From Pseudomonas frederiksbergensis (GTDB taxonomy: Bacteria; Pseudomonadota; Gammaproteobacteria; Pseudomonadales; Pseudomonadaceae), in the NCBI RefSeq assembly GCF_017114915.1, contig NZ_JAAUOE010000015.1, positions 1 to 64,000 on the forward strand: a stretch of DNA of 64,000 nt, read 5' to 3'. A program made the translations under genes and the position numbers. This document shows, piece after piece, positions 1-64,000 of this stretch (within the stretch, counting starts at the first letter, position 1; every line of letters starts with the position of its first letter). The notes under the pieces were generated by a model that was given only the letters and a program-made list of their open reading frames with translations, had not been told where the DNA came from and made no database searches.

Positions 1-21
1 TTCGTCTCAACCGAGGCGCGC

Positions 22-49
22 ATTCTACAGCAGCCTCTGTTGCTGTCAA
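22..49 (-). promoter_or_regulatory. rrn P1-type promoter, proximal (leftward)
   Basis: On the minus strand there is a TTGACA -35 box (44-49), a 16-bp spacer and a TAGAAT -10 box (22-27), followed by the GC-rich discriminator GCGCGCC. This is the architecture of stringently controlled rRNA promoters. An AT-rich stretch just upstream (about 50-95) could serve as an UP element. No gene of this unit lies in the window; the target is inferred to be a 16S rRNA gene left of position 1. Confidence 0.8.
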
Positions 50-130
50 GCGGTTATTTTCAGAAGTTTTCAAAGTTTCCTTTTCAACTTCAACCACTTG
101 CGCTTCCGATCTCTCGTTAGCGGGAGGCGA

Positions 131-158
131 ATTCTACAGCGTTAGTCGCTGCTGTCAA
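131..158 (-). promoter_or_regulatory. rrn P1-type promoter, middle (leftward)
   Basis: The minus strand shows TTGACA (153-158), a 16-bp spacer and TAGAAT (131-136), then a TCGCCTCCC discriminator. It has the same -35/-10 pair and spacer length as the promoter at 22-49, and the bases before the -10 (GCTG) are also shared. It is the second of three tandem leftward promoters. Confidence 0.8.
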
Positions 159-333
159 CACCTCTTTTTCTCCGCTTTCGACCGAGAAGATCGAACCGTC
201 AATAAGGCGACAACACCCTGCCTTACCAACTCCTTCTGGGCCTCGATAACCTGAAGCAACTCGCTGCCGAAAACTGCGTAACTCATTGAATCTCAAGGAG
301 TTTTCCGTTTCGACTGCGCCGGAAGTGGGGCGA

Positions 334-361
334 ATTATAGACGTCCAGAATCTGCCGTCAA
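334..361 (-). promoter_or_regulatory. rrn P1-type promoter, distal (leftward)
   Basis: The minus strand carries TTGACG (356-361), a 16-bp spacer and a perfect TATAAT (334-339), followed by TCGCCCC. The constant 16-bp spacing and C-rich discriminator match the two downstream copies. It lies about 200 bp upstream of the middle promoter. Confidence 0.75.
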
Positions 362-395
362 CCTCTAATTTGGCTTTTCTATCAATAGCTTGCAA

Positions 396-461
396 AAAGC
401 CGGGAAACCGCCCGTTTTCCGTCTATATGGGAGAGCAGAAACCACTTCCTCTATATAGACG
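396..461 (-). terminator. Possible terminator between gcdG and the rrn promoters
   Basis: Beyond the gcdG stop there is a 9-bp inverted repeat (420-428 with 453-461, arms CGTCTATAT/ATATAGACG) with a long loop. It is followed on the minus strand by a CGGG/CCCG hairpin (about 400-414) running into GCTTTTT. Termination here would insulate the rRNA promoters from gcdHG transcription. The stems are short, so this is tentative. Confidence 0.4.
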
Positions 462-467
462 AAGACT

Positions 468-1688
468 TCAGAGCACCCCCGCCTCTTTGAAAGCAGCGAC
501 TGCGCCGGCATCCAGACCCAATATCCGCTGAAGAACCTCCAGCGTGTGCTCACCCAATAGAGGCGGCGCGCTACGGTATTCCACCGGCGTATCGGACAGG
601 CGTATCGGGCTCGCAACCTGCGGTACGATCCCGGCCAAAGCATGAGGCAGCTCAATAGCCAACCCACGAGCCTGAACCTGAGGATCGGCAAACACCTGAG
701 CCAGATCATTGATCGGCCCACACGGCACGCCTGCCTGCTCCAGCTGCATCACCCATTCAGCAGTGGTCTTGAACACGGTCGCCTGGCGGATCAGCGGAAT
801 CAGTACCGCCCGATTCGCCACCCGCAACTTGTTGGTCGCAAAGCGCGGATCATCCGCCCACTGCGGTTGCCCGGCCACCTCCGCAAATTTGCGGAATTGC
901 CCATCATTACCCACGGTGAGGATGAAGTCGCCATCGGCTGTAGGAAAGTCCTGATAAGGCACGATATTCGGATGGGCGTTGCCCAGGCGTTTAGGCGCAA
1001 TGCCTGTAGTCAGGTAGTTCATCGCCTGGTTGGCCAGACACGCCACCTGAACGTCCAGCAATGCCATATCAATGTGCTGACCGCCACCGCCATGATCCCG
1101 ATGAGCCAGCGCAGCCAGGATCGCTACCGTTGAATAGAGCCCAGTCAAAATGTCTGTCAGCGCCACGCCGACTTTCACCGGCCCCGCACCTTCATCTCCT
1201 TCGGGGCGACCGGTCAAACTCATCAGACCGCCCAACCCCTGGATCATGAAGTCATAACCCGCACGCTTGGCATACGGACCGGTCTGACCAAATCCGGTGA
1301 TCGAGCAATAGATCAGCTTCGGATTGATCACCTTGAGCGACTCGTAGTCCAGCCCATAAGCCGCAAGACCACCGACCTTGAAGTTTTCGATGAGAATGTC
1401 CGACTTCGCCGCCAACTCACGCACCAACTGCTGCCCCTCTGGCCGCGTGAAGTCGATGGTCACCGATTGCTTGTTGCGGTTGGCGGACAAGTAATAGGCG
1501 GCCTCGCTGGTATTCTCGCCATAAGCGTCTTTAAGGAACGGAGGCCCCCAGGCGCGCGTGTCATCGCCATTGCCCGGACGCTCGACCTTGATGACTTCAG
1601 CGCCAAGGTCCGCCAGGATCTGCCCGGCCCAAGGCCCGGCAAGCACCCGCGACAAATCCAGTACTCGTAGATGCGAAAGCGCGCCCAT
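468..1688 (-). CDS. gcdG: Succinyl-CoA:glutarate CoA-transferase (CaiB/BaiF family III)
   Basis: A 406-residue class III CoA-transferase, the normal length for the family. The N-terminal 'LRVLDLSRVLAGPWAGQ' signature and 'EVIKVERP' are present. The catalytic aspartate is expected at D179 in 'GVALTDILTG'. Family members move CoA between carboxylic acids through an aspartyl-CoA anhydride. The gene sits 13 bp downstream of gcdH in the same direction with gcdR divergent. That context makes activation of glutarate to glutaryl-CoA, at the end of lysine/5-aminovalerate catabolism, the likely role. Substrate is inferred from context; formyl-CoA transferase is the common misannotation. Confidence 0.88.
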   Translation of the reverse strand: MGALSHLRVLDLSRVLAGPWAGQILADLGAEVIKVERPGNGDDTRAWGPPFLKDAYGENTSEAAYYLSANRNKQSVTIDFTRPEGQQLVRELAAKSDILIENFKVGGLAAYGLDYESLKVINPKLIYCSITGFGQTGPYAKRAGYDFMIQGLGGLMSLTGRPEGDEGAGPVKVGVALTDILTGLYSTVAILAALAHRDHGGGGQHIDMALLDVQVACLANQAMNYLTTGIAPKRLGNAHPNIVPYQDFPTADGDFILTVGNDGQFRKFAEVAGQPQWADDPRFATNKLRVANRAVLIPLIRQATVFKTTAEWVMQLEQAGVPCGPINDLAQVFADPQVQARGLAIELPHALAGIVPQVASPIRLSDTPVEYRSAPPLLGEHTLEVLQRILGLDAGAVAAFKEAGVL

Positions 1689-1701
1689 GGCCGTTCTCCT
1701 A

Positions 1702-2883
1702 TTAATAGAACGCCTGAATGCCGGTCTGCGCGCGACCGAGGATCAGCGCATGGACGTCATGCGTACCTTCATAGGTATTCACCACTTCCAGGTTGACCAG
1801 ATGGCGAGCCACACCGAACTCATCGGAGATGCCGTTGCCACCCAGCATGTCACGCGCCATGCGGGCGATGTCGAGGGACTTGCCGCAGGAGTTGCGCTTC
1901 ATTATCGAAGTGATCTCGACCGCAGCAGTACCTTCATCCTTCATACGTCCCAGACGCAGGCAGCCTTGCAGCGCCAGCGTGATTTCGGTCTGCATGTCGG
2001 CCAGCTTCTTCTGGATCAACTGAGTGGCGGCCAATGGACGACCAAACTGCTGACGATCCAGGGTGTACTGACGAGCGGTGTGCCAGCAGAACTCGGCAGC
2101 GCCCAGTGCGCCCCAGGAAATGCCATAACGTGCCGAGTTAAGGCAGGTAAAAGGGCCTTTCAAACCACGGACATCCGGGAAGATGTTCTCTTCAGGAACA
2201 AACACGTTGTCCATGACGATCTCGCCGGTGATGGATGCACGCAGGCCAACCTTGCCATGAATCGCCGGAGCGCTCAGACCTTTCCAGCCCTTCTCCAGTA
2301 CAAAGCCGCGAATATCGCCCGCATCGTCCTTGGCCCAAACTACGAATACATCAGCGATCGGGCTGTTGGTGATCCACATCTTGCTGCCGGTGAGGCTGTA
2401 GCCACCTTCCACTTTGCGTGCACGAGTAATCATCGCGCCCGGATCGGAACCGTGGTTGGGCTCGGTCAGACCGAAGCAACCGATCCATTCACCCGAGGCC
2501 AGCTTTGGCAGGTATTTCTGCTTCTGTGCTTCGGTACCGAATTCGTTGATCGGAACCATGACCAGCGAGGACTGCACACTCATCATCGAGCGATAGCCGG
2601 AGTCGACACGCTCGACCTCACGGGCAATCAGGCCGTAGCTGACATAGTTCAGGCCGCTGCCACCGTATTGCTCAGGAATAGTCGCACCCAGCAGGCCCAC
2701 TTCACCCATCTCACGGAAGATCGCCGGGTCGGTCTTCTCATGACGGAAAGCTTCAAGAACACGCGGCGCGAGCTTCTGCTGAGCGAATTGCTCGGCCGTG
2801 TCGCGAATCATGCGCTCTTCTTCAGTGAGCTGTTGATCCAGCAGCAGTGGATCGATCCAGTTGAAGCTAGCTTTACCGCCCAT
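1702..2883 (-). CDS. gcdH: Glutaryl-CoA dehydrogenase
   Basis: A 393-residue acyl-CoA dehydrogenase with FAD. It oxidises and decarboxylates glutaryl-CoA to crotonyl-CoA, passing electrons to electron-transfer flavoprotein. The '[13 protein letters not shown]' and '[17 protein letters not shown]' flavin-binding segments are visible. The catalytic glutamate lies near residue 372 in 'NTYEGTHD', the position used by glutaryl-CoA and short-chain dehydrogenases. It is first in the gcdHG operon and divergent from the LysR regulator. The N-terminus begins with [15 protein letters not shown], typical of bacterial GcdH. Function is highly secure from family and context. Confidence 0.95.
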
Positions 2884-3040
2884 GAGTGAGTCCTCTCGAA
2901 TCGGGTCAAATAACGTGGGTTGATCCTAGGCCGGGTTCGGCGTCTCGGCAAACGAGGATTTTGCATACTGTTGTGCTAATTTCTCACTTCGAAACGTTGC
3001 AGAATCGACTTTATACGATGCATTAGTGAGGTTGACGTAC

Positions 3041-3940
3041 ATGCGCAGGAAGATCCCCAGCACAACAGCTCTGATCAGCTTTGAAGCGGCAGCGCGCCAC
3101 GAGAGCTTTACCAAGGCTGCCCAGGAGCTTTCTCTCACTCAGGGAGCGATTTGCCGACAGATTGCCAGTCTCGAAGAGTTCCTCAATGTCGAACTGTTCC
3201 GACGTTCGCGGCGCGGAGTGAAACTGACAGAAGCCGGGCTTTCCTACAGCCGCAGAGTGGCCACCCAACTCGACGCGGTTGAACGGGACACCTTGTCAGT
3301 GATGGGCCAGCAAGGCGCCAACGCGATCGAACTGGCGGTGGTTCCGACGTTCGGCACTCAATGGTTGCTGCCCCGGCTCAAGGACTTCCAGCACAAACAC
3401 CCGGAGGTGACGGTCAACCTCACCAACCGTACGCGCCCCTTCCTGTTTGCCGACACCGACTTCGATGCCGCCATTTACTTCGGCGACGCCGACTGGCCGG
3501 GTACCGAATCCCACAGGCTAATGGGCGAAAATCCGATGCCGGTGTGCAGCCCCACGCTGCTGGGCCAAAAAACCAACCTGAGCCCCGGTGAAATCGCCGA
3601 GCTGCCCCTGTTGCAACAGACCACTCGCCCTTATGCCTGGCGCCAATGGTTCAACTCCCAGAACCTGAATATCCCGCGAGACATGACAGGACCGCGTTAC
3701 GAGCTATTCTCCATGCTCGCCCAAGCGGCGATGCATGACATGGGGATCGCGCTGATTCCGCCATTCCTGATTCAGCGCGAGTTGGCGGAGAAGCGTCTGG
3801 TCATTGCCAATGCTCAAGCACTATCGAGCATCAAGGCTTACTACCTGATGATTCCTGATCGAAAGGTCGAATCAGCCTCTTTGAAGGCATTTCGCGATTG
3901 GCTGGTAAATCAGGCACATAGCTACAACCTAGAAGGATAA
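3041..3940 (+). CDS. gcdR: LysR-type regulator of glutarate catabolism
   Basis: A LysR-family activator of about 299 residues with an N-terminal winged helix ('SFEAAARHESFTKAAQELSLTQGAICRQIASLEEFL') and a C-terminal effector-binding domain. I choose ATG 3041 because GTGAGG lies 9 bp upstream of it. An in-frame GTG at 3026 would add five residues but has no ribosome site. It is divergent from gcdH across a short intergenic region that should hold its operator. By analogy with P. putida it probably activates gcdHG in response to glutarate, but this effector is inferred. Confidence 0.88.
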   Translation: MRRKIPSTTALISFEAAARHESFTKAAQELSLTQGAICRQIASLEEFLNVELFRRSRRGVKLTEAGLSYSRRVATQLDAVERDTLSVMGQQGANAIELAVVPTFGTQWLLPRLKDFQHKHPEVTVNLTNRTRPFLFADTDFDAAIYFGDADWPGTESHRLMGENPMPVCSPTLLGQKTNLSPGEIAELPLLQQTTRPYAWRQWFNSQNLNIPRDMTGPRYELFSMLAQAAMHDMGIALIPPFLIQRELAEKRLVIANAQALSSIKAYYLMIPDRKVESASLKAFRDWLVNQAHSYNLEG

Positions 3941-4373
3941 AGGCTCACACCAATTAGCTGACTCCGTAGTCAATAAAACAAAAGCACTACAGATATAAGT
4001 ATTTGTCGCATATCGGAAGACTGTACTGAAAACAGCACAAACGTCCCACAAGCGTTTGAGTACGTGGCTTTGAGCCTCTATTGGCAAGCAATGACAACCT
4101 ATTCACCGTGCAGATGTGTAAATTCTTGAATTTTGGCAAGAATCCTTAGAAGCCACGGCCTGCAAGGGATTTATCGGAGAGGTGCGACATTCGGTCACGG
4201 GGTGACTTGTAGTTAATTTTCCGTCACCCGTCATAATCCCTTGAAGGGCACAAAGTTCGCCTGCAAAATGCCGCGCCCCGCCCTGATTTGGCGGGATCGT
4301 GCTGATCGGCCGCCCCAGCCGCACCATCCGAAGTGCCTGGGTTTACTCAATAAGATCACGCAGGAGATTTGAC
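3941..4373. other. Non-coding region upstream of pntAA
   Basis: There is no plausible gene in these 433 bases. The right half holds GTCAC/GTGAC elements in palindromic arrangements: GTCAC 4194-4198 with GTGAC 4202-4206, and GGTGAC 4201-4206 with GTCACC 4223-4228. A CATAAT hexamer follows at 4232-4237 and could be a -10 box. I read this as the likely control region of the pnt operon, with a probable untranslated leader of about 130 bases. The regulator is unknown. Confidence 0.4.
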
Positions 4374-5495
4374 GTGCACATTGGTGTTCCTCTCGAAACC
4401 CAGACGGGTGAAACACGGGTTGCTGCAACCCCGGAAACCATCAAGAAGCTGATCGGCCAGGGTCATAAGGTCACTGTTCAAAGCGGCGCCGGCATTAACG
4501 CCAGCGTTGTCGACAGTGCTTATGAAGCGGCAGGCGCAACCATTGGCAGCGCCAACGATGCGTTTGGTGCCGAGCTGATTCTCAAGGTGGTCGCCCCCAG
4601 CGACAGCGAACTGACGCTGATCAAGAGCGGCACCGTCGTGGTGGGCATGCTCAACCCGTTCAGCAATGAAACCATCGCCAAACTGGCCGAATGCGGCATT
4701 ACCGCGTTTGCGCTGGAAGCTGCGCCACGCACCTCCCGCGCCCAGAGCCTGGATGTGCTGTCCTCCCAAGCGAACATCGCCGGTTACAAATCCGTGTTGC
4801 TGGCCGCTCACTACTATCCTCGCTTCATGCCGATGCTGATGACCGCCGCGGGCACCGTGAAAGCGGCGCGTGTGCTGATTCTCGGCGCTGGCGTAGCGGG
4901 TTTGCAGGCGATCGCAACGGCGAAACGTCTGGGTGCGGTGATCGAAGCCTCCGACGTGCGTCCTGCGGTAAAGGAACAAATCGAATCCCTGGGGGCGAAA
5001 TTCGTCGATGTGCCGTACGAAACCGATGAAGAGCGCGAATGCGCCGTCGGTGTCGGCGGTTACGCGCGCCCCATGCCGGCCAGCTGGATGCAGCGTCAGG
5101 CCCTGGCCGTGCACGAACGCGCCAAGCAGGCTGACATCGTCATCACCACGGCCCTGATCCCGGGCCGCAAGGCGCCGACACTGTTGAGTGCCGAAACCGT
5201 GGCGCAGATGAAGCCAGGCTCGGTGGTCATCGACCTCGCGGCAGCGCAGGGCGGCAACTGCCCGCTGACCGTGGCCGATCAGGTGGTCGTCGAGAATGGC
5301 GTGACCATTTGCGGCCCGACCAATCTGGCCGGTGCGGTGGCGGCAGATGCTTCGGCGCTGTACGCACGCAACCTGCTGGACTTCCTGAAGCTGGTCTTCA
5401 ACAAGGAAGGCCAATTCGAAGTAAACCTCGAAGACGACATCGTCGCCGCGTGCCTGATGTGCCGCGACGGCCAAGTCATCCGCAAAAACGCCTAA
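4374..5495 (+). CDS. pntAA: NAD(P) transhydrogenase subunit alpha part 1 (domain I)
   Basis: The 373-residue soluble NAD(H)-binding domain I of proton-translocating transhydrogenase, here a separate polypeptide as in Rhodospirillum. 'VLILGAGVAGLQAIATAKRLGA' is the Rossmann nucleotide-binding loop. I choose GTG 4374 (MHIGVPLETQTGETRVA) because AGGAG lies 7 bp upstream and homologues begin there; in-frame upstream codons lack a ribosome site. It is the first gene of pntAA-pntAB-pntB. The complex couples proton entry to NADPH formation from NADH and NADP+. Confidence 0.95.
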   Translation: MHIGVPLETQTGETRVAATPETIKKLIGQGHKVTVQSGAGINASVVDSAYEAAGATIGSANDAFGAELILKVVAPSDSELTLIKSGTVVVGMLNPFSNETIAKLAECGITAFALEAAPRTSRAQSLDVLSSQANIAGYKSVLLAAHYYPRFMPMLMTAAGTVKAARVLILGAGVAGLQAIATAKRLGAVIEASDVRPAVKEQIESLGAKFVDVPYETDEERECAVGVGGYARPMPASWMQRQALAVHERAKQADIVITTALIPGRKAPTLLSAETVAQMKPGSVVIDLAAAQGGNCPLTVADQVVVENGVTICGPTNLAGAVAADASALYARNLLDFLKLVFNKEGQFEVNLEDDIVAACLMCRDGQVIRKNA

Positions 5496-5510
5496 GCAGG
5501 GATTCAGACG

Positions 5511-5834
5511 ATGGAAGAGCTTATCTCCCCCGGTATCTACAACCTGATCATCTTCGTGCTGGCAATTTATGTCGGTTATCACGTGGTCTGGAACGTTACA
5601 CCTGCACTACACACGCCGTTGATGGCGGTAACCAACGCCATTTCGGCGATTGTGATCGTCGGCGCCATGCTGGCGGCAGCTTTGACCGTGACCCCACTGG
5701 GTAAGACCATGGGCACCCTGGCGGTGGCTCTGGCGGCCGTGAACGTGTTCGGTGGTTTCCTCGTGACTCGCAGAATGCTTGAGATGTTCAAGAAAAAAGC
5801 CCCGAAAGCCGTAAAAGAAGAGGCGCCCAAGTAA
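5511..5834 (+). CDS. pntAB: NAD(P) transhydrogenase subunit alpha part 2 (membrane)
   Basis: A 107-residue membrane protein with about three transmembrane helices (about residues 7-26, 36-55 and 62-80) and a lysine-rich C-terminal tail. It supplies the alpha-subunit part of membrane domain II in three-subunit transhydrogenases. It starts 15 bp after pntAA, and its stop codon TAA overlaps the pntB start by one base (TAATG), implying translational coupling. Confidence 0.95.
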
Positions 5835-7267
5835 TGAGCATGAATCTGGTAACGACGCTGTACCTGATCGCGTCGATCTGCTTCATCCAGGCCCTCAAAG
5901 GCCTGTCGCACCCGACCACATCTCGGCGCGGCAACGTCTACGGCATGCTCGGCATGGCCCTGGCGATCATCACCACGGTCGGCCTCATTTATAAGCTGGG
6001 GGCAGAGCTGGCGACTGCCGGCATCGGTTACGTCATCGTGGGTCTGCTGGTCGGCGGCACTGCCGGGTCGATCATGGCCAAGCGCGTTGAAATGACCAAG
6101 ATGCCGGAACTGGTCGCCTTCATGCACAGCATGATCGGTATGGCCGCCGTGTTCATCGCCATCGCCGCCGTGGTCGAGCCGCAGTCGCTGGGCATCGTTA
6201 AACAGTTGGGGGATTCGATCCCGGCGGGCAACCGTCTGGAGCTGTTCCTCGGCGCAGCCATCGGTGCAATCACCTTCTCCGGTTCGGTGATCGCGTTCGG
6301 CAAGTTGTCGGGCAAGTACAGGTTCCGCCTGTTCCAGGGCGCACCGGTACAGTTCAGCGGTCAGCACAAACTGAACCTGTTGCTGGGTCTGGCGACGCTG
6401 GCATTGGGCGTCACCTTCATGCTGACCGGCAACTTCAGCGCATTCGCTCTGATGCTGGTCCTGGCCTTCGTGATGGGCGTGCTGATCATCATCCCGATCG
6501 GCGGTGCCGACATGCCTGTCGTGGTGTCGATGCTCAACAGCTACTCCGGCTGGGCCGCAGCGGGTATCGGCTTCTCGCTGAACAACTCGATGCTGATCAT
6601 CGCTGGCTCGTTGGTGGGTTCGTCCGGTGCGATCCTCTCGTACATCATGTGCAAGGCGATGAACCGTTCGTTCTTCAACGTGCTGCTCGGCGGCTTCGGC
6701 AACACTGCGGATGCTGGCCCGGCAGGCTCCAAAGAAGCCCGGCCGGTGAAATCCGGTTCGGCTGATGACGCCACCTTCCTGCTGACCAACGCCGACACCG
6801 TGATCATCGTTCCAGGTTATGGCCTGGCAGTGGCTCGCGCGCAGCACGCCTTGAAAGAGCTGACCGAGAAGCTGAACCATCGCGGCGTGACCGTGAAGTA
6901 TGCGATTCACCCGGTCGCTGGCCGGATGCCTGGCCACATGAACGTATTGCTGGCCGAGGCTGAAGTGCCTTACGACCAGGTGTTCGAGATGGAAGACATC
7001 AACTCCGAGTTCGGTCAGGCCGACGTGGTGCTGGTGCTCGGCGCCAACGACGTAGTGAACCCGGCGGCCAAGAACGACCCGAAATCGCCGATTGCCGGCA
7101 TGCCGATTCTCGAAGCATTCAAGGCCAAGACCATCATCGTCAACAAGCGCTCGATGGCCAGCGGCTATGCCGGCCTGGACAACGAACTGTTCTATCTGGA
7201 CAAGACCATGATGGTTTTCGGCGACGCCAAGAAAGTCATCGAAGACATGGTTAAAGCCGTCGAGTAA
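5834..7267 (+). CDS. pntB: NAD(P) transhydrogenase subunit beta
   Basis: A 477-residue protein with a membrane portion of about nine helices (roughly residues 1-260), followed by the soluble NADP(H)-binding domain III. Domain III shows 'VPGYGLAVARAQHALKEL' and 'VLGANDVVNPAAKNDP'. Together with PntAA and PntAB it forms the inner-membrane proton-driven transhydrogenase. The start overlaps the pntAB stop by one base, and a strong terminator follows 20 bp after its stop. Confidence 0.96.
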   Translation: MSMNLVTTLYLIASICFIQALKGLSHPTTSRRGNVYGMLGMALAIITTVGLIYKLGAELATAGIGYVIVGLLVGGTAGSIMAKRVEMTKMPELVAFMHSMIGMAAVFIAIAAVVEPQSLGIVKQLGDSIPAGNRLELFLGAAIGAITFSGSVIAFGKLSGKYRFRLFQGAPVQFSGQHKLNLLLGLATLALGVTFMLTGNFSAFALMLVLAFVMGVLIIIPIGGADMPVVVSMLNSYSGWAAAGIGFSLNNSMLIIAGSLVGSSGAILSYIMCKAMNRSFFNVLLGGFGNTADAGPAGSKEARPVKSGSADDATFLLTNADTVIIVPGYGLAVARAQHALKELTEKLNHRGVTVKYAIHPVAGRMPGHMNVLLAEAEVPYDQVFEMEDINSEFGQADVVLVLGANDVVNPAAKNDPKSPIAGMPILEAFKAKTIIVNKRSMASGYAGLDNELFYLDKTMMVFGDAKKVIEDMVKAVE

Positions 7268-7285
7268 TAACCTTCGGCAACTTGA

Positions 7286-7311
7286 ACGCCCCGACTCGTC
7301 GGGGCGTTTTT
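7286..7311 (+). terminator. Rho-independent terminator of the pnt operon
   Basis: A perfect GC-rich hairpin (ACGCCCCGA / TCGGGGCGT, loop CTCG or shorter) is followed by TTTTTG. It lies about 20 bp after the pntB stop codon. Confidence 0.9.
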
Positions 7312-7455
7312 GTTTGCGTCTATTACCGTTCCTGCAACGGTGTTTTACCTGAAAGCAGCGCAATAGACGCCTCGAATGCGACCTTGGTAGCGGGACGGGC
7401 ACCGCCCAAATTCACTAGACTGCACACCTTGCTTCCGTTGCCCGAGATAACAATC

Positions 7456-8949
7456 ATGTACCGTGACCGTATTCGCTTGCCTTCATTGTTGGACAAGGTG
7501 ATGAGCGCCGCCGACGCTGCCGCTCTGATTCAGGACGGCATGACCGTCGGCATGAGCGGCTTTACCCGAGCCGGCGAAGCCAAGGCCGTGCCCCATGCGC
7601 TGGCCGAGCGCGCCAAGGTCGCGCCGCTGAAAATCAGCCTGATGACCGGCGCCAGCCTGGGCAACGACCTCGACAAACAGCTGACTGAAGCCGGCGTACT
7701 GTCACGACGCATGCCGTTCCAGGTGGATAGCACCCTGCGCAAGGCGATCAATGCCGGCGAAGTCATGTTCATCGACCAGCACCTGTCGGAAACCGTAGAG
7801 CAACTGCGCAACCAGCAACTCAAGCTGCCGGACATCGCGGTAATCGAAGCCGTGGCGATCACCGAGCAAGGCCATATCGTGCCAACCACCTCGGTAGGGA
7901 ACTCGGCCAGCTTCGCGATTTTCGCCAAGCACGTGATCGTCGAGATCAACCTGGCTCACAATCCGAATCTTGAAGGCCTTCACGACATCTATATCCCGAC
8001 CTACCGCCCGACCCGAACGCCTATTCCACTGGTGAAGGTCGATGATCGTATCGGCAGTACCGCCATCCCGATCCCACCGGAAAAAATCGTCGCGATCGTG
8101 ATCACTGATCAGTCCGACTCGCCGTCCACTGTACTGCCGCCGGATAGCGACACCCAGGCCATCGCGGATCACCTGATCGACTTCTTCAAGCAAGAAGTGG
8201 CTGCCGGGCGCATGACCAACAAGCTCGGCCCGCTGCAAGCCGGTATCGGCAGCATCGCCAACGCAGTGATGTGCGGCTTGATCGACTCGCCGTTCGAAGA
8301 CCTGACCATGTACTCCGAAGTGCTGCAGGATTCGACTTTCGATCTGATCGACGCCGGAAAACTGAGCTTTGCTTCGGGCAGTTCTATCACCCTGTCGAGC
8401 CGGCGCAATACCGATGTATTCGGGAATCTGGAGCGTTATAAGGACAAGCTGGTGCTGCGCCCCCAGGAAATCTCCAATCACCCCGAAGTGGTGCGGCGCC
8501 TGGGCATCATCGGCATCAACACCGCGCTGGAGTTCGACCTGTACGGCAACGTCAATTCCACCCACGTCTGCGGCACGCGGATGATGAATGGCATCGGTGG
8601 TTCGGGCGACTTTGCGCGCAATGCGCACCTGGCGATCTTTGTCACCAAGTCGATTGCCAAGGGCGGGGCAATTTCCAGTGTGGTGCCTATGGTCAGCCAC
8701 GTCGACCACACAGAACATGACGTCGACATTCTCGTGACGGAGATCGGCCTGGCCGACCTCCGTGGCCTGGCGCCGCGCGAGCGTGCCCGCGTCATCATCG
8801 ACAACTGTGTTCACCCGGACTATCGCCCGGCCTTGAATGATTACTTCACCGCTGCTTGTGCAGTGGGTGGACACACCCCGCACATCCTGCGCGATGCACT
8901 GAGCTGGCACATGAACCTGGAAGAAACCGGGCGCATGCTCGCGGTGTAA
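7456..8949 (+). CDS. Acetyl-CoA hydrolase/transferase family protein (succinate CoA-transferase-like)
   Basis: A 497-residue class I CoA-transferase of the acetyl-CoA hydrolase/AarC/Cat1 family. 'DGMTVGMSGFTRAGEAKAVPHAL' is the N-terminal CoA site, and 'AGIGSIANAVM' is the G-x-G-x-x-A-N-A motif. The catalytic glutamate is expected at E288 in 'TMYSEVLQD', which forms the glutamyl-CoA thioester. ATG 7456 (MYRDRIRLPSLL) is chosen; an earlier in-frame start would overlap the pnt terminator. The likely reaction is CoA exchange between succinyl-CoA and acetate, or a similar pair, rather than hydrolysis; the substrates are not certain. Confidence 0.88.
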   Translation: MYRDRIRLPSLLDKVMSAADAAALIQDGMTVGMSGFTRAGEAKAVPHALAERAKVAPLKISLMTGASLGNDLDKQLTEAGVLSRRMPFQVDSTLRKAINAGEVMFIDQHLSETVEQLRNQQLKLPDIAVIEAVAITEQGHIVPTTSVGNSASFAIFAKHVIVEINLAHNPNLEGLHDIYIPTYRPTRTPIPLVKVDDRIGSTAIPIPPEKIVAIVITDQSDSPSTVLPPDSDTQAIADHLIDFFKQEVAAGRMTNKLGPLQAGIGSIANAVMCGLIDSPFEDLTMYSEVLQDSTFDLIDAGKLSFASGSSITLSSRRNTDVFGNLERYKDKLVLRPQEISNHPEVVRRLGIIGINTALEFDLYGNVNSTHVCGTRMMNGIGGSGDFARNAHLAIFVTKSIAKGGAISSVVPMVSHVDHTEHDVDILVTEIGLADLRGLAPRERARVIIDNCVHPDYRPALNDYFTAACAVGGHTPHILRDALSWHMNLEETGRMLAV

Positions 8950-9274
8950 TTGATATGGATAACAGCTGACGCAAACACAGTTTCGTCAGCTCGCTCTGAC
9001 AACACCCAACTTCGCAAAAAACTGTACTGCTGTACCGGTCTTTTCCTACCGTAATTACCCACCTTTTCCAGCCAAACATCCAAAAACGCACCACTACGGT
9101 GCGCATAGGTACAGTTGCCTCAAATTAGACCAGTACACCATCGTTTAACAGTTAACTGGTCTCTCACAATACAGGTGAACTGTATCTACAGAGACTGGCC
9201 AAACAAGAGGATCATTGGCATCAGTCAAAGTTAAACCACTACCTAATCCCGCCATAAGCGGAAGGATGTCAACC
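8950..9274. other. Non-coding region with repeated GTACAG/ACTGGT motifs upstream of a DUF1127 gene
   Basis: No gene is visible in these 325 bases. Short related elements recur: CTGTAC (about 9022-9027), CTGTACCGGTC (about 9030-9040), GGTACAGTT (9107-9115), GACCAGTAC (9128-9136), AACTGGTC (9154-9161) and GAACTGTAT (9177-9185). Such clustered repeats look like operators for a multimeric regulator. No regulator gene is adjacent. Confidence 0.4.
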
Positions 9275-9490
9275 ATGGAACGTACACTCAGTTCCGAGCT
9301 GTTCTTCGAAGATACTGCTGCAAAAACCCAGGCTTCCCTGCCTCTGCGCGTTATCGCCAACCTGATGCTGTGGCAGCGCCGCATTACCAGCCGCCATCAA
9401 CTGGCTCGTCTGGATTCGCGTCTGCTGGCTGACGCCGGGATTAGCGAAGCACAACGCTACGAAGAGCTGAGCAAGCCGTTCTGGCGCTAA
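9275..9490 (+). CDS. DUF1127 domain small protein
   Basis: A 71-residue basic protein. The C-terminal half carries the DUF1127 pattern: 'LMLWQRRITSRHQLARLD', then 'LLADAGISEAQRYEELSKPFW'. I choose ATG 9275 (MERTLSSELFF) because AAGGA lies 8 bp upstream. ATG 9266 is too close to that site. Short DUF1127 proteins have been linked elsewhere to RNA turnover and phosphate or stress metabolism; nothing here fixes the role. It is monocistronic, with an upstream region rich in repeated motifs and a strong terminator downstream. Confidence 0.85.
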   Translation: MERTLSSELFFEDTAAKTQASLPLRVIANLMLWQRRITSRHQLARLDSRLLADAGISEAQRYEELSKPFWR

Positions 9491-9809
9491 GTCAGCGTCG
9501 CTGGCTCTGATCCCAACGGGTCCACCGCCAGCAACCCGAATTGAACAAACAGAACCCGTCGTGGGAAACCACGACGGGTTTTGTCGTTTTGGAGCTTCAT
9601 ATTTGGGCTTGTGCCGCCAAGCGGTACAGTTTTATCAAAAAGAAAAATTACCATCACAGTTTAAATACGTTATTTCTCTTCATTAACAGACGGGACTGTT
9701 CTAACTGATGTGCACAGGCCTAATATCCAGAAAGAACGTGGCGAGCGCTTTACGACAGGCATCTGATCCTGCGCCACCTCTCAATCGGTCCATCCAAAGG
9801 AGCTATTTC
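9491..9809. other. Intergenic region between the DUF1127 and first DUF2388 genes
   Basis: Apart from the terminator at 9553-9586, this 319-base stretch contains an AT-rich segment (about 9631-9690). There is one further GGTACAGTT (9621-9629), identical to an element upstream of the DUF1127 gene. The AT-rich segment may hold the promoter of the DUF2388 genes, but I see no convincing -35/-10 pair. Confidence 0.35.
9553..9586 (+). terminator. Rho-independent terminator after the DUF1127 gene
   Basis: A perfect 12-bp stem AACCCGTCGTGG/CCACGACGGGTT closes a GAAA tetraloop and is followed by TTGTCGTTTT. Confidence 0.9.
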
Positions 9810-10127
9810 ATGTCTCGTCTTCGTCTGCTCAGCGCTGCCGCCCTGCTTGCCATGGCTGCCAATGCCCACGCCACCAGCTTTATCGTGACCACCGACTCCA
9901 TCGTGGGTGGCCTGAAGGCCTCCTCCGACGCGACTTCGGATGTCTCATCCTCCTTTCGCGACGACAAAATCGTCCGTGCTGCCCGTGACGACGCGGCCAG
10001 CTTCGTTGCCAGTGAAGGTGCCATCCGCGGCGTGAAACTGGAAAGCGCACTCGACCATATCCGCCAACAGGCTCCACAACTGAATGCGACTGACGCACAG
10101 CTGGCCCAGGCCATCCTGACGATCTAA
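9810..10127 (+). CDS. DUF2388 secreted small protein, copy 1
   Basis: A 105-residue protein with a cleavable signal peptide (MSRLRLLSAAALLAMAANAHA). The mature part contains the DUF2388 core 'KIVRAARDDAASFVASEG', then 'IRGVKLESALDHIR' and C-terminal 'AQLAQAILTI'. The start ATG 9810 has AAAGGAG upstream. Annotators sometimes attach the name Holliday junction resolvasome subunit, which nothing in the sequence supports. It is the first of three homologues in a row leading into a DUF4105 gene. Periplasmic location is inferred from the signal peptide; function is unknown. Confidence 0.85.
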   Translation: MSRLRLLSAAALLAMAANAHATSFIVTTDSIVGGLKASSDATSDVSSSFRDDKIVRAARDDAASFVASEGAIRGVKLESALDHIRQQAPQLNATDAQLAQAILTI

Positions 10128-10143
10128 ACAACTGTGCTGAACC

Positions 10144-10164
10144 GGGACACGCCCGTCGTGTCCC
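10144..10164 (+). terminator. Hairpin after DUF2388 copy 1
   Basis: A perfect 8-bp stem GGGACACG/CGTGTCCC with loop CCCGT is followed by ATTGTTT. It may attenuate or terminate transcription between copy 1 and copy 2; the U-tract is weak. Confidence 0.5.
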
Positions 10165-10234
10165 ATTGTTTCGGCGCTGGCTCTAGCCCGGGCATTGCGC
10201 TAGCCTTGGGGCTCGCTTTCAGCTATCGAGCCTC

Positions 10235-10552
10235 ATGCGTTTTCTTTCAAGCCTGTTGATCACTCCGGTTTTTCTCGCGGCCTGCTGGTCGGGTTCGGCC
10301 CATGCCTTCGACGCTTTCAACCTGTCTACACAAGGCACCGTAGCCAGTGGTTACGCCAGCAGCATGGTGACCTCCGCGCCCTTCGACCACAAACGGCTGA
10401 TCGCCGCCCGGGATGACGCTGCAGCGTTCATTGCCAGTGACGGCCAACTGCGAGGCGCGCAACTGGAGTCCGCCTTGATCTACCTACACCGGATCCAGCC
10501 AAAACTTCATGCCAGCGACCTTGAACTGGCGCAGGCAATTCTCGTCCAATAG
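10235..10552 (+). CDS. DUF2388 secreted small protein, copy 2
   Basis: A 105-residue paralogue of the upstream gene. It has a signal peptide (residues 1-24, ending GSAHA) and the conserved core 'RLIAARDDAAAFIASDG', 'LRGAQLESALIYLHR' and 'LELAQAILVQ'. It is the most diverged of the three: it lacks the S/T-rich 'TSDTTSSIRD' segment seen before the core in the others. It lies 28 bp upstream of copy 3 and is probably co-transcribed with it. Function is unknown. Confidence 0.82.
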   Translation: MRFLSSLLITPVFLAACWSGSAHAFDAFNLSTQGTVASGYASSMVTSAPFDHKRLIAARDDAAAFIASDGQLRGAQLESALIYLHRIQPKLHASDLELAQAILVQ

Positions 10553-10580
10553 TTATCCCTTGTTTCTCCGGAGTCATTCC

Positions 10581-10901
10581 ATGCGTAGCCCGCTGATTGC
10601 TGCCACCCTTGGCCTGCTGTTATTGGCCGACGTGGCCCAGGCGCACACCCTGGTAGCCACCAGTAACATCATCATTCGTGCCTCCCAGCGCTCGCTTGAT
10701 TTCACTTCCGATACCACCACGTCCATCCGCGATTCGAAGATCGTCCGTGAAGCCCACGACGATGCGGCCAGTTTCGTCGCCAGCGAGGGTGAAATCCGCG
10801 GTGCACACCTGGAAGCGGCCTTCGACACCTTGCGCACCCGCGTACCGGAAGCCCGCGACGCCAGTGATCAGGTTCTCGCCGAAGCCATCCTCGCACTGTG
10901 A
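10581..10901 (+). CDS. DUF2388 secreted small protein, copy 3
   Basis: A 106-residue protein with a signal peptide (MRSPLIAATLGLLLLADVAQA). The DUF2388 core reads 'KIVREAHDDAASFVASEG', 'IRGAHLEAAFDTLR' and 'VLAEAILAL'. ATG 10581 is preceded by CCGGAG. Its TGA stop overlaps the GTG start of the next gene by four bases (GTGA), so the DUF4105 protein is probably translationally coupled to it. Function is unknown, but the coupling argues for a shared envelope role. Confidence 0.85.
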   Translation: MRSPLIAATLGLLLLADVAQAHTLVATSNIIIRASQRSLDFTSDTTTSIRDSKIVREAHDDAASFVASEGEIRGAHLEAAFDTLRTRVPEARDASDQVLAEAILAL

Positions 10902-12859
10902 AGTCACTAGGCGCCTGGTTGCTGGCCGGGGTTGTGTTGCTGCTTGGCAACACAGCTCAGGCCGGCCTGCAATTACGACTCAAGACCGACGGCCTGAGCC
11001 CCGCGCAACAGCAGGCCAGCCAGGCACTGCTCGATGAAGCCATGCAGGCGTTACCGCCGCGCTTCATCGAGCAACTGGACCGGCGCATCGACGTTGGCTG
11101 GACCGACGACATGCCGAGCGATGCCTACGGCCAGGCGTCGCTGGTGTCCGAGCTCGACCTGAATCGCAAGCTGCTCGCCAGCCTCACCGACGGCAGCGCC
11201 GCGACCCAAAAAACGTATCGCCCCCACGGCACCGTGCGCCGGGAAATGCTCGCCACGGTGCTGCACGAACTCACCCATATTTATGACCGCGCGCACCTGT
11301 GGCCAGACGCCGAGCGCACGCTGATCCAGCGCTGCACGCAACGCAACAGCAGCTCCGGTCCGATCGGCATCCCGGATCAATGCCGCGGGCAGACGGCGCG
11401 ACGCTGGACCCTCAGCGATGACCCTCGCCTGCTGGATCTGGCCGGCTGGCCGCAATACGTCGGTCGGCGCGGTGAACGTGAACAGCACAACCGGCAGATT
11501 GCCCGCAGTCCGGACATCTACGAGACGAGCAGCCCGAAGGAGTTCGTCGCGGTCAACATGGAGTACTTTCTCCTGGACTCAAGCTACGCCTGCCGCCGCC
11601 CTGCACTGTACCGCTACTACAAAGAACACTTCGGCTGGGCACCCGCCGCCAAGGATGCGTGCGCCCAATCATTCGCCTTCCTCAATGCCGGTAACGACTT
11701 CGCCAAGCAACCCTTGGGTCAGGTCGATCCAGAGCGGGTTTACGCCGTCGACTATCTGCTGGCGGAAGCCAACCAGAACTGGGTCAGCCGCTGGGGCCAC
11801 AGCATGCTGCGACTGGTGATCTGCGCACCAGGTCGGCCTCGCGGGCCGGATTGCCGTCTCGATCTGGATCAACATTTGGTGCTGTCCTACCGCGCCTTCG
11901 TCGGTGACGTACAGCTGTCGAGCTGGGATGGGCTGGTGGGCAAATACCCATCGCGTTTGTTTGTCCTGCCGCTGGCCCAGGTGATCGACGAATACACCAA
12001 GACCGAACTGCGCAGCCTGGCCTCAGTGCCGCTGAACCTGTCGCGCAGCGAGATCGAAGACGTGGTGGAGCACGCTGCCGAGATGCACTGGAGTTACGAT
12101 GGCAATTACTTCTTCCTGTCCAACAACTGTGCAGTGGAAAGCCTGAAACTTCTGCGCAGTGGCAGCAATAATGCGCAACTGACAGGGCTCGACAGCATCA
12201 TGCCCAACGGCTTGCTGGAAGTGCTCAAGGGGCGCGGGCTGGCGGACACCAGCGTACTGGATGATCCCCGCGAAGCGTTACGCCTGGGCTATCGCTTCGA
12301 CTCCTTCCGCGAGCGTTATCAAGCGATGTTCGAAGTGCTGAAGAAGCATTTGCCGATCAAGCAAGCAAAGGTTGAAGACTGGCTGGCATTGAAAGCTGAT
12401 GAGCGCCGCAAATGGATTGACCAGGCTGATCTGCGCACCAGCGCGGCATTGCTGTTGCTGGAGCAGGCCAGTTTCCGTCAGCAGATGGTGCTGGCCCAGG
12501 ACGAAGTGAAACAACGCTATCTGGGCGCTCAGGAATTGAACAACGGCAGCATGGATAAGGCCAATGCGACCTTGAAGCAGATTCTCGCCAACAGCGGCTT
12601 CCTCAGCCGCCCGGCCGAACTGCTCGGCACCGGTGGCTACGGTTTGCCGCAGCCGAATGAATGGACACGCCTGGAGTCGGAAAGCAGCCTGCGCCAGAAG
12701 CAGCTTCAAGTGCTGACCGGGGATCTCGATAAAGAAGTCAGAGCCCTGCTCGAACCAAGCCGAGCCGCGGAAATGGCCGCCAATGAAGCCAACCTGAAAC
12801 AGGTTGGCGAACATCTGAGGAAGTTGCACAAGGCAGCGGGCGGATTGGAGTTGCCCTGA
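10898..12859 (+). CDS. Two-domain envelope protein: HELTH metallopeptidase-like domain plus DUF4105
   Basis: A 653-residue exported protein with a signal peptide (about residues 1-22). The N-terminal domain has a zincin motif H123-E124-L-T-H127 and a plausible third ligand, E215 in 'SPKEFVAVNMEYF'. The second domain (about 270-520) fits DUF4105, with H301 in 'RWGHSML' and C411 in 'SNNCAVES' as the candidate Cys/His pair. From memory, DUF4105 includes Lnb-type lipoprotein N-acyltransferases; whether this protein has that activity is inference. The C-terminal third is helical and charged. The GTG start overlaps the DUF2388 stop by four bases. Confidence 0.8.
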   Translation: MKSLGAWLLAGVVLLLGNTAQAGLQLRLKTDGLSPAQQQASQALLDEAMQALPPRFIEQLDRRIDVGWTDDMPSDAYGQASLVSELDLNRKLLASLTDGSAATQKTYRPHGTVRREMLATVLHELTHIYDRAHLWPDAERTLIQRCTQRNSSSGPIGIPDQCRGQTARRWTLSDDPRLLDLAGWPQYVGRRGEREQHNRQIARSPDIYETSSPKEFVAVNMEYFLLDSSYACRRPALYRYYKEHFGWAPAAKDACAQSFAFLNAGNDFAKQPLGQVDPERVYAVDYLLAEANQNWVSRWGHSMLRLVICAPGRPRGPDCRLDLDQHLVLSYRAFVGDVQLSSWDGLVGKYPSRLFVLPLAQVIDEYTKTELRSLASVPLNLSRSEIEDVVEHAAEMHWSYDGNYFFLSNNCAVESLKLLRSGSNNAQLTGLDSIMPNGLLEVLKGRGLADTSVLDDPREALRLGYRFDSFRERYQAMFEVLKKHLPIKQAKVEDWLALKADERRKWIDQADLRTSAALLLLEQASFRQQMVLAQDEVKQRYLGAQELNNGSMDKANATLKQILANSGFLSRPAELLGTGGYGLPQPNEWTRLESESSLRQKQLQVLTGDLDKEVRALLEPSRAAEMAANEANLKQVGEHLRKLHKAAGGLELP

Positions 12860-12863
12860 AAGC

Positions 12864-12897
12864 AAAAGGGCTTCAGAACGTAGTCCTGAAGCCCTCG
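12864..12897 (-). terminator. Terminator for trpBA (possibly bidirectional)
   Basis: A 9-bp perfect stem GGGCTTCAG (12868-12876)/CTGAAGCCC (12886-12894) separates the convergent DUF4105 and trpA genes. On the minus strand it is followed by TTTTGCTTT. It therefore best terminates trpBA, and may also stop rightward transcription. Confidence 0.75.
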
Positions 12898-12944
12898 GTC
12901 TTGCTGTTTAGTCTGTGTCGCGAGGCGCTAATTCCTCCTTACCT

Positions 12945-13756
12945 TCAGCTGACCCGCGCTTTACGCACGCCGTCGGACAAGGCCGCACACAGGCTGAGTA
13001 CGCCCTCTACAGCCTGATCCGGCGTTGAGGCATTAGCGATGTGATCGATCAATGCCGAGCCCACCACCACACCATCGGCCAGACGCGCGATAGACGCTGC
13101 CTGCTCCGGTGTACGAATACCGAAGCCGATGCTGATCGGCAGATCGGTATGGCGACGCAGACGGGTGACGGCCTCTTCGACATGTTCCAGAGTCGCCGCC
13201 CCCGCACCGGTCACACCCGCCACCGACACGTAGTAAACAAAACCGGAGCTGCCGTTCAGAACGGTCGGCAGACGCGCGTCGTCAGTCGTCGGCGTGGTCA
13301 GACGGATGAAGTCCAGGCCCGCCGCCTGTGCCGGGTCGCACAATTCAGCGTTATGCTCCGGCGGCATGTCGACCACGATCAGGCCATCGACACCGGCTTC
13401 TTTGGCCTCAGCAATGAAACGCGGCACGCCGTACATGTGAATCGGGTTGAAGTAACCCATCAGCACCAGCGGCGTCTCGCTGTTGCCTTCGCGGAACTCG
13501 CGAACCATTTGCAGGGTTTTCGCCAGGTTCTGTTTGGCGCCCAAGGCACGAATGTTAGCCAGCTGGATCGCCGGGCCGTCGGCCATCGGATCGGTGAAGG
13601 GCATGCCCAACTCGATCACGTCAGCGCCAGCACCGGGCAAACCTTTGAGGATCGCCAGGGACGTATCGTAGCTCGGGTCACCGGCGGTCACGAAAGTCAC
13701 CAGGGCGGCGCGGTTCTGTTCCTTGAGTTCGGCAAAACACGTTTGCAGGCGGCTCA

Positions 13757-13757
<1 letters not shown>
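12945..13757 (-). CDS. trpA: Tryptophan synthase alpha chain
   Basis: A 270-residue TIM-barrel enzyme that cleaves indole-3-glycerol phosphate to indole and glyceraldehyde 3-phosphate. The catalytic residues are E49 and D60 in '[15 protein letters not shown]'. ATG 13757 is chosen because it overlaps the trpB stop by one base (TAATG) and begins the standard [11 protein letters not shown]; a longer upstream reading has no support. It works as an alpha2beta2 complex with TrpB and is expressed in the trpBA operon under TrpI. Confidence 0.97.
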
Positions 13758-15016
<1,259 letters not shown>

Positions 15017-15066
15017 TCACTCTACCCCTGACATCCCACGCTGAAAACCGATAAGATCGCCGCAAC

Positions 15067-15085
15067 CTGTCAGGAAAACTCACAG
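15067..15085. promoter_or_regulatory. Probable TrpI binding site
   Basis: The minus strand reads CTGTGAG-N5-CTGACAG, an imperfect dyad. It agrees with the TGTGAG-N5-CTGACA pattern I remember for TrpI sites of Pseudomonas. It ends 6 bp before the trpI start, where it can both repress trpI and activate the divergent trpB promoter. Confidence 0.65.
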
Positions 15086-15090
15086 ATATC

Positions 15091-15984
15091 ATGAGCCATG
15101 ACCTTCCCCCGCTGAACGCTCTTCGCGCCTTCGAAGCCACTGCCCGCCTGAACAGCGTCAGTCAGGCTGCCGAACAGCTGCACGTCACTCATGGCGCGGT
15201 CAGCCGGCAACTCAAGGTGCTGGAAGAACACCTTGGCGTGAGTCTGTTCATCAAGGATGGCCGCGGCCTGAAACTCACAGATGCCGGCGTTCGTTTACGC
15301 GATGCCAGCGGTGAAGCCTTCGAGCGTTTGCGCAGTGTTTGCGCCGAATTGACCCAAAGCACCGCCGATGCGCCGTTCGTGCTCGGCTGTTCGGGCAGCC
15401 TGCTGGCGCGCTGGTTCATTCCGCGTCTGGGGCGGCTAAACGCGGACCTGCCGGATCTGCGCTTGCACCTGTCGGCTGGCGAAGGCGATCTCGATCCACG
15501 GCGGCCCGGTCTGGATGCCCTGCTGGTGTTTGCCGAGCCGCCATGGCCGGCGGACATGCAGGTCTACGAATTGGCCAGTGAACGAATCGGCCCGGTGATG
15601 AGCCCACGATTCGCCGGGTACGAAAGGCTGCAAGGGGCACCGGCAAGCGCACTGTTGACCGAACCCTTGCTGCACACCACCTCACGCCCGCAAGCCTGGC
15701 CGAGCTGGGCACAGCAAAGCGGCCTCGATGACAAGACGCTGAAGTACGGTCAGGGTTTCGAGCATTTGTATTATTTGCTGGAAGCCGCAGTGGCCGGGCT
15801 CGGTGTGGCGATTGCGCCTGAGCCGCTGGTGGCCGAAGACTTGAAGGCCGGCCGCCTGGTTGCGCCGTGGGGTTTCTGTGAAACCCCGGCGCAACTGGCG
15901 CTGTGGCTACCCAAGCGCGCCGCAGACGGGCGCGCCCGGCAGTTGGCGCAGTGGCTTAAAAACGAACTGCACCAGACACCTTAA
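15091..15984 (+). CDS. trpI: LysR-type activator of trpBA
   Basis: A 297-residue LysR regulator. The helix-turn-helix lies at about residues 20-40 ('[25 protein letters not shown]'), and the C-terminal part shares segments such as '[27 protein letters not shown]' with TrpI of P. aeruginosa. It is transcribed divergently from trpBA and probably activates it with indoleglycerol phosphate as inducer. Its 3' end overlaps the convergent DUF883 gene by four bases. Confidence 0.93.
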
Positions 15985-16307
15985 TGACCGCGCTTGAACA
16001 ATAAGTAGGCGGCGAGCAAGCCCAACGCACCGACGGCGACACCGGCTGTAGTCCAAGGGTGTTCCTGGGCGTAGTCACGGGTCGCGATCCCGGTTTCACG
16101 GGTTTTGACCTTGACCTCTTCATAGGCATCGGCGAGCAGATGGCGTGAGTGTTTCAGCGCGTTCTCGGCGTTGCTTTTCAGCGTTTTAAGGGTTCTACGC
16201 GACTCGTCCGAGGCGTCGTCCTTCAGGCTTTCCAACGATTTCAACAGACTCTCGATCTCGGCTTCCATGCTTTGCAATGAGGCTTTGCGTAACGACGTGT
16301 TGGCCAT
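15981..16307 (-). CDS. DUF883 family membrane-anchored protein (ElaB/YqjD-like)
   Basis: A 108-residue protein with a long charged, helical N-terminal region (about 1-80). A single C-terminal transmembrane helix (about 85-104, '[19 protein letters not shown]') ends in KRGH. This is the layout of ElaB/YqjD/YgaM. YqjD anchors ribosomes to the inner membrane in stationary phase in E. coli; that role is only inferred here. AGGAG lies upstream of the start. It is convergent with trpI, overlapping by four bases. Confidence 0.85.
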
Positions 16308-16463
16308 GGTGGCTCTCCTGCATTGTTGATGAGTGACGTGTGTTGATTGGGACTTCAGGGGTTCGAGAAAGTGCAGTAAATCTGATTGTCACTACGGATT
16401 GGTCGACAGAAGAAATACGAAAAATCGCTGCTAGGCTGTAGTTCACACCTCAAGGAGAACGCC

Positions 16464-16679
16464 ATGACTGACCATCACACTTACAAGAAAGTCGAACTGG
16501 TCGGCTCGTCCACCAGCAGCATTGAAGACGCCATCAACAACGCCCTGGCCGAAGCCAACAAAAGCCTCAAGTACATGGAATGGTTTGAAGTGACCGAAAC
16601 CCGCGGGCATATCAAGGACGGCAAGGCAGCACACTTCCAGGTGACGCTCAAAGTCGGATTCCGGATTGCCAGTAGCTGA
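16464..16679 (+). CDS. Dodecin (flavin-binding storage protein)
   Basis: A 71-residue protein with the dodecin fold pattern: 'YKKVELVGSSTSSIEDAINNALAEA', then 'WFEVTETRGHI' and 'HFQVTLKVGFRI'. Dodecins form hollow dodecamers that sequester flavins or CoA. ATG 16464 has AAGGAG upstream. The gene stands alone, divergent from the DUF883 gene. Confidence 0.9.
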   Translation: MTDHHTYKKVELVGSSTSSIEDAINNALAEANKSLKYMEWFEVTETRGHIKDGKAAHFQVTLKVGFRIASS

Positions 16680-16809
16680 GTTTGGGCCAGTCTTCTGAAC
16701 TTGCGCGTCGGCCGAATGCCATAGGAAACGGCAAAGCGCCACATGGTGAGCGCATCCGGTCGGTGGCTGGATGCCCTCCCTCTATTGATCCGACCAGGGA
16801 GTGCAACCC

Positions 16810-17034
16810 ATGAAGAAGTTTATTCTGGCAGCAGGTTTGTTGAGCCTTGCGGGAACAGCCTTTGCCCAGGGCAAGCCGTGCGAAGAGCTGAAAGCCGAAA
16901 TCGCAGCAAAACTGGATGCCAAGGGCATCGCCAATTACACACTGGAGATCGTGGATAAAGGGACTGCCGCTGACGGAAAAGTCGTCGGCATCTGCGAAAA
17001 GGGCTCCAAGCAAATCGTCTACAAGCAGGGCTGA
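16810..17034 (+). CDS. DUF1161 periplasmic small protein, copy 1
   Basis: A 74-residue protein with a signal peptide (MKKFILAAGLLSLAGTAFA). The mature part has two conserved cysteines in 'KPCEELKAEI' and 'VGICEKGSKQIVY', probably disulfide-bonded. It matches DUF1161. A second copy lies at 18936. Function is unknown; a periplasmic location follows from the signal peptide. Confidence 0.85.
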   Translation: MKKFILAAGLLSLAGTAFAQGKPCEELKAEIAAKLDAKGIANYTLEIVDKGTAADGKVVGICEKGSKQIVYKQG

Positions 17035-17049
17035 CCGCTCTCGAGAATG

Positions 17050-17080
17050 AAAAAGCCGACGCAGTGGTGTCGGCTTTTTT
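17050..17080 (+). terminator. Terminator after DUF1161 copy 1
   Basis: The stem AAAAAGCCGAC/GTCGGCTTTTT closes an 8-base loop and carries a six-T run. It is nearly symmetric, so it may also serve the convergent luciferase-like gene at 17096. Confidence 0.88.
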
Positions 17081-17095
17081 GTGGGTGCTTGAACG

Positions 17096-18097
17096 TCAGC
17101 CCTTCATGACCTGCGCCAGCAGCTCATAGGAGCGCACGCGATCGGCATGTTCGTACAGGTCACAGGTAAAAATCAGCTCATCCGCCTGGGTCTGTTCGAT
17201 CAGCACCTCAAGCTTGGCGCGGATTTTCTGCGGGCTGCCGACCATGGCCAACCCCAGGAAATCACCCACCGCTTCTTTCTCATGGGGCAGCCACAGCCCG
17301 TCCATGGTCTTCACGGGTGGGCGTTGCACCAGGCTCTGGCCACGCATCAACGCAAGAATCCGCTGGTAGACCGAAGTTGCCAGATAATCGGCCTGCTCAT
17401 CGGTGTCTGCGGCCACCAGCGGCACACCAAGCATCACGTAAGGTTTATCCAACACCGTTGAAGGCTTGAAGTGGTTGCGATAGACGCGAATCGCCTCATG
17501 CATGAAACGCGGTGCGAAATGTGAGGCGAAGGCGTAGGGCAAACCGCGCTCACCAGCCAGTTGTGCACTGAACAGGCTCGAACCCAGCAACCAGACCGGG
17601 ACATTGGTGCCGGTACCCGGCATGGCAATGATCCGCTGATCCGGCGTGCGTGGGCCGAGGTAGCGCATCAACTCGGCCACGTCTTGCGGGAAGTCGTCGG
17701 CGCTGCCGGAGCGTTCACGACGCAAGGCGCGGGCGGTCATCTGATCAGAGCCAGGTGCGCGCCCCAGTCCCAGGTCGATCCGGCCTGGATACAGACTTTC
17801 AAGGGTACCGAACTGCTCGGCGATCACCAGCGGCGCGTGATTGGGCAGCATCACACCGCCCGAGCCGACACGAATGGTCGAAGTGCCGCCGGCCAGATAC
17901 CCCAGCAAAACCGAGGTCGCCGAACTGGCGATCCCGTCCATGTTGTGGTGTTCGGCGACCCAGAAGCGGTTATAGCCAAATTTTTCGACGTGCTGCGCCA
18001 GATCCAGGGAATTGCGCAGGGACTGGGCCGCACTGCCGTTCTCTCGCACGGGCACCAGATCGAGGGTCGAAAACTTGATCTCAGACAGTCGTTTCAT
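17096..18097 (-). CDS. LLM-class flavin-dependent oxidoreductase (YhbW-like)
   Basis: A 333-residue luciferase-like monooxygenase fold. Diagnostic segments are '[30 protein letters not shown]', '[25 protein letters not shown]' and '[14 protein letters not shown]', as in YhbW of E. coli. Such enzymes use reduced FMN and oxygen, but the substrate of this subgroup is not known. The gene is monocistronic and convergent with the DUF1161 gene across a shared terminator. Confidence 0.87.
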
Positions 18098-18336
18098 AAA
18101 CCTGCTTCTCCAATGGGTAAGCAGGTTCTTTCACGAACGAAAACCTGCCGAGTCTATAAGCGTGTTCTCTGCAATGAGGGCATATACCCGAGTTTCAATA
18201 GGAGAGACAAAATTCCTACGCAATTAGAGGACCGATCAGATGAGGTGAACTTTGCCCGACGGTCTATCCTCAGAACCCTGGTAACCGAAAAACCACGAAG
18301 GCGCGACGTTTAGCGCCGGATTTTGAGGAGGTAGAC

Positions 18337-18768
18337 ATGGCTATCACAAAGAAAGCATCGGCTCATTGGGAAGGTGATCTGAAGACCGGCATCGGCTCGA
18401 TTTCCACGGAGACCGGTGTACTCAGAGAAGCGCCCTACGGCTTCAAGGCCCGTTTCGAAGGCGGTAAAGGCACCAACCCGGAAGAGCTGATCGGCGCGGC
18501 CCACGCAGGCTGTTTCTCCATGGCGTTTTCAATGATTCTCGGCGAGGCCGGCCTCAAGGCCGACAGCATCGACACCAATGCCGAAGTCACTCTGGACCAG
18601 GTAGACGGGGGTTTTGCAATCACCGCAGTGAAACTGATCCTCAAGGCGAAAATCCCCGGGGCGACCCAGGCGCAATTCGAGGAACTGAGTAACAAGGCCA
18701 AAGAGGGCTGCCCGGTGTCCAAGGTGCTGAATGCGAAAATCAGCCTGGATGCGACGTTGGTCAGCTAA
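18337..18768 (+). CDS. osmC: OsmC-family hydroperoxide reductase
   Basis: A 143-residue peroxiredoxin-like enzyme. The two active-site cysteines are C59 in 'AHAGCFSMAFS' and C125 in 'EGCPVSKV'. The N-terminal WEGDLKTG motif and length match OsmC rather than Ohr. It reduces organic hydroperoxides in the cytoplasm. A strong GAGGAGG ribosome site precedes ATG 18337. The 239 bases upstream hold its promoter, not resolved here. Confidence 0.92.
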   Translation: MAITKKASAHWEGDLKTGIGSISTETGVLREAPYGFKARFEGGKGTNPEELIGAAHAGCFSMAFSMILGEAGLKADSIDTNAEVTLDQVDGGFAITAVKLILKAKIPGATQAQFEELSNKAKEGCPVSKVLNAKISLDATLVS

Positions 18769-18774
18769 ACCGAT

Positions 18775-18840
18775 AAAAGATCGCAGCCTTCGACACAGGT
18801 CACTCGATTCATGTAGCTGCTGAAAGCTGCGATCTTTTTT
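18775..18840 (+). terminator. GATCGCAGC-type hairpin terminator after osmC
   Basis: The stem AAAAGATCGCAGC (18775-18787)/GCTGCGATCTTTT (18826-18838) encloses a 38-base loop, with an AT-rich run on both sides. The same arms recur at 44085-44146, so this is also a dispersed repeat family. Confidence 0.75.
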
Positions 18841-18935
18841 TAACGGTGACAAACCCGATTGGCAAAACTGTGGTCGAATAAATGACAGCAGCTTCAGCGC
18901 ATCACCGTGCGCGCTGCCTCAAGGGAGCTTCAACC

Positions 18936-19169
18936 ATGAAACGTTTTGCCTTGGCGGTTATCTGTTGCACGCTGGCCACATCGGCCCTCGCTCAACCGAA
19001 ATCCTGTGAGGAACTCAAGGCCGAGATCGAAGCCAAGATCCAGGCTAACAACGTCTCGTCCTACACCCTGGAAATCGTCACCAACGACGAAGTACATGAT
19101 CAGAACATGGTGGTCGGCACGTGCGAAAACGGCACGAAGAAAATCATCTACCAAAAAAATGACAGTTGA
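18936..19169 (+). CDS. DUF1161 periplasmic small protein, copy 2
   Basis: A 77-residue paralogue of the protein at 16810, with a signal peptide (MKRFALAVICCTLATSALA). 'KSCEELKAEIEAKIQANNV', 'YTLEIV' and 'VGTCENGTKKIIY' align closely with copy 1, including both mature cysteines. AAGGGAG precedes ATG 18936. Function is unknown. Confidence 0.85.
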   Translation: MKRFALAVICCTLATSALAQPKSCEELKAEIEAKIQANNVSSYTLEIVTNDEVHDQNMVVGTCENGTKKIIYQKNDS

Positions 19170-19175
19170 TTCGCC

Positions 19176-19595
19176 TCATATGACGCAGTTGCTCTGCCAA
19201 TCTTCAGCGACGATCTCCCGCTTGGCGTTGTACAGCCGGGCGCTGGGGGTGAACGCCAGGGAGCGAGCTTCCAGCAGATAACGCTGGCCGGCCTCGAAAT
19301 GGTCGTACTTGATGCTCAGGTAGCACAACCGCTCCAGCGGAGCGTTCATCAAGCCCGAGCCCCCGCCGTAGACCTCAAAATCGAAGCGCACTCTCAGCTC
19401 ATGGCTACCCGGAGTGACCTGAAAGTAACGCCCGTCGCTCAACCGCTGGTTGTCCAGCCGATCGGCCATCAACAGTTTCCCGCCGGGGCTCGGCGTAGCA
19501 AAGTCGATCCAGGCCATCTGCGGATCGACCGCCGGCAACGGACTCGCGCAGCCGACAAAGGCACCTGCAGCGAGTAACAGCAACAACCTGCGCAT
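19176..19595 (-). CDS. Putative lipoprotein, paralogue A
   Basis: A 139-residue protein with a lipoprotein signal (MRRLLLLLAAGAFVGC, lipobox FVGC). The mature part has 'AWIDFATP', 'YFQVTPGSHELRVRF' and 'HFEAGQRYLLEA', shared with the neighbour at 19636. I choose ATG 19595; a TTG two codons upstream is possible. The 'PGSHEL.VR' and 'GQRY.L.A' pattern resembles small beta-sandwich lipoproteins of Gammaproteobacteria, but I do not recognise a named family. Two cysteines outside the lipobox (in 'LERLCYL' and 'SNC') may form a disulfide. Confidence 0.75.
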   Translation of the reverse strand: MRRLLLLLAAGAFVGCASPLPAVDPQMAWIDFATPSPGGKLLMADRLDNQRLSDGRYFQVTPGSHELRVRFDFEVYGGGSGLMNAPLERLCYLSIKYDHFEAGQRYLLEARSLAFTPSARLYNAKREIVAEDWQSNCVI

Positions 19596-19635
19596 GATCA
19601 ATATCCCAAGGACTGGTCATTCAGCATAGCGCCGA

Positions 19636-20052
19636 TCAGGTGCGTTGGCAGCCCGCCGGCTTGCCCTGTCCAATCACTTTTCGCTGCTGATCATAGAGCT
19701 TTGCCCATGGCCGAAAGCCGATATTCCCCGCTTGCAGCTGATACCGCTGACCAGCGTTGAAGTCCTTGAATTTCACATTCAACCGGCAATCGCGCCACAA
19801 CGGCTCGGCATCGGGACCAATGTTGGTCGGCTGGACCGCGAACAAGTAGCGAACCTTCAGCTCATGGCTGCCGGGCTGTACCTCGAAGTAACGCTTGTCG
19901 ATGGAAGCCTTGTTATCGACTTCCAGCGCTTGCAGCGCGGTGTCTTCCTGCCGTGAATCCAGATCGATCCAGGCCTGCGAAGGATCAGGGGTGGGCAATC
20001 CGGCACAACCGGCCAGCATCAGCAGGCCTCCCGTCAGCATCAACTTGCGCAT
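19636..20052 (-). CDS. Putative lipoprotein, paralogue B
   Basis: A 138-residue protein with lipobox LAGC at about residues 13-16. It shares 'QAWIDL', 'YFEVQPGSHELKVRY', 'FNAGQRYQLQAG' and 'AKLYDQQRKVIG' with the downstream neighbour, so the two arose by duplication. GGAGCTCC precedes the start. The two are adjacent in the same direction with 40 bp between and may form an operon. It is presumably anchored to the outer or inner membrane; function is unknown. Confidence 0.75.
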   Translation of the reverse strand: MRKLMLTGGLLMLAGCAGLPTPDPSQAWIDLDSRQEDTALQALEVDNKASIDKRYFEVQPGSHELKVRYLFAVQPTNIGPDAEPLWRDCRLNVKFKDFNAGQRYQLQAGNIGFRPWAKLYDQQRKVIGQGKPAGCQRT

Positions 20053-20111
20053 AGCGGAGCTCCAATAGGCGGGATAGTCTTGCGGGCAGACTTTCCAGGG
20101 ATTTTTTTATT

Positions 20112-21203
20112 TTGATCAGGCCGTGTCCAAGCCTTGGGTTACTTGATCGCGTTTTACGCATTTTGTTTCCGGGTGCGATTCTTTTGTTGCTCAACGGCTG
20201 CGCGAGCGTCAGCTATTACGGCCAGTTGGCCAGTGGTCAGCTGCACTTGCTGCGGGCTCGGGAGCCGGTTGCCAAAGTGATTGCCGATCCCGGCCGCGAT
20301 CAGCAATTGCGCGCGCATCTGGCCCAATCACAAAAGGCCCGGACATTCGCCAGCCAACACCTGCATCTGCCGGACAACCAGAGCTACCGCTTGTACGCCG
20401 ACATCGGCCGGCCGTTTGTAGTCTGGAATGTTTTTGCCACGCCGGAGTTTTCGCTCAAGCCGCAAAACCATTGCTTCCCCATCGCTGGCTGCGTCGCCTA
20501 TCGCGGGTTTTACAGCCAGAGCGCTGCCCGCGGTGAAGCCGCGCTGCAGCGCTTGCAAGGTATGGACGTGTCGATCGGCGGCGTCGAGGCTTATTCGACG
20601 CTCGGTTGGTTCAATGACCCGATTTTGAGCTCGATGATGGGTTGGGGCGACGAGCGGTTGGCCACGCTGATTTTCCATGAACTCGCCCATCAACGTTTTT
20701 ATGTGAAAGACGACACTGAGTTCAACGAGTCCTTCGCCACCTTCGTCGAGCAGGAAGGCACTCGCCAATGGCGCGCATTCCAAGACCTGCCGCCGGATGA
20801 TGGAGCGTTGGTGCGCCAGCGCGACCAGTTCATCCAGTTGATCCTGGACACCCGCACCAGGCTCGAACGGCTATATGCCCTGCCGCTTTCTGCTGAGCAA
20901 ATGCGCGAGCGAAAAGCGGCAGAGTTCGAACAATTGCGCCGTGAATACTCGACGCTGCGCGACCGCCAATGGGCTGGCAACAAACGTTATGACGCCTGGA
21001 TCAATGCCCCGATGAACAATGCCCGATTGCTGCCGTTTGGTTTGTATGACCAATGGGTGCCGGCGTTTGCAGCGTTGTTCAAGCAGGTCGATGGGGATTG
21101 GGTGAAGTTTTATGCAGCGGTGGAGCAGTTGGGCGCGTTGCCGGTTGGGGAGCGTAAGGCGGCGTTGAAAGCGTTGACGGGATCGACGAGTTCCGGTGGC
21201 TGA
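20112..21203 (+). CDS. Lipoprotein zinc peptidase (DUF2265, putative aminopeptidase)
   Basis: A protein of about 363 residues with a lipoprotein signal ending 'LLLLNGC' near residue 30. A zinc motif HELAH lies in 'LIFHELAHQRFYVKDDTEFNESFATFVEQEG', where E.SFA.FVE supplies the third ligand. This matches the predicted aminopeptidase family PF10023. The start is probably the TTG at 20112, since no ATG or GTG in a suitable place keeps the lipobox. It is divergent from the two lipoprotein genes. Confidence 0.82.
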   Translation: MIRPCPSLGLLDRVLRILFPGAILLLLNGCASVSYYGQLASGQLHLLRAREPVAKVIADPGRDQQLRAHLAQSQKARTFASQHLHLPDNQSYRLYADIGRPFVVWNVFATPEFSLKPQNHCFPIAGCVAYRGFYSQSAARGEAALQRLQGMDVSIGGVEAYSTLGWFNDPILSSMMGWGDERLATLIFHELAHQRFYVKDDTEFNESFATFVEQEGTRQWRAFQDLPPDDGALVRQRDQFIQLILDTRTRLERLYALPLSAEQMRERKAAEFEQLRREYSTLRDRQWAGNKRYDAWINAPMNNARLLPFGLYDQWVPAFAALFKQVDGDWVKFYAAVEQLGALPVGERKAALKALTGSTSSGG

Positions 21204-21212
21204 GCAGACCTA

Positions 21213-21232
21213 TTCGCGGGCAAGCCCGCGAA
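21213..21232. repeat. REP element
   Basis: The palindrome TTCGCGGGC-AA-GCCCGCGAA is the core of the Pseudomonas REP family. It sits between the convergent aminopeptidase and HAD genes and may act as a terminator. Confidence 0.85.
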
Positions 21233-21242
21233 AGCGCACTGA

Positions 21243-21893
21243 TCAACGCGGCAAAAACGCCTGATGCAACTCATCCAGCGTCTCGAAGTGATACGCCGGT
21301 GCTTCGGCGCTCAACTCTTCCCGACTGCCAAACCCATACCCCACTGCCGCAGCATCCAGCCCGTTGCTGCGAGCACCGATCAGATCGTGTTTACGGTCGC
21401 CAATCATCAGCGTATCGGCCGGATCCAGGCCTTCTTCGGCCATCAAGTGCGCAATCAGCTCGACCTTGTTGGTCCGCGTGCCATCCAGCTCACTGCCGTA
21501 AATCACTTTGAAATGTTTGGCGAAGTCGAAGTGCCGGGCGATTTCCCGGGCGAAAACCCATGGCTTGGAGGTCGCGATGTACAGCTGTCGCCCTTGCCCA
21601 CCGAGGGTTTCCAGCAGCGGCGTAACCCCATCGAACACCCGGTTTTCATACAGACCGGTGACCTTGAAGCGCTCACGATAGAAGTTCACCGCGTCCCAGG
21701 CCTTAGGCTCGTCGAAGTCGTAGAACTGCATGAACGCCTGCAATAAGGGCGGACCGATGAAATGTTCGAGCCTGGTCAGGTCCGGTTCATCAATGCCCAA
21801 TTTGCTCAGGGCGAACTGGATGGAACGGGTGATGCCTTCGCGCGGGTCGGTCAGCGTGCCATCGAGGTCGAACAGAACGGTTTGGTAATGCAT
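21243..21893 (-). CDS. HAD-family phosphatase (phosphoglycolate phosphatase-like)
   Basis: A 216-residue HAD subfamily IA hydrolase. Motif I is 'FDLDGTLTD' (D9, D11), motif II lies in 'IATSKP', and motif III/IV is 'MIGDRKHDLIGA'. An alpha-helical cap lies between about residues 15 and 80. Members dephosphorylate small metabolites; phosphoglycolate or a nucleotide are candidate substrates. It lies 45 bp downstream of the gamma carbonic anhydrase gene in the same direction. Confidence 0.85.
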   Translation of the reverse strand: MHYQTVLFDLDGTLTDPREGITRSIQFALSKLGIDEPDLTRLEHFIGPPLLQAFMQFYDFDEPKAWDAVNFYRERFKVTGLYENRVFDGVTPLLETLGGQGRQLYIATSKPWVFAREIARHFDFAKHFKVIYGSELDGTRTNKVELIAHLMAEEGLDPADTLMIGDRKHDLIGARSNGLDAAAVGYGFGSREELSAEAPAYHFETLDELHQAFLPR

Positions 21894-21938
21894 GAAATTT
21901 CCTGAGCAATAGCGAGACGCTTTCCGTTATCAAGAGGC

Positions 21939-22484
21939 TTAGTGCTGATCGTAGCCTTCGGCCAGATGCAGATCCTTGAGCTTCACGTAGTTCGCCGCGC
22001 TGTAGGTGAAAAAGGCTTTTTCCTTGTCAGTCAGCGGCCGGATCTGTTTCACCGGGCTACCGACATAAAGGAAACCGCTTTCCAGGCGCTTGCCCGGTGG
22101 CACCAGGCTGCCGGCACCGATGATCACATCGTCCTCGACCACCGCACCGTCCATGACGATGCTGCCCATGCCGATCAGAATCCGGTTGCCCACGGCGCAA
22201 CCATGAAGCATGACTTTATGCGCGATGGTCACATCGTCGCCGATCAGTAACGGAAAGCCATTGGGGTTGAATGGCCCGGCGTGAGTGATGTGCAACACGC
22301 AGCCGTCCTGCACGCTGGTGCGCGCACCGATACGGATGCGATGCATGTCGCCGCGGATCACTGTCAGCGGCCAGACGGAGCTGTCTTCGCCGATTTCAAC
22401 GTCGCCGATCACCACCGCCGAGCCGTCGACAAAGGCGCCTTTGCCCAGCAGCGGTGTGTGGTTCTGGTACTTGCGAAGGGTCAC
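21939..22484 (-). CDS. Gamma-class carbonic anhydrase family protein
   Basis: A 181-residue left-handed beta-helix protein with hexapeptide repeats. The three metal histidines are expected at H65, H89 and H94 ('VLHITH', 'IAHKVMLHG'). The GTG start at 22484 (MTLRKYQNHTPLLG) is chosen because homologues begin there; reading further upstream would overlap the divergent prlC promoter. Many members of this YrdA/PaaY-like group show weak or no hydratase activity, so the enzymatic role is uncertain. Confidence 0.85.
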   Translation of the reverse strand: MTLRKYQNHTPLLGKGAFVDGSAVVIGDVEIGEDSSVWPLTVIRGDMHRIRIGARTSVQDGCVLHITHAGPFNPNGFPLLIGDDVTIAHKVMLHGCAVGNRILIGMGSIVMDGAVVEDDVIIGAGSLVPPGKRLESGFLYVGSPVKQIRPLTDKEKAFFTYSAANYVKLKDLHLAEGYDQH

Positions 22485-22585
22485 GATAGGGTTTCTCTCT
22501 GTTGCCGATAGCTGCGGTGAGCGTCGATTGTAATTAAGATGGGCGCATGTTTCTTCCCGCATGTTTTCCAGCCAAGGTACCAACC

Positions 22586-24637
22586 GTGAGCGTGAACAAC
22601 CCTCTCCTGCAGTCCTACGACCTGCCGCCGTTCTCGGCGATCCGTGCCGAACACGTGCAACCGGCCATTGAAAAGATCCTGGCTGACAACCGAGCCGCCA
22701 TCGTCGAGATCCTCAAAACCCAGGGCAAACAACCGACCTGGTCCGGCCTGGTGCTGGCGATGGACGAACTCAACGATCGTCTGGGCGCCGCCTGGAGCCC
22801 GGTCAGCCACCTCAACGCCGTGTGCAACAGTGCTGAATTGCGTGAGGCTTATGAGTCCTGCCTGCCGGCCCTGAGTGCCTACGCCACCGAGCTGGGCCAG
22901 AACCGTGAACTGTTTCAGGCCTATGAAGCGCTGGCCAACAGCCCTGAGGCCGCCGGTTTCGACGTGGCGCAGAAAACCATCCTGGAGCATGCCCTGCGTG
23001 ACTTCCGGCTGTCGGGTATCGACCTGCCTGAAGCCGAACAAAAACGTTATGCCGACGTGCAGAGCAAGCTGTCGGAGCTGGGCAGCCGCTTCTCCAATCA
23101 GTTGCTCGACGCCACCCAGGCCTGGACCAAGCACATCACCGACGAAGCCGCCCTCGCCGGCCTGACCGAGTCGGCCAAGGCGCAAATGGCCGCCGCCGCG
23201 CAAGCCAAAGACCTCGATGGCTGGCTGATCACCCTGGAATTCCCGAGTTACTACGCGGTGATGACCTACGCCCAGGACCGCGCCCTGCGCGAAGAAGTCT
23301 ACGCCGCCTACTGCACCCGTGCGTCGGACCAAGGCCCGAATGCCGGCCAGAATGACAACGGCCCGGTCATGGAAGAAATCCTCGACCTGCGTCAGGAACT
23401 GGCAAAACTGTTGGGCTTCGCCAGTTTCTCGGAGCTGAGCCTGGCCACCAAAATGGCCGAATCCAACGATCAGGTGCTGAGTTTCCTGCGCGACCTGGCC
23501 AAACGCAGCAAGCCGTTCGCTGCCCAGGATCTGCAACAGCTCAAGGCCTACGCCGCCGAACAGGGTTGCCCGGATCTGCAAAGCTGGGACAGCGGTTTCT
23601 ACGGTGAAAAACTGCGTGAGCAGCGCTACAGCGTCGCTCAGGAAACCCTTCGCGCGTACTTCCCGATCGACAAGGTTCTGGGTGGTCTGTTCAGCATCGT
23701 CCAGCGCCTGTACGGCATCGAGATCGCCGAGCTGAAAGGCTTCGATACCTGGCACCCGGACGTTCGCCTGTTCGAAATCAAGGAAAACGGCCAGCACGTC
23801 GGCCGGTTCTTCTTCGACCTCTATGCCCGCGCCAACAAGCGTGGCGGTGCCTGGATGGACGGCGCCCGCGATCATCGCCGCACGATCAATGGCGTGCTGC
23901 AAAGCCCGGTGGCGAACCTGGTGTGCAACTTCACCCCGGCCGACAGCGGCAAACCGGCCTTGCTGACCCACGACGAAGTGACCACCCTGTTCCACGAATT
24001 CGGTCACGGCCTGCATCACCTGCTGACCCGCGTCGAGCACGCTGGCGTGGCCGGCATCAATGGCGTGGCCTGGGATGCGGTCGAGCTGCCAAGCCAGTTC
24101 ATGGAAAACTGGTGCTGGGAGCCGGAAGGCCTGGCGCTGATTTCCGCTCACTACGAAACCGGCGAACCGCTGCCTCAGGATCTGCTGGAGAAAATGCTCG
24201 CGGCGAAGAACTTCCAGTCCGGCCTGATGATGGTCCGTCAACTGGAGTTCTCGCTGTTCGACTTCGAATTGCACGCCACCCACGGCGACGGTCGCAGTGT
24301 GCTGCAAGTGCTCGAAGGCGTGCGCGACGAGGTTTCGGTCATGCGTCCGCCGGCCTACAACCGCTTCCCCAACAGCTTCGCCCACATCTTCGCCGGTGGT
24401 TACGCCGCGGGTTACTACAGCTACAAGTGGGCCGAAGTATTGTCCGCCGATGCCTTCTCGAAATTCGAAGAAGACGGCGTGCTCAATGCCGAGACCGGTC
24501 GTGCGTTCCGTGAAGCGATCCTGGCACGGGGCGGTTCTCAGGAACCGATGGTGCTGTTCGTCGACTTCCGTGGCCGTGCACCCTCGATTGACGCACTCTT
24601 GCGCCATAGCGGCCTGAGTGAGGACGCGGCAGCATGA
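22586..24637 (+). CDS. prlC: Oligopeptidase A (M3 metallopeptidase)
   Basis: A 683-residue cytoplasmic zinc oligopeptidase that degrades signal peptides and other short peptides. The HEXXH is H470-E-F-G-H474, with third ligand E500 in 'DAVELPSQFMENW'. The C-terminal substrate-binding motif 'HIFAGGYAAGYYSYKW' is intact. GTG 22586 (MSVNNPLLQSYDLPPF) is chosen because AAGG lies 8 bp upstream. It is divergent from the gamma carbonic anhydrase gene and overlaps yheV by four bases (ATGA). Confidence 0.95.
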   Translation: MSVNNPLLQSYDLPPFSAIRAEHVQPAIEKILADNRAAIVEILKTQGKQPTWSGLVLAMDELNDRLGAAWSPVSHLNAVCNSAELREAYESCLPALSAYATELGQNRELFQAYEALANSPEAAGFDVAQKTILEHALRDFRLSGIDLPEAEQKRYADVQSKLSELGSRFSNQLLDATQAWTKHITDEAALAGLTESAKAQMAAAAQAKDLDGWLITLEFPSYYAVMTYAQDRALREEVYAAYCTRASDQGPNAGQNDNGPVMEEILDLRQELAKLLGFASFSELSLATKMAESNDQVLSFLRDLAKRSKPFAAQDLQQLKAYAAEQGCPDLQSWDSGFYGEKLREQRYSVAQETLRAYFPIDKVLGGLFSIVQRLYGIEIAELKGFDTWHPDVRLFEIKENGQHVGRFFFDLYARANKRGGAWMDGARDHRRTINGVLQSPVANLVCNFTPADSGKPALLTHDEVTTLFHEFGHGLHHLLTRVEHAGVAGINGVAWDAVELPSQFMENWCWEPEGLALISAHYETGEPLPQDLLEKMLAAKNFQSGLMMVRQLEFSLFDFELHATHGDGRSVLQVLEGVRDEVSVMRPPAYNRFPNSFAHIFAGGYAAGYYSYKWAEVLSADAFSKFEEDGVLNAETGRAFREAILARGGSQEPMVLFVDFRGRAPSIDALLRHSGLSEDAAA

Positions 24638-24921
24638 GTGAGGGACCTGTGATTACCAAAAAACGCTTTATCGCCGGGGCGGTTTGCCCGGCCTGCAGCG
24701 AGCCGGACAAGTTGATGATGTGGAGCGAAGACGCAGTTCCGCATCGCGAGTGCGTGGCCTGCGGTTATTCCGACACACTGAATGAACAAGGTCTGTCGGT
24801 GCCCAAGGAATTGGGCACCCGGGTCAACACCTCGGCATTGAAGGTGCCGGATGCCAAAGTCCAGGCCGTGCAGTTTTTCCCGAACCCGAAGTTGAAGAAA
24901 AAGCCTGACGAACAGCACTGA
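24634..24921 (+). CDS. yheV: YheV-family zinc-ribbon protein
   Basis: A 95-residue protein with two CxxC pairs ('CPAC' and 'CVAC') forming a zinc ribbon after the conserved 'TKKRFIAGAVCPAC'. Its ATG overlaps the prlC stop (ATGA), so the two are coupled; prlC-yheV adjacency is widespread in Gammaproteobacteria. The start could instead be the GTG five codons in. The molecular role is unknown. Confidence 0.88.
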   Translation: MSEGPVITKKRFIAGAVCPACSEPDKLMMWSEDAVPHRECVACGYSDTLNEQGLSVPKELGTRVNTSALKVPDAKVQAVQFFPNPKLKKKPDEQH

Positions 24922-24928
24922 CTGAACA

Positions 24929-24960
24929 CCACCTTCCACTTCCAATGGGGTGGAAGGTGG
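24929..24960 (+). terminator. Hairpin after prlC-yheV
   Basis: A perfect 11-bp stem CCACCTTCCAC/GTGGAAGGTGG has a 10-base loop and lies just after yheV. It has no U-tract, so it may be an mRNA-stabilising hairpin rather than an intrinsic terminator. Confidence 0.45.
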
Positions 24961-25034
24961 TATCTATCTACCACCTTTGCCCTGCGCTTCCTTTTTAGGC
25001 TGACCACATTCAGCCTCCATTCAAGGAAGACGCC

Positions 25035-27068
25035 ATGCCCGATATCAATCCACTTCTGCAGCACTGGGATCTGCCGCCCTATTCGGCCGTCCGCACCGAA
25101 CATCTGGTGCCGGCCATCGACAAAATCATCAGCGACAACCATCAGGCCATTGCCGACATCATCGCCAGCCAATCGGCATTTGCGACCTGGGACGACCTGG
25201 TGTTGGCGGTCGATGAAACCGATGCACGCCTGGACGAAGCCATGGGCATCATCGAAACCCTCTCCATGATTAAGCACGACGGCAATGCCTGGGAAATCGC
25301 CAGTGGTATGTGTCGCGATGCAGCGACGCAGTACAAAACCGAAAAGTGGAGCAATCAGGCGCTGTTCCAGGCCTATCAACGCCTTGCGCAAAGCCCGGCC
25401 GCCGCGAATTTCGATGAGTCTCGCAAAGCGGTGCTGAACAAGATTCTGCGCAGGTTTCGTTTCTCTGGCATCGATTTGCCCCTCGATCAACGGCAGCAAC
25501 TGGCTCGCCTGAATCGCGACATCAGCGCCCTCGAGGACCTGTTTCTAACGCATCTGGAAGAGGCCAGCGCAGCCTGGAGCAAGCGCATCGACGACATCGC
25601 CCAACTCAACGGCCTATCCCAGGTGACCACAGATCGCCTGGCACTCAACGCACAGCAGGCAGGACATGCGGGCTGGCTGATCACCCTGGACCAGGACACC
25701 TACAATCAAGTCATGGCCTATGCCGAAGATCGCTCCCTGCGTGAAGAATATTTCGTTGCCTTCAATACTCGAGCCTCCGATCAGGGCCCGCACGCCGGGC
25801 AATTCGATAATGGTCCGGTGTTGGAATCGCTGTTGGCTCAGCGTCATCGCAAAGCCCGACTGCTGGGGTATGAAAACTTTGCCCAACTGAGCCTGGCAAA
25901 ACGGATGGCGGACTCAACCGCACAGGTCAGCGGATTCCTGCGTCGACAAGTGGCGCTGAAAACACCGAGCTTCGAGGAAGATGCGCAAGCGCTCGAGGTT
26001 TTCGCGGCCGGCCAGGGCATCGCTGAGGTACAGCCTTGGGACCACGAGTTTCTTGCCGAAAAGCTGCGTCAGCAATACCTCGATACCCCCCTGACAAACC
26101 TGCGCGATTATTTTCCCCTGGAAGGGACCCTGCGCCGAATCTGCCTGTTCAGCGAGCGCCTGCTAGGGGTCCGGATCGTTGAGCAAACAGAGTTCAGTCG
26201 CTGGCATGACAGCGTCCGTCTGTTGGAAGTCAGCGAGCATGGGCAGGTGATCGGGTACATTTACCTCGACCCGTTCCATCGCAAGGAAGCCCCTGACTAC
26301 CCATGGACCGCAACACCACGCAACCGGCGGGTGGACGCCGAAGGCCGATTGACCCTGCCGATTGCCGTTATTCACGCCAACTTCACTGAGGTTGTGGCTG
26401 ATCAGCCTTGTCTGCTGACTCATCTGGATCTGCGGGTGCTTTTCCATGAATTTGGTCACTGCCTGCACCACGTTCTGACTCGTTCACCGCACTACACCCT
26501 TTCAGGCATCTCCCAACTGGGACGCGACACGGCGGAGTTTTCCGGGCAACTCTTCGAACGCTGGTGTTTTTCACGAGAGTTTCTACGGTGGTTGGCGGCC
26601 CACTATCGGACCGGTGAACGCTTGAGCGAGGCTCAAATCGATAAAGCACTGACATCGATTCAAACCCATAGCAGCTGGCAGACAGCCAGATTACTGATGG
26701 CTGGCTTGTTTGATTTCCAATTGCACCGCTCCCAAGGCGATGGCCGTAGCGTTCGACAAATATTCGAAGACGTACAGCGGGAAATTCCTCACCTGAAACT
26801 GTCTTCCTACAGCCGACTCGCCAACAGTTTCGATTACATGGTGACCGGTTATGGCGCGTCGGTTTACGCCTACAACTGGTCAGATGTGCTGGCCGCCGAA
26901 GCCTTCAAACGCTTTGAACGGGATTGGGTTTTCAACGCCCAAACAGGTAAAGCTTTTCGCGAAGCCGTTTTTTCACCTGGGGATTCGCGCTCTCTATTGT
27001 CATCGTTAGAGGCGTTTCTGGGACGGCCGCTTGCCGAGGATCTTTTCCCAGTGGCTGTAGATAGCTGA
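25035..27068 (+). CDS. Second M3-family metallopeptidase, diverged prlC paralogue
   Basis: A 677-residue paralogue of PrlC colinear over its whole length. The zinc site is retained (H471-E-F-G-H475 and E501 in 'DTAEFSGQLFERW'). The C-terminal substrate-binding segment differs: PrlC's 'HIFAGGYAAGYYSYKW' becomes 'DYMVTGYGASVYAYNW', losing the histidine and one tyrosine of the YY pair. The reading frame is intact, so it is not a pseudogene. AAGGA precedes ATG 25035. It probably arose by tandem duplication and may have a different specificity. Confidence 0.88.
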   Translation: MPDINPLLQHWDLPPYSAVRTEHLVPAIDKIISDNHQAIADIIASQSAFATWDDLVLAVDETDARLDEAMGIIETLSMIKHDGNAWEIASGMCRDAATQYKTEKWSNQALFQAYQRLAQSPAAANFDESRKAVLNKILRRFRFSGIDLPLDQRQQLARLNRDISALEDLFLTHLEEASAAWSKRIDDIAQLNGLSQVTTDRLALNAQQAGHAGWLITLDQDTYNQVMAYAEDRSLREEYFVAFNTRASDQGPHAGQFDNGPVLESLLAQRHRKARLLGYENFAQLSLAKRMADSTAQVSGFLRRQVALKTPSFEEDAQALEVFAAGQGIAEVQPWDHEFLAEKLRQQYLDTPLTNLRDYFPLEGTLRRICLFSERLLGVRIVEQTEFSRWHDSVRLLEVSEHGQVIGYIYLDPFHRKEAPDYPWTATPRNRRVDAEGRLTLPIAVIHANFTEVVADQPCLLTHLDLRVLFHEFGHCLHHVLTRSPHYTLSGISQLGRDTAEFSGQLFERWCFSREFLRWLAAHYRTGERLSEAQIDKALTSIQTHSSWQTARLLMAGLFDFQLHRSQGDGRSVRQIFEDVQREIPHLKLSSYSRLANSFDYMVTGYGASVYAYNWSDVLAAEAFKRFERDWVFNAQTGKAFREAVFSPGDSRSLLSSLEAFLGRPLAEDLFPVAVDS

Positions 27069-27076
27069 AACGACGG

Positions 27077-27721
27077 TTACTCGATGTGGGCCGAGTTGAA
27101 CCAACTCTTCATCGAGCACATGGCAAACGGACTGGTGCTGCAATCACCATTGGTCAGTGCCATACGAAGTTTGTCGACATCGGCCTGCATCATGTAACGC
27201 ACACCATCCTTGAAATGGGTGCTGTCACCAAAACCGCCCTGGGTCATTTCGTTCAGGGCATCCTCTTTACTCCAGCCCTGCACCACCACCCGGTACATCG
27301 CGGCCATCAGACCAGTGCGATCCGAGCCGTGCTTGCAGTGCATCAACACCGGACCTTTGGCCTCGGCGGCCTGAATCGTGCGAAGGGCCTTGAGTACATC
27401 ACTGTCATCCACGTGATTGGTACGGTAGGGCAACTGTATCTGCGTGATATCTGGTGTGGACAACCAGGTTGAATCCGCCTCGGGCAGGAAGTTGATGACG
27501 GTTGCTACCTTGAGTTTCTTCAGCAACGGCACCGCCCCGCCGTCCGGCAACGCGCTGCGATAGAGGGTCGGGGACATCTGATAGAGGTTGTATTGAACCT
27601 CCACCGATTGAGCCCAGTCCGTCGGCCGCGGCGGTGGGGTATCGTCGGCCCGGGCCAGTGACAGAGGAAAAGTTGCAGCCAACGACAGACAAAACGCTGG
27701 GAAAAGGCGGGGTTGGGACAT
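27077..27721 (-). CDS. tpbA: Periplasmic dual-specificity/tyrosine phosphatase, TpbA-like
   Basis: A 214-residue protein with a signal peptide (about 1-25) and a phosphatase P-loop C129-K-H-G-S-D-R135-T-G. 'VDDSDVL' around D105-D106 supplies the general acid. Segments such as 'YQMSPTLYRSALP', 'GPVLMHCKHG' and 'AAMYR.VVQGW' match TpbA of P. aeruginosa. TpbA acts in the periplasm on the diguanylate cyclase TpbB and so lowers biofilm formation. ATG 27721 is chosen because a longer reading would bury the signal peptide. No tpbB homologue lies in the window. Confidence 0.85.
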   Translation of the reverse strand: MSQPRLFPAFCLSLAATFPLSLARADDTPPPRPTDWAQSVEVQYNLYQMSPTLYRSALPDGGAVPLLKKLKVATVINFLPEADSTWLSTPDITQIQLPYRTNHVDDSDVLKALRTIQAAEAKGPVLMHCKHGSDRTGLMAAMYRVVVQGWSKEDALNEMTQGGFGDSTHFKDGVRYMMQADVDKLRMALTNGDCSTSPFAMCSMKSWFNSAHIE

Positions 27722-27904
27722 GCTCAGACGACCGTGTGGGAAGAGACAACTGGATGACACCCAGATTCAGCTTTGAGCGGTCAAAGTCCTGTGAGCCATC
27801 TGTCAAAGAATCGTGAATAGGTCGATCCGGGATAGGGACGTGACGGCTATCGTCCGGGGTCGACAAAGCGCCCAGTGGCACTGGTCATATGAGCAGCGCC
27901 TCTA

Positions 27905-27924
27905 TACTGTATATAAAAACAGTA
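27905..27924. promoter_or_regulatory. LexA (SOS) box
   Basis: TACTGTATATAAAAACAGTA is a near-perfect palindrome with the CTGT-N8-ACAG core of the gammaproteobacterial LexA site. It lies 14 bp upstream of the radical SAM start at 27938, in the promoter region. Confidence 0.9.
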
Positions 27925-27937
27925 CAGAGGCGTTTTC

Positions 27938-28996
27938 ATGTCTACCCCTCTTCCCCCGCGCGGTCGCGGCACCGCCACCAACCCGCATAACCGTTTCGCG
28001 CCAAGCCGTTCGGTGGCCGAGGATGACGGCTGGTATCAGGAAGCGCCGATCACCCAAGGCACCGAGGTGCACTTCGAGACAGCGAAAACCATCATCACCC
28101 GCAACAACTCGCCAGACTTACCCTTCGACCGTTCGATCAACCCCTATCGCGGCTGCGAGCACGGCTGTATTTATTGCTACGCACGGCCCAGCCACGCCTA
28201 CTGGGACATGTCACCAGGGCTGGATTTCGAAACCAGACTGATCGCCAAGACCAACGCCGCCGATGTGCTGGAAGAACAACTGTCCAGGCGCGGCTATCAA
28301 TGCGCGCCGATCAACCTGGGCTCCAACACCGACCCTTATCAGCCGATCGAGCGCGAGCACAGAATCACCCGCAAAATTCTGGAAGTGCTGCTGCGCTACC
28401 GCCACCCGGTGACCATCGTCACCAAGGGCTCGCTGATTCTTCGCGATCTGGACCTGCTGGCCGAACTCGCCGGGCAACGGCTGGTGGCCGTAATGATCAG
28501 CCTCACCACCCTGGACGATGAACTCAAACGCATCCTCGAACCCCGCGCCGCGGCGCCCAAGGCACGATTGCGGGCGATCCGGGTGATGCGCGAAGCCGGG
28601 ATTCCTGTGGGTGTTTTGTGCTCACCGATGATTCCGATGATCAACGACAGCGAACTCGAGAGCCTGCTGACCGAAGCCCATGGGGCGGGCGCCCAGAGTG
28701 CGGCATACATGATGTTGCGCTTGCCGCTGGAAGTGGCACCGTTGTTCGAAGAATGGCTGGCTGCCCACTATCCTCAGCGCGCAGCCCACGTGTTGAGCCT
28801 GATCCGCCAGAGCCGTGGCGGCGACCTCTATGACAGCCGGTTTGGTGCCCGAATGCGCGGTGAAGGGCCGTTTGCCGACCTGTTGGCGCAACGCTTTGCC
28901 AAAACCATCAAACGCCTGGGGCTCAATCGTCGGGAAGGTTTCGATCTGGATTGCGAGGCCTTTTGTCCGCCGGGTCGCCAGATGTCATTGATTTAA
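27938..28996 (+). CDS. SOS-controlled radical SAM protein (PA0069 family, SplB-like)
   Basis: A 352-residue radical SAM enzyme with the cluster motif C73-x3-C77-x2-C80 in 'YRGCEHGCIYCYARPSH'. 'INLGSNTDPYQPIE' and 'ITIVTKGSLILRDLD'-like strands continue the partial TIM barrel. It belongs to the PA0069/Rv2578c group related to spore photoproduct lyase. A LexA box immediately upstream places it in the SOS regulon, as I recall for PA0069. A DNA-repair or nucleotide-related reaction is inferred from this regulation; the substrate is unknown. Confidence 0.9.
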   Translation: MSTPLPPRGRGTATNPHNRFAPSRSVAEDDGWYQEAPITQGTEVHFETAKTIITRNNSPDLPFDRSINPYRGCEHGCIYCYARPSHAYWDMSPGLDFETRLIAKTNAADVLEEQLSRRGYQCAPINLGSNTDPYQPIEREHRITRKILEVLLRYRHPVTIVTKGSLILRDLDLLAELAGQRLVAVMISLTTLDDELKRILEPRAAAPKARLRAIRVMREAGIPVGVLCSPMIPMINDSELESLLTEAHGAGAQSAAYMMLRLPLEVAPLFEEWLAAHYPQRAAHVLSLIRQSRGGDLYDSRFGARMRGEGPFADLLAQRFAKTIKRLGLNRREGFDLDCEAFCPPGRQMSLI

Positions 28997-29047
28997 GGAC
29001 AATTGACCTATTGTGGAGTAGTGAAAAAGACACGCCACGTTTACGCT

Positions 29048-29072
29048 GGTCACGTTTTTCGTGACCTGGAAC
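29048..29072. promoter_or_regulatory. Inverted repeat and shared 15-mer upstream of the beta carbonic anhydrase
   Basis: A perfect inverted repeat GGTCACG-TTTTT-CGTGACC (29048-29066) overlaps the 15-mer TTCGTGACCTGGAAC (29058-29072). The same 15-mer occurs upstream of coxB at 32477. It is a candidate operator. Confidence 0.45.
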
Positions 29073-29206
29073 ACACGTTCTAGAGCGTTTGATTCAGTTT
29101 GAGTTAAGCTTCAGCCGCTACCTTGTTCATCGAGTGACTGACGGGTCTGGAATCTCGACCTGGATGTTTTTTATACAGCCACTGGCTTCAGCAAAGAGGA
29201 TGAATC

Positions 29207-29938
29207 ATGAGTGACAAGGATAAACAGCCTTTGGCTGCATCGGCTGCAGCCCAACCGGAGGCGGAAACCGCCGATGCAGCGCTGCAGCATATCGTTGACG
29301 GCTTTTTGCATTTTCATCACGAGATCTTTCCGCAGCAGGAAGAACTCTTCAAAAAACTCGCCACGGCCCAGCGGCCTCGGGCGATGTTCATCGCGTGCGC
29401 CGATTCGCGCATCGTTCCCGAACTGATCACCCAAAGCGCCCCCGGCGATCTGTTCGTGACCCGTAACGTCGGCAACGTCGTGCCGCCTTATGGGCAAATG
29501 AACGGCGGTGTTTCCACGGCCATCGAATACGCAGTGCTGGCCCTCGGCGTGCAGCACATCATTATCTGCGGCCACTCCGACTGTGGCGCCATGCGCGCGG
29601 TACTCAACCCACAAAGCCTGGAAAAGATGCCGACGGTCAAAGCCTGGCTGCGTCATGCGGAAGTGGCTAAAACCATGGTCCAGGACAACTGCCATTGCTC
29701 GGATGAAAACGAGAGCATGCACATCCTCACCGAAGAGAATGTGATCGCTCAGTTGCAGCATTTGCGCACGCACCCGTCGGTGGCCTCGCGCATGGCCAAC
29801 GGTCAGCTGTTTATCCATGGTTGGGTCTACAACATCGAAACCAGCGAAATCCAGGCTTACGACGCCGATATGGGGTGTTTCCTGCCACTCGATGGCAGCC
29901 ATCCGATTCCGGTGGCGACGCCCAAAGCGCGCTTCTAA
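29207..29938 (+). CDS. Beta-class carbonic anhydrase
   Basis: A 243-residue zinc enzyme interconverting CO2 and bicarbonate. The ligands are C64 ('IACADSR'), H123 and C126 ('CGHSDCGAM'), with the D66/R68 dyad; this is the type I active site. An alanine-rich extension of about 25 residues precedes the usual N-terminus. It is followed by a SulP transporter gene, a frequent pairing that suggests bicarbonate supply or transport. It appears orthologous to psCA1 (PA0102) of P. aeruginosa. Confidence 0.93.
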   Translation: MSDKDKQPLAASAAAQPEAETADAALQHIVDGFLHFHHEIFPQQEELFKKLATAQRPRAMFIACADSRIVPELITQSAPGDLFVTRNVGNVVPPYGQMNGGVSTAIEYAVLALGVQHIIICGHSDCGAMRAVLNPQSLEKMPTVKAWLRHAEVAKTMVQDNCHCSDENESMHILTEENVIAQLQHLRTHPSVASRMANGQLFIHGWVYNIETSEIQAYDADMGCFLPLDGSHPIPVATPKARF

Positions 29939-29972
29939 ACCCTCCTAAATCCTCCTAAATCCAGTGTGGTTT

Positions 29973-30005
29973 AGCCGAGGCTGCTGATCAGGCAGCCCGG
30001 CTTTG
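29973..30005 (+). terminator. Hairpin between carbonic anhydrase and SulP genes
   Basis: An 11-bp stem with one bulge (AGCCG-a-GGCTGC / GCAGCC-CGGCT) is followed by TTG. It could be a weak terminator or attenuator. Immediately upstream is a tandem 10-bp repeat CTCCTAAATC. Confidence 0.45.
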
Positions 30006-30037
30006 CCATGCCTGAAGAAAACGTCGGGAGAGTCACC

Positions 30038-31564
30038 ATGCGTGCCGCTCAATTAAAAGCTGTTCTGCCACGGGAGCTGCTGGCTTCGGTGGTTGTGTTT
30101 CTGGTCGCCCTGCCCTTATGCATGGGAATCGCCATCGCCTCGGGGCTGCCCCCGGCCAAAGGCCTGATCACCGGCATCATCGGTGGGCTGGTGGTCGGCT
30201 GGCTTGCCGGCTCACCGCTGCAAGTCAGCGGTCCGGCGGCGGGTCTGGCGGTATTGGTGTTCGAACTGGTGCGCCAGCATGGTATCGCCATGCTCGGGCC
30301 GATCCTGTTGCTGGCGGGTTTTCTGCAATTGGTGGCCGGGCGCTTGAAACTGGGTTGCTGGTTTCGGGTCACGGCGCCGGCTGTGGTGTATGGCATGCTC
30401 GCCGGCATCGGTGTGTTGATCGTGTTGTCACAGGTGCATGTAATGCTCGATGCCGTGCCCAAGCCTTCGGGGCTGGATAACCTGGCAGCCTTCCCCGCTG
30501 CCGTGATTCAGGCTTTGCCTTCGTTTGGCTGGCAAGCGGGTTTGCTCGGGCTGTCGACCATGGCCGTGATGTGGCTATGGGAGAAGCTGCGCCCGCATTC
30601 CCTGCGTTTCGTGCCTGGTGCATTGCTGGGAGTCGGTCTGGCAACGATCGCCAGCCTGGCGCTCGCCTTGCAGGTTAAACGCGTGGAAGTCCCGGCCAAC
30701 CTGGCAGAAGCCATCGACTGGTTGCGCCCCGCTGATCTGCTTAACCTGGCAGACCCGACCCTGCTGATCGCCGCCTTCGCCGTGGCCTTTATCGCCAGCG
30801 CCGAAACCCTGCTCTCGGCTGCCGCCGTGGATCGCATGCACAGTGGCCAGCGCTCGGATTTCGACCGCGAATTGTCGGCGCAAGGTGTGGGCAACATGTT
30901 GTGTGGCCTGCTCGGCGCGCTGCCGATGACCGGGGTGATCGTGCGCAGCTCGGCCAACGTTCAGGCCGGCGCCACCACCCGACTGTCGACGGTGTTTCAT
31001 GGTCTGTGGTTGCTGGCTTTCGTACTGCTGCTATCGAGCGTGCTGCAAAGCATCCCGGTGGCGAGCCTGGCAGGCGTTCTGGTTTATACCGGTTTCAAAC
31101 TGGTGGACCTCAAGGCCTTTCGCGGTCTGGGCCGTTATGGCCGGATGCCGATGTTCACCTATGCGGCGACAGCACTGGCAATCATCTTCACCGACCTGCT
31201 GACCGGTGTGCTGATCGGCTTCGGCCTGACGCTGGCCAAATTGGCCTGGAAGGCTTCGCGCCTGAAAATCAGCCTGATCGATCTGCCGGCAGAGGGCGAG
31301 ATGGAGCTGCGACTGGTGGGGGCGGCAACTTTCCTCAAGGTTCCGGCGCTGACCCAGGTGTTGGGGAGCATTCCCGCAGGCGCAACGGTGCATGTGCCGC
31401 TCAATAACCTGAGCTACATCGATCACTCGTGCCTTGAGTTGCTGGAGGAATGGGGGCGGGCCAATGCGGCCAAGGGTTCTAAATTATTAATTGAAGCGCG
31501 GGGGTTGAAGCGCAGGCTTGAAGGACGGTTGCGTACCACGACTGGAGTAGGCTCAGCCGCTTAA
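30038..31564 (+). CDS. SulP-family inorganic anion transporter
   Basis: A protein of about 508 residues with 10-12 transmembrane helices and a short C-terminal STAS-like domain ('GATVHVPLNNLSYIDHSCLELLEEW'). The SulP core 'GLPPAKGLITGIIGGLVVGWLAGSPLQVSGPAAGL' is clear. Substrates of this family are bicarbonate, sulfate or chloride. The preceding carbonic anhydrase gene makes bicarbonate most likely. ATG 30038 with CGGGAGA upstream is chosen; an in-frame ATG at 30008 would add ten residues. Confidence 0.88.
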   Translation: MRAAQLKAVLPRELLASVVVFLVALPLCMGIAIASGLPPAKGLITGIIGGLVVGWLAGSPLQVSGPAAGLAVLVFELVRQHGIAMLGPILLLAGFLQLVAGRLKLGCWFRVTAPAVVYGMLAGIGVLIVLSQVHVMLDAVPKPSGLDNLAAFPAAVIQALPSFGWQAGLLGLSTMAVMWLWEKLRPHSLRFVPGALLGVGLATIASLALALQVKRVEVPANLAEAIDWLRPADLLNLADPTLLIAAFAVAFIASAETLLSAAAVDRMHSGQRSDFDRELSAQGVGNMLCGLLGALPMTGVIVRSSANVQAGATTRLSTVFHGLWLLAFVLLLSSVLQSIPVASLAGVLVYTGFKLVDLKAFRGLGRYGRMPMFTYAATALAIIFTDLLTGVLIGFGLTLAKLAWKASRLKISLIDLPAEGEMELRLVGAATFLKVPALTQVLGSIPAGATVHVPLNNLSYIDHSCLELLEEWGRANAAKGSKLLIEARGLKRRLEGRLRTTTGVGSAA

Positions 31565-31570
31565 ACCACT

Positions 31571-31662
31571 TGTAGGAGCGAGGCTTGCCCGCGAAGGCGG
31601 CGTGTCAGTCGACATCAATGTTGAATGTCAGGCAGCCTTCGCGGGCAAGCCTCGCTCCTACA
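31571..31662. repeat. REPIN (paired inverted REP)
   Basis: Two 27-bp perfectly inverted arms (31571-31597 and 31636-31662), beginning TGTAGGAGCGAGGCTTGCCC, flank a 38-bp spacer. This is the classic REP doublet of the P. fluorescens group. It lies between the convergent SulP and PA0104-like genes. Confidence 0.92.
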
Positions 31663-31676
31663 GGGGTTGCTTGGAT

Positions 31677-32327
31677 TTACGCGGCTGGCTGATCCAGCTC
31701 CAGCTCCACGCCCAATTGGCGCGACAGGCACGGCCAGCGCTTCCACGCGGCGCCGGTGTCCGGGCTGTTGAGTTGCTCGCGGTAGGCCTCCACCGACTCC
31801 AGCGCGAAACTTTCATCGTTAAGCATCTCGTCCACGGCGTGATGCACTGCCTCATCCAGTTGGTTGGCGAATTCCTCGCCAATCAATTGGTGGGCAATCA
31901 GGTTGGCAACCGTCATGTCCAAAGGGATCAGTGGCTGGCCAAAATGCTTGATGTACAGGTCGTTGACCTCTTCAACCAACCGATGCGCCAGATAAGCTTC
32001 GTCCAGCAGGCTGTCCAGGCCAACGTGACCGGCCATGATCGCCGGCGGCTGGAGGAAAAACTGCTCGGCGATTTTCAGTACCGGCTTGATCTGCGATTCG
32101 ATACCCGCTTCCCTGGCGACTTCATTGGCTGCATCCAGCAGGTCTGGCACTTGTTCTATGTACGCGGCCACAAAACGCGTCATCACGCCGTTGGCGTCGA
32201 CATCCGGCAATTGGATGGCGCAGTGAAGGTGCGGCAGTTGGGTTTCCAGCTGACGAGTCAGCAGGCCGGTTTCGGCTTCATGTTGTTTGGCTTTTTGGAT
32301 CTGCTCGCGCAATGCGGCGGTGTTCAT
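31677..32327 (-). CDS. Conserved hypothetical protein (PA0104-like)
   Basis: A 216-residue soluble, acidic, mainly helical protein with no signal peptide or membrane segment and no recognised motif. ATG 32327 (MNTAALREQIQKAKQ) has GGAG upstream. It lies divergently from the cox cluster, as does its apparent counterpart PA0104 in P. aeruginosa. Function is unknown; the conserved position next to coxB hints at a link with respiration. Confidence 0.75.
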   Translation of the reverse strand: MNTAALREQIQKAKQHEAETGLLTRQLETQLPHLHCAIQLPDVDANGVMTRFVAAYIEQVPDLLDAANEVAREAGIESQIKPVLKIAEQFFLQPPAIMAGHVGLDSLLDEAYLAHRLVEEVNDLYIKHFGQPLIPLDMTVANLIAHQLIGEEFANQLDEAVHHAVDEMLNDESFALESVEAYREQLNSPDTGAAWKRWPCLSRQLGVELELDQPAA

Positions 32328-32700
32328 GAAAACTCCAGGAAACAAAGGCAATGAAATAGGGAAGACATAACTTAGCTGGCTTAGGAAAAAGGCTAAGACG
32401 CATTTGTCATAATTATTTCATTCTTGAGACGCCTGCGTTATATCGATTTGCCACCACTCGTCTACATCCTTCTCCATTCGTGACCTGGAACGCAAGTCCA
32501 GGCTGTTTCAGTTGATTTACGCCATCGCGTTGCGAGGTGGCAGTCGCTGTCTATACTCGCTTCTGAATGGAGTTAGCTGATGACACCCGACTGCATAGGC
32601 AGCAAGGCTCGGCGATTCAAGTTCGTGGTCTGAAAAAAGCCGCTCCCTTGCCGCAGGCGTTACGCCTACGGGATAACAAGAACGATAAGGGGAACCCGCA
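32328..32700. other. Regulatory region between the PA0104-like gene and coxB
   Basis: A 373-base stretch without a gene. It contains TTCGTGACCTGGAAC at 32477-32491, identical to a 15-mer upstream of the beta carbonic anhydrase gene, and an AT-rich segment near 32395-32420. It must hold the cox promoter. Nothing else stands out. Confidence 0.5.
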
Positions 32701-33828
32701 ATGATGCGACATCCACATGTCTGGATGGGCCTCCTGTTGTGGTCGATTTTCAGTCAGGCGCAAGCGGCCTGGACTGTCAATATGGCGCCTGGAGCGACTG
32801 AGATCAGTCACGCAGTATTCGATCTGCACATGACCATTTTCTGGATCTGTGTGGTGATCGGCATCATCGTCTTCGGCGCCATGTTCTGGTCGATGATGGT
32901 CCATCGCCGCTCGACCGGGCAGGTGGCCGCCAAATTTCATGAAAGCACTACCGTTGAAATCCTCTGGACCGTCGTGCCCCTGCTGATTCTGGTGGCCATG
33001 GCGGTTCCCGCTACCGCCACCCTGATCAAGATGTACGACAACACGGAGCCGGATATCGATATCCAGGTCACCGGTTACCAGTGGAAGTGGCACTACAAAT
33101 ACCTGGGTCAGGACGTCGAGTTTTTCAGCAACCTGGCCACCCCCGCCGATCAGATCCACAACAAGGAAGCCAAGAGCGAACACTACCTGCTGGAGGTCGA
33201 CAAGCCGCTGGTGCTGCCGATTGGTGCCAAGGTGCGCTTTCTGGTGACCTCCGCCGACGTCATCCACTCTTGGTGGGTGCCAGCCTTCGCGGTCAAGCGC
33301 GATGCGATTCCGGGCTTCGTCAATGAATCCTGGACCCGTGTCGACAAACCCGGCATCTACCGTGGCCAGTGCGCCGAGCTGTGCGGCAAGGACCACGGCT
33401 TCATGCCGATCGTGGTTGAGGTCAAGGAGAAGGCCGACTACGAAAAATGGCTCGGCGAGCGCAAGGCGCAAGCCGCGCAACTCAAAGAGCTGACCAGCAA
33501 GGAATGGACCCTCGACGAACTCAAGGAGCGCGGCGACAAGGTCTACCACACCACCTGCGTGGCCTGTCACCAGGCCGAAGGCCAGGGCCTGCCGCCGATG
33601 TTCCCGGCACTCAAGGGCTCGAAAATAGCCACCGGCCCGATCAAGGACCACCTGAACATCGTCTTCCACGGCAAGCCAGGCACCTCGATGGCGGCATTCG
33701 GCAAGCAACTCTCGGAAGTCGATATCGCAGCGGTCGTGACCTACGAACGTAACGCCTGGGGCAATAACAAAGGCGACATGGTCACCCCTAAAGAAGTGCT
33801 GGAGCTCAAACAGGCGGAAAGCAAATGA
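32701..33828 (+). CDS. coxB: Cytochrome c oxidase subunit II with fused cytochrome c domain (caa3/aa3 type)
   Basis: A 375-residue protein with a signal sequence (about 1-22), two transmembrane helices (about 45-68 and 88-108) and a CuA cupredoxin domain. CuA ligands are C224, C228 and H232 plus the 'VIHSWW' histidine. A C-terminal cytochrome c domain carries C286-V-A-C289-H290. It receives electrons from cytochrome c and passes them to subunit I. It is the first gene of the oxidase cluster. AAGGGGA lies upstream of ATG 32701. Confidence 0.95.
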   Translation: MMRHPHVWMGLLLWSIFSQAQAAWTVNMAPGATEISHAVFDLHMTIFWICVVIGIIVFGAMFWSMMVHRRSTGQVAAKFHESTTVEILWTVVPLLILVAMAVPATATLIKMYDNTEPDIDIQVTGYQWKWHYKYLGQDVEFFSNLATPADQIHNKEAKSEHYLLEVDKPLVLPIGAKVRFLVTSADVIHSWWVPAFAVKRDAIPGFVNESWTRVDKPGIYRGQCAELCGKDHGFMPIVVEVKEKADYEKWLGERKAQAAQLKELTSKEWTLDELKERGDKVYHTTCVACHQAEGQGLPPMFPALKGSKIATGPIKDHLNIVFHGKPGTSMAAFGKQLSEVDIAAVVTYERNAWGNNKGDMVTPKEVLELKQAESK

Positions 33829-33910
33829 CCCGGTCTATTGCGCACCCAAGGAATTGGTCGGGGTATGACGCTCCGATTCGCCCAGCCCACCCGTTTGCAG
33901 GAGACAGGAC

Positions 33911-35503
33911 ATGACTGCTGTAATCGATGACCATGTTCATACCGGCACCGCCCACGCCCACGGCCCCGCCAAAGGCCTGATGCGCTGGGTGCTGACCACC
34001 AACCACAAGGATATCGGCACGCTGTACCTGTGGTTCGCGTTCTCCATGTTCCTGCTGGGCGGCTCGTTCGCCATGGTGATCCGAGCCGAGCTGTTCCAGC
34101 CGGGACTGCAAATCGTCCAGCCGGAATTCTTCAACCAGATGACCACCATGCACGGTCTGGTGATGGTCTTCGGTGCGGTGATGCCGGCCTTCGTCGGTCT
34201 CGCCAACTGGATGATCCCGTTGATGGTCGGCGCGCCGGACATGGCCTTGCCGCGGATGAACAACTTCAGCTTCTGGCTGTTGCCGGCCGCATTCCTGCTG
34301 CTGGTATCGACCCTGTTCACCCCCGCTGGCGGCCCGAACTTCGGCTGGACCTTCTATGCACCGTTGTCGACGACCTACGCGCCGGAAAGCGTGACGTTCT
34401 TCATCTTCGCCATCCACTTGATGGGGATCAGTTCGATCATGGGGGCGATCAACGTGATCGCGACCATCCTCAACCTGCGCGCCCCCGGCATGACGTTGAT
34501 GAAAATGCCGCTGTTCGTCTGGACCTGGCTGATCACCGCGTTCCTGCTGATCGCGGTGATGCCGGTACTCGCCGGCTGCGTGACCATGATGCTGATGGAC
34601 ATCCACTTCGGCACCAGTTTCTTCAGCGCCGCCGGTGGCGGTGATCCGGTGCTGTTCCAGCACGTGTTCTGGTTCTTCGGTCACCCCGAGGTGTACATCA
34701 TGATCCTGCCGGCCTTCGGTGCCGTCAGCTCGATCATTCCGGCCTTTTCGCGCAAGCCGCTGTTTGGCTACACCTCGATGGTCTATGCCACGGCCAGTAT
34801 TGCCTTCCTGTCATTCATCGTCTGGGCGCACCACATGTTCGTGGTCGGCATTCCGCTGGTGGGCGAGTTGTTCTTCATGTACGCGACGCTGCTGATCGCG
34901 GTGCCGACCGGCGTGAAGGTGTTCAACTGGGCCAGCACCATGTGGCAAGGCTCGCTGACCTTCGAGACGCCGATGCTGTTCGCCGTGGCGTTCGTCATCC
35001 TGTTCTCCATTGGCGGGTTCTCCGGGTTGATGCTGGCCATCGCCCCGGCGGACTTCCAGTACCAGGACACCTACTTTGTGGTGGCGCACTTCCACTACGT
35101 GCTGGTACCGGGGGCGATCTTCGGGATCTTCGCCTCGGCTTACTACTGGCTGCCGAAATGGACCGGCCACATGTACGACGAAACCCTCGGCAAGCTGCAC
35201 TTCTGGCTGTCTTTCATCGGCATGAACATGGCGTTCTTCCCGATGCACTTCGTGGGCCTGGCGGGCATGCCACGGCGGATTCCGGACTACAACCTGCAGT
35301 TCGCCGACTTCAACATGGTGTCGTCGATTGGCGCATTCATGTTTGGTGCCACGCAGATCTTCTTCCTGTTCATCGTGATCAAGACCATTCGCGGCGGCGA
35401 GCCAGCACCGGCCAAGCCGTGGGATGGCGCAGAAGGCCTGGAATGGAGCATTCCATCGCCCGCGCCATATCACACCTTCACCACACCGCCGGAAGTGAAA
35501 TGA
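33911..35503 (+). CDS. coxA: Cytochrome c oxidase subunit I (aa3 type)
   Basis: A 530-residue integral membrane subunit with 12 helices carrying haem a and the haem a3-CuB centre. 'GHPEVYIMILPAFG' contains the CuB histidine and its cross-linked tyrosine, and 'WAHHMFVVG' the two other CuB histidines. 'TTMHGLVMVFGAVMP' holds a haem a ligand, and the second haem ligands lie in 'VVAHFHYVLVPGA'. It is a proton-pumping terminal oxidase. It is followed by a REPIN before ctaG. Confidence 0.97.
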   Translation: MTAVIDDHVHTGTAHAHGPAKGLMRWVLTTNHKDIGTLYLWFAFSMFLLGGSFAMVIRAELFQPGLQIVQPEFFNQMTTMHGLVMVFGAVMPAFVGLANWMIPLMVGAPDMALPRMNNFSFWLLPAAFLLLVSTLFTPAGGPNFGWTFYAPLSTTYAPESVTFFIFAIHLMGISSIMGAINVIATILNLRAPGMTLMKMPLFVWTWLITAFLLIAVMPVLAGCVTMMLMDIHFGTSFFSAAGGGDPVLFQHVFWFFGHPEVYIMILPAFGAVSSIIPAFSRKPLFGYTSMVYATASIAFLSFIVWAHHMFVVGIPLVGELFFMYATLLIAVPTGVKVFNWASTMWQGSLTFETPMLFAVAFVILFSIGGFSGLMLAIAPADFQYQDTYFVVAHFHYVLVPGAIFGIFASAYYWLPKWTGHMYDETLGKLHFWLSFIGMNMAFFPMHFVGLAGMPRRIPDYNLQFADFNMVSSIGAFMFGATQIFFLFIVIKTIRGGEPAPAKPWDGAEGLEWSIPSPAPYHTFTTPPEVK

Positions 35504-35513
35504 ACAACCTCGG

Positions 35514-35598
35514 TCCTGTAGGAGCCGGCTTGCTGGCGATGAACGCAGCGCGGTGTGTCAGACACTCCTCCTTCGCTGGCAAGCCAGCTCCTACAGGA
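35514..35598. repeat. REPIN within the cox cluster
   Basis: Inverted arms TCCTGTAGGAGC(C/T)GGCTTGC (35514-35542 against 35571-35598) enclose a short spacer. It occupies almost the entire coxA-ctaG gap, ending 22 bp before the ctaG start. In mRNA it would fold into a stable stem after coxA. Confidence 0.9.
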
Positions 35599-35620
35599 TT
35601 TGGCGTAGAGGCTGGAAATA

Positions 35621-36178
35621 ATGGCTGACTCGATCTCGATGAAGAAACTGGTCACCCGTCTGGTGCTGGTGGTGGTGGCAATGTTTGTCTTCGGCTTTGC
35701 CCTGGTGCCGATCTACGACGTGATGTGCAAGGCGTTCGGCATCAACGGCAAAACCGCCGGGCAGTATGAAGGCGAGCAGACGGTCGACGCCTCGCGGCAG
35801 GTTCGCGTGCAGTTTCTGTCGACCAACGCCGCCGGCATGACTTGGGACTTCTACCCCAAGACAGATGAGCTGACCGCGCACCCCGGGGCGGTGAACGAGA
35901 TGATTTTTATCGCCCACAACCCCACCGACCGGCCGATGAGCGCCCAGGCGGTGCCGAGTATCGCGCCGAGTAATGCCGCTGCGTACTTCCACAAGACCGA
36001 ATGTTTCTGCTTTACCCAGCAAGTGCTGCAGCCCGGTCAACGCATCGAGATGCCGGTACGGTTCATCGTTGACCGCGACATGCCCAAGGAAGTGAAGCAC
36101 CTGACGCTGTCCTACACGCTGTTCGATATCACCGCACGTCATCCGCCCGTGGCTGTAGCAGCCAACACTGGCGGTTAG
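35621..36178 (+). CDS. ctaG: Cytochrome c oxidase assembly protein CtaG/Cox11
   Basis: A 185-residue protein with one N-terminal transmembrane helix (about 10-30) and a periplasmic immunoglobulin-like domain. The copper-binding 'ECFCF' motif is present. It delivers copper to the CuB site of subunit I. It lies between coxA and coxC, separated from coxA by a REPIN. Confidence 0.95.
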   Translation: MADSISMKKLVTRLVLVVVAMFVFGFALVPIYDVMCKAFGINGKTAGQYEGEQTVDASRQVRVQFLSTNAAGMTWDFYPKTDELTAHPGAVNEMIFIAHNPTDRPMSAQAVPSIAPSNAAAYFHKTECFCFTQQVLQPGQRIEMPVRFIVDRDMPKEVKHLTLSYTLFDITARHPPVAVAANTGG

Positions 36179-36211
36179 GCGTTAAAGCGTGCCCGATAAG
36201 GAGAACAATAA

Positions 36212-37099
36212 ATGGCAACTCATGAACATTATTACGTTCCAGCCCAGAGCAAATGGCCGATCATCGCCACGATCGGCATGCTGGTCACGGTGTTCGGCCT
36301 GGGCACCTGGTTCAACGACCTGAGGGCTGCGCGACCGGAGTCCCATGGCCCGCTGATCTTTTTCGTCGGCGGGCTGCTGCTGGCCTACATGCTGTTCGGC
36401 TGGTTCGGGACGGTGATAAAGGAAAGTCGCGCGGGGTTGTACAGCCCGCAACTCGATCGCTCGTTCCGCTGGGGCATGAGCTGGTTCATTTTCTCGGAGG
36501 TGATGTTTTTCATCGCCTTTTTCGGAGCACTGTTTTATGTGCGCAACATCGCCGGCCCGGCACTGGGCGGTGAAGGCACCAAAGGCCTCGCTCATATGCT
36601 GTGGCCGACGTTCGAGTTCACCTGGCCGCTGCTGAACAACCCGGACCCGAAACTTTTTCCCCCACCCAAGGAAGTCATCGGTCCCTGGGGCTTACCGCTG
36701 CTCAACACTGTGATTCTGGTGAGCTCCAGCGTCACCATCACGATTGCTCACCACGCCTTGAAGAAAGGCCATCGCGGCGCACTGAAAATCTGGCTGGCGC
36801 TGACCGTGTTGCTCGGCTGCACGTTCCTCGGTTTCCAGGCCGAAGAATACCTGCATGCCTATCGCGAGCTCGGCCTGACCCTGGGCTCCGGCATCTACGG
36901 TGCAACGTTCTTCATGCTCACCGGTTTCCATGGCGCCCACGTGACCATCGGCACCATCATCCTGTTCGTGATGCTGATGCGCATCCTGCGCGGGCACTTC
37001 GATGCCGACCACCATTTCGGCTTCGAGGCGGCGGCCTGGTACTGGCACTTCGTGGATGTGGTGTGGATCGGTCTGTTCGTTTTCGTCTACGTGATCTGA
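36212..37099 (+). CDS. coxC: Cytochrome c oxidase subunit III
   Basis: A 295-residue seven-helix membrane protein. Diagnostic segments are 'SEVMFFIAFFGALFY', 'GFQAEEYLHAY', 'GFHGAHVTIGTIIL' and C-terminal 'WYWHFVDVVWIGLF'. It stabilises the oxidase and supports proton uptake into the D channel. AAGGAGAAC precedes the ATG. It is last in the rightward structural block. Confidence 0.96.
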   Translation: MATHEHYYVPAQSKWPIIATIGMLVTVFGLGTWFNDLRAARPESHGPLIFFVGGLLLAYMLFGWFGTVIKESRAGLYSPQLDRSFRWGMSWFIFSEVMFFIAFFGALFYVRNIAGPALGGEGTKGLAHMLWPTFEFTWPLLNNPDPKLFPPPKEVIGPWGLPLLNTVILVSSSVTITIAHHALKKGHRGALKIWLALTVLLGCTFLGFQAEEYLHAYRELGLTLGSGIYGATFFMLTGFHGAHVTIGTIILFVMLMRILRGHFDADHHFGFEAAAWYWHFVDVVWIGLFVFVYVI

Positions 37100-37112
37100 G
37101 CCTTGGCTCTCA

Positions 37113-37316
37113 CTACCAAGGCGCGTGAGACACCAGCTGGCCGCTGAAAAAACCCCAGGCGATCAAGCCGACGGTGATGGCGGCCAACGCAACACGAACA
37201 CTCAAGGCGATGACCAGGCGATTGGAGTGGCTGTCGTCCTTGACCAGAAAAAACAGGCCGCTGAACAGGCTGACAACCGTGGCAATCAGCATCAGGACGA
37301 TAGCTGCTTTGAGCAT
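37113..37316 (-). CDS. DUF2909 twin-transmembrane protein
   Basis: A 67-residue membrane protein with two helices (about 4-24 and 36-58) separated by a charged loop 'KDDSHSNRLV', matching the DUF2909 family found next to cox genes. It runs antisense to the cox cluster between coxC and the SURF1 gene, so the SURF1-to-sco genes probably have their own promoter divergent from it. Function is unknown, perhaps oxidase assembly. Confidence 0.82.
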   Translation of the reverse strand: MLKAAIVLMLIATVVSLFSGLFFLVKDDSHSNRLVIALSVRVALAAITVGLIAWGFFSGQLVSHAPW

Positions 37317-37386
37317 GGTGACACTCCGGGGGACAGGCGATGCATTTGAGTATAGCTATCGCAACGACCGACTTTCTGGCGACGCC

Positions 37387-38127
37387 ATGAAGCGCTTTCG
37401 GCCGGGCTTCGTGCCGACCCTCGCAGTCGCGGTGCTGCTGCCTTTACTGGTGTCGCTCGGCTTCTGGCAGTTGAGCCGGGGCGCGGAGAAAAGCACGCTG
37501 CTGCAAAGCTACGCCGAGCGCCGGGCGGCCGAACCGATGGCCAGCACCGAACTGCAACACACTGCAGATCCGGCCTTCCGCCGGGTTCGCCTGCACGGCC
37601 GGTTCGATGCAGAACACAGCCTGCTGCTGGACAACCGGCAGCGCGACGGCAAGGTTGGGGTCGAGTTGCTGCAACCGTTTCAGGATCAGGCCACCGGCCT
37701 CTGGCTGCTGGTCAATCGCGGCTGGCTGCCGTGGCCGGACCGGCGCACACCGCCGTCATTCACCACACCGACTGAGGCATTGAGTCTCGATGCCTGGGTC
37801 TATGTCTCCCCCGGCGCAACGTTCCAGTTGCACGCCGACCCCAACGCCACCACCTGGCCACAGCTGATCACCGCCGTTGAGCCGGCCAGGCTGTGGAAGG
37901 CGCTTGAGCGTGACGGTTTCGCCTACGAATTACGCGCGCAAAGCGGCCCCGCAACCTACCGGGCCGATTGGCCGGTGGTGGCTATAGGGCCGGAAAAACA
38001 CCTGGCTTACGCCGTGCAGTGGTTCGCCCTGGCGATCGCGCTGTTCGGCCTTTATCTCTATCTCGGATGGCACAACGCAAAGGAGAACCATAATGGGAGC
38101 GGCCATGAATCCACCCGGCATGTCTGA
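37387..38127 (+). CDS. SURF1-family oxidase assembly protein
   Basis: A 246-residue protein with two transmembrane helices near the ends (about 10-28 and 208-226) and a periplasmic loop. 'LGFWQLSRGAEK' at the start, 'GRFDAEHSLLLDNRQ' and 'LLVNRGWLPW' are SURF1 hallmarks. It assists haem a insertion into subunit I. ATG 37387 (MKRFRPGFVPTL) is chosen. Its 3' end overlaps the next gene by about 35 bases. Confidence 0.92.
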   Translation: MKRFRPGFVPTLAVAVLLPLLVSLGFWQLSRGAEKSTLLQSYAERRAAEPMASTELQHTADPAFRRVRLHGRFDAEHSLLLDNRQRDGKVGVELLQPFQDQATGLWLLVNRGWLPWPDRRTPPSFTTPTEALSLDAWVYVSPGATFQLHADPNATTWPQLITAVEPARLWKALERDGFAYELRAQSGPATYRADWPVVAIGPEKHLAYAVQWFALAIALFGLYLYLGWHNAKENHNGSGHESTRHV

Positions 38128-38686
38128 AGCAAAAGCGCCGATCAATCGGCGGCGCGGGCGCTTGCAGTTGTTGCTGATCGTCCTGGGCGTGGTGGGTCCG
38201 ATGATCCTCGCCACCGGCATGTACAAATTGCAGTTCTGGGTGCCGGAGGGCCGCAGTTATCACGGTGAACTGATCGGCAACGGCCAGACCCGCGCCGACA
38301 TCGGCGTACAGGTACAAGAAGACCGCTGGCAATTGCTGGTGACAGCACCCAAGGACTGTTCAGTGGACTGCCAGCAGCTGGTTTATCTGGCGCGGCAGAT
38401 CCAGATCGGCCTCGGACGCGATGCTGCCCGCGCCAGCCATGCGCTGGCCACCGCGCAACCGCTCAACAGTGATTACGCGACTAAACTTCAACGCGAGTAC
38501 CCGCAGTTGCAACGTTATTCATTGGACCTGTCGTCCTACACCAAAGGCGCCCAGAGCAATGACACGCCGCACCTGTGGATCATCGACCCTCACGGCAATC
38601 TGGTGCTGCGTTACGACCCGACGGTGAAGGGCAAGGACCTGCTCAACGACCTGCGCCACCTGCTGAAACTGTCGAACATCGGATAA
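38093..38686 (+). CDS. Cox-cluster membrane-anchored thioredoxin-like protein (PA0111-like)
   Basis: A 197-residue protein with one transmembrane helix (about 25-45) and a periplasmic domain. 'LWIIDPHGNLVLRYDPTVKGKDLLNDLRHLLK' at the end resembles the tail of thioredoxin/SCO-like folds, and 'TAPKDCSVDCQQLVYLARQI' has a CxxxC pair in the place of the SCO copper motif. It is encoded within the oxidase assembly operon, so a copper or redox assembly role is plausible but inferred. The start may be the ATG at 38093 or at 38105. Confidence 0.78.
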   Translation: MGAAMNPPGMSEAKAPINRRRGRLQLLLIVLGVVGPMILATGMYKLQFWVPEGRSYHGELIGNGQTRADIGVQVQEDRWQLLVTAPKDCSVDCQQLVYLARQIQIGLGRDAARASHALATAQPLNSDYATKLQREYPQLQRYSLDLSSYTKGAQSNDTPHLWIIDPHGNLVLRYDPTVKGKDLLNDLRHLLKLSNIG

Positions 38687-38696
38687 GGGCATCGAC

Positions 38697-39776
38697 ATGG
38701 CCAAACCTGGATTTCGCCTCGCGCTGTTTGCCACCTTGCTGGCACTGATTGTGGTGTTGCTCGGCGCTTACACACGCCTGACCCACGCCGGCCTCGGCTG
38801 CCCGGACTGGCCCGGCTGCTACGGTTTTATCAGCGTGCCGCAAAGCGAAGTCCAACTGGCTCATGCCGAACTGCATTTTCCAGACACTCCGGTGCAAGCT
38901 CACAAAGGCTGGAACGAAATGGTCCACCGCTACTTCGCCGGCACGCTGGGGCTGCTGATCGCGGTGCTGGCGGGCCGTGCCTGGGTCCATCGTCATCATC
39001 CAGGACAGCCGGTGAAGTTGCCGTTGTTTATATTGGCGGTGGTGTTCGCCCAAGCGGCGTTCGGCATGTGGACGGTGACACTCAAGCTTTGGCCGCAAGT
39101 GGTCACCGGGCATTTGCTCGGCGGTTTTGCGACGTTGAGCCTGTTGTTTCTACTGACCTTGCGCCTGTCCGGCGTGCTGCCGGCGCTGACCGTGCCTCGA
39201 CGTTTACAGTACTGGGCAACCGCCGGCTTGCTGCTGGTGATCGGGCAGATCGCCCTCGGCGGCTGGGTCAGCTCCAATTACGCGGCGGTGGCCTGCATCG
39301 ACTTTCCGACCTGCCATGGACAATGGCTGCCACCGGCTGATTTCGCCAACGGTTTTCACCTGAGCCAACACATCGGGCCGAATTACCTGGGCGGGCAACT
39401 GGACAGCGATGCCCGCACCGCGATTCACCTGACTCACCGCATCGGCGCATTACTGGTCACCCTCGTTCTGCTCGGTCTGGCCTGGCAACTGAAGGTCGTC
39501 GGCATGACGCGCCTGGCCGCCATGGTGCTGATCGCCCTGGCCGCACAAATCACCCTGGGCATCAGCAACGTGGTGTTCCACTTGCCGCTGCCGGTGGCTG
39601 TCGCCCACAACGCCGGCGGTGCAGCGCTGCTGCTGACGATGGTGCTGGTCAACTATCACGCGCGAACCAGCCTGGTTCGGGTCAAGCATCAGCCTCCTCG
39701 GCGCTGGCGTCTCAGCCTGCGTAAACACTCGGCCGGGCCCACCACAATAAAAGGAGAGATGCCATGGCGACTCTGA
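38697..39776 (+). CDS. ctaA: Haem A synthase (COX15/CtaA family)
   Basis: A 359-residue membrane protein with eight helices. It oxidises a methyl group of haem O to formyl, making haem A. The '[16 protein letters not shown]', '[17 protein letters not shown]', '[12 protein letters not shown]' and '[11 protein letters not shown]' motifs supply histidines and cysteine pairs. It lies in the assembly operon and overlaps cyoE by 13 bases. Confidence 0.94.
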
Positions 39777-40663
39777 TCAGCGAACGTCACAGTCGGGCCA
39801 TCTGGCGGGATTACCTGGAACTGACCAAGCCCAAAGTGGTGGTGCTGATGCTTATCACCTCGCTGGTCGGCATGTTCCTCGCGACCCGCGCCGGAGTGCC
39901 ATGGACGGTGCTGGTGTTCGGCAATCTGGGGATCGCCCTGTGTGCCGGCGGCGCGGCGGCGGTCAACCATGTGGTGGACCGGCGCATCGACGCGGTCATG
40001 GCCCGGACCCACAAACGGCCCTTGGCCGAGGGCCGGGTATCTCCGGCCGCCGCGCTGACCTTCGCCCTGGTGCTGGCGGTGCTCGGCCAGGCCTTGCTGC
40101 TGACCTTCACCAACCCATTGACGGCATGGCTGACCCTTGCCTCCTTGCTCGGTTATGCCGTGGTCTACACCGGCTTCCTGAAACGCGCGACGCCGCAGAA
40201 CATCGTCATCGGCGGCCTCGCCGGAGCCGCCCCGCCGCTGCTCGGCTGGACCGCCGCCACCGGTCATGTCAGCGCCGAACCGTTGCTGCTGGTGCTGATC
40301 ATCTTCGCCTGGACCCCACCGCACTTCTGGGCGCTGGCGATTCACCGCAAGGAGGAATACGCCAAGGCTGACATTCCGATGCTGCCGGTGACCCATGGCG
40401 AGCACTACACCAAAGTCCACATCCTGCTTTATACCTTTGCGTTGCTGGCCGTCAGCCTGATGCCCTACGTGATCCACATGAGCGGCGTGCTCTACCTGAT
40501 TTGTGCCCTCCTACTTGGCGCGAGGTTTCTGCAATGGGCCGTGGTGCTGTACCGTGGCACTCGGCCGCACGCGGCGATCAACACGTTCAAGTACTCTATT
40601 TACTACTTGTTCCTGTTGTTTATCGCGCTGCTCGTAGACCACTACTTACTGTTGATCCTATGA
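39764..40663 (+). CDS. cyoE: Protohaem IX farnesyltransferase (haem O synthase)
   Basis: A 299-residue UbiA-family prenyltransferase with about nine helices. The N-x3-D-x3-D motif lies in '[15 protein letters not shown]', and a second aspartate-rich loop follows '[22 protein letters not shown]'. It converts haem B to haem O, the substrate of the preceding CtaA. The alternative name is ctaB. AAGGAGAG precedes ATG 39764. It overlaps the sco gene by four bases. Confidence 0.96.
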
Positions 40664-41295
40664 CTCGAACCCAGAAAACCGTCTTCATTCTTGTCGCCCT
40701 GATCGCGCTGATCCTGGGCCTGACCGTCAATAAAGTACTGACCGGGAAAAACCAGGGCGACCCGACGGCGCTGATCGACGCGGGGATCATCCTGTTGCCC
40801 CAAAGCCGTCACCTGCCGGACGTGAAGATGACCGACCAAGACGGCAAGCCGGTGGCGGTCAACGAACTGAAAGGCAAATGGAGTTTGCTGTTCTTCGGCT
40901 ACACCTTCTGCCCGGACATTTGCCCGACCACCCTCGCCCAGTTGCGGCAGATCAAGAGTGAACTGCCGGCGGAGGCAGTGGATAAGTTGCAGATCGTCCT
41001 GGTCAGCGTCGACCCGAACCGCGACACGCCCAAGCAACTCAAGCAATACCTGGGCTACTTCGATCCGCAATTCATCGGGCTGACCGCGTCCTCGGTCGAA
41101 GACATCCAGAAACTGGCCAATGCGGTGAGCATTCCATTCATTCCGGCGGACACCAGCAAACCCAACTACACCGTCGACCACAGCGGCAACCTCGCGGTGA
41201 TCGGCCCGGACGGGACTCAGCGCGGGTTCATTCGCGCGCCGTTGAACAACCAGAAACTGGTGGCCCAGTTGCCGGTGATGCTCAATCGCCAATAA
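40660..41295 (+). CDS. SCO1/SenC copper chaperone
   Basis: A 211-residue protein with one N-terminal transmembrane helix (about 7-24) and a periplasmic thioredoxin fold. The copper ligands are C84 and C88 in 'FCPDIC' and the histidine in 'VDHSG'. It loads copper into the CuA site of CoxB. ATG 40660 overlaps the cyoE stop (ATGA). It ends the assembly operon, followed by a strong terminator. Confidence 0.95.
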
Positions 41296-41323
41296 GCACC
41301 ACAGGGTCCGTGTTTCAGACGCA

Positions 41324-41354
41324 AAAAAGGGGCGCATTCGATGCGCCCCTTTTT
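41324..41354. terminator. Bidirectional terminator between sco and metQ
   Basis: A perfect 14-bp stem AAAAAGGGGCGCAT/ATGCGCCCCTTTTT closes a TCG loop. It serves both the rightward cox assembly operon and the leftward met operon. Confidence 0.93.
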
Positions 41355-41369
41355 CGTTACGTCAGCCGA

Positions 41370-42143
41370 TCAGAACGCCGGTAATACCGCGCCTTTGTAC
41401 TTCTCGGTGATGAATTTTTTGACTTCCGGGCTGTGCAGGGCAGCAACCAGTTTCTGCATCGCGGCGCTGTCCTTGTCGTCCGGACGGGCCACGAGGATGT
41501 TCACGTACGGCGAGTCGCTGCCTTCGATGACCAGCGCATCCTTGGACGGATCGAGCTTGGCCTCCAGCGCGTAGTTGGTGTTGATCAGCGCCAGGTCGAC
41601 CTGGGTCAGCACGCGCGGGATGGTCGCGGCTTCCAGTTCACGGAATTTCAGGTCCTTGGTGTTCTCGGTGATGTCCTTGACGGTCGACAGGATGTTGTTC
41701 GAATCCTTCAACTTGATCAGGCCCGCCTTCGCCAGCAGCAACAGCGCACGGCCGCCGTTGGTGGCGTCGTTCGGGATCACCACGTGGGCGCCGCCCGGCA
41801 GCTCTTCCAGTTTCTTGTACTTGCTGGAGTAAGCGCCCAGCGGTTCCAGGTGCACACCGGCAACGCTGACAAGGTTAGTGCCCTTGGCCTTGTTGAACTC
41901 ATCCAGGTACGGCTGGTGCTGGAAGAAGTTGGCGTCCAGGCGCTTCTCGGCCACCTGCACGTTCGGCTGAATGTAGTCGGTGAAGACTTTGACGTTCAGG
42001 TCCACGCCTTCTTTGGCCAGGGCCGGTTTAACGAACTCGAGGATTTCCGCGTGGGGCACCGGAGTGGCCGCGACGGTCAGGGTGTCGGCAGCGTGGGCGG
42101 AAAAGGCTGCAACGGCAGCGAACGCGACGAGTAGTTTTTTCAT
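41370..42143 (-). CDS. metQ: Methionine ABC transporter substrate-binding protein
   Basis: A 257-residue NlpA-family binding protein with a signal peptide (MKKLLVAFAAVAAFSAHA). It has no lipobox cysteine, so unlike E. coli MetQ it should be a free periplasmic protein. 'TPVPHAEILEFVKPALAKEGVDL' and 'FFQHQPYLDEFNKAKG' are typical. It is the last gene of metNIQ, 78 bp after metI. It delivers methionine to the transporter. Confidence 0.92.
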   Translation of the reverse strand: MKKLLVAFAAVAAFSAHAADTLTVAATPVPHAEILEFVKPALAKEGVDLNVKVFTDYIQPNVQVAEKRLDANFFQHQPYLDEFNKAKGTNLVSVAGVHLEPLGAYSSKYKKLEELPGGAHVVIPNDATNGGRALLLLAKAGLIKLKDSNNILSTVKDITENTKDLKFRELEAATIPRVLTQVDLALINTNYALEAKLDPSKDALVIEGSDSPYVNILVARPDDKDSAAMQKLVAALHSPEVKKFITEKYKGAVLPAF

Positions 42144-42221
42144 TCAGCTAACTCCTTGTGAGGCGCCCGTTTGGCGCCTGCCAGCGAATGGCCGGCTCAT
42201 GTCTTAAGTGACGAAAACTGT

Positions 42222-42896
42222 TTATTTGCGGGAGAAATGAACCACCAGCTTGTCGCCGACGGTTTGCAACACTTGAACCAGCACCAGCAACAACACCACG
42301 GTGACCACCATCACATCGGTCTGGAAACGCTGATAACCGAAACGGATCGCCAGGTCGCCCAAGCCGCCAGCGCCGACCACACCGGCCATCGCTGTGTAGG
42401 ACACCAGTGTAATCGCTGTCACCGTAATCGCCGCGAAGATGCCCGGACGGGCTTCCGGCAGCAAGGCGTTGGTGATGATCTGGCGGGTCGTCGCGCCCAT
42501 GGCCTGGGTCGCCTCGATGATGCCGCGATCCACTTCACGCAGGGCGGTTTCCACCAATCGAGCAAAGAACGGCGTGGCGCCCACCACCAGCGGCGGGATC
42601 GCACCGGCGACACCCAGGGAGGTGCCGGTAATCAACACGGTGAACGGAATCATCACGATCAGCAAAATGATGAACGGCAGCGAACGCAGAATGTTCACCA
42701 CCAGCGACAGCATCGCGTAGACGCCTTTGGCTTCCAGCAACTGGCGCGGGCTGCACAGGAACAACAACACGCCCAACGGCAGGCCCAACAACACGGTGAA
42801 CAACAGCGAACCGCCGAGCATCAGCAGGGTGTCGCCGGTGGCCAGCCAGATTTCGTACCAGTCGATATTGGAAAAGAAACTCATCAGGACTTCCAT
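42222..42896 (-). CDS. metI: Methionine ABC transporter permease
   Basis: A 224-residue permease with five transmembrane helices and the EAA loop 'EATQAMGATTRQIITNALLPEARPGI'. It pairs with MetN. Its start overlaps the metN stop by one base. An ATG four codons in (MSFFSNIDWYE) is an alternative start. Confidence 0.94.
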   Translation of the reverse strand: MEVLMSFFSNIDWYEIWLATGDTLLMLGGSLLFTVLLGLPLGVLLFLCSPRQLLEAKGVYAMLSLVVNILRSLPFIILLIVMIPFTVLITGTSLGVAGAIPPLVVGATPFFARLVETALREVDRGIIEATQAMGATTRQIITNALLPEARPGIFAAITVTAITLVSYTAMAGVVGAGGLGDLAIRFGYQRFQTDVMVVTVVLLLVLVQVLQTVGDKLVVHFSRK

Positions 42897-43903
42897 CAGC
42901 GCAGCACCTCCATGTGGACATCAGCTGCGGTGAAGTGGGCGAACGCCGCGTCCATGTCGCCACCGGTGACGGCCAGGGTCAATTGGCCGTAGGGAACCTC
43001 TTTGATGCGATCGATACGACCGGCCAGGATGCTGTAGTCCACCCCCGTTTCCCGGGCGACGGTACCCAGCAACGGTGCGTAGGTCGCTTCGCCCTGGAAG
43101 GTCAGACGTACGATTCGGCCCGGTACATGAGCGAAGTCGTCGCGCTGCTCGCTTTCGTCGATCTGTTCGTCTTCCTGCACGAAGCGCTTGGTGGTCGGGT
43201 GCTTGGGATGCAGGAACACCTCGGCCACCGAGCCTTGCTCGACGATCACGCCGGCATCCATCACTGCCACCTGATCACACACTCGACGGATCACGTCCAT
43301 CTCGTGGGTGATCAGGACGATGGTCAGCTTCAGCTCGCGGTTGATCTCGGCCAACAATTGCAAAACCGACGCCGTGGTCTGTGGGTCGAGGGCACTGGTG
43401 GCTTCATCGCACAGCAGAATTTTCGGCTTGGTCGCCAGAGCGCGGGCAATACCGACACGCTGCTTCTGACCACCGGACAGTTGCGCCGGGTATTTTTTCG
43501 CATGGTCGGCCAGGCCAACCCGTGCCAGCAATTGCGCCACACGCTGGTCGATTTCGCTGCGCGACAGCTCACCGGCGAGGGTCAGCGGCAGCGCGACGTT
43601 GTCGGCCACGGTCTTGGACGCCAGCAAATTGAAGTGCTGGAAAATCATCCCGACCTGTTGACGGAAACGTCGCAGGCCATTGGCATCCAGCGCCGTGACT
43701 TCTTCACCATCGACGATGATCTTGCCGCCACTGGAATTTTCCAGGCGATTGATCAGACGCAGCAGGGTACTTTTTCCCGCACCGGAATGGCCGATCAGGC
43801 CAAAGACCTGACCGTTCTCAATCGTCAGACTGGTCGGATGCAGGGCGGGAATATCCTTACCGGCGACGCGGTAAGTTTTGTGGACGTTTTGAAACTCGAT
43901 CAC
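42896..43903 (-). CDS. metN: Methionine ABC transporter ATP-binding protein
   Basis: A 335-residue ABC ATPase with Walker A 'GHSGAGKST', signature '[15 protein letters not shown]' and Walker B '[13 protein letters not shown]'. The C-terminal NIL domain (about 260-335) binds methionine and inhibits transport when internal levels are high. It is the first gene of metNIQ. I see no riboswitch in the 244 bases upstream. Confidence 0.95.
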
Positions 43904-44084
43904 GTAGCGAACCTTGTGGGGCGCGTTAGAAAAGGATCAGCGGTTAGCCGGGCGCGCATTTTAGCCTGTCCGTATAGAGGTTCTTAGCATTTATTTCGCC
44001 TTCAACCAGCGATTTGGCAATAAGGCGATCAAAGGTAGGAACCTGGGACCAAGGCAATTGCGGCCAGATGCATCTAGAAAAGCA

Positions 44085-44146
44085 AAAGATCGCAGCCTGC
44101 GGTAACTCCTACACGGTCCAGAGCTGCCGCAGGCTGCGATCTTTTC
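44085..44146 (-). terminator. GATCGCAGC-type hairpin downstream of the PA5502-like gene
   Basis: A 19-bp perfect inverted repeat (AAAAGATCGCAGCCTGCGG, 44085-44103, with 44128-44146) has T runs on both ends. It lies 2 bp after the stop codon of the lipoprotein gene. It shares its outer 13 bases with the hairpin after osmC. Confidence 0.82.
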
Positions 44147-44147
44147 T

Positions 44148-44864
44148 TTATGGCTTGCGAGGACTCAAAACCATCTGCGCCGGAATATTGCGCAGAATCT
44201 GTTTCTCCAGCTTCAGATCAAACCCCGAATCCAGCTTCTTCACCCGTTTGGTCAGCAACGTGGCCAACCATGGGTAGTCCTGAGTACGGGGAACCTGAAT
44301 GCTCACGTCGCACTGATAATTCACCACATCGGCGGCGATAGCATCAAGTTGACGACGAAGTTTGCTCATATCGGTGAGGTTCAATGCCACCGTCGTGCTT
44401 TCAGCCGTCGGGTCGATCACTTTGGCCTGCGGTTTGGCTTCGGCAGCCTTGAGGGCCGCTTCGGCTTTATCCAGTTCAGCCTTGCGTGCATGAACGATGG
44501 CATTGTTAACGCCACCGGTCAGCGCCGGGGCCTTGGGCATTAATACCCGGGCACGGCTGAGGGCAGTGGCCGCGGCATTCACATCACCTTTTTGCAACAC
44601 GATCTGGCTGCGCAGCAAATAGGCTTCGGCCAATTGCCGCTGGTATTGCTCAAGGGATTGATCGTTGGGCGACTCGGCCTGCAAGGCCGCCAATTGATCC
44701 TCGGCGGTGGCCAGCTCGCTGCTGGCCAGGCTTTGTTCCAGTTGTGCAATAGCCGTGGCCCGCGCATCGGGAGCCTCGGTGGCCGCCGGTGGCGTGCTTT
44801 GGCAAGCGCCCAGTAGCAGCGAAAATGCGACAAGGAGCAGATAACGGGAGGCGAACGGCTTCAT
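44148..44864 (-). CDS. Putative lipoprotein with TPR-like repeats (PA5502-like)
   Basis: A 238-residue protein with a lipobox ('LLLGACQS', Cys about residue 21). A helical region (about 35-160) is rich in alanine, 'SQIVLQKGDVNAAATALSRARVLMP', suggestive of tetratricopeptide repeats. The C-terminal part contains 'QCDVSIQVPRTQDYPWLATLLTKRVKKLD'. It lies between metN and znuB as in P. aeruginosa. Function is unknown. Confidence 0.75.
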   Translation of the reverse strand: MKPFASRYLLLVAFSLLLGACQSTPPAATEAPDARATAIAQLEQSLASSELATAEDQLAALQAESPNDQSLEQYQRQLAEAYLLRSQIVLQKGDVNAAATALSRARVLMPKAPALTGGVNNAIVHARKAELDKAEAALKAAEAKPQAKVIDPTAESTTVALNLTDMSKLRRQLDAIAADVVNYQCDVSIQVPRTQDYPWLATLLTKRVKKLDSGFDLKLEKQILRNIPAQMVLSPRKP

Positions 44865-44901
44865 TCCTGCGACTCTCTATTTGCGCAAAAAACGAGCAAG
44901 T

Positions 44902-45690
44902 CTACACCCCTCGATGGGGCAGGACAAAACTCAGCAGAAACAGCACAGCGGCCGCCACCACAATCGACGGGCCGGCCGGGGTGTCCTTGAACCAGGACAA
45001 CGCCAGCCCGCCACACACCGCGAGCATACCCAGCAGGCTCGCGCCCAGTGCCATCTGCTCCGGCGAGCGGGCGTGACGCTGTGCCGCAGCCGCCGGAATA
45101 ATCAGTAACGAAGTAATCAGCAACACGCCGACGATTTTCATCGCCACCGCGATCACCACGGCGATCAGCAACATCAGGACCAGACGCAACGCCGCCACCG
45201 GCAAACCTTCCACCCTGGCCAGCTCTTCATGCACGGTGATCGCCAGCAAGGGTCGCCACAGCGTGACAAGCAATACCAGCACCGCCGCGCTGCCGCCGAG
45301 GATCCAGGCCAGATCGGTCGGGCTGATCGCCAGCAGGTCGCCGAACAGATAGGCCATCAGGTCGATCCGCACTTCATGCATGAAGCTTAGTACCACCAGC
45401 CCCAGAGAGAGCGTGCTCGGTGCGAGAATTCCCAACAGCGTGTCGGACGCCAATGGTTGCCGTTGTTGCAACGTCACCAGCAATACCGCCAGCAACAAGC
45501 AGCCTACAGTGACGGCCACGGTCGGGCTGACATCCAGCAGAAAGCCCAGCGCCACGCCGAGCAGTGCGGCGTGGGACAGGGTATCGCCGAAATAAGCCAT
45601 GCGCCGCCAGACCACGAACGAACCCAGCGGGCCCGCGACCAGCGCCAGGGCCAGGCCTGCAAGCAGGGCGAAGAGCAGAAAATCAGCCAT
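44902..45690 (-). CDS. znuB: Zinc ABC transporter permease
   Basis: A 262-residue membrane protein with about seven to eight helices of the ABC-3 family ('[14 protein letters not shown]', '[16 protein letters not shown]', '[15 protein letters not shown]'). ATG 45690 is chosen; it overlaps the znuC end by eight bases. It is the third gene of zur-znuC-znuB. It imports zinc into the cytoplasm with ZnuA and ZnuC. Confidence 0.94.
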
Positions 45691-46468
45691 GCTTGCAGCT
45701 ATCTCCATGAACGTGGGTATGGGCCGACGGGGCCGCGCTGACCACCGAGCCATGCAGGTCGTGGGCGTGGTCGTGATGGTGGTGATAAATCGCCAGGCTT
45801 TGTGCGTTTTTTCCGAACAGTTCGACGAACGCAGGGTCGCCGCTGACCTGCTCGGGATGCCCGGAGCAGCAGACGTGGCGGTTCAGGCACACCACCTGGT
45901 CGGTGGTGCTCATTACCAGATGCAGATCGTGAGAAACCATCAATACGCCGCAGCCATGACGGTCGCGCAGGCGTGTGATCAGGCTATAGAGTTCGGCTTG
46001 ACCGGCCACATCGACGCCTTGCACCGGCTCATCGAGCACCAGCAATTCCGGCTCGCGCAGCAATGCCCGCGCCAGCAGCACCCGCTGCATTTCGCCACCG
46101 GACACACTTTGCACCGGGCTATCGATGACCTGTTCGGCGCCGACTTCCTTGAGGGCCGCCAAGGCCCGAGCGCGGTCCACGCCTGGGACCAGACGCAAGA
46201 AGCGCAGCACCGACAGCGGCAGGGTCGGATCGACATGGAGTTTTTGCGGCATGTAACCGACGCGCAACTTCGGCTTGCGCCAGACGCTGCCGCTGTCCGG
46301 TTTCAACAGACCGAGCACCGCGCGCACCAAGGTGGTTTTGCCGGCGCCATTGGGGCCGATCAGGGTAACGATCTGCCCCGGCTCGACGCTCAGTTCGATG
46401 TTATCCAGCACGTTTTGCCCGGCAAAGGTGACGGCCACCTGCTCAAGGCGAATCAGCGCGTTGCTCAT
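45683..46468 (-). CDS. znuC: Zinc ABC transporter ATP-binding protein with histidine-rich tail
   Basis: A 261-residue ABC ATPase with Walker A 'GPNGAGKTT', signature 'VSGGEMQRV' and Walker B '[12 protein letters not shown]'. The C-terminus ends in a histidine-rich tail: '[13 protein letters not shown]' and '[12 protein letters not shown]'. This could bind zinc and sense cytoplasmic supply. ATG 46468 overlaps the last base of the zur stop. The tail is the unusual feature compared with E. coli ZnuC. Confidence 0.94.
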
Positions 46469-46950
46469 CAAGCCCCCTGGCAACCCGAACAGAGACCGAT
46501 GACTTCAACGGTCTGGGCCTCGACAACAAATCCGACATCCTTGGCGCTGCCAATGATCGCGTCACTGATGGACTTCTGCTCGAGCTCGATGGCGGCGTGG
46601 CATTGGCGGCAGATCAGGAACTGCCCCTGGTGGGCGTGTTCCGGGTGATTGCAGCCGACGAAGGCGTTCAGCGAGGAGATGCGATGCACCAGGCCGTTTT
46701 CCAGCAGGAAATCCAGCGCGCGGTACACGGTCGGCGGCGCAGCGCGGCGGCCGTCCTGCTCGCTGAGCACTGCCAGAATGTCGTAGGCACCCAGCGGCTT
46801 ATGGCTTTGCCACACCAGTTCCAGTACCCGCCGGCGCAAGGCGGTCAGGCGTAACCCCTGACGTGCGCACAAGGCATCGGCCTCAGACAATGCGCTATGG
46901 ACGCAATGAGAGTGGTCGTGGGGACGGCTGGCGATCGGTGTTTTAGGCAT
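46468..46950 (-). CDS. zur: Zinc uptake regulator Zur (Fur family; np20)
   Basis: A 160-residue Fur-family repressor. The N-terminal winged helix ('[30 protein letters not shown]') is followed by a dimer domain with histidines and cysteine pairs ('CRQC' and C-terminal 'CSGCQ') for structural zinc. It begins with a histidine-bearing extension 'HDHSHCVHS'. It leads the zur-znuCB operon and is divergent from znuA, so a shared Zur operator is expected between them. Confidence 0.93.
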
Positions 46951-46973
46951 GAGCGGCGACGAGTGTGGTGAGA

Positions 46974-46990
46974 GACGTTATTATGTTACC
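46974..46990. promoter_or_regulatory. Possible Zur box
   Basis: GACGTTATTATGTTACC lies in the short zur-znuA intergenic gap. It resembles a degenerate Zur site (TGTTAT...ATAACA type), but the dyad is imperfect. The location between two zinc-regulated units is the main support. Confidence 0.45.
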
Positions 46991-47016
46991 CGTTCTCGCC
47001 TCTTCGAGTGGTCATC

Positions 47017-47937
47017 GTGTCCCGACTTTTTTCTATCTTTGTCGCATTTGTCGCCAGTTTTCTGCTGATCGGTCCAGCCCAGGCCGAAGTCAAAGTCCTT
47101 ACCAGCATCAAGCCGCTGCAGCTGATCGCCGCTGCGGTGCAGGAGGGCGTAGCGATTCCGGAAGTGTTGCTGCCGCCCGGGGCTTCGCCTCATCACTATG
47201 CCTTGCGCCCATCCGACGTACGGAAGGTGCAATCGGTGGATCTGGTGTATTGGGTCGGCCCGGCGATGGAAGGTTTCCTGCCTCGCGTGCTGAACGGTCG
47301 TACGCTACCCAGCGTTGCGGTGCAGGATTTGCCTGGCCTTAAACTGCGGCATTTTGCCGAGGACAACCATTCCCACGCCGAAGAAGCCGACGAGCATGAT
47401 CACGATCATCGTCCCGGCAGCCTGGATGCTCACTTGTGGCTGTCACCGATCAACGCCCGAGCGATCGCCGCCAAAATGGCCACCGACCTGAGCGCTGCCG
47501 ATCCGGCCAATGCGGCGCGCTACCAGAGCAACCTCAAAACCTTCAATGAGCGTCTGGATGCCTTGGACCTGCGGCTGAAAACTCGCTTGGCGGGCATCGC
47601 CGGCAAGCCGTACTTCGTGTTCCACGAAGCCTTCGACTACTTCGAAGACGCCTATGGCCTCAAGCACGCCGGCGTGTTCAGTGTCGCCGCCGAAGTGCAG
47701 CCCGGTGCCCAGCACGTCGCGGCGATGCGCACGCGCTTGCAGGAAGTGGGCAAAACTTGCGTGTTCAGCGAACCGCCGCTGCGCCCGCGCCTGGCAGAAA
47801 CCCTGGTGGCCGGGCTACCGGTGAAACTGGCGGAGCTGGACGCACTGGGCGGGTACACGCCTGCGACCGCTCAGGGGTATGAGCAGGTGCTGGAAAAATT
47901 GGGTAATGATTTGGCGGGATGCCTGGAGTCGTTGTAA
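47017..47937 (+). CDS. znuA: Zinc ABC transporter substrate-binding protein
   Basis: A protein of about 306 residues with a signal peptide (MSRLFSIFVAFVASFLLIGPAQA). The zinc-binding histidines lie in 'GASPHHYALRPSD' and 'DAHLWLSP'. A His/Asp-rich loop 'HSHAEEADEHDHDHR' is typical of ZnuA. GTG 47017 is preferred because it gives a standard signal peptide; an in-frame GTG at 47008 is possible. It is divergent from zur-znuCB. Confidence 0.93.
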   Translation: MSRLFSIFVAFVASFLLIGPAQAEVKVLTSIKPLQLIAAAVQEGVAIPEVLLPPGASPHHYALRPSDVRKVQSVDLVYWVGPAMEGFLPRVLNGRTLPSVAVQDLPGLKLRHFAEDNHSHAEEADEHDHDHRPGSLDAHLWLSPINARAIAAKMATDLSAADPANAARYQSNLKTFNERLDALDLRLKTRLAGIAGKPYFVFHEAFDYFEDAYGLKHAGVFSVAAEVQPGAQHVAAMRTRLQEVGKTCVFSEPPLRPRLAETLVAGLPVKLAELDALGGYTPATAQGYEQVLEKLGNDLAGCLESL

Positions 47938-47952
47938 GCACCCCATAGACCC

Positions 47953-47982
47953 TGTGGCGAGGGGGCAAGCCCCCTCGCCACA
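47953..47982. repeat. REP-like palindrome between znuA and thrB
   Basis: A perfect 14-bp stem TGTGGCGAGGGGGC-AA-GCCCCCTCGCCACA is followed by TTTTAAAG on the plus strand. It is a common Pseudomonas repeat and likely terminates both convergent genes. Confidence 0.85.
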
Positions 47983-47984
47983 TT

Positions 47985-48935
47985 TTAAAGAGCGAAAGGC
48001 AACGGCGTATCAACCTTCTGCCGCTGCGCCAACCGCAGCTGAAACTCCATCGGATCGTGAATCAACACGTCCTGCCCGGCGAAAGACTCCGCCGCAATCA
48101 AGCGCGACAACCAGAACCGCACACACGCCACGCGCAGCATGGTCGGCCACAGCTCGGCTTCGGCAGCGGTGAACGGTCGCAGCGTGGCATAAGCGCCCAG
48201 CAACGCCCGCGCCCGCGCGCCGTCGATCTGCCCTTGCTCGTCCGAACACCAGTCGTTCAAGGCAATCGCCACGTCATAGAGCATCGGCCCTGAACAGGCG
48301 TTGTAGAAGTCGATCAACCCGGTCAGGTGCGTGCCTTCGAACATCGCATTGTCACGGAACAGGTCCGCATGGATGTTGGCCCGCGGCAGCGCCAGAATTT
48401 TCGTCTTCTGCTGGGTGATCTCTTCCAGGGCTCGTTGCAGCAAATCGCTTTGCTCGGCGTTCAAGTGCGAAAGAAACTGCGTGCCCTCTTCCAGCATCCA
48501 GTCCAGACCGCGATCGGTTTTGCGCTTGATCATGTTGGCCTGGGTCGCCAGGTGTAGATGCGCCAGCAGCTCGCCGACCTGAGCGCAATGCTGCGCGTTG
48601 GCGTCCTTGATGTGCTTGCCCGCCAGACGTGGCTGCAACAGCGCAGGTTTACCGGCCAGTTCGCGCAAAGCGACGCCATCGGTGGTGCGCAGGGCATAAG
48701 GCACCGGCAGGTCAGCGTCGTGCAGCACGTCGAGCAGTTCGATGAAAAACGGCATTTCCTGCACCGGACCACGCTCGACCAGGGTCAGGACAAACTCGCC
48801 CTGCTCCAGGCTGATAAAGAAATTGGTGTTTTCGCTACCGGCGGCGATCCCCTGGAAATCAAGCAGGCGGCCGAGCCCATAAGGGGCGAGAAAGGTTTCC
48901 AGCTCGGGCCGAGCCAGGGGGGTGAACACAGACAT
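47985..48935 (-). CDS. thrB: Homoserine kinase
   Basis: A 316-residue kinase of the choline kinase-like (aminoglycoside phosphotransferase) fold used by Pseudomonas, not the GHMP type of enteric bacteria. The catalytic loop is 'ANIHADLFRDNAMF' and the metal-binding step is 'GLIDFYNA'. It phosphorylates homoserine in threonine synthesis. ATG 48935 (MSVFTPLARPELETFL) is chosen; reading upstream adds residues without homology. Confidence 0.92.
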   Translation of the reverse strand: MSVFTPLARPELETFLAPYGLGRLLDFQGIAAGSENTNFFISLEQGEFVLTLVERGPVQEMPFFIELLDVLHDADLPVPYALRTTDGVALRELAGKPALLQPRLAGKHIKDANAQHCAQVGELLAHLHLATQANMIKRKTDRGLDWMLEEGTQFLSHLNAEQSDLLQRALEEITQQKTKILALPRANIHADLFRDNAMFEGTHLTGLIDFYNACSGPMLYDVAIALNDWCSDEQGQIDGARARALLGAYATLRPFTAAEAELWPTMLRVACVRFWLSRLIAAESFAGQDVLIHDPMEFQLRLAQRQKVDTPLPFAL

Positions 48936-48995
48936 GGTTAAAACTGCCAGTACGGGCGCCGCTGCACGCAAGCGCCGATTAAAGTTAAGAACCGC

Positions 48996-49283
48996 TTACC
49001 ACTTAAAGATTTCCCACGCAGGAATCAGCATATCCGGTTGATCCGAGCGAATGAAGTTACCGTCCGAGCCATCAGCGCGCACCAGGAAATACGGTTTGCC
49101 GACCTTTGGCGTCACCTTGATGGCGTACAAAAAGCCGTTCTGCCGATATTCCTGAATGGTTTTATCGCCTTCGGTGCGGATCGTGACATCCGGATCTGCC
49201 GAGGGCGCGTCATCCGCCGCCATGACAGCCAAAGGAGTCATTGCAAACAAGCCAGCCAGCAACAAGCGATTTAGTGTGCGCAT
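48996..49283 (-). CDS. DUF2782 periplasmic protein
   Basis: A 95-residue protein with a signal peptide (about 1-22, ending VMA). The DUF2782 core is 'DVTIRTEGDKTIQEYRQNGFLYAIKVTPKVGKPYFLVRAD'. It lies upstream of thrB in the same direction (60 bp) and divergent from polA. Function is unknown. Confidence 0.87.
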   Translation of the reverse strand: MRTLNRLLLAGLFAMTPLAVMAADDAPSADPDVTIRTEGDKTIQEYRQNGFLYAIKVTPKVGKPYFLVRADGSDGNFIRSDQPDMLIPAWEIFKW

Positions 49284-49357
49284 GATAACCTTGTCCCTTT
49301 GTCGTCAACGGTCCCGCTATTCTAGCGCCGGACCCGCCGAAAAGGTTGATCCTGCTC

Positions 49358-52126
49358 ATGAGCCAAGCCCCCCTCGTCCTGGTGGACGGTTCTTCTTACC
49401 TGTACCGCGCCTTTCACGCGCTGCCACCGCTGACCACGTCCAAAGGCCTGCCGACCGGTGCGGTCAAGGGCGTATTGAACATGCTCAAGAGTCTGCGCAA
49501 GCAGTATCCCGACAGCCCGTTCGCCGTGGTGTTCGACGCCAAGGGCGGGACGTTCCGCGACGCGATGTTCGCCGAATACAAGGCCAACCGCCCGAGCATG
49601 CCTGACGATATGCGGGTCCAGATCGAGCCGCTGCACGCCAGCGTCAAGGCCCTGGGCTTTCCGTTGCTGTGCGTGGACAACGTCGAAGCGGACGACGTGA
49701 TTGGCACCCTGGCTCGCAGCAGCGCGGCCGCCGACCGGCCGGTGATTATCTCCACCGGTGACAAGGACATGGCGCAGTTGGTCGACGGTCACATTACCTT
49801 GGTCAATACGATGACCGGTAGCACGCTGGACGTTGAGGGCGTGAAGGAGAAATTCGGCGTCGCTCCCGAGCAGATCATCGATTATCTGGCGCTGATGGGC
49901 GATTCGTCCGACAACATTCCGGGCGTTCCGGGTATTGGCCCGAAAACCGCGTCCGGCCTGCTGGTGGGCGTGAACGGCGGCCTGGCCGAACTCTATGCGC
50001 AGCTCGATATTGTCCCGACCCTGCCGATCCGCGGCGCCAAAACACTGCCGGCCAAGCTCGAAGAACATAAGGAAATGGCGTTCCTCTCCTATCAATTGGC
50101 AACCATCAAGATCGACGTACCCCTGGACTTCGGCCTCGACGACCTGCATATGGGGCCACCGGATCACGACAAACTCGCCGAGCTGTATTCCCTGCTGGAA
50201 TTCAAGAGCTGGTTCGAAGAGAACCAGCGCGATGCCAAGCGCGCGGGTCAGGACATTGTCGAGGTCGTTCAGGAGCAGCCAGGTGCCGCCGAAGCGAAAT
50301 ACGAAACCATCCTCGACCAGAAACGCTTCGAGGCCTGGCTGGACAAGCTCGACAAGGCACCGCTGATCGCCTTCGTCACCGAAACCAACGGCAGCGATGC
50401 CCAACACTCGCAACTGGTAGGCCTGTCGTTTTCCGTCGCGGCCAACGAAGCGGCCTACATTCCGCTGACCCACTCCTACATGGGCGTGCCGGAACAACTG
50501 GATCGCGACACCGTACTGCTGGCGTTGAAACCGCTGCTGGAAAACCCGAATAAGCTGAAAGTCGGCCAGCACGCCAAGTTCGACACCAACATCCTCGCCA
50601 ATTGCGCCATCGGTGGCGATCAGAGCAACGGGATTACTGTTCAGGGGATTGCCTACGACACCATGCTCGAATCCTACGTACTGGACTCGACGGCCACCCG
50701 CCACGACATGGACAGCCTGGCGCTCAAGTACCTGGGCCAAAGCAAGACCGACATCCAGGAGATTGCGGGCAAAGGCGTCAAACAGCTGACCTTCGACCAG
50801 ATTTCCCTTGAGCTGGCAGGTCCCTATGCCGCCGAAGACGCCGATGTCACCTTCCGCCTGCATCTGGCCTTGCAGGAAAAACTGGCCGCGACACCAAGCC
50901 TGGTCAAAGTGCTCAACGAGATTGAAATGCCACTGATGCCGGTCCTGGCCCGTATCGAGCGCCAGGGCGCCCTCGTGGACGCCAACCTGCTGGGCATCCA
51001 GAGCGTCGAGCTGGGCGAGAAACTGGTCGCCCTTGAGCGTGAGGCCTTTGCCATTGCCGGGGAAGAATTCAACCTCGGCTCGCCGAAGCAACTGGGCGTG
51101 ATCCTCTACGAAAAACTCGGTTTGCCCGTACTCAGCAAAACCGCCAAGGGCCAGGCCTCGACGGCCGAAGCGGTGTTGGCCGAGCTGGCCGAGCAGGACT
51201 ACCCGCTGCCCAAGGTGCTGATGCAATACCGCTCGCTGAGCAAGCTCAAAAGCACCTACACCGACCGTTTGCCAGAGCAGATCAACGCTCGCACCGGGCG
51301 TATTCATACGTCTTACCAGCAAGCCGTCGCGGCCACCGGGCGTTTGTCGTCCATCGACCCGAACCTGCAGAACATTCCGATCCGTACCGCCGAAGGTCGC
51401 CGGATTCGCCAGGCATTCGTCGCGCCCAAAGGCTACAAGCTGCTGGCCGCGGACTACTCGCAGATCGAACTGCGGATCATGGCGCATCTGGCCAAGGACG
51501 AAGGCTTGCTGCACGCCTTCCGCAACAACCTCGATGTCCACCGGGCCACGGCCGCCGAGGTATTTGGTGTCGAGCTGGCCGCGGTCACCAATGATCAGCG
51601 TCGTAGCGCGAAAGCCATCAACTTCGGCCTGATCTACGGCATGAGCGCGTTTGGCCTGGCCAAGCAGATCGGCGTTGACCGCAAGCAGTCCCAGGCTTAC
51701 ATCGACCGTTATTTCGCCCGTTATCCCGGCGTTCTGGAATACATGGAGCGCACGCGCGCCCAGGCCGCCGAGCAAGGTTTCGTCGAAACCATCTTCGGTC
51801 GTCGCCTGTACCTGCCGGAAATCAACGCGAAAAACCAGGCCCTGCGCAAAGCGGCCGAGCGCACGGCGATCAATGCCCCGATGCAAGGCACCGCGGCGGA
51901 CATCATCAAGAAAGCCATGGTGGCGGTGGACAACTGGCTGACATCGTCGGGCCTGGACGCCAAAGTCATTCTGCAGGTGCACGATGAATTGGTGCTCGAG
52001 GTGCGCGAGGACCTGGTCGACCAGGTACGCGAGGAGATTCGCATGCACATGAGCAGCGCCGCACAGCTGGATGTACCGCTGCTGGTCGAGGTGGGCGTAG
52101 GCAACAACTGGGATGAAGCGCACTGA
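49358..52126 (+). CDS. polA: DNA polymerase I (with altered 3'-5' exonuclease motif)
   Basis: A 922-residue protein with a 5' nuclease domain (about 1-290), a 3'-5' exonuclease domain (about 325-515) and a polymerase domain (about 520-922, '[13 protein letters not shown]', '[19 protein letters not shown]', 'VHDELVLEV'). In the exonuclease domain Exo II (D409) and Exo III (Y490, D494) are intact. Exo I reads F-V340-T-E342-T where E. coli has F-D355-T-E357-T, so the first metal ligand is missing. ATG 49358 ([18 protein letters not shown]) is chosen; a TTG four codons upstream sits on the ribosome site. Confidence 0.96.
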
Positions 52127-52130
52127 GCCG

Positions 52131-52159
52131 TTGTGCTGCGGCACTTTGCCGCGGCACAA
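52131..52159 (+). terminator. Hairpin after polA
   Basis: A stem of about 13 bp, TTGTGCTGCGGCA-CTT-TGCCGCGGCACAA with one G-T pair, begins 5 bp after the polA stop. There is no U-tract after it, so termination is uncertain. Confidence 0.45.
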
Positions 52160-52224
52160 AATAACGAAGAACCATAGAGCGGAAAATGACGACGATTATT
52201 TCCAATGGTTTTTGAAAATAGTCT

Positions 52225-52252
52225 GAACTAAATCCGTGAACCGCCACTCAGA
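52225..52252 (+). promoter_or_regulatory. AlgU (sigma-22/RpoE-type) promoter of the ErsA locus
   Basis: GAACTA (52225-52230), a 17-bp spacer and TCAGA (52248-52252) match the AlgU consensus GAACTT-N16/17-TCTGA with two differences. It is positioned about 6 bp before the presumed 5' end of the sRNA. Confidence 0.7.
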
Positions 52253-52257
52253 GATAC

Positions 52258-52390
52258 TGAATGGCTGGTGAAGCCCTTCGATGCTCCTATGTTGTGTTAA
52301 GTGTTGGCAGATATCTGGACCCCGCCCTAGCGGTCCGGAACTTGAACCCCGGAACTTCTCCCTCCCCATACGAAGTCCGGGGTTTTTTTT
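52258..52390 (+). ncRNA. ersA: ErsA small regulatory RNA
   Basis: An sRNA of about 133 nt between polA and engB, the location of ErsA in P. aeruginosa and of Spot 42 in enterics. The start is inferred from the AlgU-type promoter just upstream; the end is a strong terminator (ACCCCGGAACTTC / GAAGTCCGGGGT, 52346-52383, then eight T). The terminator loop exposes TCCCTCCCC, a pyrimidine-rich segment suited to pairing with ribosome sites. ErsA links envelope stress to exopolysaccharide and porin expression through Hfq; that role is from the P. aeruginosa work, not from this sequence. Confidence 0.82.
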
Positions 52391-52414
52391 GCCTGCTGAT
52401 TTGTCCGGGGAGCT

Positions 52415-53056
52415 TTACTCGGTAGCCTCAGCACCCTTGTCCGCCAACTCCAGCCAGCCCGCCAGTACGGTGTAGGCGTCTTCCAGCCCCATGCGCTTGG
52501 GTGCCGAAAACAGCTGGATTGTGACCGTATCGCCCCACCCCTTGCGGATTTCCGACTGAACCTTGAGCAGCGTGTTTTTCGCCGCGCCGTAGGTCAGCTT
52601 GTCTGCCTTGGTCAGCAGAATATGCATCGGCATGCCGCTGGCGACAGCCCAGTCGAGCATCAGCAGGTCGAAGTCGGTCATTGGATGACGGATGTCCATC
52701 ATCAGAATCAAACCTTTCAAACTCTCGCGACCGCCCAGATAGGCTTCCAGGTGACGCTGCCAGTGCATCTTCAGCGGGATCGGCACTTTCGCGTAACCGT
52801 AACCTGGCAGGTCGACCAGACGGCGTTCATCGTCTAGCTTGAAGAAGTTCAACAGCTGTGTGCGACCGGGTGTTTTCGAGGTCCGCGCCAGGCTGGCGTG
52901 CGTCAGGGTGTTCAACGCGCTGGACTTGCCGGCATTGGAACGCCCGGCGAAGGCCACTTCAAAGCCTTCGTCGTCGGGACATTGGTCGACTTTGGCGGCG
53001 CTGAGCATGAAGGTGGACTGTTGGCACAGGCCGAGGATGGGATTCTTGAGTTGCAT
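52415..53056 (-). CDS. engB: Ribosome biogenesis GTPase EngB (YihA/YsxC)
   Basis: A 213-residue GTPase with G1 'GRSNAGKSS', G3 'VDLPGYG' and G4 'LTKADK'. It is needed for assembly of the large ribosomal subunit. ATG 53056 ([13 protein letters not shown]) is chosen because homologues begin there; a longer reading runs into the divergent cytochrome promoter. It converges on ErsA, 25 bp from the sRNA terminator. Confidence 0.95.
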
Positions 53057-53247
53057 GGGATTTCCGATGTGGGCGGCGCCGGGAATGGACGCGGCAAGCA
53101 GTGTCGTTTCCGTTTCAGTGACGCCAGTATATAATGCCGCAGATTTTGTGTGCGCTTTGTCCCAGCGTAGGATGAAGTTCACGAGAGCGATTGACCTTGA
53201 TTGCGCACTAGAACGCAGCACGCTCTCAACCCTGAAAAGGTCGTTTT

Positions 53248-53538
53248 ATGACGAAATGGCTGCTAGCTGCCGGTGTCTTGATGCCGCTTTACAGCGCTCA
53301 GGCTACACAGGATCCGGAAGCTGTGTACAACCGTGTTTGTGGTGCCTGTCATTCCGGCCAACTCCCCATGGCGCCTCGCAAGGGCGATCAGGAAGCTTGG
53401 ACGCCGAGGTTGGCGAAAGGTATGGAGACGCTGGTGCAACACGTGACCCAGGGTTTCAAGGCGATGCCGCCGCGTGGTTTGTGCATGGACTGCAGTGCCG
53501 AGGATTACCGAGCCATCATCCAGTGGATGAGCGAGTAA
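53248..53538 (+). CDS. Small c5-type cytochrome c
   Basis: A 96-residue periplasmic monohaem cytochrome with a signal peptide (about 1-19). The haem motif is C31-G-A-C-H35, the axial methionine is probably in 'KAMPPRG', and there is a C-terminal 'CMDC' pair as in cytochrome c5. It lies 46 bp upstream of the cytochrome c4 gene in the same direction. Confidence 0.88.
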   Translation: MTKWLLAAGVLMPLYSAQATQDPEAVYNRVCGACHSGQLPMAPRKGDQEAWTPRLAKGMETLVQHVTQGFKAMPPRGLCMDCSAEDYRAIIQWMSE

Positions 53539-53584
53539 ACCCGGTCCATAACTCTTTAACCCTTAGCCGTAGTTGGATTAGCTG

Positions 53585-54196
53585 ATGAACAAATTGATCG
53601 TGAGTCTGCTGTTGACCGTGGGGATCTCCGGCATTGCCCATGCTGCAGGTGATGCGACTGCTGGTCAGGCGAAAGCCGCAGTATGTGGCGCCTGTCATGG
53701 CCCGGATGGCAATAGCATGGCGCCTAACTTTCCGAAACTGGCAGGCCAGGGCGAGCGTTATCTGAACAAGCAGCTGCACGACATCAAGTCCGGCAAACGC
53801 ACGGTACTGGAAATGACCGGCCTGCTGACCAACCTGAGCGATCAGGACCTGGCTGATATCTCCGCCTACTTCGCCAGCCAGAAAGGCAGCGTCGGTGCCG
53901 CCGACCCTAAAGTCGTGGCTCGCGGTGAAGCACTGTTCCGTGGCGGTGATCTGGCCAAGGGCCTGCCTTCCTGCACCGGCTGCCATTCGCCTAATGGCAC
54001 CGGCAACGCCGCAGCGGGCTTCCCGCATCTGGGCGGGCAACACGCTCAATATGTCGCCAAGCAACTGACCGAATTCCGCAAGGAAGAAGGCGGCCGGACC
54101 AACGATGGCGATACCAAACCGATGCAAAGCATCGCCAAAAAGCTGAGTGACGAGGATATCGCCGCCGTCTCCAGCTATATTCAAGGCTTGCACTGA
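53585..54196 (+). CDS. cc4: Dihaem cytochrome c4
   Basis: A 203-residue protein with a signal peptide (about 1-20) and two homologous monohaem domains ('CGACHGPDG' and 'CTGCHSPNG'). It carries electrons to terminal oxidases such as the aa3 enzyme encoded at 32.7 kb. It is probably co-transcribed with the upstream small cytochrome gene. A terminator follows at 54273. Confidence 0.94.
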   Translation: MNKLIVSLLLTVGISGIAHAAGDATAGQAKAAVCGACHGPDGNSMAPNFPKLAGQGERYLNKQLHDIKSGKRTVLEMTGLLTNLSDQDLADISAYFASQKGSVGAADPKVVARGEALFRGGDLAKGLPSCTGCHSPNGTGNAAAGFPHLGGQHAQYVAKQLTEFRKEEGGRTNDGDTKPMQSIAKKLSDEDIAAVSSYIQGLH

Positions 54197-54272
54197 AGCC
54201 TGTAATCGAGCGTTGTGAGTGATGTACATCTCTTGCAACGTTAACACTCGATTAATCCGTCGATGCAAACAT

Positions 54273-54302
54273 AAAAAGGGTAGCTTTGGCTGCCCTTTTT
54301 TG
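54273..54302 (+). terminator. Terminator after cc4
   Basis: The stem AAAAAGGGTAGC/GCTGCCCTTTTT (one T-G pair) with loop TTTG is followed by further T residues. Confidence 0.85.
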
Positions 54303-54394
54303 TGGCCGCTGCCGTTACACTACAGCACTCAAGCCCGCCGGAATCTGTCTGAAAGCAGGTCGCGCGAGGCGCCCAAATTGTCCAGGAGTAAAGC

Positions 54395-55036
54395 ATGCGT
54401 AATCTGATCATCAGCGCCGCACTCGTCGCTGCCAGCCTGTTCGGCATGACTGCCCAAGCCGCCGAAAAACCTGAAGCGCCCTACGTCGAACTGAGCAATC
54501 CGGTCCCGGTGGCCGTGCCTGGCAAGATCGAAGTCGTGGAGCTGTTCTGGTACGGCTGCCCGCACTGCTATGCCTTTGAACCCGTCATTAACCCATGGGT
54601 TGAAAAACTGCCTTCCGACGTGAATTTCGTGCGTATTCCGGCCATGTTTGGCGGCCCTTGGGATGCACACGGCCAGATGTTCCTGACGCTTGAAGCCATG
54701 GGTGTCGAGAGCAAGGTTCACGCCGCGGTGTTCAACGCGATCCAGAAAGAACACAAGAAACTGACTGATAAAGATGACATGGCGGACTTCCTGGCGACCC
54801 AAGGCGTCGACAAGGAAAAATTCCTGGCCACCTTCGACTCCTTCGCCATCAAGGGCCAGATCAACAAAGCCAAAGAGCTTGCAAAGAAATATGAAATCTC
54901 CGGCGTGCCGACCATGATCGTCAACGGCAAGTATCGTTTTGACATCGGCTCTGCCGGCGGTGCCGAACAAGCGCTGAAACTGGCCGACCAACTGGTCGCC
55001 AAAGAGCGAGCGGCAACCAAGGCCGTTGCCAACTAA
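54395..55036 (+). CDS. dsbA: Thiol:disulfide interchange protein DsbA
   Basis: A 213-residue periplasmic oxidoreductase with a signal peptide (about 1-22) and active site C55-P-H-C58. The cis-proline is in 'GVPTMIVNGKY'. It introduces disulfides into exported proteins, including candidates in this window (DUF1161 proteins, the CSS-EAL protein). AGGAG precedes ATG 54395. Confidence 0.95.
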   Translation: MRNLIISAALVAASLFGMTAQAAEKPEAPYVELSNPVPVAVPGKIEVVELFWYGCPHCYAFEPVINPWVEKLPSDVNFVRIPAMFGGPWDAHGQMFLTLEAMGVESKVHAAVFNAIQKEHKKLTDKDDMADFLATQGVDKEKFLATFDSFAIKGQINKAKELAKKYEISGVPTMIVNGKYRFDIGSAGGAEQALKLADQLVAKERAATKAVAN

Positions 55037-55050
55037 GCGCGGCAACCGTC

Positions 55051-55911
55051 ATGCGCCGCTGGGGAACTGAACGCATCGTTGGTCTGCATCACCCGCGGGT
55101 CAACGAGCATCATCTGGAATCGACGGGGCTCCCCGTGGACAGCCGTCTGCGTTTGCTCAGTTTCAATATCCAGGTCGGCATCAGTACCGAGCGATATCGG
55201 CACTATCTGACCCGCGGCTGGCAGCATCTGCTGCCACACACCGGGCGTGCCGACAATCTGCAAAAAATCGGTAATCTGCTGGGCGACTTCGATCTGGTCG
55301 CCTTGCAGGAAGCCGATGGCGGCAGCTTGCGATCAGGCTACGTCAATCAGGTTGAACACCTGGCGCAACTCGGCGCCTTCCCTTACTGGTATCAACAACT
55401 CAATCGCAATCTCGGTCGTCTCGGCCAGCACAGCAATGGCGTGCTCAGCCGCCTGCGCCCGTGGGCGATCGAGGATCATCCGCTGCCGGGGCCCAAGGGG
55501 CGCGGGGCCATTCTGGTGCGCTTCGGCGAAGGTCCGGAGGCGCTCGTGGTGGTGATGATGCACCTGGCGCTGGGTGCTCGGGCCCGCAGCATGCAACTGG
55601 CCTATATCCGCGAGTTGATCGGCGGCTATAAACACCAGGTGTTGATGGGCGACATGAATACCCATGCCAGTGACCTGCTGCAAAATTCCCCGTTGCGTGA
55701 TTTGGGCCTGCTGGCGCCGCAACTGGAAGCCACCTTCCCCAGCTGGCGCCCACAGCGTTGCCTGGACCATATTCTGCTCAGCCCCACTCTGACCCTTGAA
55801 AAAGTCGAGGTGCTGGCACAACCCATTTCCGATCACCTGCCGGTCGCGGTAGAAATTCGTCTGCCGGGTTCGCTCACGGCCGATGTATTGCCCGCGTTGA
55901 GTCCTGCCTGA
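55051..55911 (+). CDS. Endonuclease/exonuclease/phosphatase family protein
   Basis: A 286-residue cytoplasmic member of the EEP superfamily. 'RLLSFNIQVG' holds the metal-binding asparagine, 'LVALQEAD' the glutamate, 'LMGDMNTH' the aspartate/asparagine pair, and 'DHLPVAVE' the catalytic histidine. It could act on DNA, RNA or a phospholipid; the substrate is not predictable. It is only 14 bp after dsbA, and the next gene starts directly after its stop, so the three may be one transcript. Confidence 0.85.
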   Translation: MRRWGTERIVGLHHPRVNEHHLESTGLPVDSRLRLLSFNIQVGISTERYRHYLTRGWQHLLPHTGRADNLQKIGNLLGDFDLVALQEADGGSLRSGYVNQVEHLAQLGAFPYWYQQLNRNLGRLGQHSNGVLSRLRPWAIEDHPLPGPKGRGAILVRFGEGPEALVVVMMHLALGARARSMQLAYIRELIGGYKHQVLMGDMNTHASDLLQNSPLRDLGLLAPQLEATFPSWRPQRCLDHILLSPTLTLEKVEVLAQPISDHLPVAVEIRLPGSLTADVLPALSPA

Positions 55912-57930
55912 ATGAGCGACGAAGCACAGCGCTGGAAAGAGAAATACCTCAAAAGCATCGAACAGCAGGAAAAGCTCGAACGTCGATGGGACGCCCGGCT
56001 CGACCTGCTGCGTCGCGGGCTGGTGCGCAGCACCTTGGCCGCAGAAGGCACCGATCGCGCCGTTGACCAATGCATGAAGGAAATGCGCGAAGTCGTACGT
56101 ACCGATAACATGGACGCCGGTCTGGCCGCCTTGCTGCCGCGCCTGGAAAAAGCGGTGCTCGACTCCGAGCAACGCCGGGAAACCCGGGTCGATCAAGTCA
56201 GCGCCGCACTGACGGCGCTGGTCGCTCAGTTGCAAGCATTGCCGCTGCCCCGGGAAGTGAGCCGGCCACTGAAAAAATTCGCCAAACAGCTGGACGGGCG
56301 CGTAAGCCAGGCTCGCGAAATCCCGTTGCTGCTCAGCGAACTGAGCGGCTTGCAAGGCAAAGCCTTGAGCCTGCTGGAGAATCCTGTAGAGCCGGGTCGA
56401 CCGGGTTTGCTGCATCGCCTGTTCGGTAAGGACGTGGATGGGCTCGCGCCGCAGATCGCGGCTTGCAAAGTGCAAATGCCTGCCCGGCAACCTGTCGAAC
56501 CGGTTGCAGCACCGCCGACCAAGCCCCCACAAGCAACGGGCAATCTCGCGTCAGCTGCCGATAATCCGCATGTGGTGCGACCAATAGAAGCCGCCCTGCC
56601 CGCTGCCACCCTCCCTGAGCCACTGGAAATTCAGGCACCACCCACAATGGCGCTGGCACCTGCAGTCACGCCCGTCCTTGATCCAGAAACCACGAGCAGC
56701 CCGGCCCCAGAATCTCCAACCCGATCGAGCATCGAACAACCAAAAAAACCGGTTCCATCGATCGCTCTACCGGCCACTCAGGCTCCATCACCAATCAACC
56801 CCGATGAACTGACCCCGCAAGCCATCGATCCGGAGCCGTCCGGGCACGATATTGTGTATGCCCTGCCGGACTCACCGGAACCGTCCTACAGCTCTGTCGC
56901 CCAGCACATCGAAGACACACTGCTGGGGCTCCTCGACGACCTGACACTGCCCGAGCGCTATCGTCCGCAAGCCGAAGCAATGCGCAATCGCCTTCAAAAC
57001 GGCTTGAATTGGTATGAATTGCTACCAATCCTCGACGATCTGGCAACATTGATGCTGGCGATCACCGACAGCGGCCAGCACGAATTCGAAGCCTATCTGC
57101 AGCAACTTAACGAGCGACTCGAGTCATTCCAGAGCAATCTGCAAGCAGCCAGCGAAGGCCACGCCGACAACCGCTCTGCCGCGCGGGAGATGGACACACA
57201 GATTCGCGAGCAAGTCGACGGCCTGCAGAGCAGCATGCAGGAGGCGGCGGATCTTGATGATCTCAAGCTCGTGCTGGAAAACCATCTCGAAGGCCTGCTT
57301 GGCACTATGGACCAGCACCAGAAGCAGCGCGACGAGCGTGAGCAGGAAGTAGCGGCTCGTCTGCAAAGCCTGGCCGAACGGGTTGCCCATATGGAACAGG
57401 AAGCGCTGGGTTACCGCGAGCATCTCGAAGAGCAGCGCCAGAAGGCCTTGATCGATCCATTGACCGGCCTGCCGAATCGAGCGGCCTGGAGCGAACGCCT
57501 GGAGCACGAAATCGGCCAATGGCAACAACGTGGCAATACCTTGTTATTGGCAATGCTGGACCTCGATCACTTCAAGCGCATCAACGATAACTACGGCCAT
57601 CTGGCGGGCGACAAGGTGCTGAAAATTATCGCCAGCGTGCTGCGCAAACGTCTGCGCGGGACGGATTTCATTGCCAGGTTCGGCGGTGAGGAGTTTGTGC
57701 TGTTGATGCCGGCCACGGCGCCTATGGTCGGCGCGAAACTGCTGGAAACCTTGCGCGCATCGATCGAAGCCTGCCCGTTCCACTTCAAGGGCGAGCGAGT
57801 CACCATCACCATTTCAATGGGACTGACTGCATTCAGACCAGGAGAACATAGCGATCTTGTGCTTAAAAGAGCCGATGAGGCGCTATATCGTGCGAAAAAT
57901 TCCGGCCGCAACCGGGTAGAACTGAACTGA
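55912..57930 (+). CDS. dgcH: Cytoplasmic diguanylate cyclase (GGDEF; DgcH-like)
   Basis: A 672-residue protein without transmembrane segments. The N-terminal region (about 1-165) is helical, a proline/alanine-rich linker follows (about 180-310), then a helical central region (about 325-500) with coiled-coil character. The C-terminal GGDEF domain has G591-G-E-E-F595 and an inhibitory site R582-G-T-D585. Both catalysis of c-di-GMP and product inhibition should be intact. It starts the base after the EEP gene stop. The order matches PA5488-PA5487 of P. aeruginosa, where the cyclase is DgcH. Confidence 0.9.
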   Translation: MSDEAQRWKEKYLKSIEQQEKLERRWDARLDLLRRGLVRSTLAAEGTDRAVDQCMKEMREVVRTDNMDAGLAALLPRLEKAVLDSEQRRETRVDQVSAALTALVAQLQALPLPREVSRPLKKFAKQLDGRVSQAREIPLLLSELSGLQGKALSLLENPVEPGRPGLLHRLFGKDVDGLAPQIAACKVQMPARQPVEPVAAPPTKPPQATGNLASAADNPHVVRPIEAALPAATLPEPLEIQAPPTMALAPAVTPVLDPETTSSPAPESPTRSSIEQPKKPVPSIALPATQAPSPINPDELTPQAIDPEPSGHDIVYALPDSPEPSYSSVAQHIEDTLLGLLDDLTLPERYRPQAEAMRNRLQNGLNWYELLPILDDLATLMLAITDSGQHEFEAYLQQLNERLESFQSNLQAASEGHADNRSAAREMDTQIREQVDGLQSSMQEAADLDDLKLVLENHLEGLLGTMDQHQKQRDEREQEVAARLQSLAERVAHMEQEALGYREHLEEQRQKALIDPLTGLPNRAAWSERLEHEIGQWQQRGNTLLLAMLDLDHFKRINDNYGHLAGDKVLKIIASVLRKRLRGTDFIARFGGEEFVLLMPATAPMVGAKLLETLRASIEACPFHFKGERVTITISMGLTAFRPGEHSDLVLKRADEALYRAKNSGRNRVELN

Positions 57931-58034
57931 CAGGCAATTGTTCCATTTTGTTTAAAGGGGACGCTTTGGCCGTCGGCGCGCAAGGCAATACGTTACACTG
58001 TTGCATTATTTTCTCGCGTGCATTGCCTCCTGCC

Positions 58035-58814
58035 ATGAAATTTTTTGCTCTTATTGCGTCACTGCTTCTATTAGCCGGTTGCGCCAGCGGTCCCCGGATT
58101 GACACCAGCCACCCTTCCGCCAATCACGACAGTCGTGTCCAGTTCGTAGTGATGCATTACACCTCCGCATCTCTGGAGGATTCGCTGCAATTGCTGACCC
58201 ATGGCGAGGTCAGCAGCCATTACCTGATTGGCGACGACAAACGCGCCACTATTTATAAGCTGATGGATGAAAATCTCCGGGCCTGGCACGCAGGCGAAAG
58301 CGAATGGCAAGGCCGGACCTGGCTGAACTCCAGTTCCATTGGCATCGAAATCGTCAATCCGGGCTTCCAGGACACCCCGACCGGGCGCCTCTGGTATCCC
58401 TACAGCGAAGCCCAGGTTCAGTCGTTGATCTTCCTGCTCAAGGACATCAGCAAGCGACAAGGCATCAGCCCTCGCCACATCATCGGCCATAGCGACATCG
58501 CCCCCATGCGCAAGCTCGACCCCGGCCCGCTGTTCCCCTGGAAACGCCTGGCTGCCGAAGGCCTGGGGATCTGGCCAGACGAGCAGGTCGTGGCGCGGCA
58601 GCAAGCGCAGTTCGCCGTGCAATTACCCAGCATCAGTTGGTTTCAGGGGCAGCTTGCCCGCTTGGGCTATGCCACGCCGCAAACAGGCGAACTGGATGTA
58701 GAGACACGTAATGTACTGGCGGCCTTTCAGCTGCATTTTCGCCCTTCCCGTTTCGACGGTACGCCGGACGCACAAACCGCAGCGCTTCTGCAGGTGTTGA
58801 ACCAGACAAAATAA
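58035..58814 (+). CDS. ampDh2: Lipoprotein N-acetylmuramoyl-L-alanine amidase AmpDh2
   Basis: A 259-residue outer-membrane-type lipoprotein (lipobox LAGC, C16) with an Amidase_2 domain. Zinc ligands are H41 in 'VMHYTSAS' and those in 'IIGHSDIAPMRKLDPGP'. A C-terminal peptidoglycan-binding domain ('LARLGYATPQTGELDVETRNVLAAFQLHFRP') follows. It cleaves the amide between MurNAc and the stem peptide and takes part in cell-wall recycling and AmpC control. ATG 58035 (MKFFALIASLLLLAGC) fits the lipoprotein signal. Confidence 0.92.
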   Translation: MKFFALIASLLLLAGCASGPRIDTSHPSANHDSRVQFVVMHYTSASLEDSLQLLTHGEVSSHYLIGDDKRATIYKLMDENLRAWHAGESEWQGRTWLNSSSIGIEIVNPGFQDTPTGRLWYPYSEAQVQSLIFLLKDISKRQGISPRHIIGHSDIAPMRKLDPGPLFPWKRLAAEGLGIWPDEQVVARQQAQFAVQLPSISWFQGQLARLGYATPQTGELDVETRNVLAAFQLHFRPSRFDGTPDAQTAALLQVLNQTK

Positions 58815-58887
58815 TGACGCCCGCCCGACGGTCAGGGCTTTTTCCCAATCAGCAGCTATAACTCATTGGTAATCCTTCGGATATTCC

Positions 58888-60504
58888 ATGATGACGGCTG
58901 CTCGAGAGAGACTGCGTAGCTGGTTTTATCGCCCTTGGTTTTTGGCGACGCTGGCGGCTGCCTTGAGTGCCACACTGCTGATGACCGGCAGTCTGTTCGT
59001 GGCGATGCATCAGGTCGAGGACAACGAAAGCCAGGAAATGAACGCTCAGGGGGAGCGCTTCCTGGTCCGCCTGGAGCAGCTGTTCGGACAACTGCGCGAA
59101 AGCCTCGATGACCTGGAAGCCCAACCGCTGCGAGGCTGCGATGATGAAATGATCGCCACCTTGCAGCAGGTCAGCTTCAATTACCGCTTCGTTTACGAAG
59201 CCGCTTACATGGATGCTTCACGCATCTGCTCCAACCGCCCCCGCCAGGAAGGCCTATCGCTGATCCGGCCGCCGGACATCAAGGGCCCCACCTACAGCTA
59301 TTGGCTGAACACCACCACCGAGCCCGATGAGAACCGCGCCGCACTGATGCTGGGGCGTGGCAATTTCCGGGTGGCGACGTCCCGCGGACACTTGACCGAC
59401 ATGGTTGATCTGTCGCCGGGAAGCAGCCTGTTGGTGGTACTCGACCACGACAGCCGGGCAATTCCCGTGCTCGGTGTCACGCAGGCCTGGCCCCCGACGG
59501 AACCCTGGCCTCCGAAAAACCGCGATGCGCTGCAAGTCACCCCTACCCGCCTGATTTACCGAATGGCGACCAACACCCCTGATTACCAACTGGTACTGAT
59601 CACACCGCGCACCGGGATGCATGTACCAGCGGTATGGTGGTGGCTTCTGCCGGCCAGTCTGGCACTGAGCGCCAGCGTAGGCATTCTGGTGTTCCTGCTG
59701 GTGCGCCAGCGTCAATCGCTGGACGCCGAACTGCACGGCGCCATACAGCGAGGCGAGTTGCAGGTATTGTATCAACCGATCTTCGACCTCGACAGCCGCA
59801 ACTGTGTCGGTGCCGAGGCCTTGCTGCGCTGGCGAAGGCCGGATGGCACCCTGACCAGCCCCGACCTGTTCATTCCGATGGCGGAAAACACCGGCCAGAT
59901 CCGCCAGATGACTGACTTTGTATTGCAGCGACTGCTGGAACAGCTCGGGCAACTGTTGCGCGCCAATCCGCAGCTGTACATCTCGGTCAACCTCGCGGCC
60001 TGCGACGTCATGGTGCCGCGTATCGGCCAGGTGATTGCACGCCTGCTGAGCTTGCACCGGGTGGCGGCCAGGCAGATTGCCTTTGAGGTGACCGAGCGCG
60101 GCCTGGTGGATGTGTTGGTGGCCAGAGACAACCTGCAAGCCCTGCGCGATGTCGGGCATCAGGTGCTGATCGATGACTTTGGCACTGGCTATTGCAGTCT
60201 CGCCTACCTGCAAACCCTACCGGTGGACTGCCTGAAGATAGACAAGGCGTTTATCGACGCACTGGGCCATGACGCCGCCAGCAGCGGCGTGGCACCACAT
60301 ATCATTCGCATGGCCCAGGCCCTGCAACTCAAGGTGATTGCAGAAGGCATCGAACATGAATCCCAGGCGGAGTTTCTGAGCAGCGAAGGGGTGAAGTACG
60401 GTCAGGGCTGGCTGTTCGCCCACGCATTGAGCGCTGTGCAATTCATCGAATTGATTACCCGTGGCCGCCGACAGGCGACGCGGCGCCTGAATGACGATGC
60501 CTGA
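58888..60504 (+). CDS. Membrane EAL phosphodiesterase with periplasmic CSS-type domain
   Basis: A 538-residue protein with two transmembrane helices (about 17-39 and 248-272) flanking a periplasmic domain that carries C84 and C114-S-N116, a variant of the redox-sensing CSS motif. The cytoplasmic EAL domain is complete: E310-A-L, 'VNLAAC', 'DDFGTGYCS', 'LKIDKAFID' and 'IAEGIE'. It should hydrolyse c-di-GMP. In PdeC-type enzymes a DsbA-made disulfide at CSS inhibits the enzyme. It lies between ampDh2 and kinB, a place where I recall no such gene in P. aeruginosa. Confidence 0.9.
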   Translation: MMTAARERLRSWFYRPWFLATLAAALSATLLMTGSLFVAMHQVEDNESQEMNAQGERFLVRLEQLFGQLRESLDDLEAQPLRGCDDEMIATLQQVSFNYRFVYEAAYMDASRICSNRPRQEGLSLIRPPDIKGPTYSYWLNTTTEPDENRAALMLGRGNFRVATSRGHLTDMVDLSPGSSLLVVLDHDSRAIPVLGVTQAWPPTEPWPPKNRDALQVTPTRLIYRMATNTPDYQLVLITPRTGMHVPAVWWWLLPASLALSASVGILVFLLVRQRQSLDAELHGAIQRGELQVLYQPIFDLDSRNCVGAEALLRWRRPDGTLTSPDLFIPMAENTGQIRQMTDFVLQRLLEQLGQLLRANPQLYISVNLAACDVMVPRIGQVIARLLSLHRVAARQIAFEVTERGLVDVLVARDNLQALRDVGHQVLIDDFGTGYCSLAYLQTLPVDCLKIDKAFIDALGHDAASSGVAPHIIRMAQALQLKVIAEGIEHESQAEFLSSEGVKYGQGWLFAHALSAVQFIELITRGRRQATRRLNDDA

Positions 60505-60516
60505 AATGGCGGCGGC

Positions 60517-62307
60517 TTAGATCGTCAGCGCCATGTAGAACTGCGTACCCTGCCCCGGCCGCGAGTAAACACCCATCCGCCCGCCGTGCAGTTGCACGAT
60601 TTCCTTGCACAACGCCAGACCGAGCCCGGCCCCGCCCTTCTTGCGGCCGACCTGAACAAAGGGCTCGAAGATCCGTCCTTGCTGGCCGTAGGCAATGCCT
60701 TCGCCATTGTCCTCGACACTGATAATCATCCGCTCCCCATGGCGCCGGGCCTGTAAACGTATCAGTCCGTCGCGGGAGGTATGGCGCAAGGCGTTATCGA
60801 TCAAGTTGTCGAGTACCCGTTCCAGTTGCGCCTGATCGGCTTGCAGCCGCGGCAACGGACCCTGCACTTCGATCCGCAGCTCAATACCCTTCTCCTGCGC
60901 CGGGCCGGCAAAACGTATCTGGGCCTGCTCCAGCAAATCCTCGATGGAGCATGGCGCCAGCGTGAGTTTTTGCAGGCCATTCTGATAGCGAGAGAAGTTC
61001 AGCAGGTCGTTGATCAACTGCATCAAGCGCTGCATTTCTTCATTCACGGTGTCCAGCAGGTCGGCTTCGCGGGAGTCCTCGGCAAAATGCGTCCGCTCGC
61101 GAAACAGGCCGAAGGCCATGTGCATCCCGGTGACCGGCGTGCGCAACTCATGGGAAGCACGCAAGACGAACTCGCTGCGCACCCGTTCGAAGGCACGCTG
61201 CTCCGTGACGTCATGCAACACCATCACGGCGCCGAGAATATGCCCCTGGGTATGGCTGACCGGCGTCAGGCTGAACGCCAACAGTCGCAACTCCCCATCG
61301 ACCTCGATGCTCAAGTCGTCCGGCGCTCGTTCCAGCGTGCCGCCGCGCAGCACCAGTTGCAGCTGTTTATCCAGTTCGGGACGCTCAAGTGCCGTGCCCA
61401 GCCCTTGGCCGAGACGATCGGTGTCCCAGCCCAGCTGACGCTGAGCCACCGGGTTGAGGTGCTCGAGATGACCTTGGCGATCGATGATCAGCAAACCGTC
61501 GTCGATACTGTCGAGCACCGCTTGCAGCCGCTGCTGGCCAGCGAGCAGCTCATCGATATTGGTCGCCTGGTGTTCACGCAGGGCCTCGGCCATGACCCCG
61601 AAACGCCGGGTCAGCCGGTTCATTTCCACCGCCGAGGAAATCGGCAGGGTCACTTCGAAATTGCCCTGACCAATTTTGTCAGCCGCCGCGGCCAGCGCCT
61701 CGATCGGAGCCCCGAAACGCCGAGCGATCCCATGGGCGGTAAGGAACCCGATGAACAGCACCCCCACCCCGACCAGCCCAAGCAGGCCGGCAATCAGCAG
61801 TGCCCGTTCCCGGGCCAGGCGTTCGGTCTCGTTGACCCTATCCAGCGCGCGCTTCTGTTCGGCGATCAAACCGTTACGCAACACGTTGAATTTTTCCGTA
61901 AGATCCCCGCTGCCGCGCATTACCTGCGCCGGATCGCGGGAAAGATCGATGGCCTGCAGAAAGCTCAGATAATCAGCCTTGGCCCTTCTGAAACCGTACT
62001 CGGTACCCTCGCTGGACGGCTCGTGAGCAATGCCTTCGTCAAGCAACTCGAGGTAATGCTGCCTGGATGCCTCGAATGCCGCCGTATCAGGTTTTTCACC
62101 GAGCATGATGATCAGTTGATCGCCCAGGGTCTGGCGCAGTTTCAACTCCAGGTCCAGCCTGACGAAATTGTCACGGATCAGCGCCTCCTGCGTCCCTGCC
62201 ATCTGCATCACGCTGACCAGCCCGAGCAGGAGCCCGAGCAGCGCCACCGTAATCAGCGCGGAAATACTCAGAAACAGCCGGGTGCGCAACGTCATCGCCA
62301 GTTTCAT
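60517..62307 (-). CDS. kinB: Sensor histidine kinase KinB
   Basis: A 596-residue membrane kinase with two transmembrane helices (about 10-32 and 168-188), a periplasmic sensor, HAMP (about 190-243), PAS (about 255-365), HisKA with H386 in 'ASHELRTPV', and HATPase ('DNGEGIAYGQQGRIFEPF', 'GAGLGLALCKEIV'). It acts mainly as a phosphatase on AlgB in P. aeruginosa and restrains alginate. ATG 62307 is chosen; it lies 10 bp downstream of the algB stop, so algB-kinB is an operon. Confidence 0.95.
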   Translation of the reverse strand: MKLAMTLRTRLFLSISALITVALLGLLLGLVSVMQMAGTQEALIRDNFVRLDLELKLRQTLGDQLIIMLGEKPDTAAFEASRQHYLELLDEGIAHEPSSEGTEYGFRRAKADYLSFLQAIDLSRDPAQVMRGSGDLTEKFNVLRNGLIAEQKRALDRVNETERLARERALLIAGLLGLVGVGVLFIGFLTAHGIARRFGAPIEALAAAADKIGQGNFEVTLPISSAVEMNRLTRRFGVMAEALREHQATNIDELLAGQQRLQAVLDSIDDGLLIIDRQGHLEHLNPVAQRQLGWDTDRLGQGLGTALERPELDKQLQLVLRGGTLERAPDDLSIEVDGELRLLAFSLTPVSHTQGHILGAVMVLHDVTEQRAFERVRSEFVLRASHELRTPVTGMHMAFGLFRERTHFAEDSREADLLDTVNEEMQRLMQLINDLLNFSRYQNGLQKLTLAPCSIEDLLEQAQIRFAGPAQEKGIELRIEVQGPLPRLQADQAQLERVLDNLIDNALRHTSRDGLIRLQARRHGERMIISVEDNGEGIAYGQQGRIFEPFVQVGRKKGGAGLGLALCKEIVQLHGGRMGVYSRPGQGTQFYMALTI

Positions 62308-62317
62308 CGGGTACGGC

Positions 62318-63664
62318 TCACAGGTTGTACTGTTTGCGTTTGCGGTACAGGGTCGAGGCGTCGATACCCAGGGTCTTGGCCGCCTGATCCAGTGTGTCGG
62401 CGGTAGCGAGGACCGCACCGATGTGGGCTTTCTCAAGCTCATCCAGGCTCAACGCAGCGCCAATGCGCGGCGCGCTGGCGGTCGGGGTTTCAGCCATGCC
62501 CAGGTGACTGATCTCAACCCGCTCCTGCGGACAGATAATGCTCGCGCGCTCCACCACATTACGCAGCTCGCGGATATTGCCGGGCCAGCGATAACTGAGC
62601 AGCGCTTCGAGGGCCTCATCGCTGAAACATCGGGCCGGACGCGAGTACTCCTTGACGAAGCGCGCCAGGAAACGCTCGGCCAGGTTCAGAATGTCCTCCC
62701 TGCGTTCGCGAAGCGGTGGCAGGTGCAAGGTGATGACGTTCAGCCGATAGAGCAAGTCTTCACGAAAACGGCCGTCTCGGACCATGTCTTCAAGGTTGAG
62801 GTTGGTGGCTGCGAGGATTCGTACATCGGCGCGACGGGTCACCGGGTCACCTACGCGCTCGTATTCTTTATCCTGGATAAAACGCAGCAACTTGGGCTGC
62901 AAGGTCAAAGGAAAATCGCCGATTTCGTCGAGAAACAACGTTCCGCCGTCGGCCTGATTGACACGACCCAAAGTGTTTTCGCTGGCACCGGTGAACGCGC
63001 CACGGCTGTGGCCGAAGAGTTCGCTGTCCATTAATTCTGCTGTCAGGGAGGGGCAATTGATGGTGATGCAGGATTTCTTCTGGCGTTTGCTCCAACCGTG
63101 AATGGCCTGTGCCAGCTCACCTTTACCGGTGCCGGACTCTCCGAGAATCAGAATATTTGCGTCTGTACTGGCGACCTGGCGCGCGGTTTCAAGCACCACT
63201 TTCATGGCCGGGCTATGGGAATCCAGACCCTCCTTGGGTTTACGCACTTCCCCTTCGAGGGCTTCCAGGCGCGCCGAGAGTTGCCGCACTTCCAGTTGCT
63301 TGGCGGTAGCCAGACGCAGCTGGTCGGGGCTGCAAGGTTTGACCAGGTAGTCGGCGGCACCGGCCTGAATCGCGTCGACGGCAGTGTCCACGGCCGAGTG
63401 AGCGGTGACGATCACTACCCGCATCCAGGGCGCCTGAATACGCATCTGGGCCAACACATCGAGGCCGTTGTCTTCACCCAGGCGTAAATCGAGGAAGCAC
63501 AGATCGAACACCTGACGCTGCAACAAGGCTTCGGCCTGAGCAGCGCTGGTCGCAGTGGCCACGCTGTAGCCTTCGTCTTCAAGGCAATAGCGAAAGGTTC
63601 GAAGGATGGCGGACTCATCGTCCACCAGCAGAATACGGCCTTGATGCTCAGCGGCTGATTCCAT
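62318..63664 (-). CDS. algB: Alginate response regulator AlgB (NtrC family)
   Basis: A 448-residue regulator with a receiver domain (phospho-acceptor D59 in 'FLDLRLGEDNG'), an AAA+ domain (Walker A 'GESGTGKGE', 'GAFTGA' sigma-54 contact loop) and a Fis-type helix-turn-helix ('TLDQAAKTLGIDASTLYRKRKQY'). It activates algD and alginate production and is dephosphorylated by KinB. ATG 63664 (MESAAEHQGRILLVDDE) is chosen; a longer reading adds unrelated residues. Confidence 0.96.
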   Translation of the reverse strand: MESAAEHQGRILLVDDESAILRTFRYCLEDEGYSVATATSAAQAEALLQRQVFDLCFLDLRLGEDNGLDVLAQMRIQAPWMRVVIVTAHSAVDTAVDAIQAGAADYLVKPCSPDQLRLATAKQLEVRQLSARLEALEGEVRKPKEGLDSHSPAMKVVLETARQVASTDANILILGESGTGKGELAQAIHGWSKRQKKSCITINCPSLTAELMDSELFGHSRGAFTGASENTLGRVNQADGGTLFLDEIGDFPLTLQPKLLRFIQDKEYERVGDPVTRRADVRILAATNLNLEDMVRDGRFREDLLYRLNVITLHLPPLRERREDILNLAERFLARFVKEYSRPARCFSDEALEALLSYRWPGNIRELRNVVERASIICPQERVEISHLGMAETPTASAPRIGAALSLDELEKAHIGAVLATADTLDQAAKTLGIDASTLYRKRKQYNL

Positions 63665-64000
63665 GTTCCTGCGCTCCTTGAGTTGATGACTTTGGTTAAT
63701 CCCGGGAGAAATCGGGCAAGTTGCATGATTGATTCTGGTCGATTCCAGCCACAAGAGGGAAGCTATCTGCTAAGAACCCTACTAATTCGCTGATTTATTT
63801 GATTTTTTATTAATAGACCATTCTTTCGGCAATTGCCTGCGTCCCTTTCTGACATCTGCGCCCTCCCCTCAATTCAAAAATATTGAAAGTGGCCGGTGAA
63901 CTCATCGTGCATTGCGCACGATCGCGGAGGGATCATCGTGCAGGATGCGTCCAAAACGATTTTCACCATCTCGGTAACTTATTGTTTTTAATAATATTTT
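63665..64000. other. Non-coding region upstream of algB with ATCGTGC repeats
   Basis: No gene is visible in the last 336 bases. Features are an AT-rich stretch (about 63780-63835), and an inverted repeat ATCGTGC (63904-63910)/GCACGAT (63916-63922) with a further ATCGTGC (63935-63941) that can pair with the same central arm. The terminal 25 bases are AT-rich. The algB promoter must lie here; I could not identify a convincing AlgU or sigma-70 site. Confidence 0.4.

Follow-up and report, generated by a model that had tools for sequence, protein, structure and literature searches.

The locus and its genes

The window, by which we mean the whole 64,000-nucleotide stretch of Pseudomonas frederiksbergensis DNA that was analysed, carries on its forward strand three small genes that lead into a single large one, with the following features.

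9810..10127, + strand: DUF2388 protein 1, 105 residues, predicted exported (PF09498, E 3e-31; TIGR02448; signal-peptide-like start by eye)
10235..10552, + strand: DUF2388 protein 2, 105 residues, predicted exported (PF09498, E 9e-27; TIGR02448)
10581..10901, + strand: DUF2388 protein 3, 106 residues, predicted exported (PF09498, E 3e-30; TIGR02448); its stop overlaps the 653-residue gene
10898..10901, + strand: GTGA stop/start overlap, read from the sequence
10898..12859, + strand: predicted exported two-domain enzyme, DUF7844-Lnb_N, 653 residues, with a C-terminal helical part
10970..11656, + strand: DUF7844 gluzincin-like domain, residues 25-253, with H123, E124, H127 and E215 (PF25226, E 5e-117)
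11264..11278, + strand: HELTH motif, H123-H127 (H123, E124 and H127 invariant in 122/122)
11540..11542, + strand: E215, proposed third zinc ligand (invariant in 122/122; within the segment aligned to 9srw)
11705..12205, + strand: Lnb_N permuted NlpC/P60 domain, residues 270-436 (PF13387, E 1.5e-27; TseH 6v98, Z 9.0)
11798..11800, + strand: H301, proposed catalytic His (invariant in 122/122)
12128..12130, + strand: C411, proposed catalytic Cys in the motif NNC (invariant in 122/122, N410 likewise)
12206..12856, + strand: C-terminal helical region, residues 437-653 (no Pfam family listed; helices in the model)

A preliminary description of this DNA had proposed three small secreted paralogues with a common core, a GTGA overlap joining the last of them to the large gene, and an exported protein of 653 residues combining a zincin-like domain with DUF4105, and all of these are indeed present: all three small proteins score above the Pfam or NCBIfam cut-off (PF09498, TIGR02448) and have signal-peptide-like starts, the large gene starts with GTG, and both of its domains are recognised, although under current Pfam naming DUF4105 is Lnb_N and the zincin part has a family of its own, DUF7844. 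Paralogues 2 and 3 are 42 and 46% identical to paralogue 1, and the positions that are invariant across DUF2388 are A62, G70, L77, E78 and A99; the alignment holds no invariant Cys or other obvious acyl acceptor. The structure model of the small protein (pLDDT 69.8 on average, with higher values from about residue 50 onwards) gave 0 matches against the PDB at E <=0.001 and 2 at E <=10, which leaves its fold unplaced.

The model of the large protein has a mean pLDDT of 85.7 and a pTM of 0.84, and the six residues put forward earlier for a conservation check, H123, E124, H127, E215, H301 and C411, are invariant in all 122 full-length sequences, which represent 121 genes since that of G011 is in twice (L010 and L015), and of which 79 come from named Pseudomonas loci and 33 lie at <55% identity to the window protein; close relatives from Pseudomonas make up most of our sequence sets. 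In the N-terminal head these residues supply the HExxH and downstream Glu of a gluzincin. Pfam M90 stays below its curated cut-off (16.3 vs 26.2 bits, E 0.0079), the DUF7844 segment has a PDB sequence match to Mlc titration factor A (9srw, E 0.0023), and structure comparison of residues 23-247 finds M1 aminopeptidases with Z up to 9.2 and other gluzincins at about 8, values near the tool's background. In the second head, His301 precedes Cys411 as in permuted papain-like enzymes, in keeping with the Lnb_N match and with the alignment of residues 279-473 to TseH (6v98, rmsd 4.0, 150 aligned of 183), whose Z is again near background. Foldseek gave no match to the enzyme model at E <=0.001, and a weak one to 3dl1, a putative metal-dependent hydrolase (E 0.095, probability 0.80). 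Judged by sequence, then, the enzyme joins a predicted zincin-like domain (HExxH...E) to a predicted Lnb-type permuted NlpC/P60 domain (His...Cys).

Gene order and distribution of the pair

All 90 of 90 Pseudomonadaceae loci, including that of the window, keep the 4-base overlap between DUF2388 and the large gene; in a second family the first in-frame start falls at the same -4 position in 22/31 loci, so that the overlap is not a matter of chance. Among the named Pseudomonas loci (80, kept as the best of 582 confirmed relatives), 79 show a run of three DUF2388 genes ahead of the large gene, and the 80th, which has two, is cut by a contig end. An association outside the species group, which the preliminary description had wanted checked, is borne out by the second family: in 37/37 of its DUF2388 genomes the large gene lies directly downstream on the same strand, with 72-194 bases between the domain matches. 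The same arrangement recurs, at 72-78 bases, in all 10 positive genomes of our order sample.

We searched 611 genomes, which by handle numbering comprise 274 from the class, 244 from the order and 99 of another family, with overlaps removed. DUF2388 was found in 47 and DUF7844, above its cut-off, in 49; none of the 611 had DUF2388 without DUF7844, and every genome with DUF2388 had a DUF2388 gene immediately upstream of the DUF7844 enzyme. Fisher p values for co-occurrence are 1.8e-26 in the family of G012, 5.8e-18 in the order and 2.2e-8 in the class, to be read with the knowledge that genomes are not independent. The pairing is found in two families, and within genera its two parts are present together or missing together (in the second family, six genera are mixed, and their 16 genomes are concordant 16/16). 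There are two exceptions, which count against the reading favoured below, namely G542, which has DUF7844 and no DUF2388 in an assembly that is 87% complete and in about 520 contigs, and G011, which has the enzyme but no Pfam DUF2388; the open reading frame in the DUF2388 slot of G011 is probably a diverged homologue. DUF7844 matches below the curated cut-off in G066, G089, G471 and G505, MtfA-like by eye, were dropped before counting. Carriage on plasmids was examined by tblastn with the large protein, which matched 7 of 72,556 plasmid records, in every case at <60% identity and over no more than 80% of the query, and mostly in the Lnb_N part. We consider the partnership of DUF2388 with the enzyme to be well supported, and our literature searches found no paper describing the pairing. 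Copy number differs between the families: in 10 Pseudomonadaceae genomes one enzyme gene is accompanied by 2-7 DUF2388 genes, and in the second family each enzyme has a single DUF2388 gene.

Some Pseudomonadaceae copies lie away from the enzyme, and 9/14 of these dispersed genes have an AlgU-type promoter at -53 to -62 where 0.3 would be expected (the 14 include close orthologues, so that the nine represent fewer independent cases), against 7/264 enzyme-adjacent copies, where 4.3 would be expected; for these counts 5 of 283 distinct DUF2388 sequences were dropped for having no start or no 150 upstream bases. Within 300 bases of the three copies in the window there is no AlgU-type site, which weakens the reading that we favour below. 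PA5212, by synteny a dispersed copy, is listed in Table 1 of PMC7685553 as up 11.4- and 17.2-fold on LolCDE inhibition. The genes PA3784-PA3788, considered as the P. aeruginosa cluster, were rejected, PA3785 being annotated as a copper chaperone.

A parallel to the pair exists in the source genome itself, where a second Lnb_N gene encodes a DUF7843-Lnb_N-DUF7840 enzyme with a small exported DUF3015 protein encoded directly upstream. Homology between DUF2388 and DUF3015 is not supported (hhalign probability 2.2% local, 0.3% global). Of the 71 rows with an Lnb_N match, 42 lie within 2 kb of a DUF3015 match, 4 are of the DUF2388 type and 1 is G011, and of the remaining 24 rows the 17 inspected have varied neighbours, so that a rule giving every Lnb_N gene a small exported partner is not general. 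For 8/54 DUF3015 rows no Lnb_N match follows within 2 kb downstream, which also weakens our favoured reading; in both tallies split matches count as separate rows, and one DUF3015 row below cut-off (G203:C4) was dropped. This second pair suggests a recurring arrangement in Gammaproteobacteria, in which an Lnb_N enzyme is accompanied by a small exported protein.

What the small partners might do

We tentatively favour, at somewhat less than an even chance, a periplasmic two-headed enzyme whose obligate partners, the DUF2388 proteins, are most likely its substrates. The locus would then be a compact envelope module of one exported, soluble enzyme and its small secreted partners, in which the zincin head may trim DUF2388 proteins in the periplasm to expose a new end, the Lnb-type head may take an acyl chain from a phospholipid of the membrane and transfer it to them, and the acylated products would be held in the outer membrane by this anchor whenever envelope stress calls for them. 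Both the acyl chemistry and the order of cutting and then lipidating are inferred from the activities of the two domain families. Several genes feeding a single enzyme is the fan-in expected of substrates, and this multiplicity, together with the stress promoters on dispersed copies, makes us lean towards a substrate or a regulator. A bolder proposal, which we regard as unlikely, is a lipobox-independent lipidation in which one periplasmic enzyme cuts DUF2388 with its zinc head and acylates the new end with its Lnb-type head, giving stress-inducible lipid-anchored peptides, as one of several pairings of small exported proteins with Lnb_N enzymes, a second being DUF3015 with its DUF7843-Lnb_N-DUF7840 enzyme.

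Set against a substrate role are the modest fold matches and the lack of an invariant acyl acceptor in DUF2388, and also the consideration that an inhibitor or a folding partner would likewise occur only beside the enzyme. Inhibitors or regulators in the periplasm, restraining the enzyme and guarding the cell's own proteins and phospholipids, with stress-induced dispersed copies raising the dose, are possible if on the unlikely side: they would suit a small exported partner with a coupled start just before the enzyme in both families, the failure to find DUF2388 without the enzyme in the 611 genomes and the AlgU-type promoters, and the related Tox-Act1 domain is a phospholipase that is toxic and is paired with an immunity protein (PMC12994826). 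As many as seven DUF2388 genes per enzyme, however, seem more than restraint would need. Moreover, the DUF2388 core is strongly kept, unlike immunity proteins, which tend to diverge fast. Adjacency and coupled translation would also fit dedicated chaperones or presenting subunits, folding the enzyme or bringing it a substrate (another envelope protein or a lipid, for example), and so would the one-to-one ratio of DUF2388 gene to enzyme in the second family and the same placement, before another Lnb_N enzyme, of DUF3015, to which no kinship was detected; but stress-type promoters on dispersed copies are unlike a dedicated folding helper, and the identities of window paralogues 2 and 3 to the first also speak against this role, which we judge unlikely.

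Finally, the enzyme might be nothing other than Lnb, the lipoprotein N-acyltransferase, to which a further domain has been added, its activity unrelated to DUF2388. The Lnb_N domain and its His/Cys pair are in favour, but the membrane domain 5TMH_Lnb (PF25221) is not listed for the window enzyme at E up to 1, where the Lnb of L277 and L278 match, the source genome G000 has a canonical Lnt (TIGR00546, above cut-off, E 1.1e-90), G012 and G165 have a separate 5TMH_Lnb-bearing Lnb elsewhere besides the DUF7844 enzyme, and the DUF2388 link is near absolute. Lack of Lnt in the host is a usual, not strictly defining, feature of Lnb. Given the missing membrane domain and the presence of Lnt, we have rejected the enzyme as Lnb itself, and consider the whole idea very improbable indeed; the connection that the preliminary description drew between DUF4105 and lipoprotein N-acyltransferases using a Cys/His pair holds for the family (PMC12994826) and does not make the window protein such an enzyme.

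The locus in Pseudomonas and the second family points to an uncharacterised envelope-modifying pathway. DUF2388 and DUF7844, both of unknown function, gain a shared context and are tied to a domain family whose members work on lipid acyl chains (PMC12994826), and the dispersed copies tie DUF2388 to AlgU-type envelope stress. An orphan Pseudomonas small-protein family thereby becomes a testable enzyme-partner system and, if the partners are acylated, would reveal a bacterial protein-lipidation pathway outside Lgt/Lsp/Lnt.

Comparison with known systems

The catalytic fold of the second head, a permuted NlpC/P60 domain, is common to TseH and Tox-Act1, and among the matches listed TseH is the one that fits residues 279-473 best in structure. 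These two are type VI secretion effectors, whereas the start of the window enzyme resembles a signal peptide, and reading its neighbours by eye showed no genes of a secretion system. MtfA and the M90 family share with DUF7844 a similar segment in which HExxH is followed by a Glu, and match it weakly in sequence and structure, but MtfA is a cytoplasmic single-domain protein and DUF7844 is predicted to be exported and is fused to Lnb_N. In the DUF3015 pair, too, the gene for a small exported protein stands immediately before that for an Lnb_N enzyme; this pair differs in its partner family, its accessory domains and its lack of a zincin. With the Lnb of Bacteroides, built from DUF4105/Lnb_N and 5TMH_Lnb, the window enzyme has in common the catalytic domain family and the His/Cys pair; what sets it apart is that no transmembrane domain family was found in it, that it carries an N-terminal gluzincin-like domain instead, that it is paired with DUF2388 and that its host encodes Lnt.

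The locus and the putative catalytic residues

Three genes for small secreted DUF2388 proteins run into a large gene, whose GTG start overlaps the stop codon of the third as GTGA:

9810-10127, + strand: DUF2388 gene 1, DUF2388 and TIGR02448 matches
10235-10552, + strand: DUF2388 gene 2, DUF2388 and TIGR02448 matches
10581-10901, + strand: DUF2388 gene 3, DUF2388 and TIGR02448 matches
10898-12859, + strand: large gene, 653 codons, GTG start, read from the sequence

Both family cut-offs are far exceeded by all three small proteins, and the large protein carries DUF7844 at residues 25-253 (E 5e-117) and Lnb_N, formerly DUF4105, at residues 270-436 (E 1.5e-27). By eye, all four have a Sec signal peptide-like N-terminus without a lipobox cysteine. 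Among the closest named relatives of the large protein, the best 80 of 582 confirmed are all Pseudomonas, at 85-96% identity. Elsewhere in the window, a Pseudomon-1/ErsA RNA lies at 52281-52398 (Rfam RF01719, 135.9 bits).

The preliminary description had put forward H123, E124, H127, E215, H301 and C411 as catalytic, and indeed all six are invariant in 122/122 full-length sequences (121 genes, that of genome G011 being present twice), which share 29 to 96% identity with the window protein and include 33 below 55%. D130, E222 and N410 are equally invariant, as are cysteines 232, 255, 309 and 319, which may form disulphides. The structure model is good (mean pLDDT 85.7, pTM 0.84, 43 aligned sequences). 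In structural alignment, its segment 23-247 pairs with gluzincins, reaching Z 9.2 for M1 aminopeptidases and about 8 for the rest, a level that the tool itself warns is possibly background. For segment 279-473 the match is the permuted NlpC/P60 enzyme TseH (6v98), at Z 9.0 and with 11% identity over 150 aligned residues. Foldseek returned no match to the model at E of 0.001 or better, with 3dl1, a putative metal-dependent hydrolase, at E 0.095 and probability 0.80; a sequence search of the PDB gives, at E <0.01, 3dl1 again (E 0.0047) and 9srw (E 0.0023), which bears the name Mlc titration factor A. Our argument rests on the family assignments and residue conservation, to which the fold matches lend support.

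Pairing of DUF2388 with DUF7844 across genomes

The suggested association of DUF2388 with the two-domain protein holds well outside the species group. In another family of the class (that of genome G012), the DUF2388 gene adjoins the large gene directly upstream on the same strand in 37/37 cases, with domain matches 72-194 bases apart, and in the order sample a copy lies 72-78 bases before DUF7844 in 10/10 positive genomes. The samples searched comprised 274 class, 244 order and 99 family-of-G012 genomes, 611 of them distinct by handle numbering; DUF2388 is present in 47 and DUF7844, over cut-off, in 49, and not one of the 611 has DUF2388 without DUF7844. Fisher tests of co-occurrence (p 1.8e-26 in the family, 5.8e-18 in the order, 2.2e-8 in the class) assume independent genomes, which these are not, and stronger evidence comes from the six mixed-presence genera of the other family, where both genes are jointly present or absent in 16/16 genomes.

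Two DUF7844 genomes have no DUF2388 match, namely G542, an assembly in about 520 contigs that is 87% complete, and G011, whose partner slot holds a 103-aa ORF (positions 491-799 of its extracted locus, L135) with a signal-peptide-like start, ending 9 bases before the large gene. Pfam finds no DUF2388 match in this ORF; the DUF2388 profile scores it at 11.5 bits against 8.8 for the best of 1000 shuffles, and its residues D48, A49, A54, R60, L64 and D79 are common to seven DUF2388 proteins. Judged on sequence, it is probably a highly diverged homologue.

The 4-base overlap is kept in 90/90 Pseudomonadaceae loci (80 named and 10 from our sampled genomes, the window's included), and 22/31 loci of the other family have their first in-frame start at the same -4 position. 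Three DUF2388 genes stand upstream in 79/80 named Pseudomonas loci, the 80th showing two where a contig end cuts the locus. Positive genomes of the other family carry a single DUF2388 gene each, and Pseudomonadaceae have 2-7 per single enzyme gene (ten genomes; one of the seven is a partial match), with five in the window's own genome, two of them elsewhere. Taken together, we are close to certain that the DUF2388 proteins and the DUF7844-Lnb_N enzyme are partners.

Dispersed copies and envelope stress

The C-terminus x-[IVLM]-L-x-x, mostly AIL-x-x, is found in 264/283 distinct DUF2388 sequences, and 13 of the 19 without it are dispersed copies. We scanned 150 bases upstream of DUF2388 genes for GAAC, 17-19 bases, TC[TAG]NA, which we take to be the AlgU-type consensus. 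It precedes 9 of 14 distinct dispersed genes, some of them close orthologues, always between -53 and -62 relative to the start (0.3 expected by order-1 resampling), and 7/264 adjacent copies, at scattered positions (4.3 expected); the window's cluster has no such site. The dispersed copies of the window's own genome are:

L132:7331-7540: AlgU-type promoter at -61
L131:7430-7639: AlgU-type promoter not found

By eye, the L132 copy has a GspE-like ATPase gene on one side and gcvP on the other. In the literature, PA5210 is listed as a secretion pathway ATPase and PA5211-PA5212 as hypothetical (PMC2771283), and PA5213 and gcvP1 appear together in two papers, so that by gene order the P. aeruginosa counterpart should be PA5212. 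Inhibition of LolCDE, which transports lipoproteins, raised PA5212 11.4- and 17.2-fold, in a table with algD, lptF, osmC and osmE, and PA5212 is likewise among the genes responsive to meropenem, polymyxin B or both (PMC7685553); PP_3743, named DUF2388, shows a 5-fold increase in a racemase mutant of P. putida (PMC6034422). Given these responses and the AlgU-type sites, the dispersed copies resemble genes of envelope stress, whereas no AlgU-type site is seen at the window cluster.

Possible mode of action and relation to known enzymes

According to PMC12994826, the characterised permuted NlpC/P60 relatives share action on lipid acyl groups: lipoproteins are acylated by Lnb, phosphatidylcholine is the source of the acyl chains moved by LRAT, and Tox-Act1 cleaves PG and PE. 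The gluzincin-like head suggests peptide cleavage. The DUF2388 proteins might be substrates that the enzyme would trim and acylate in the periplasm, which we offer tentatively, as somewhat short of an even bet. The main rival is that DUF2388 is an inhibitor or regulator of the enzyme, and next comes a folding or presenting subunit. We place the substrate reading ahead of both because DUF2388 depends on the enzyme, outnumbers it in Pseudomonadaceae, has stress-type promoters at dispersed copies and lacks a lipobox. In literature text that was mostly open-access, DUF2388 is mentioned in two papers, DUF4105 in two and DUF3015 in one; the passages covered gave no link of DUF2388 to DUF7844 or Lnb_N, and TIGR02448 and DUF7844 did not occur in a joint search of the same scope.

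A parallel arrangement exists in the window's own genome, where a small DUF3015 gene lies directly upstream of a second Lnb_N enzyme of 629 aa:

L130:6433-8908 (own genome C1:218432-220907): DUF3015 and DUF7843-Lnb_N-DUF7840 pair

Sequence comparison reveals no recognisable kinship between DUF3015 and DUF2388. Across 229 class genomes, Lnb_N occurs in 57 and DUF3015 in 43, all 43 of which have Lnb_N (p 1e-34), and 46/54 DUF3015 matches lie upstream of an Lnb_N match, on the same strand and within 2 kb. Of 71 Lnb_N matches, 42 go with DUF3015, 4 are of the DUF2388 type, 1 is that of G011 and 24 remain; the 17 of these inspected include some of short form and two that are genuine Lnb carrying 5TMH_Lnb, so a partner of either kind is not universal. 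Small lipoprotein-like genes upstream of other Lnb_N enzymes, one with a PEGA domain (L281:6609-7025) and one with no Pfam match (L270:4194-4616), are perhaps further partner types.

Lnb itself was considered as the identity of the large protein and ruled out, because no membrane-domain family is among its domain-family matches and canonical Lnt is present in its own genome (E 1.1e-90). In the other family, Lnt over cut-off was not found in 8/9 genomes tested, and G012 and G165 encode a separate Lnb with 5TMH_Lnb elsewhere (loci L277 and L278), near ybeY- and corC-like genes by eye, the usual lnt neighbourhood. Lnb may therefore stand in place of Lnt in this proteobacterial family, with the DUF7844 enzyme of these two genomes additional to the likely lipoprotein enzyme.
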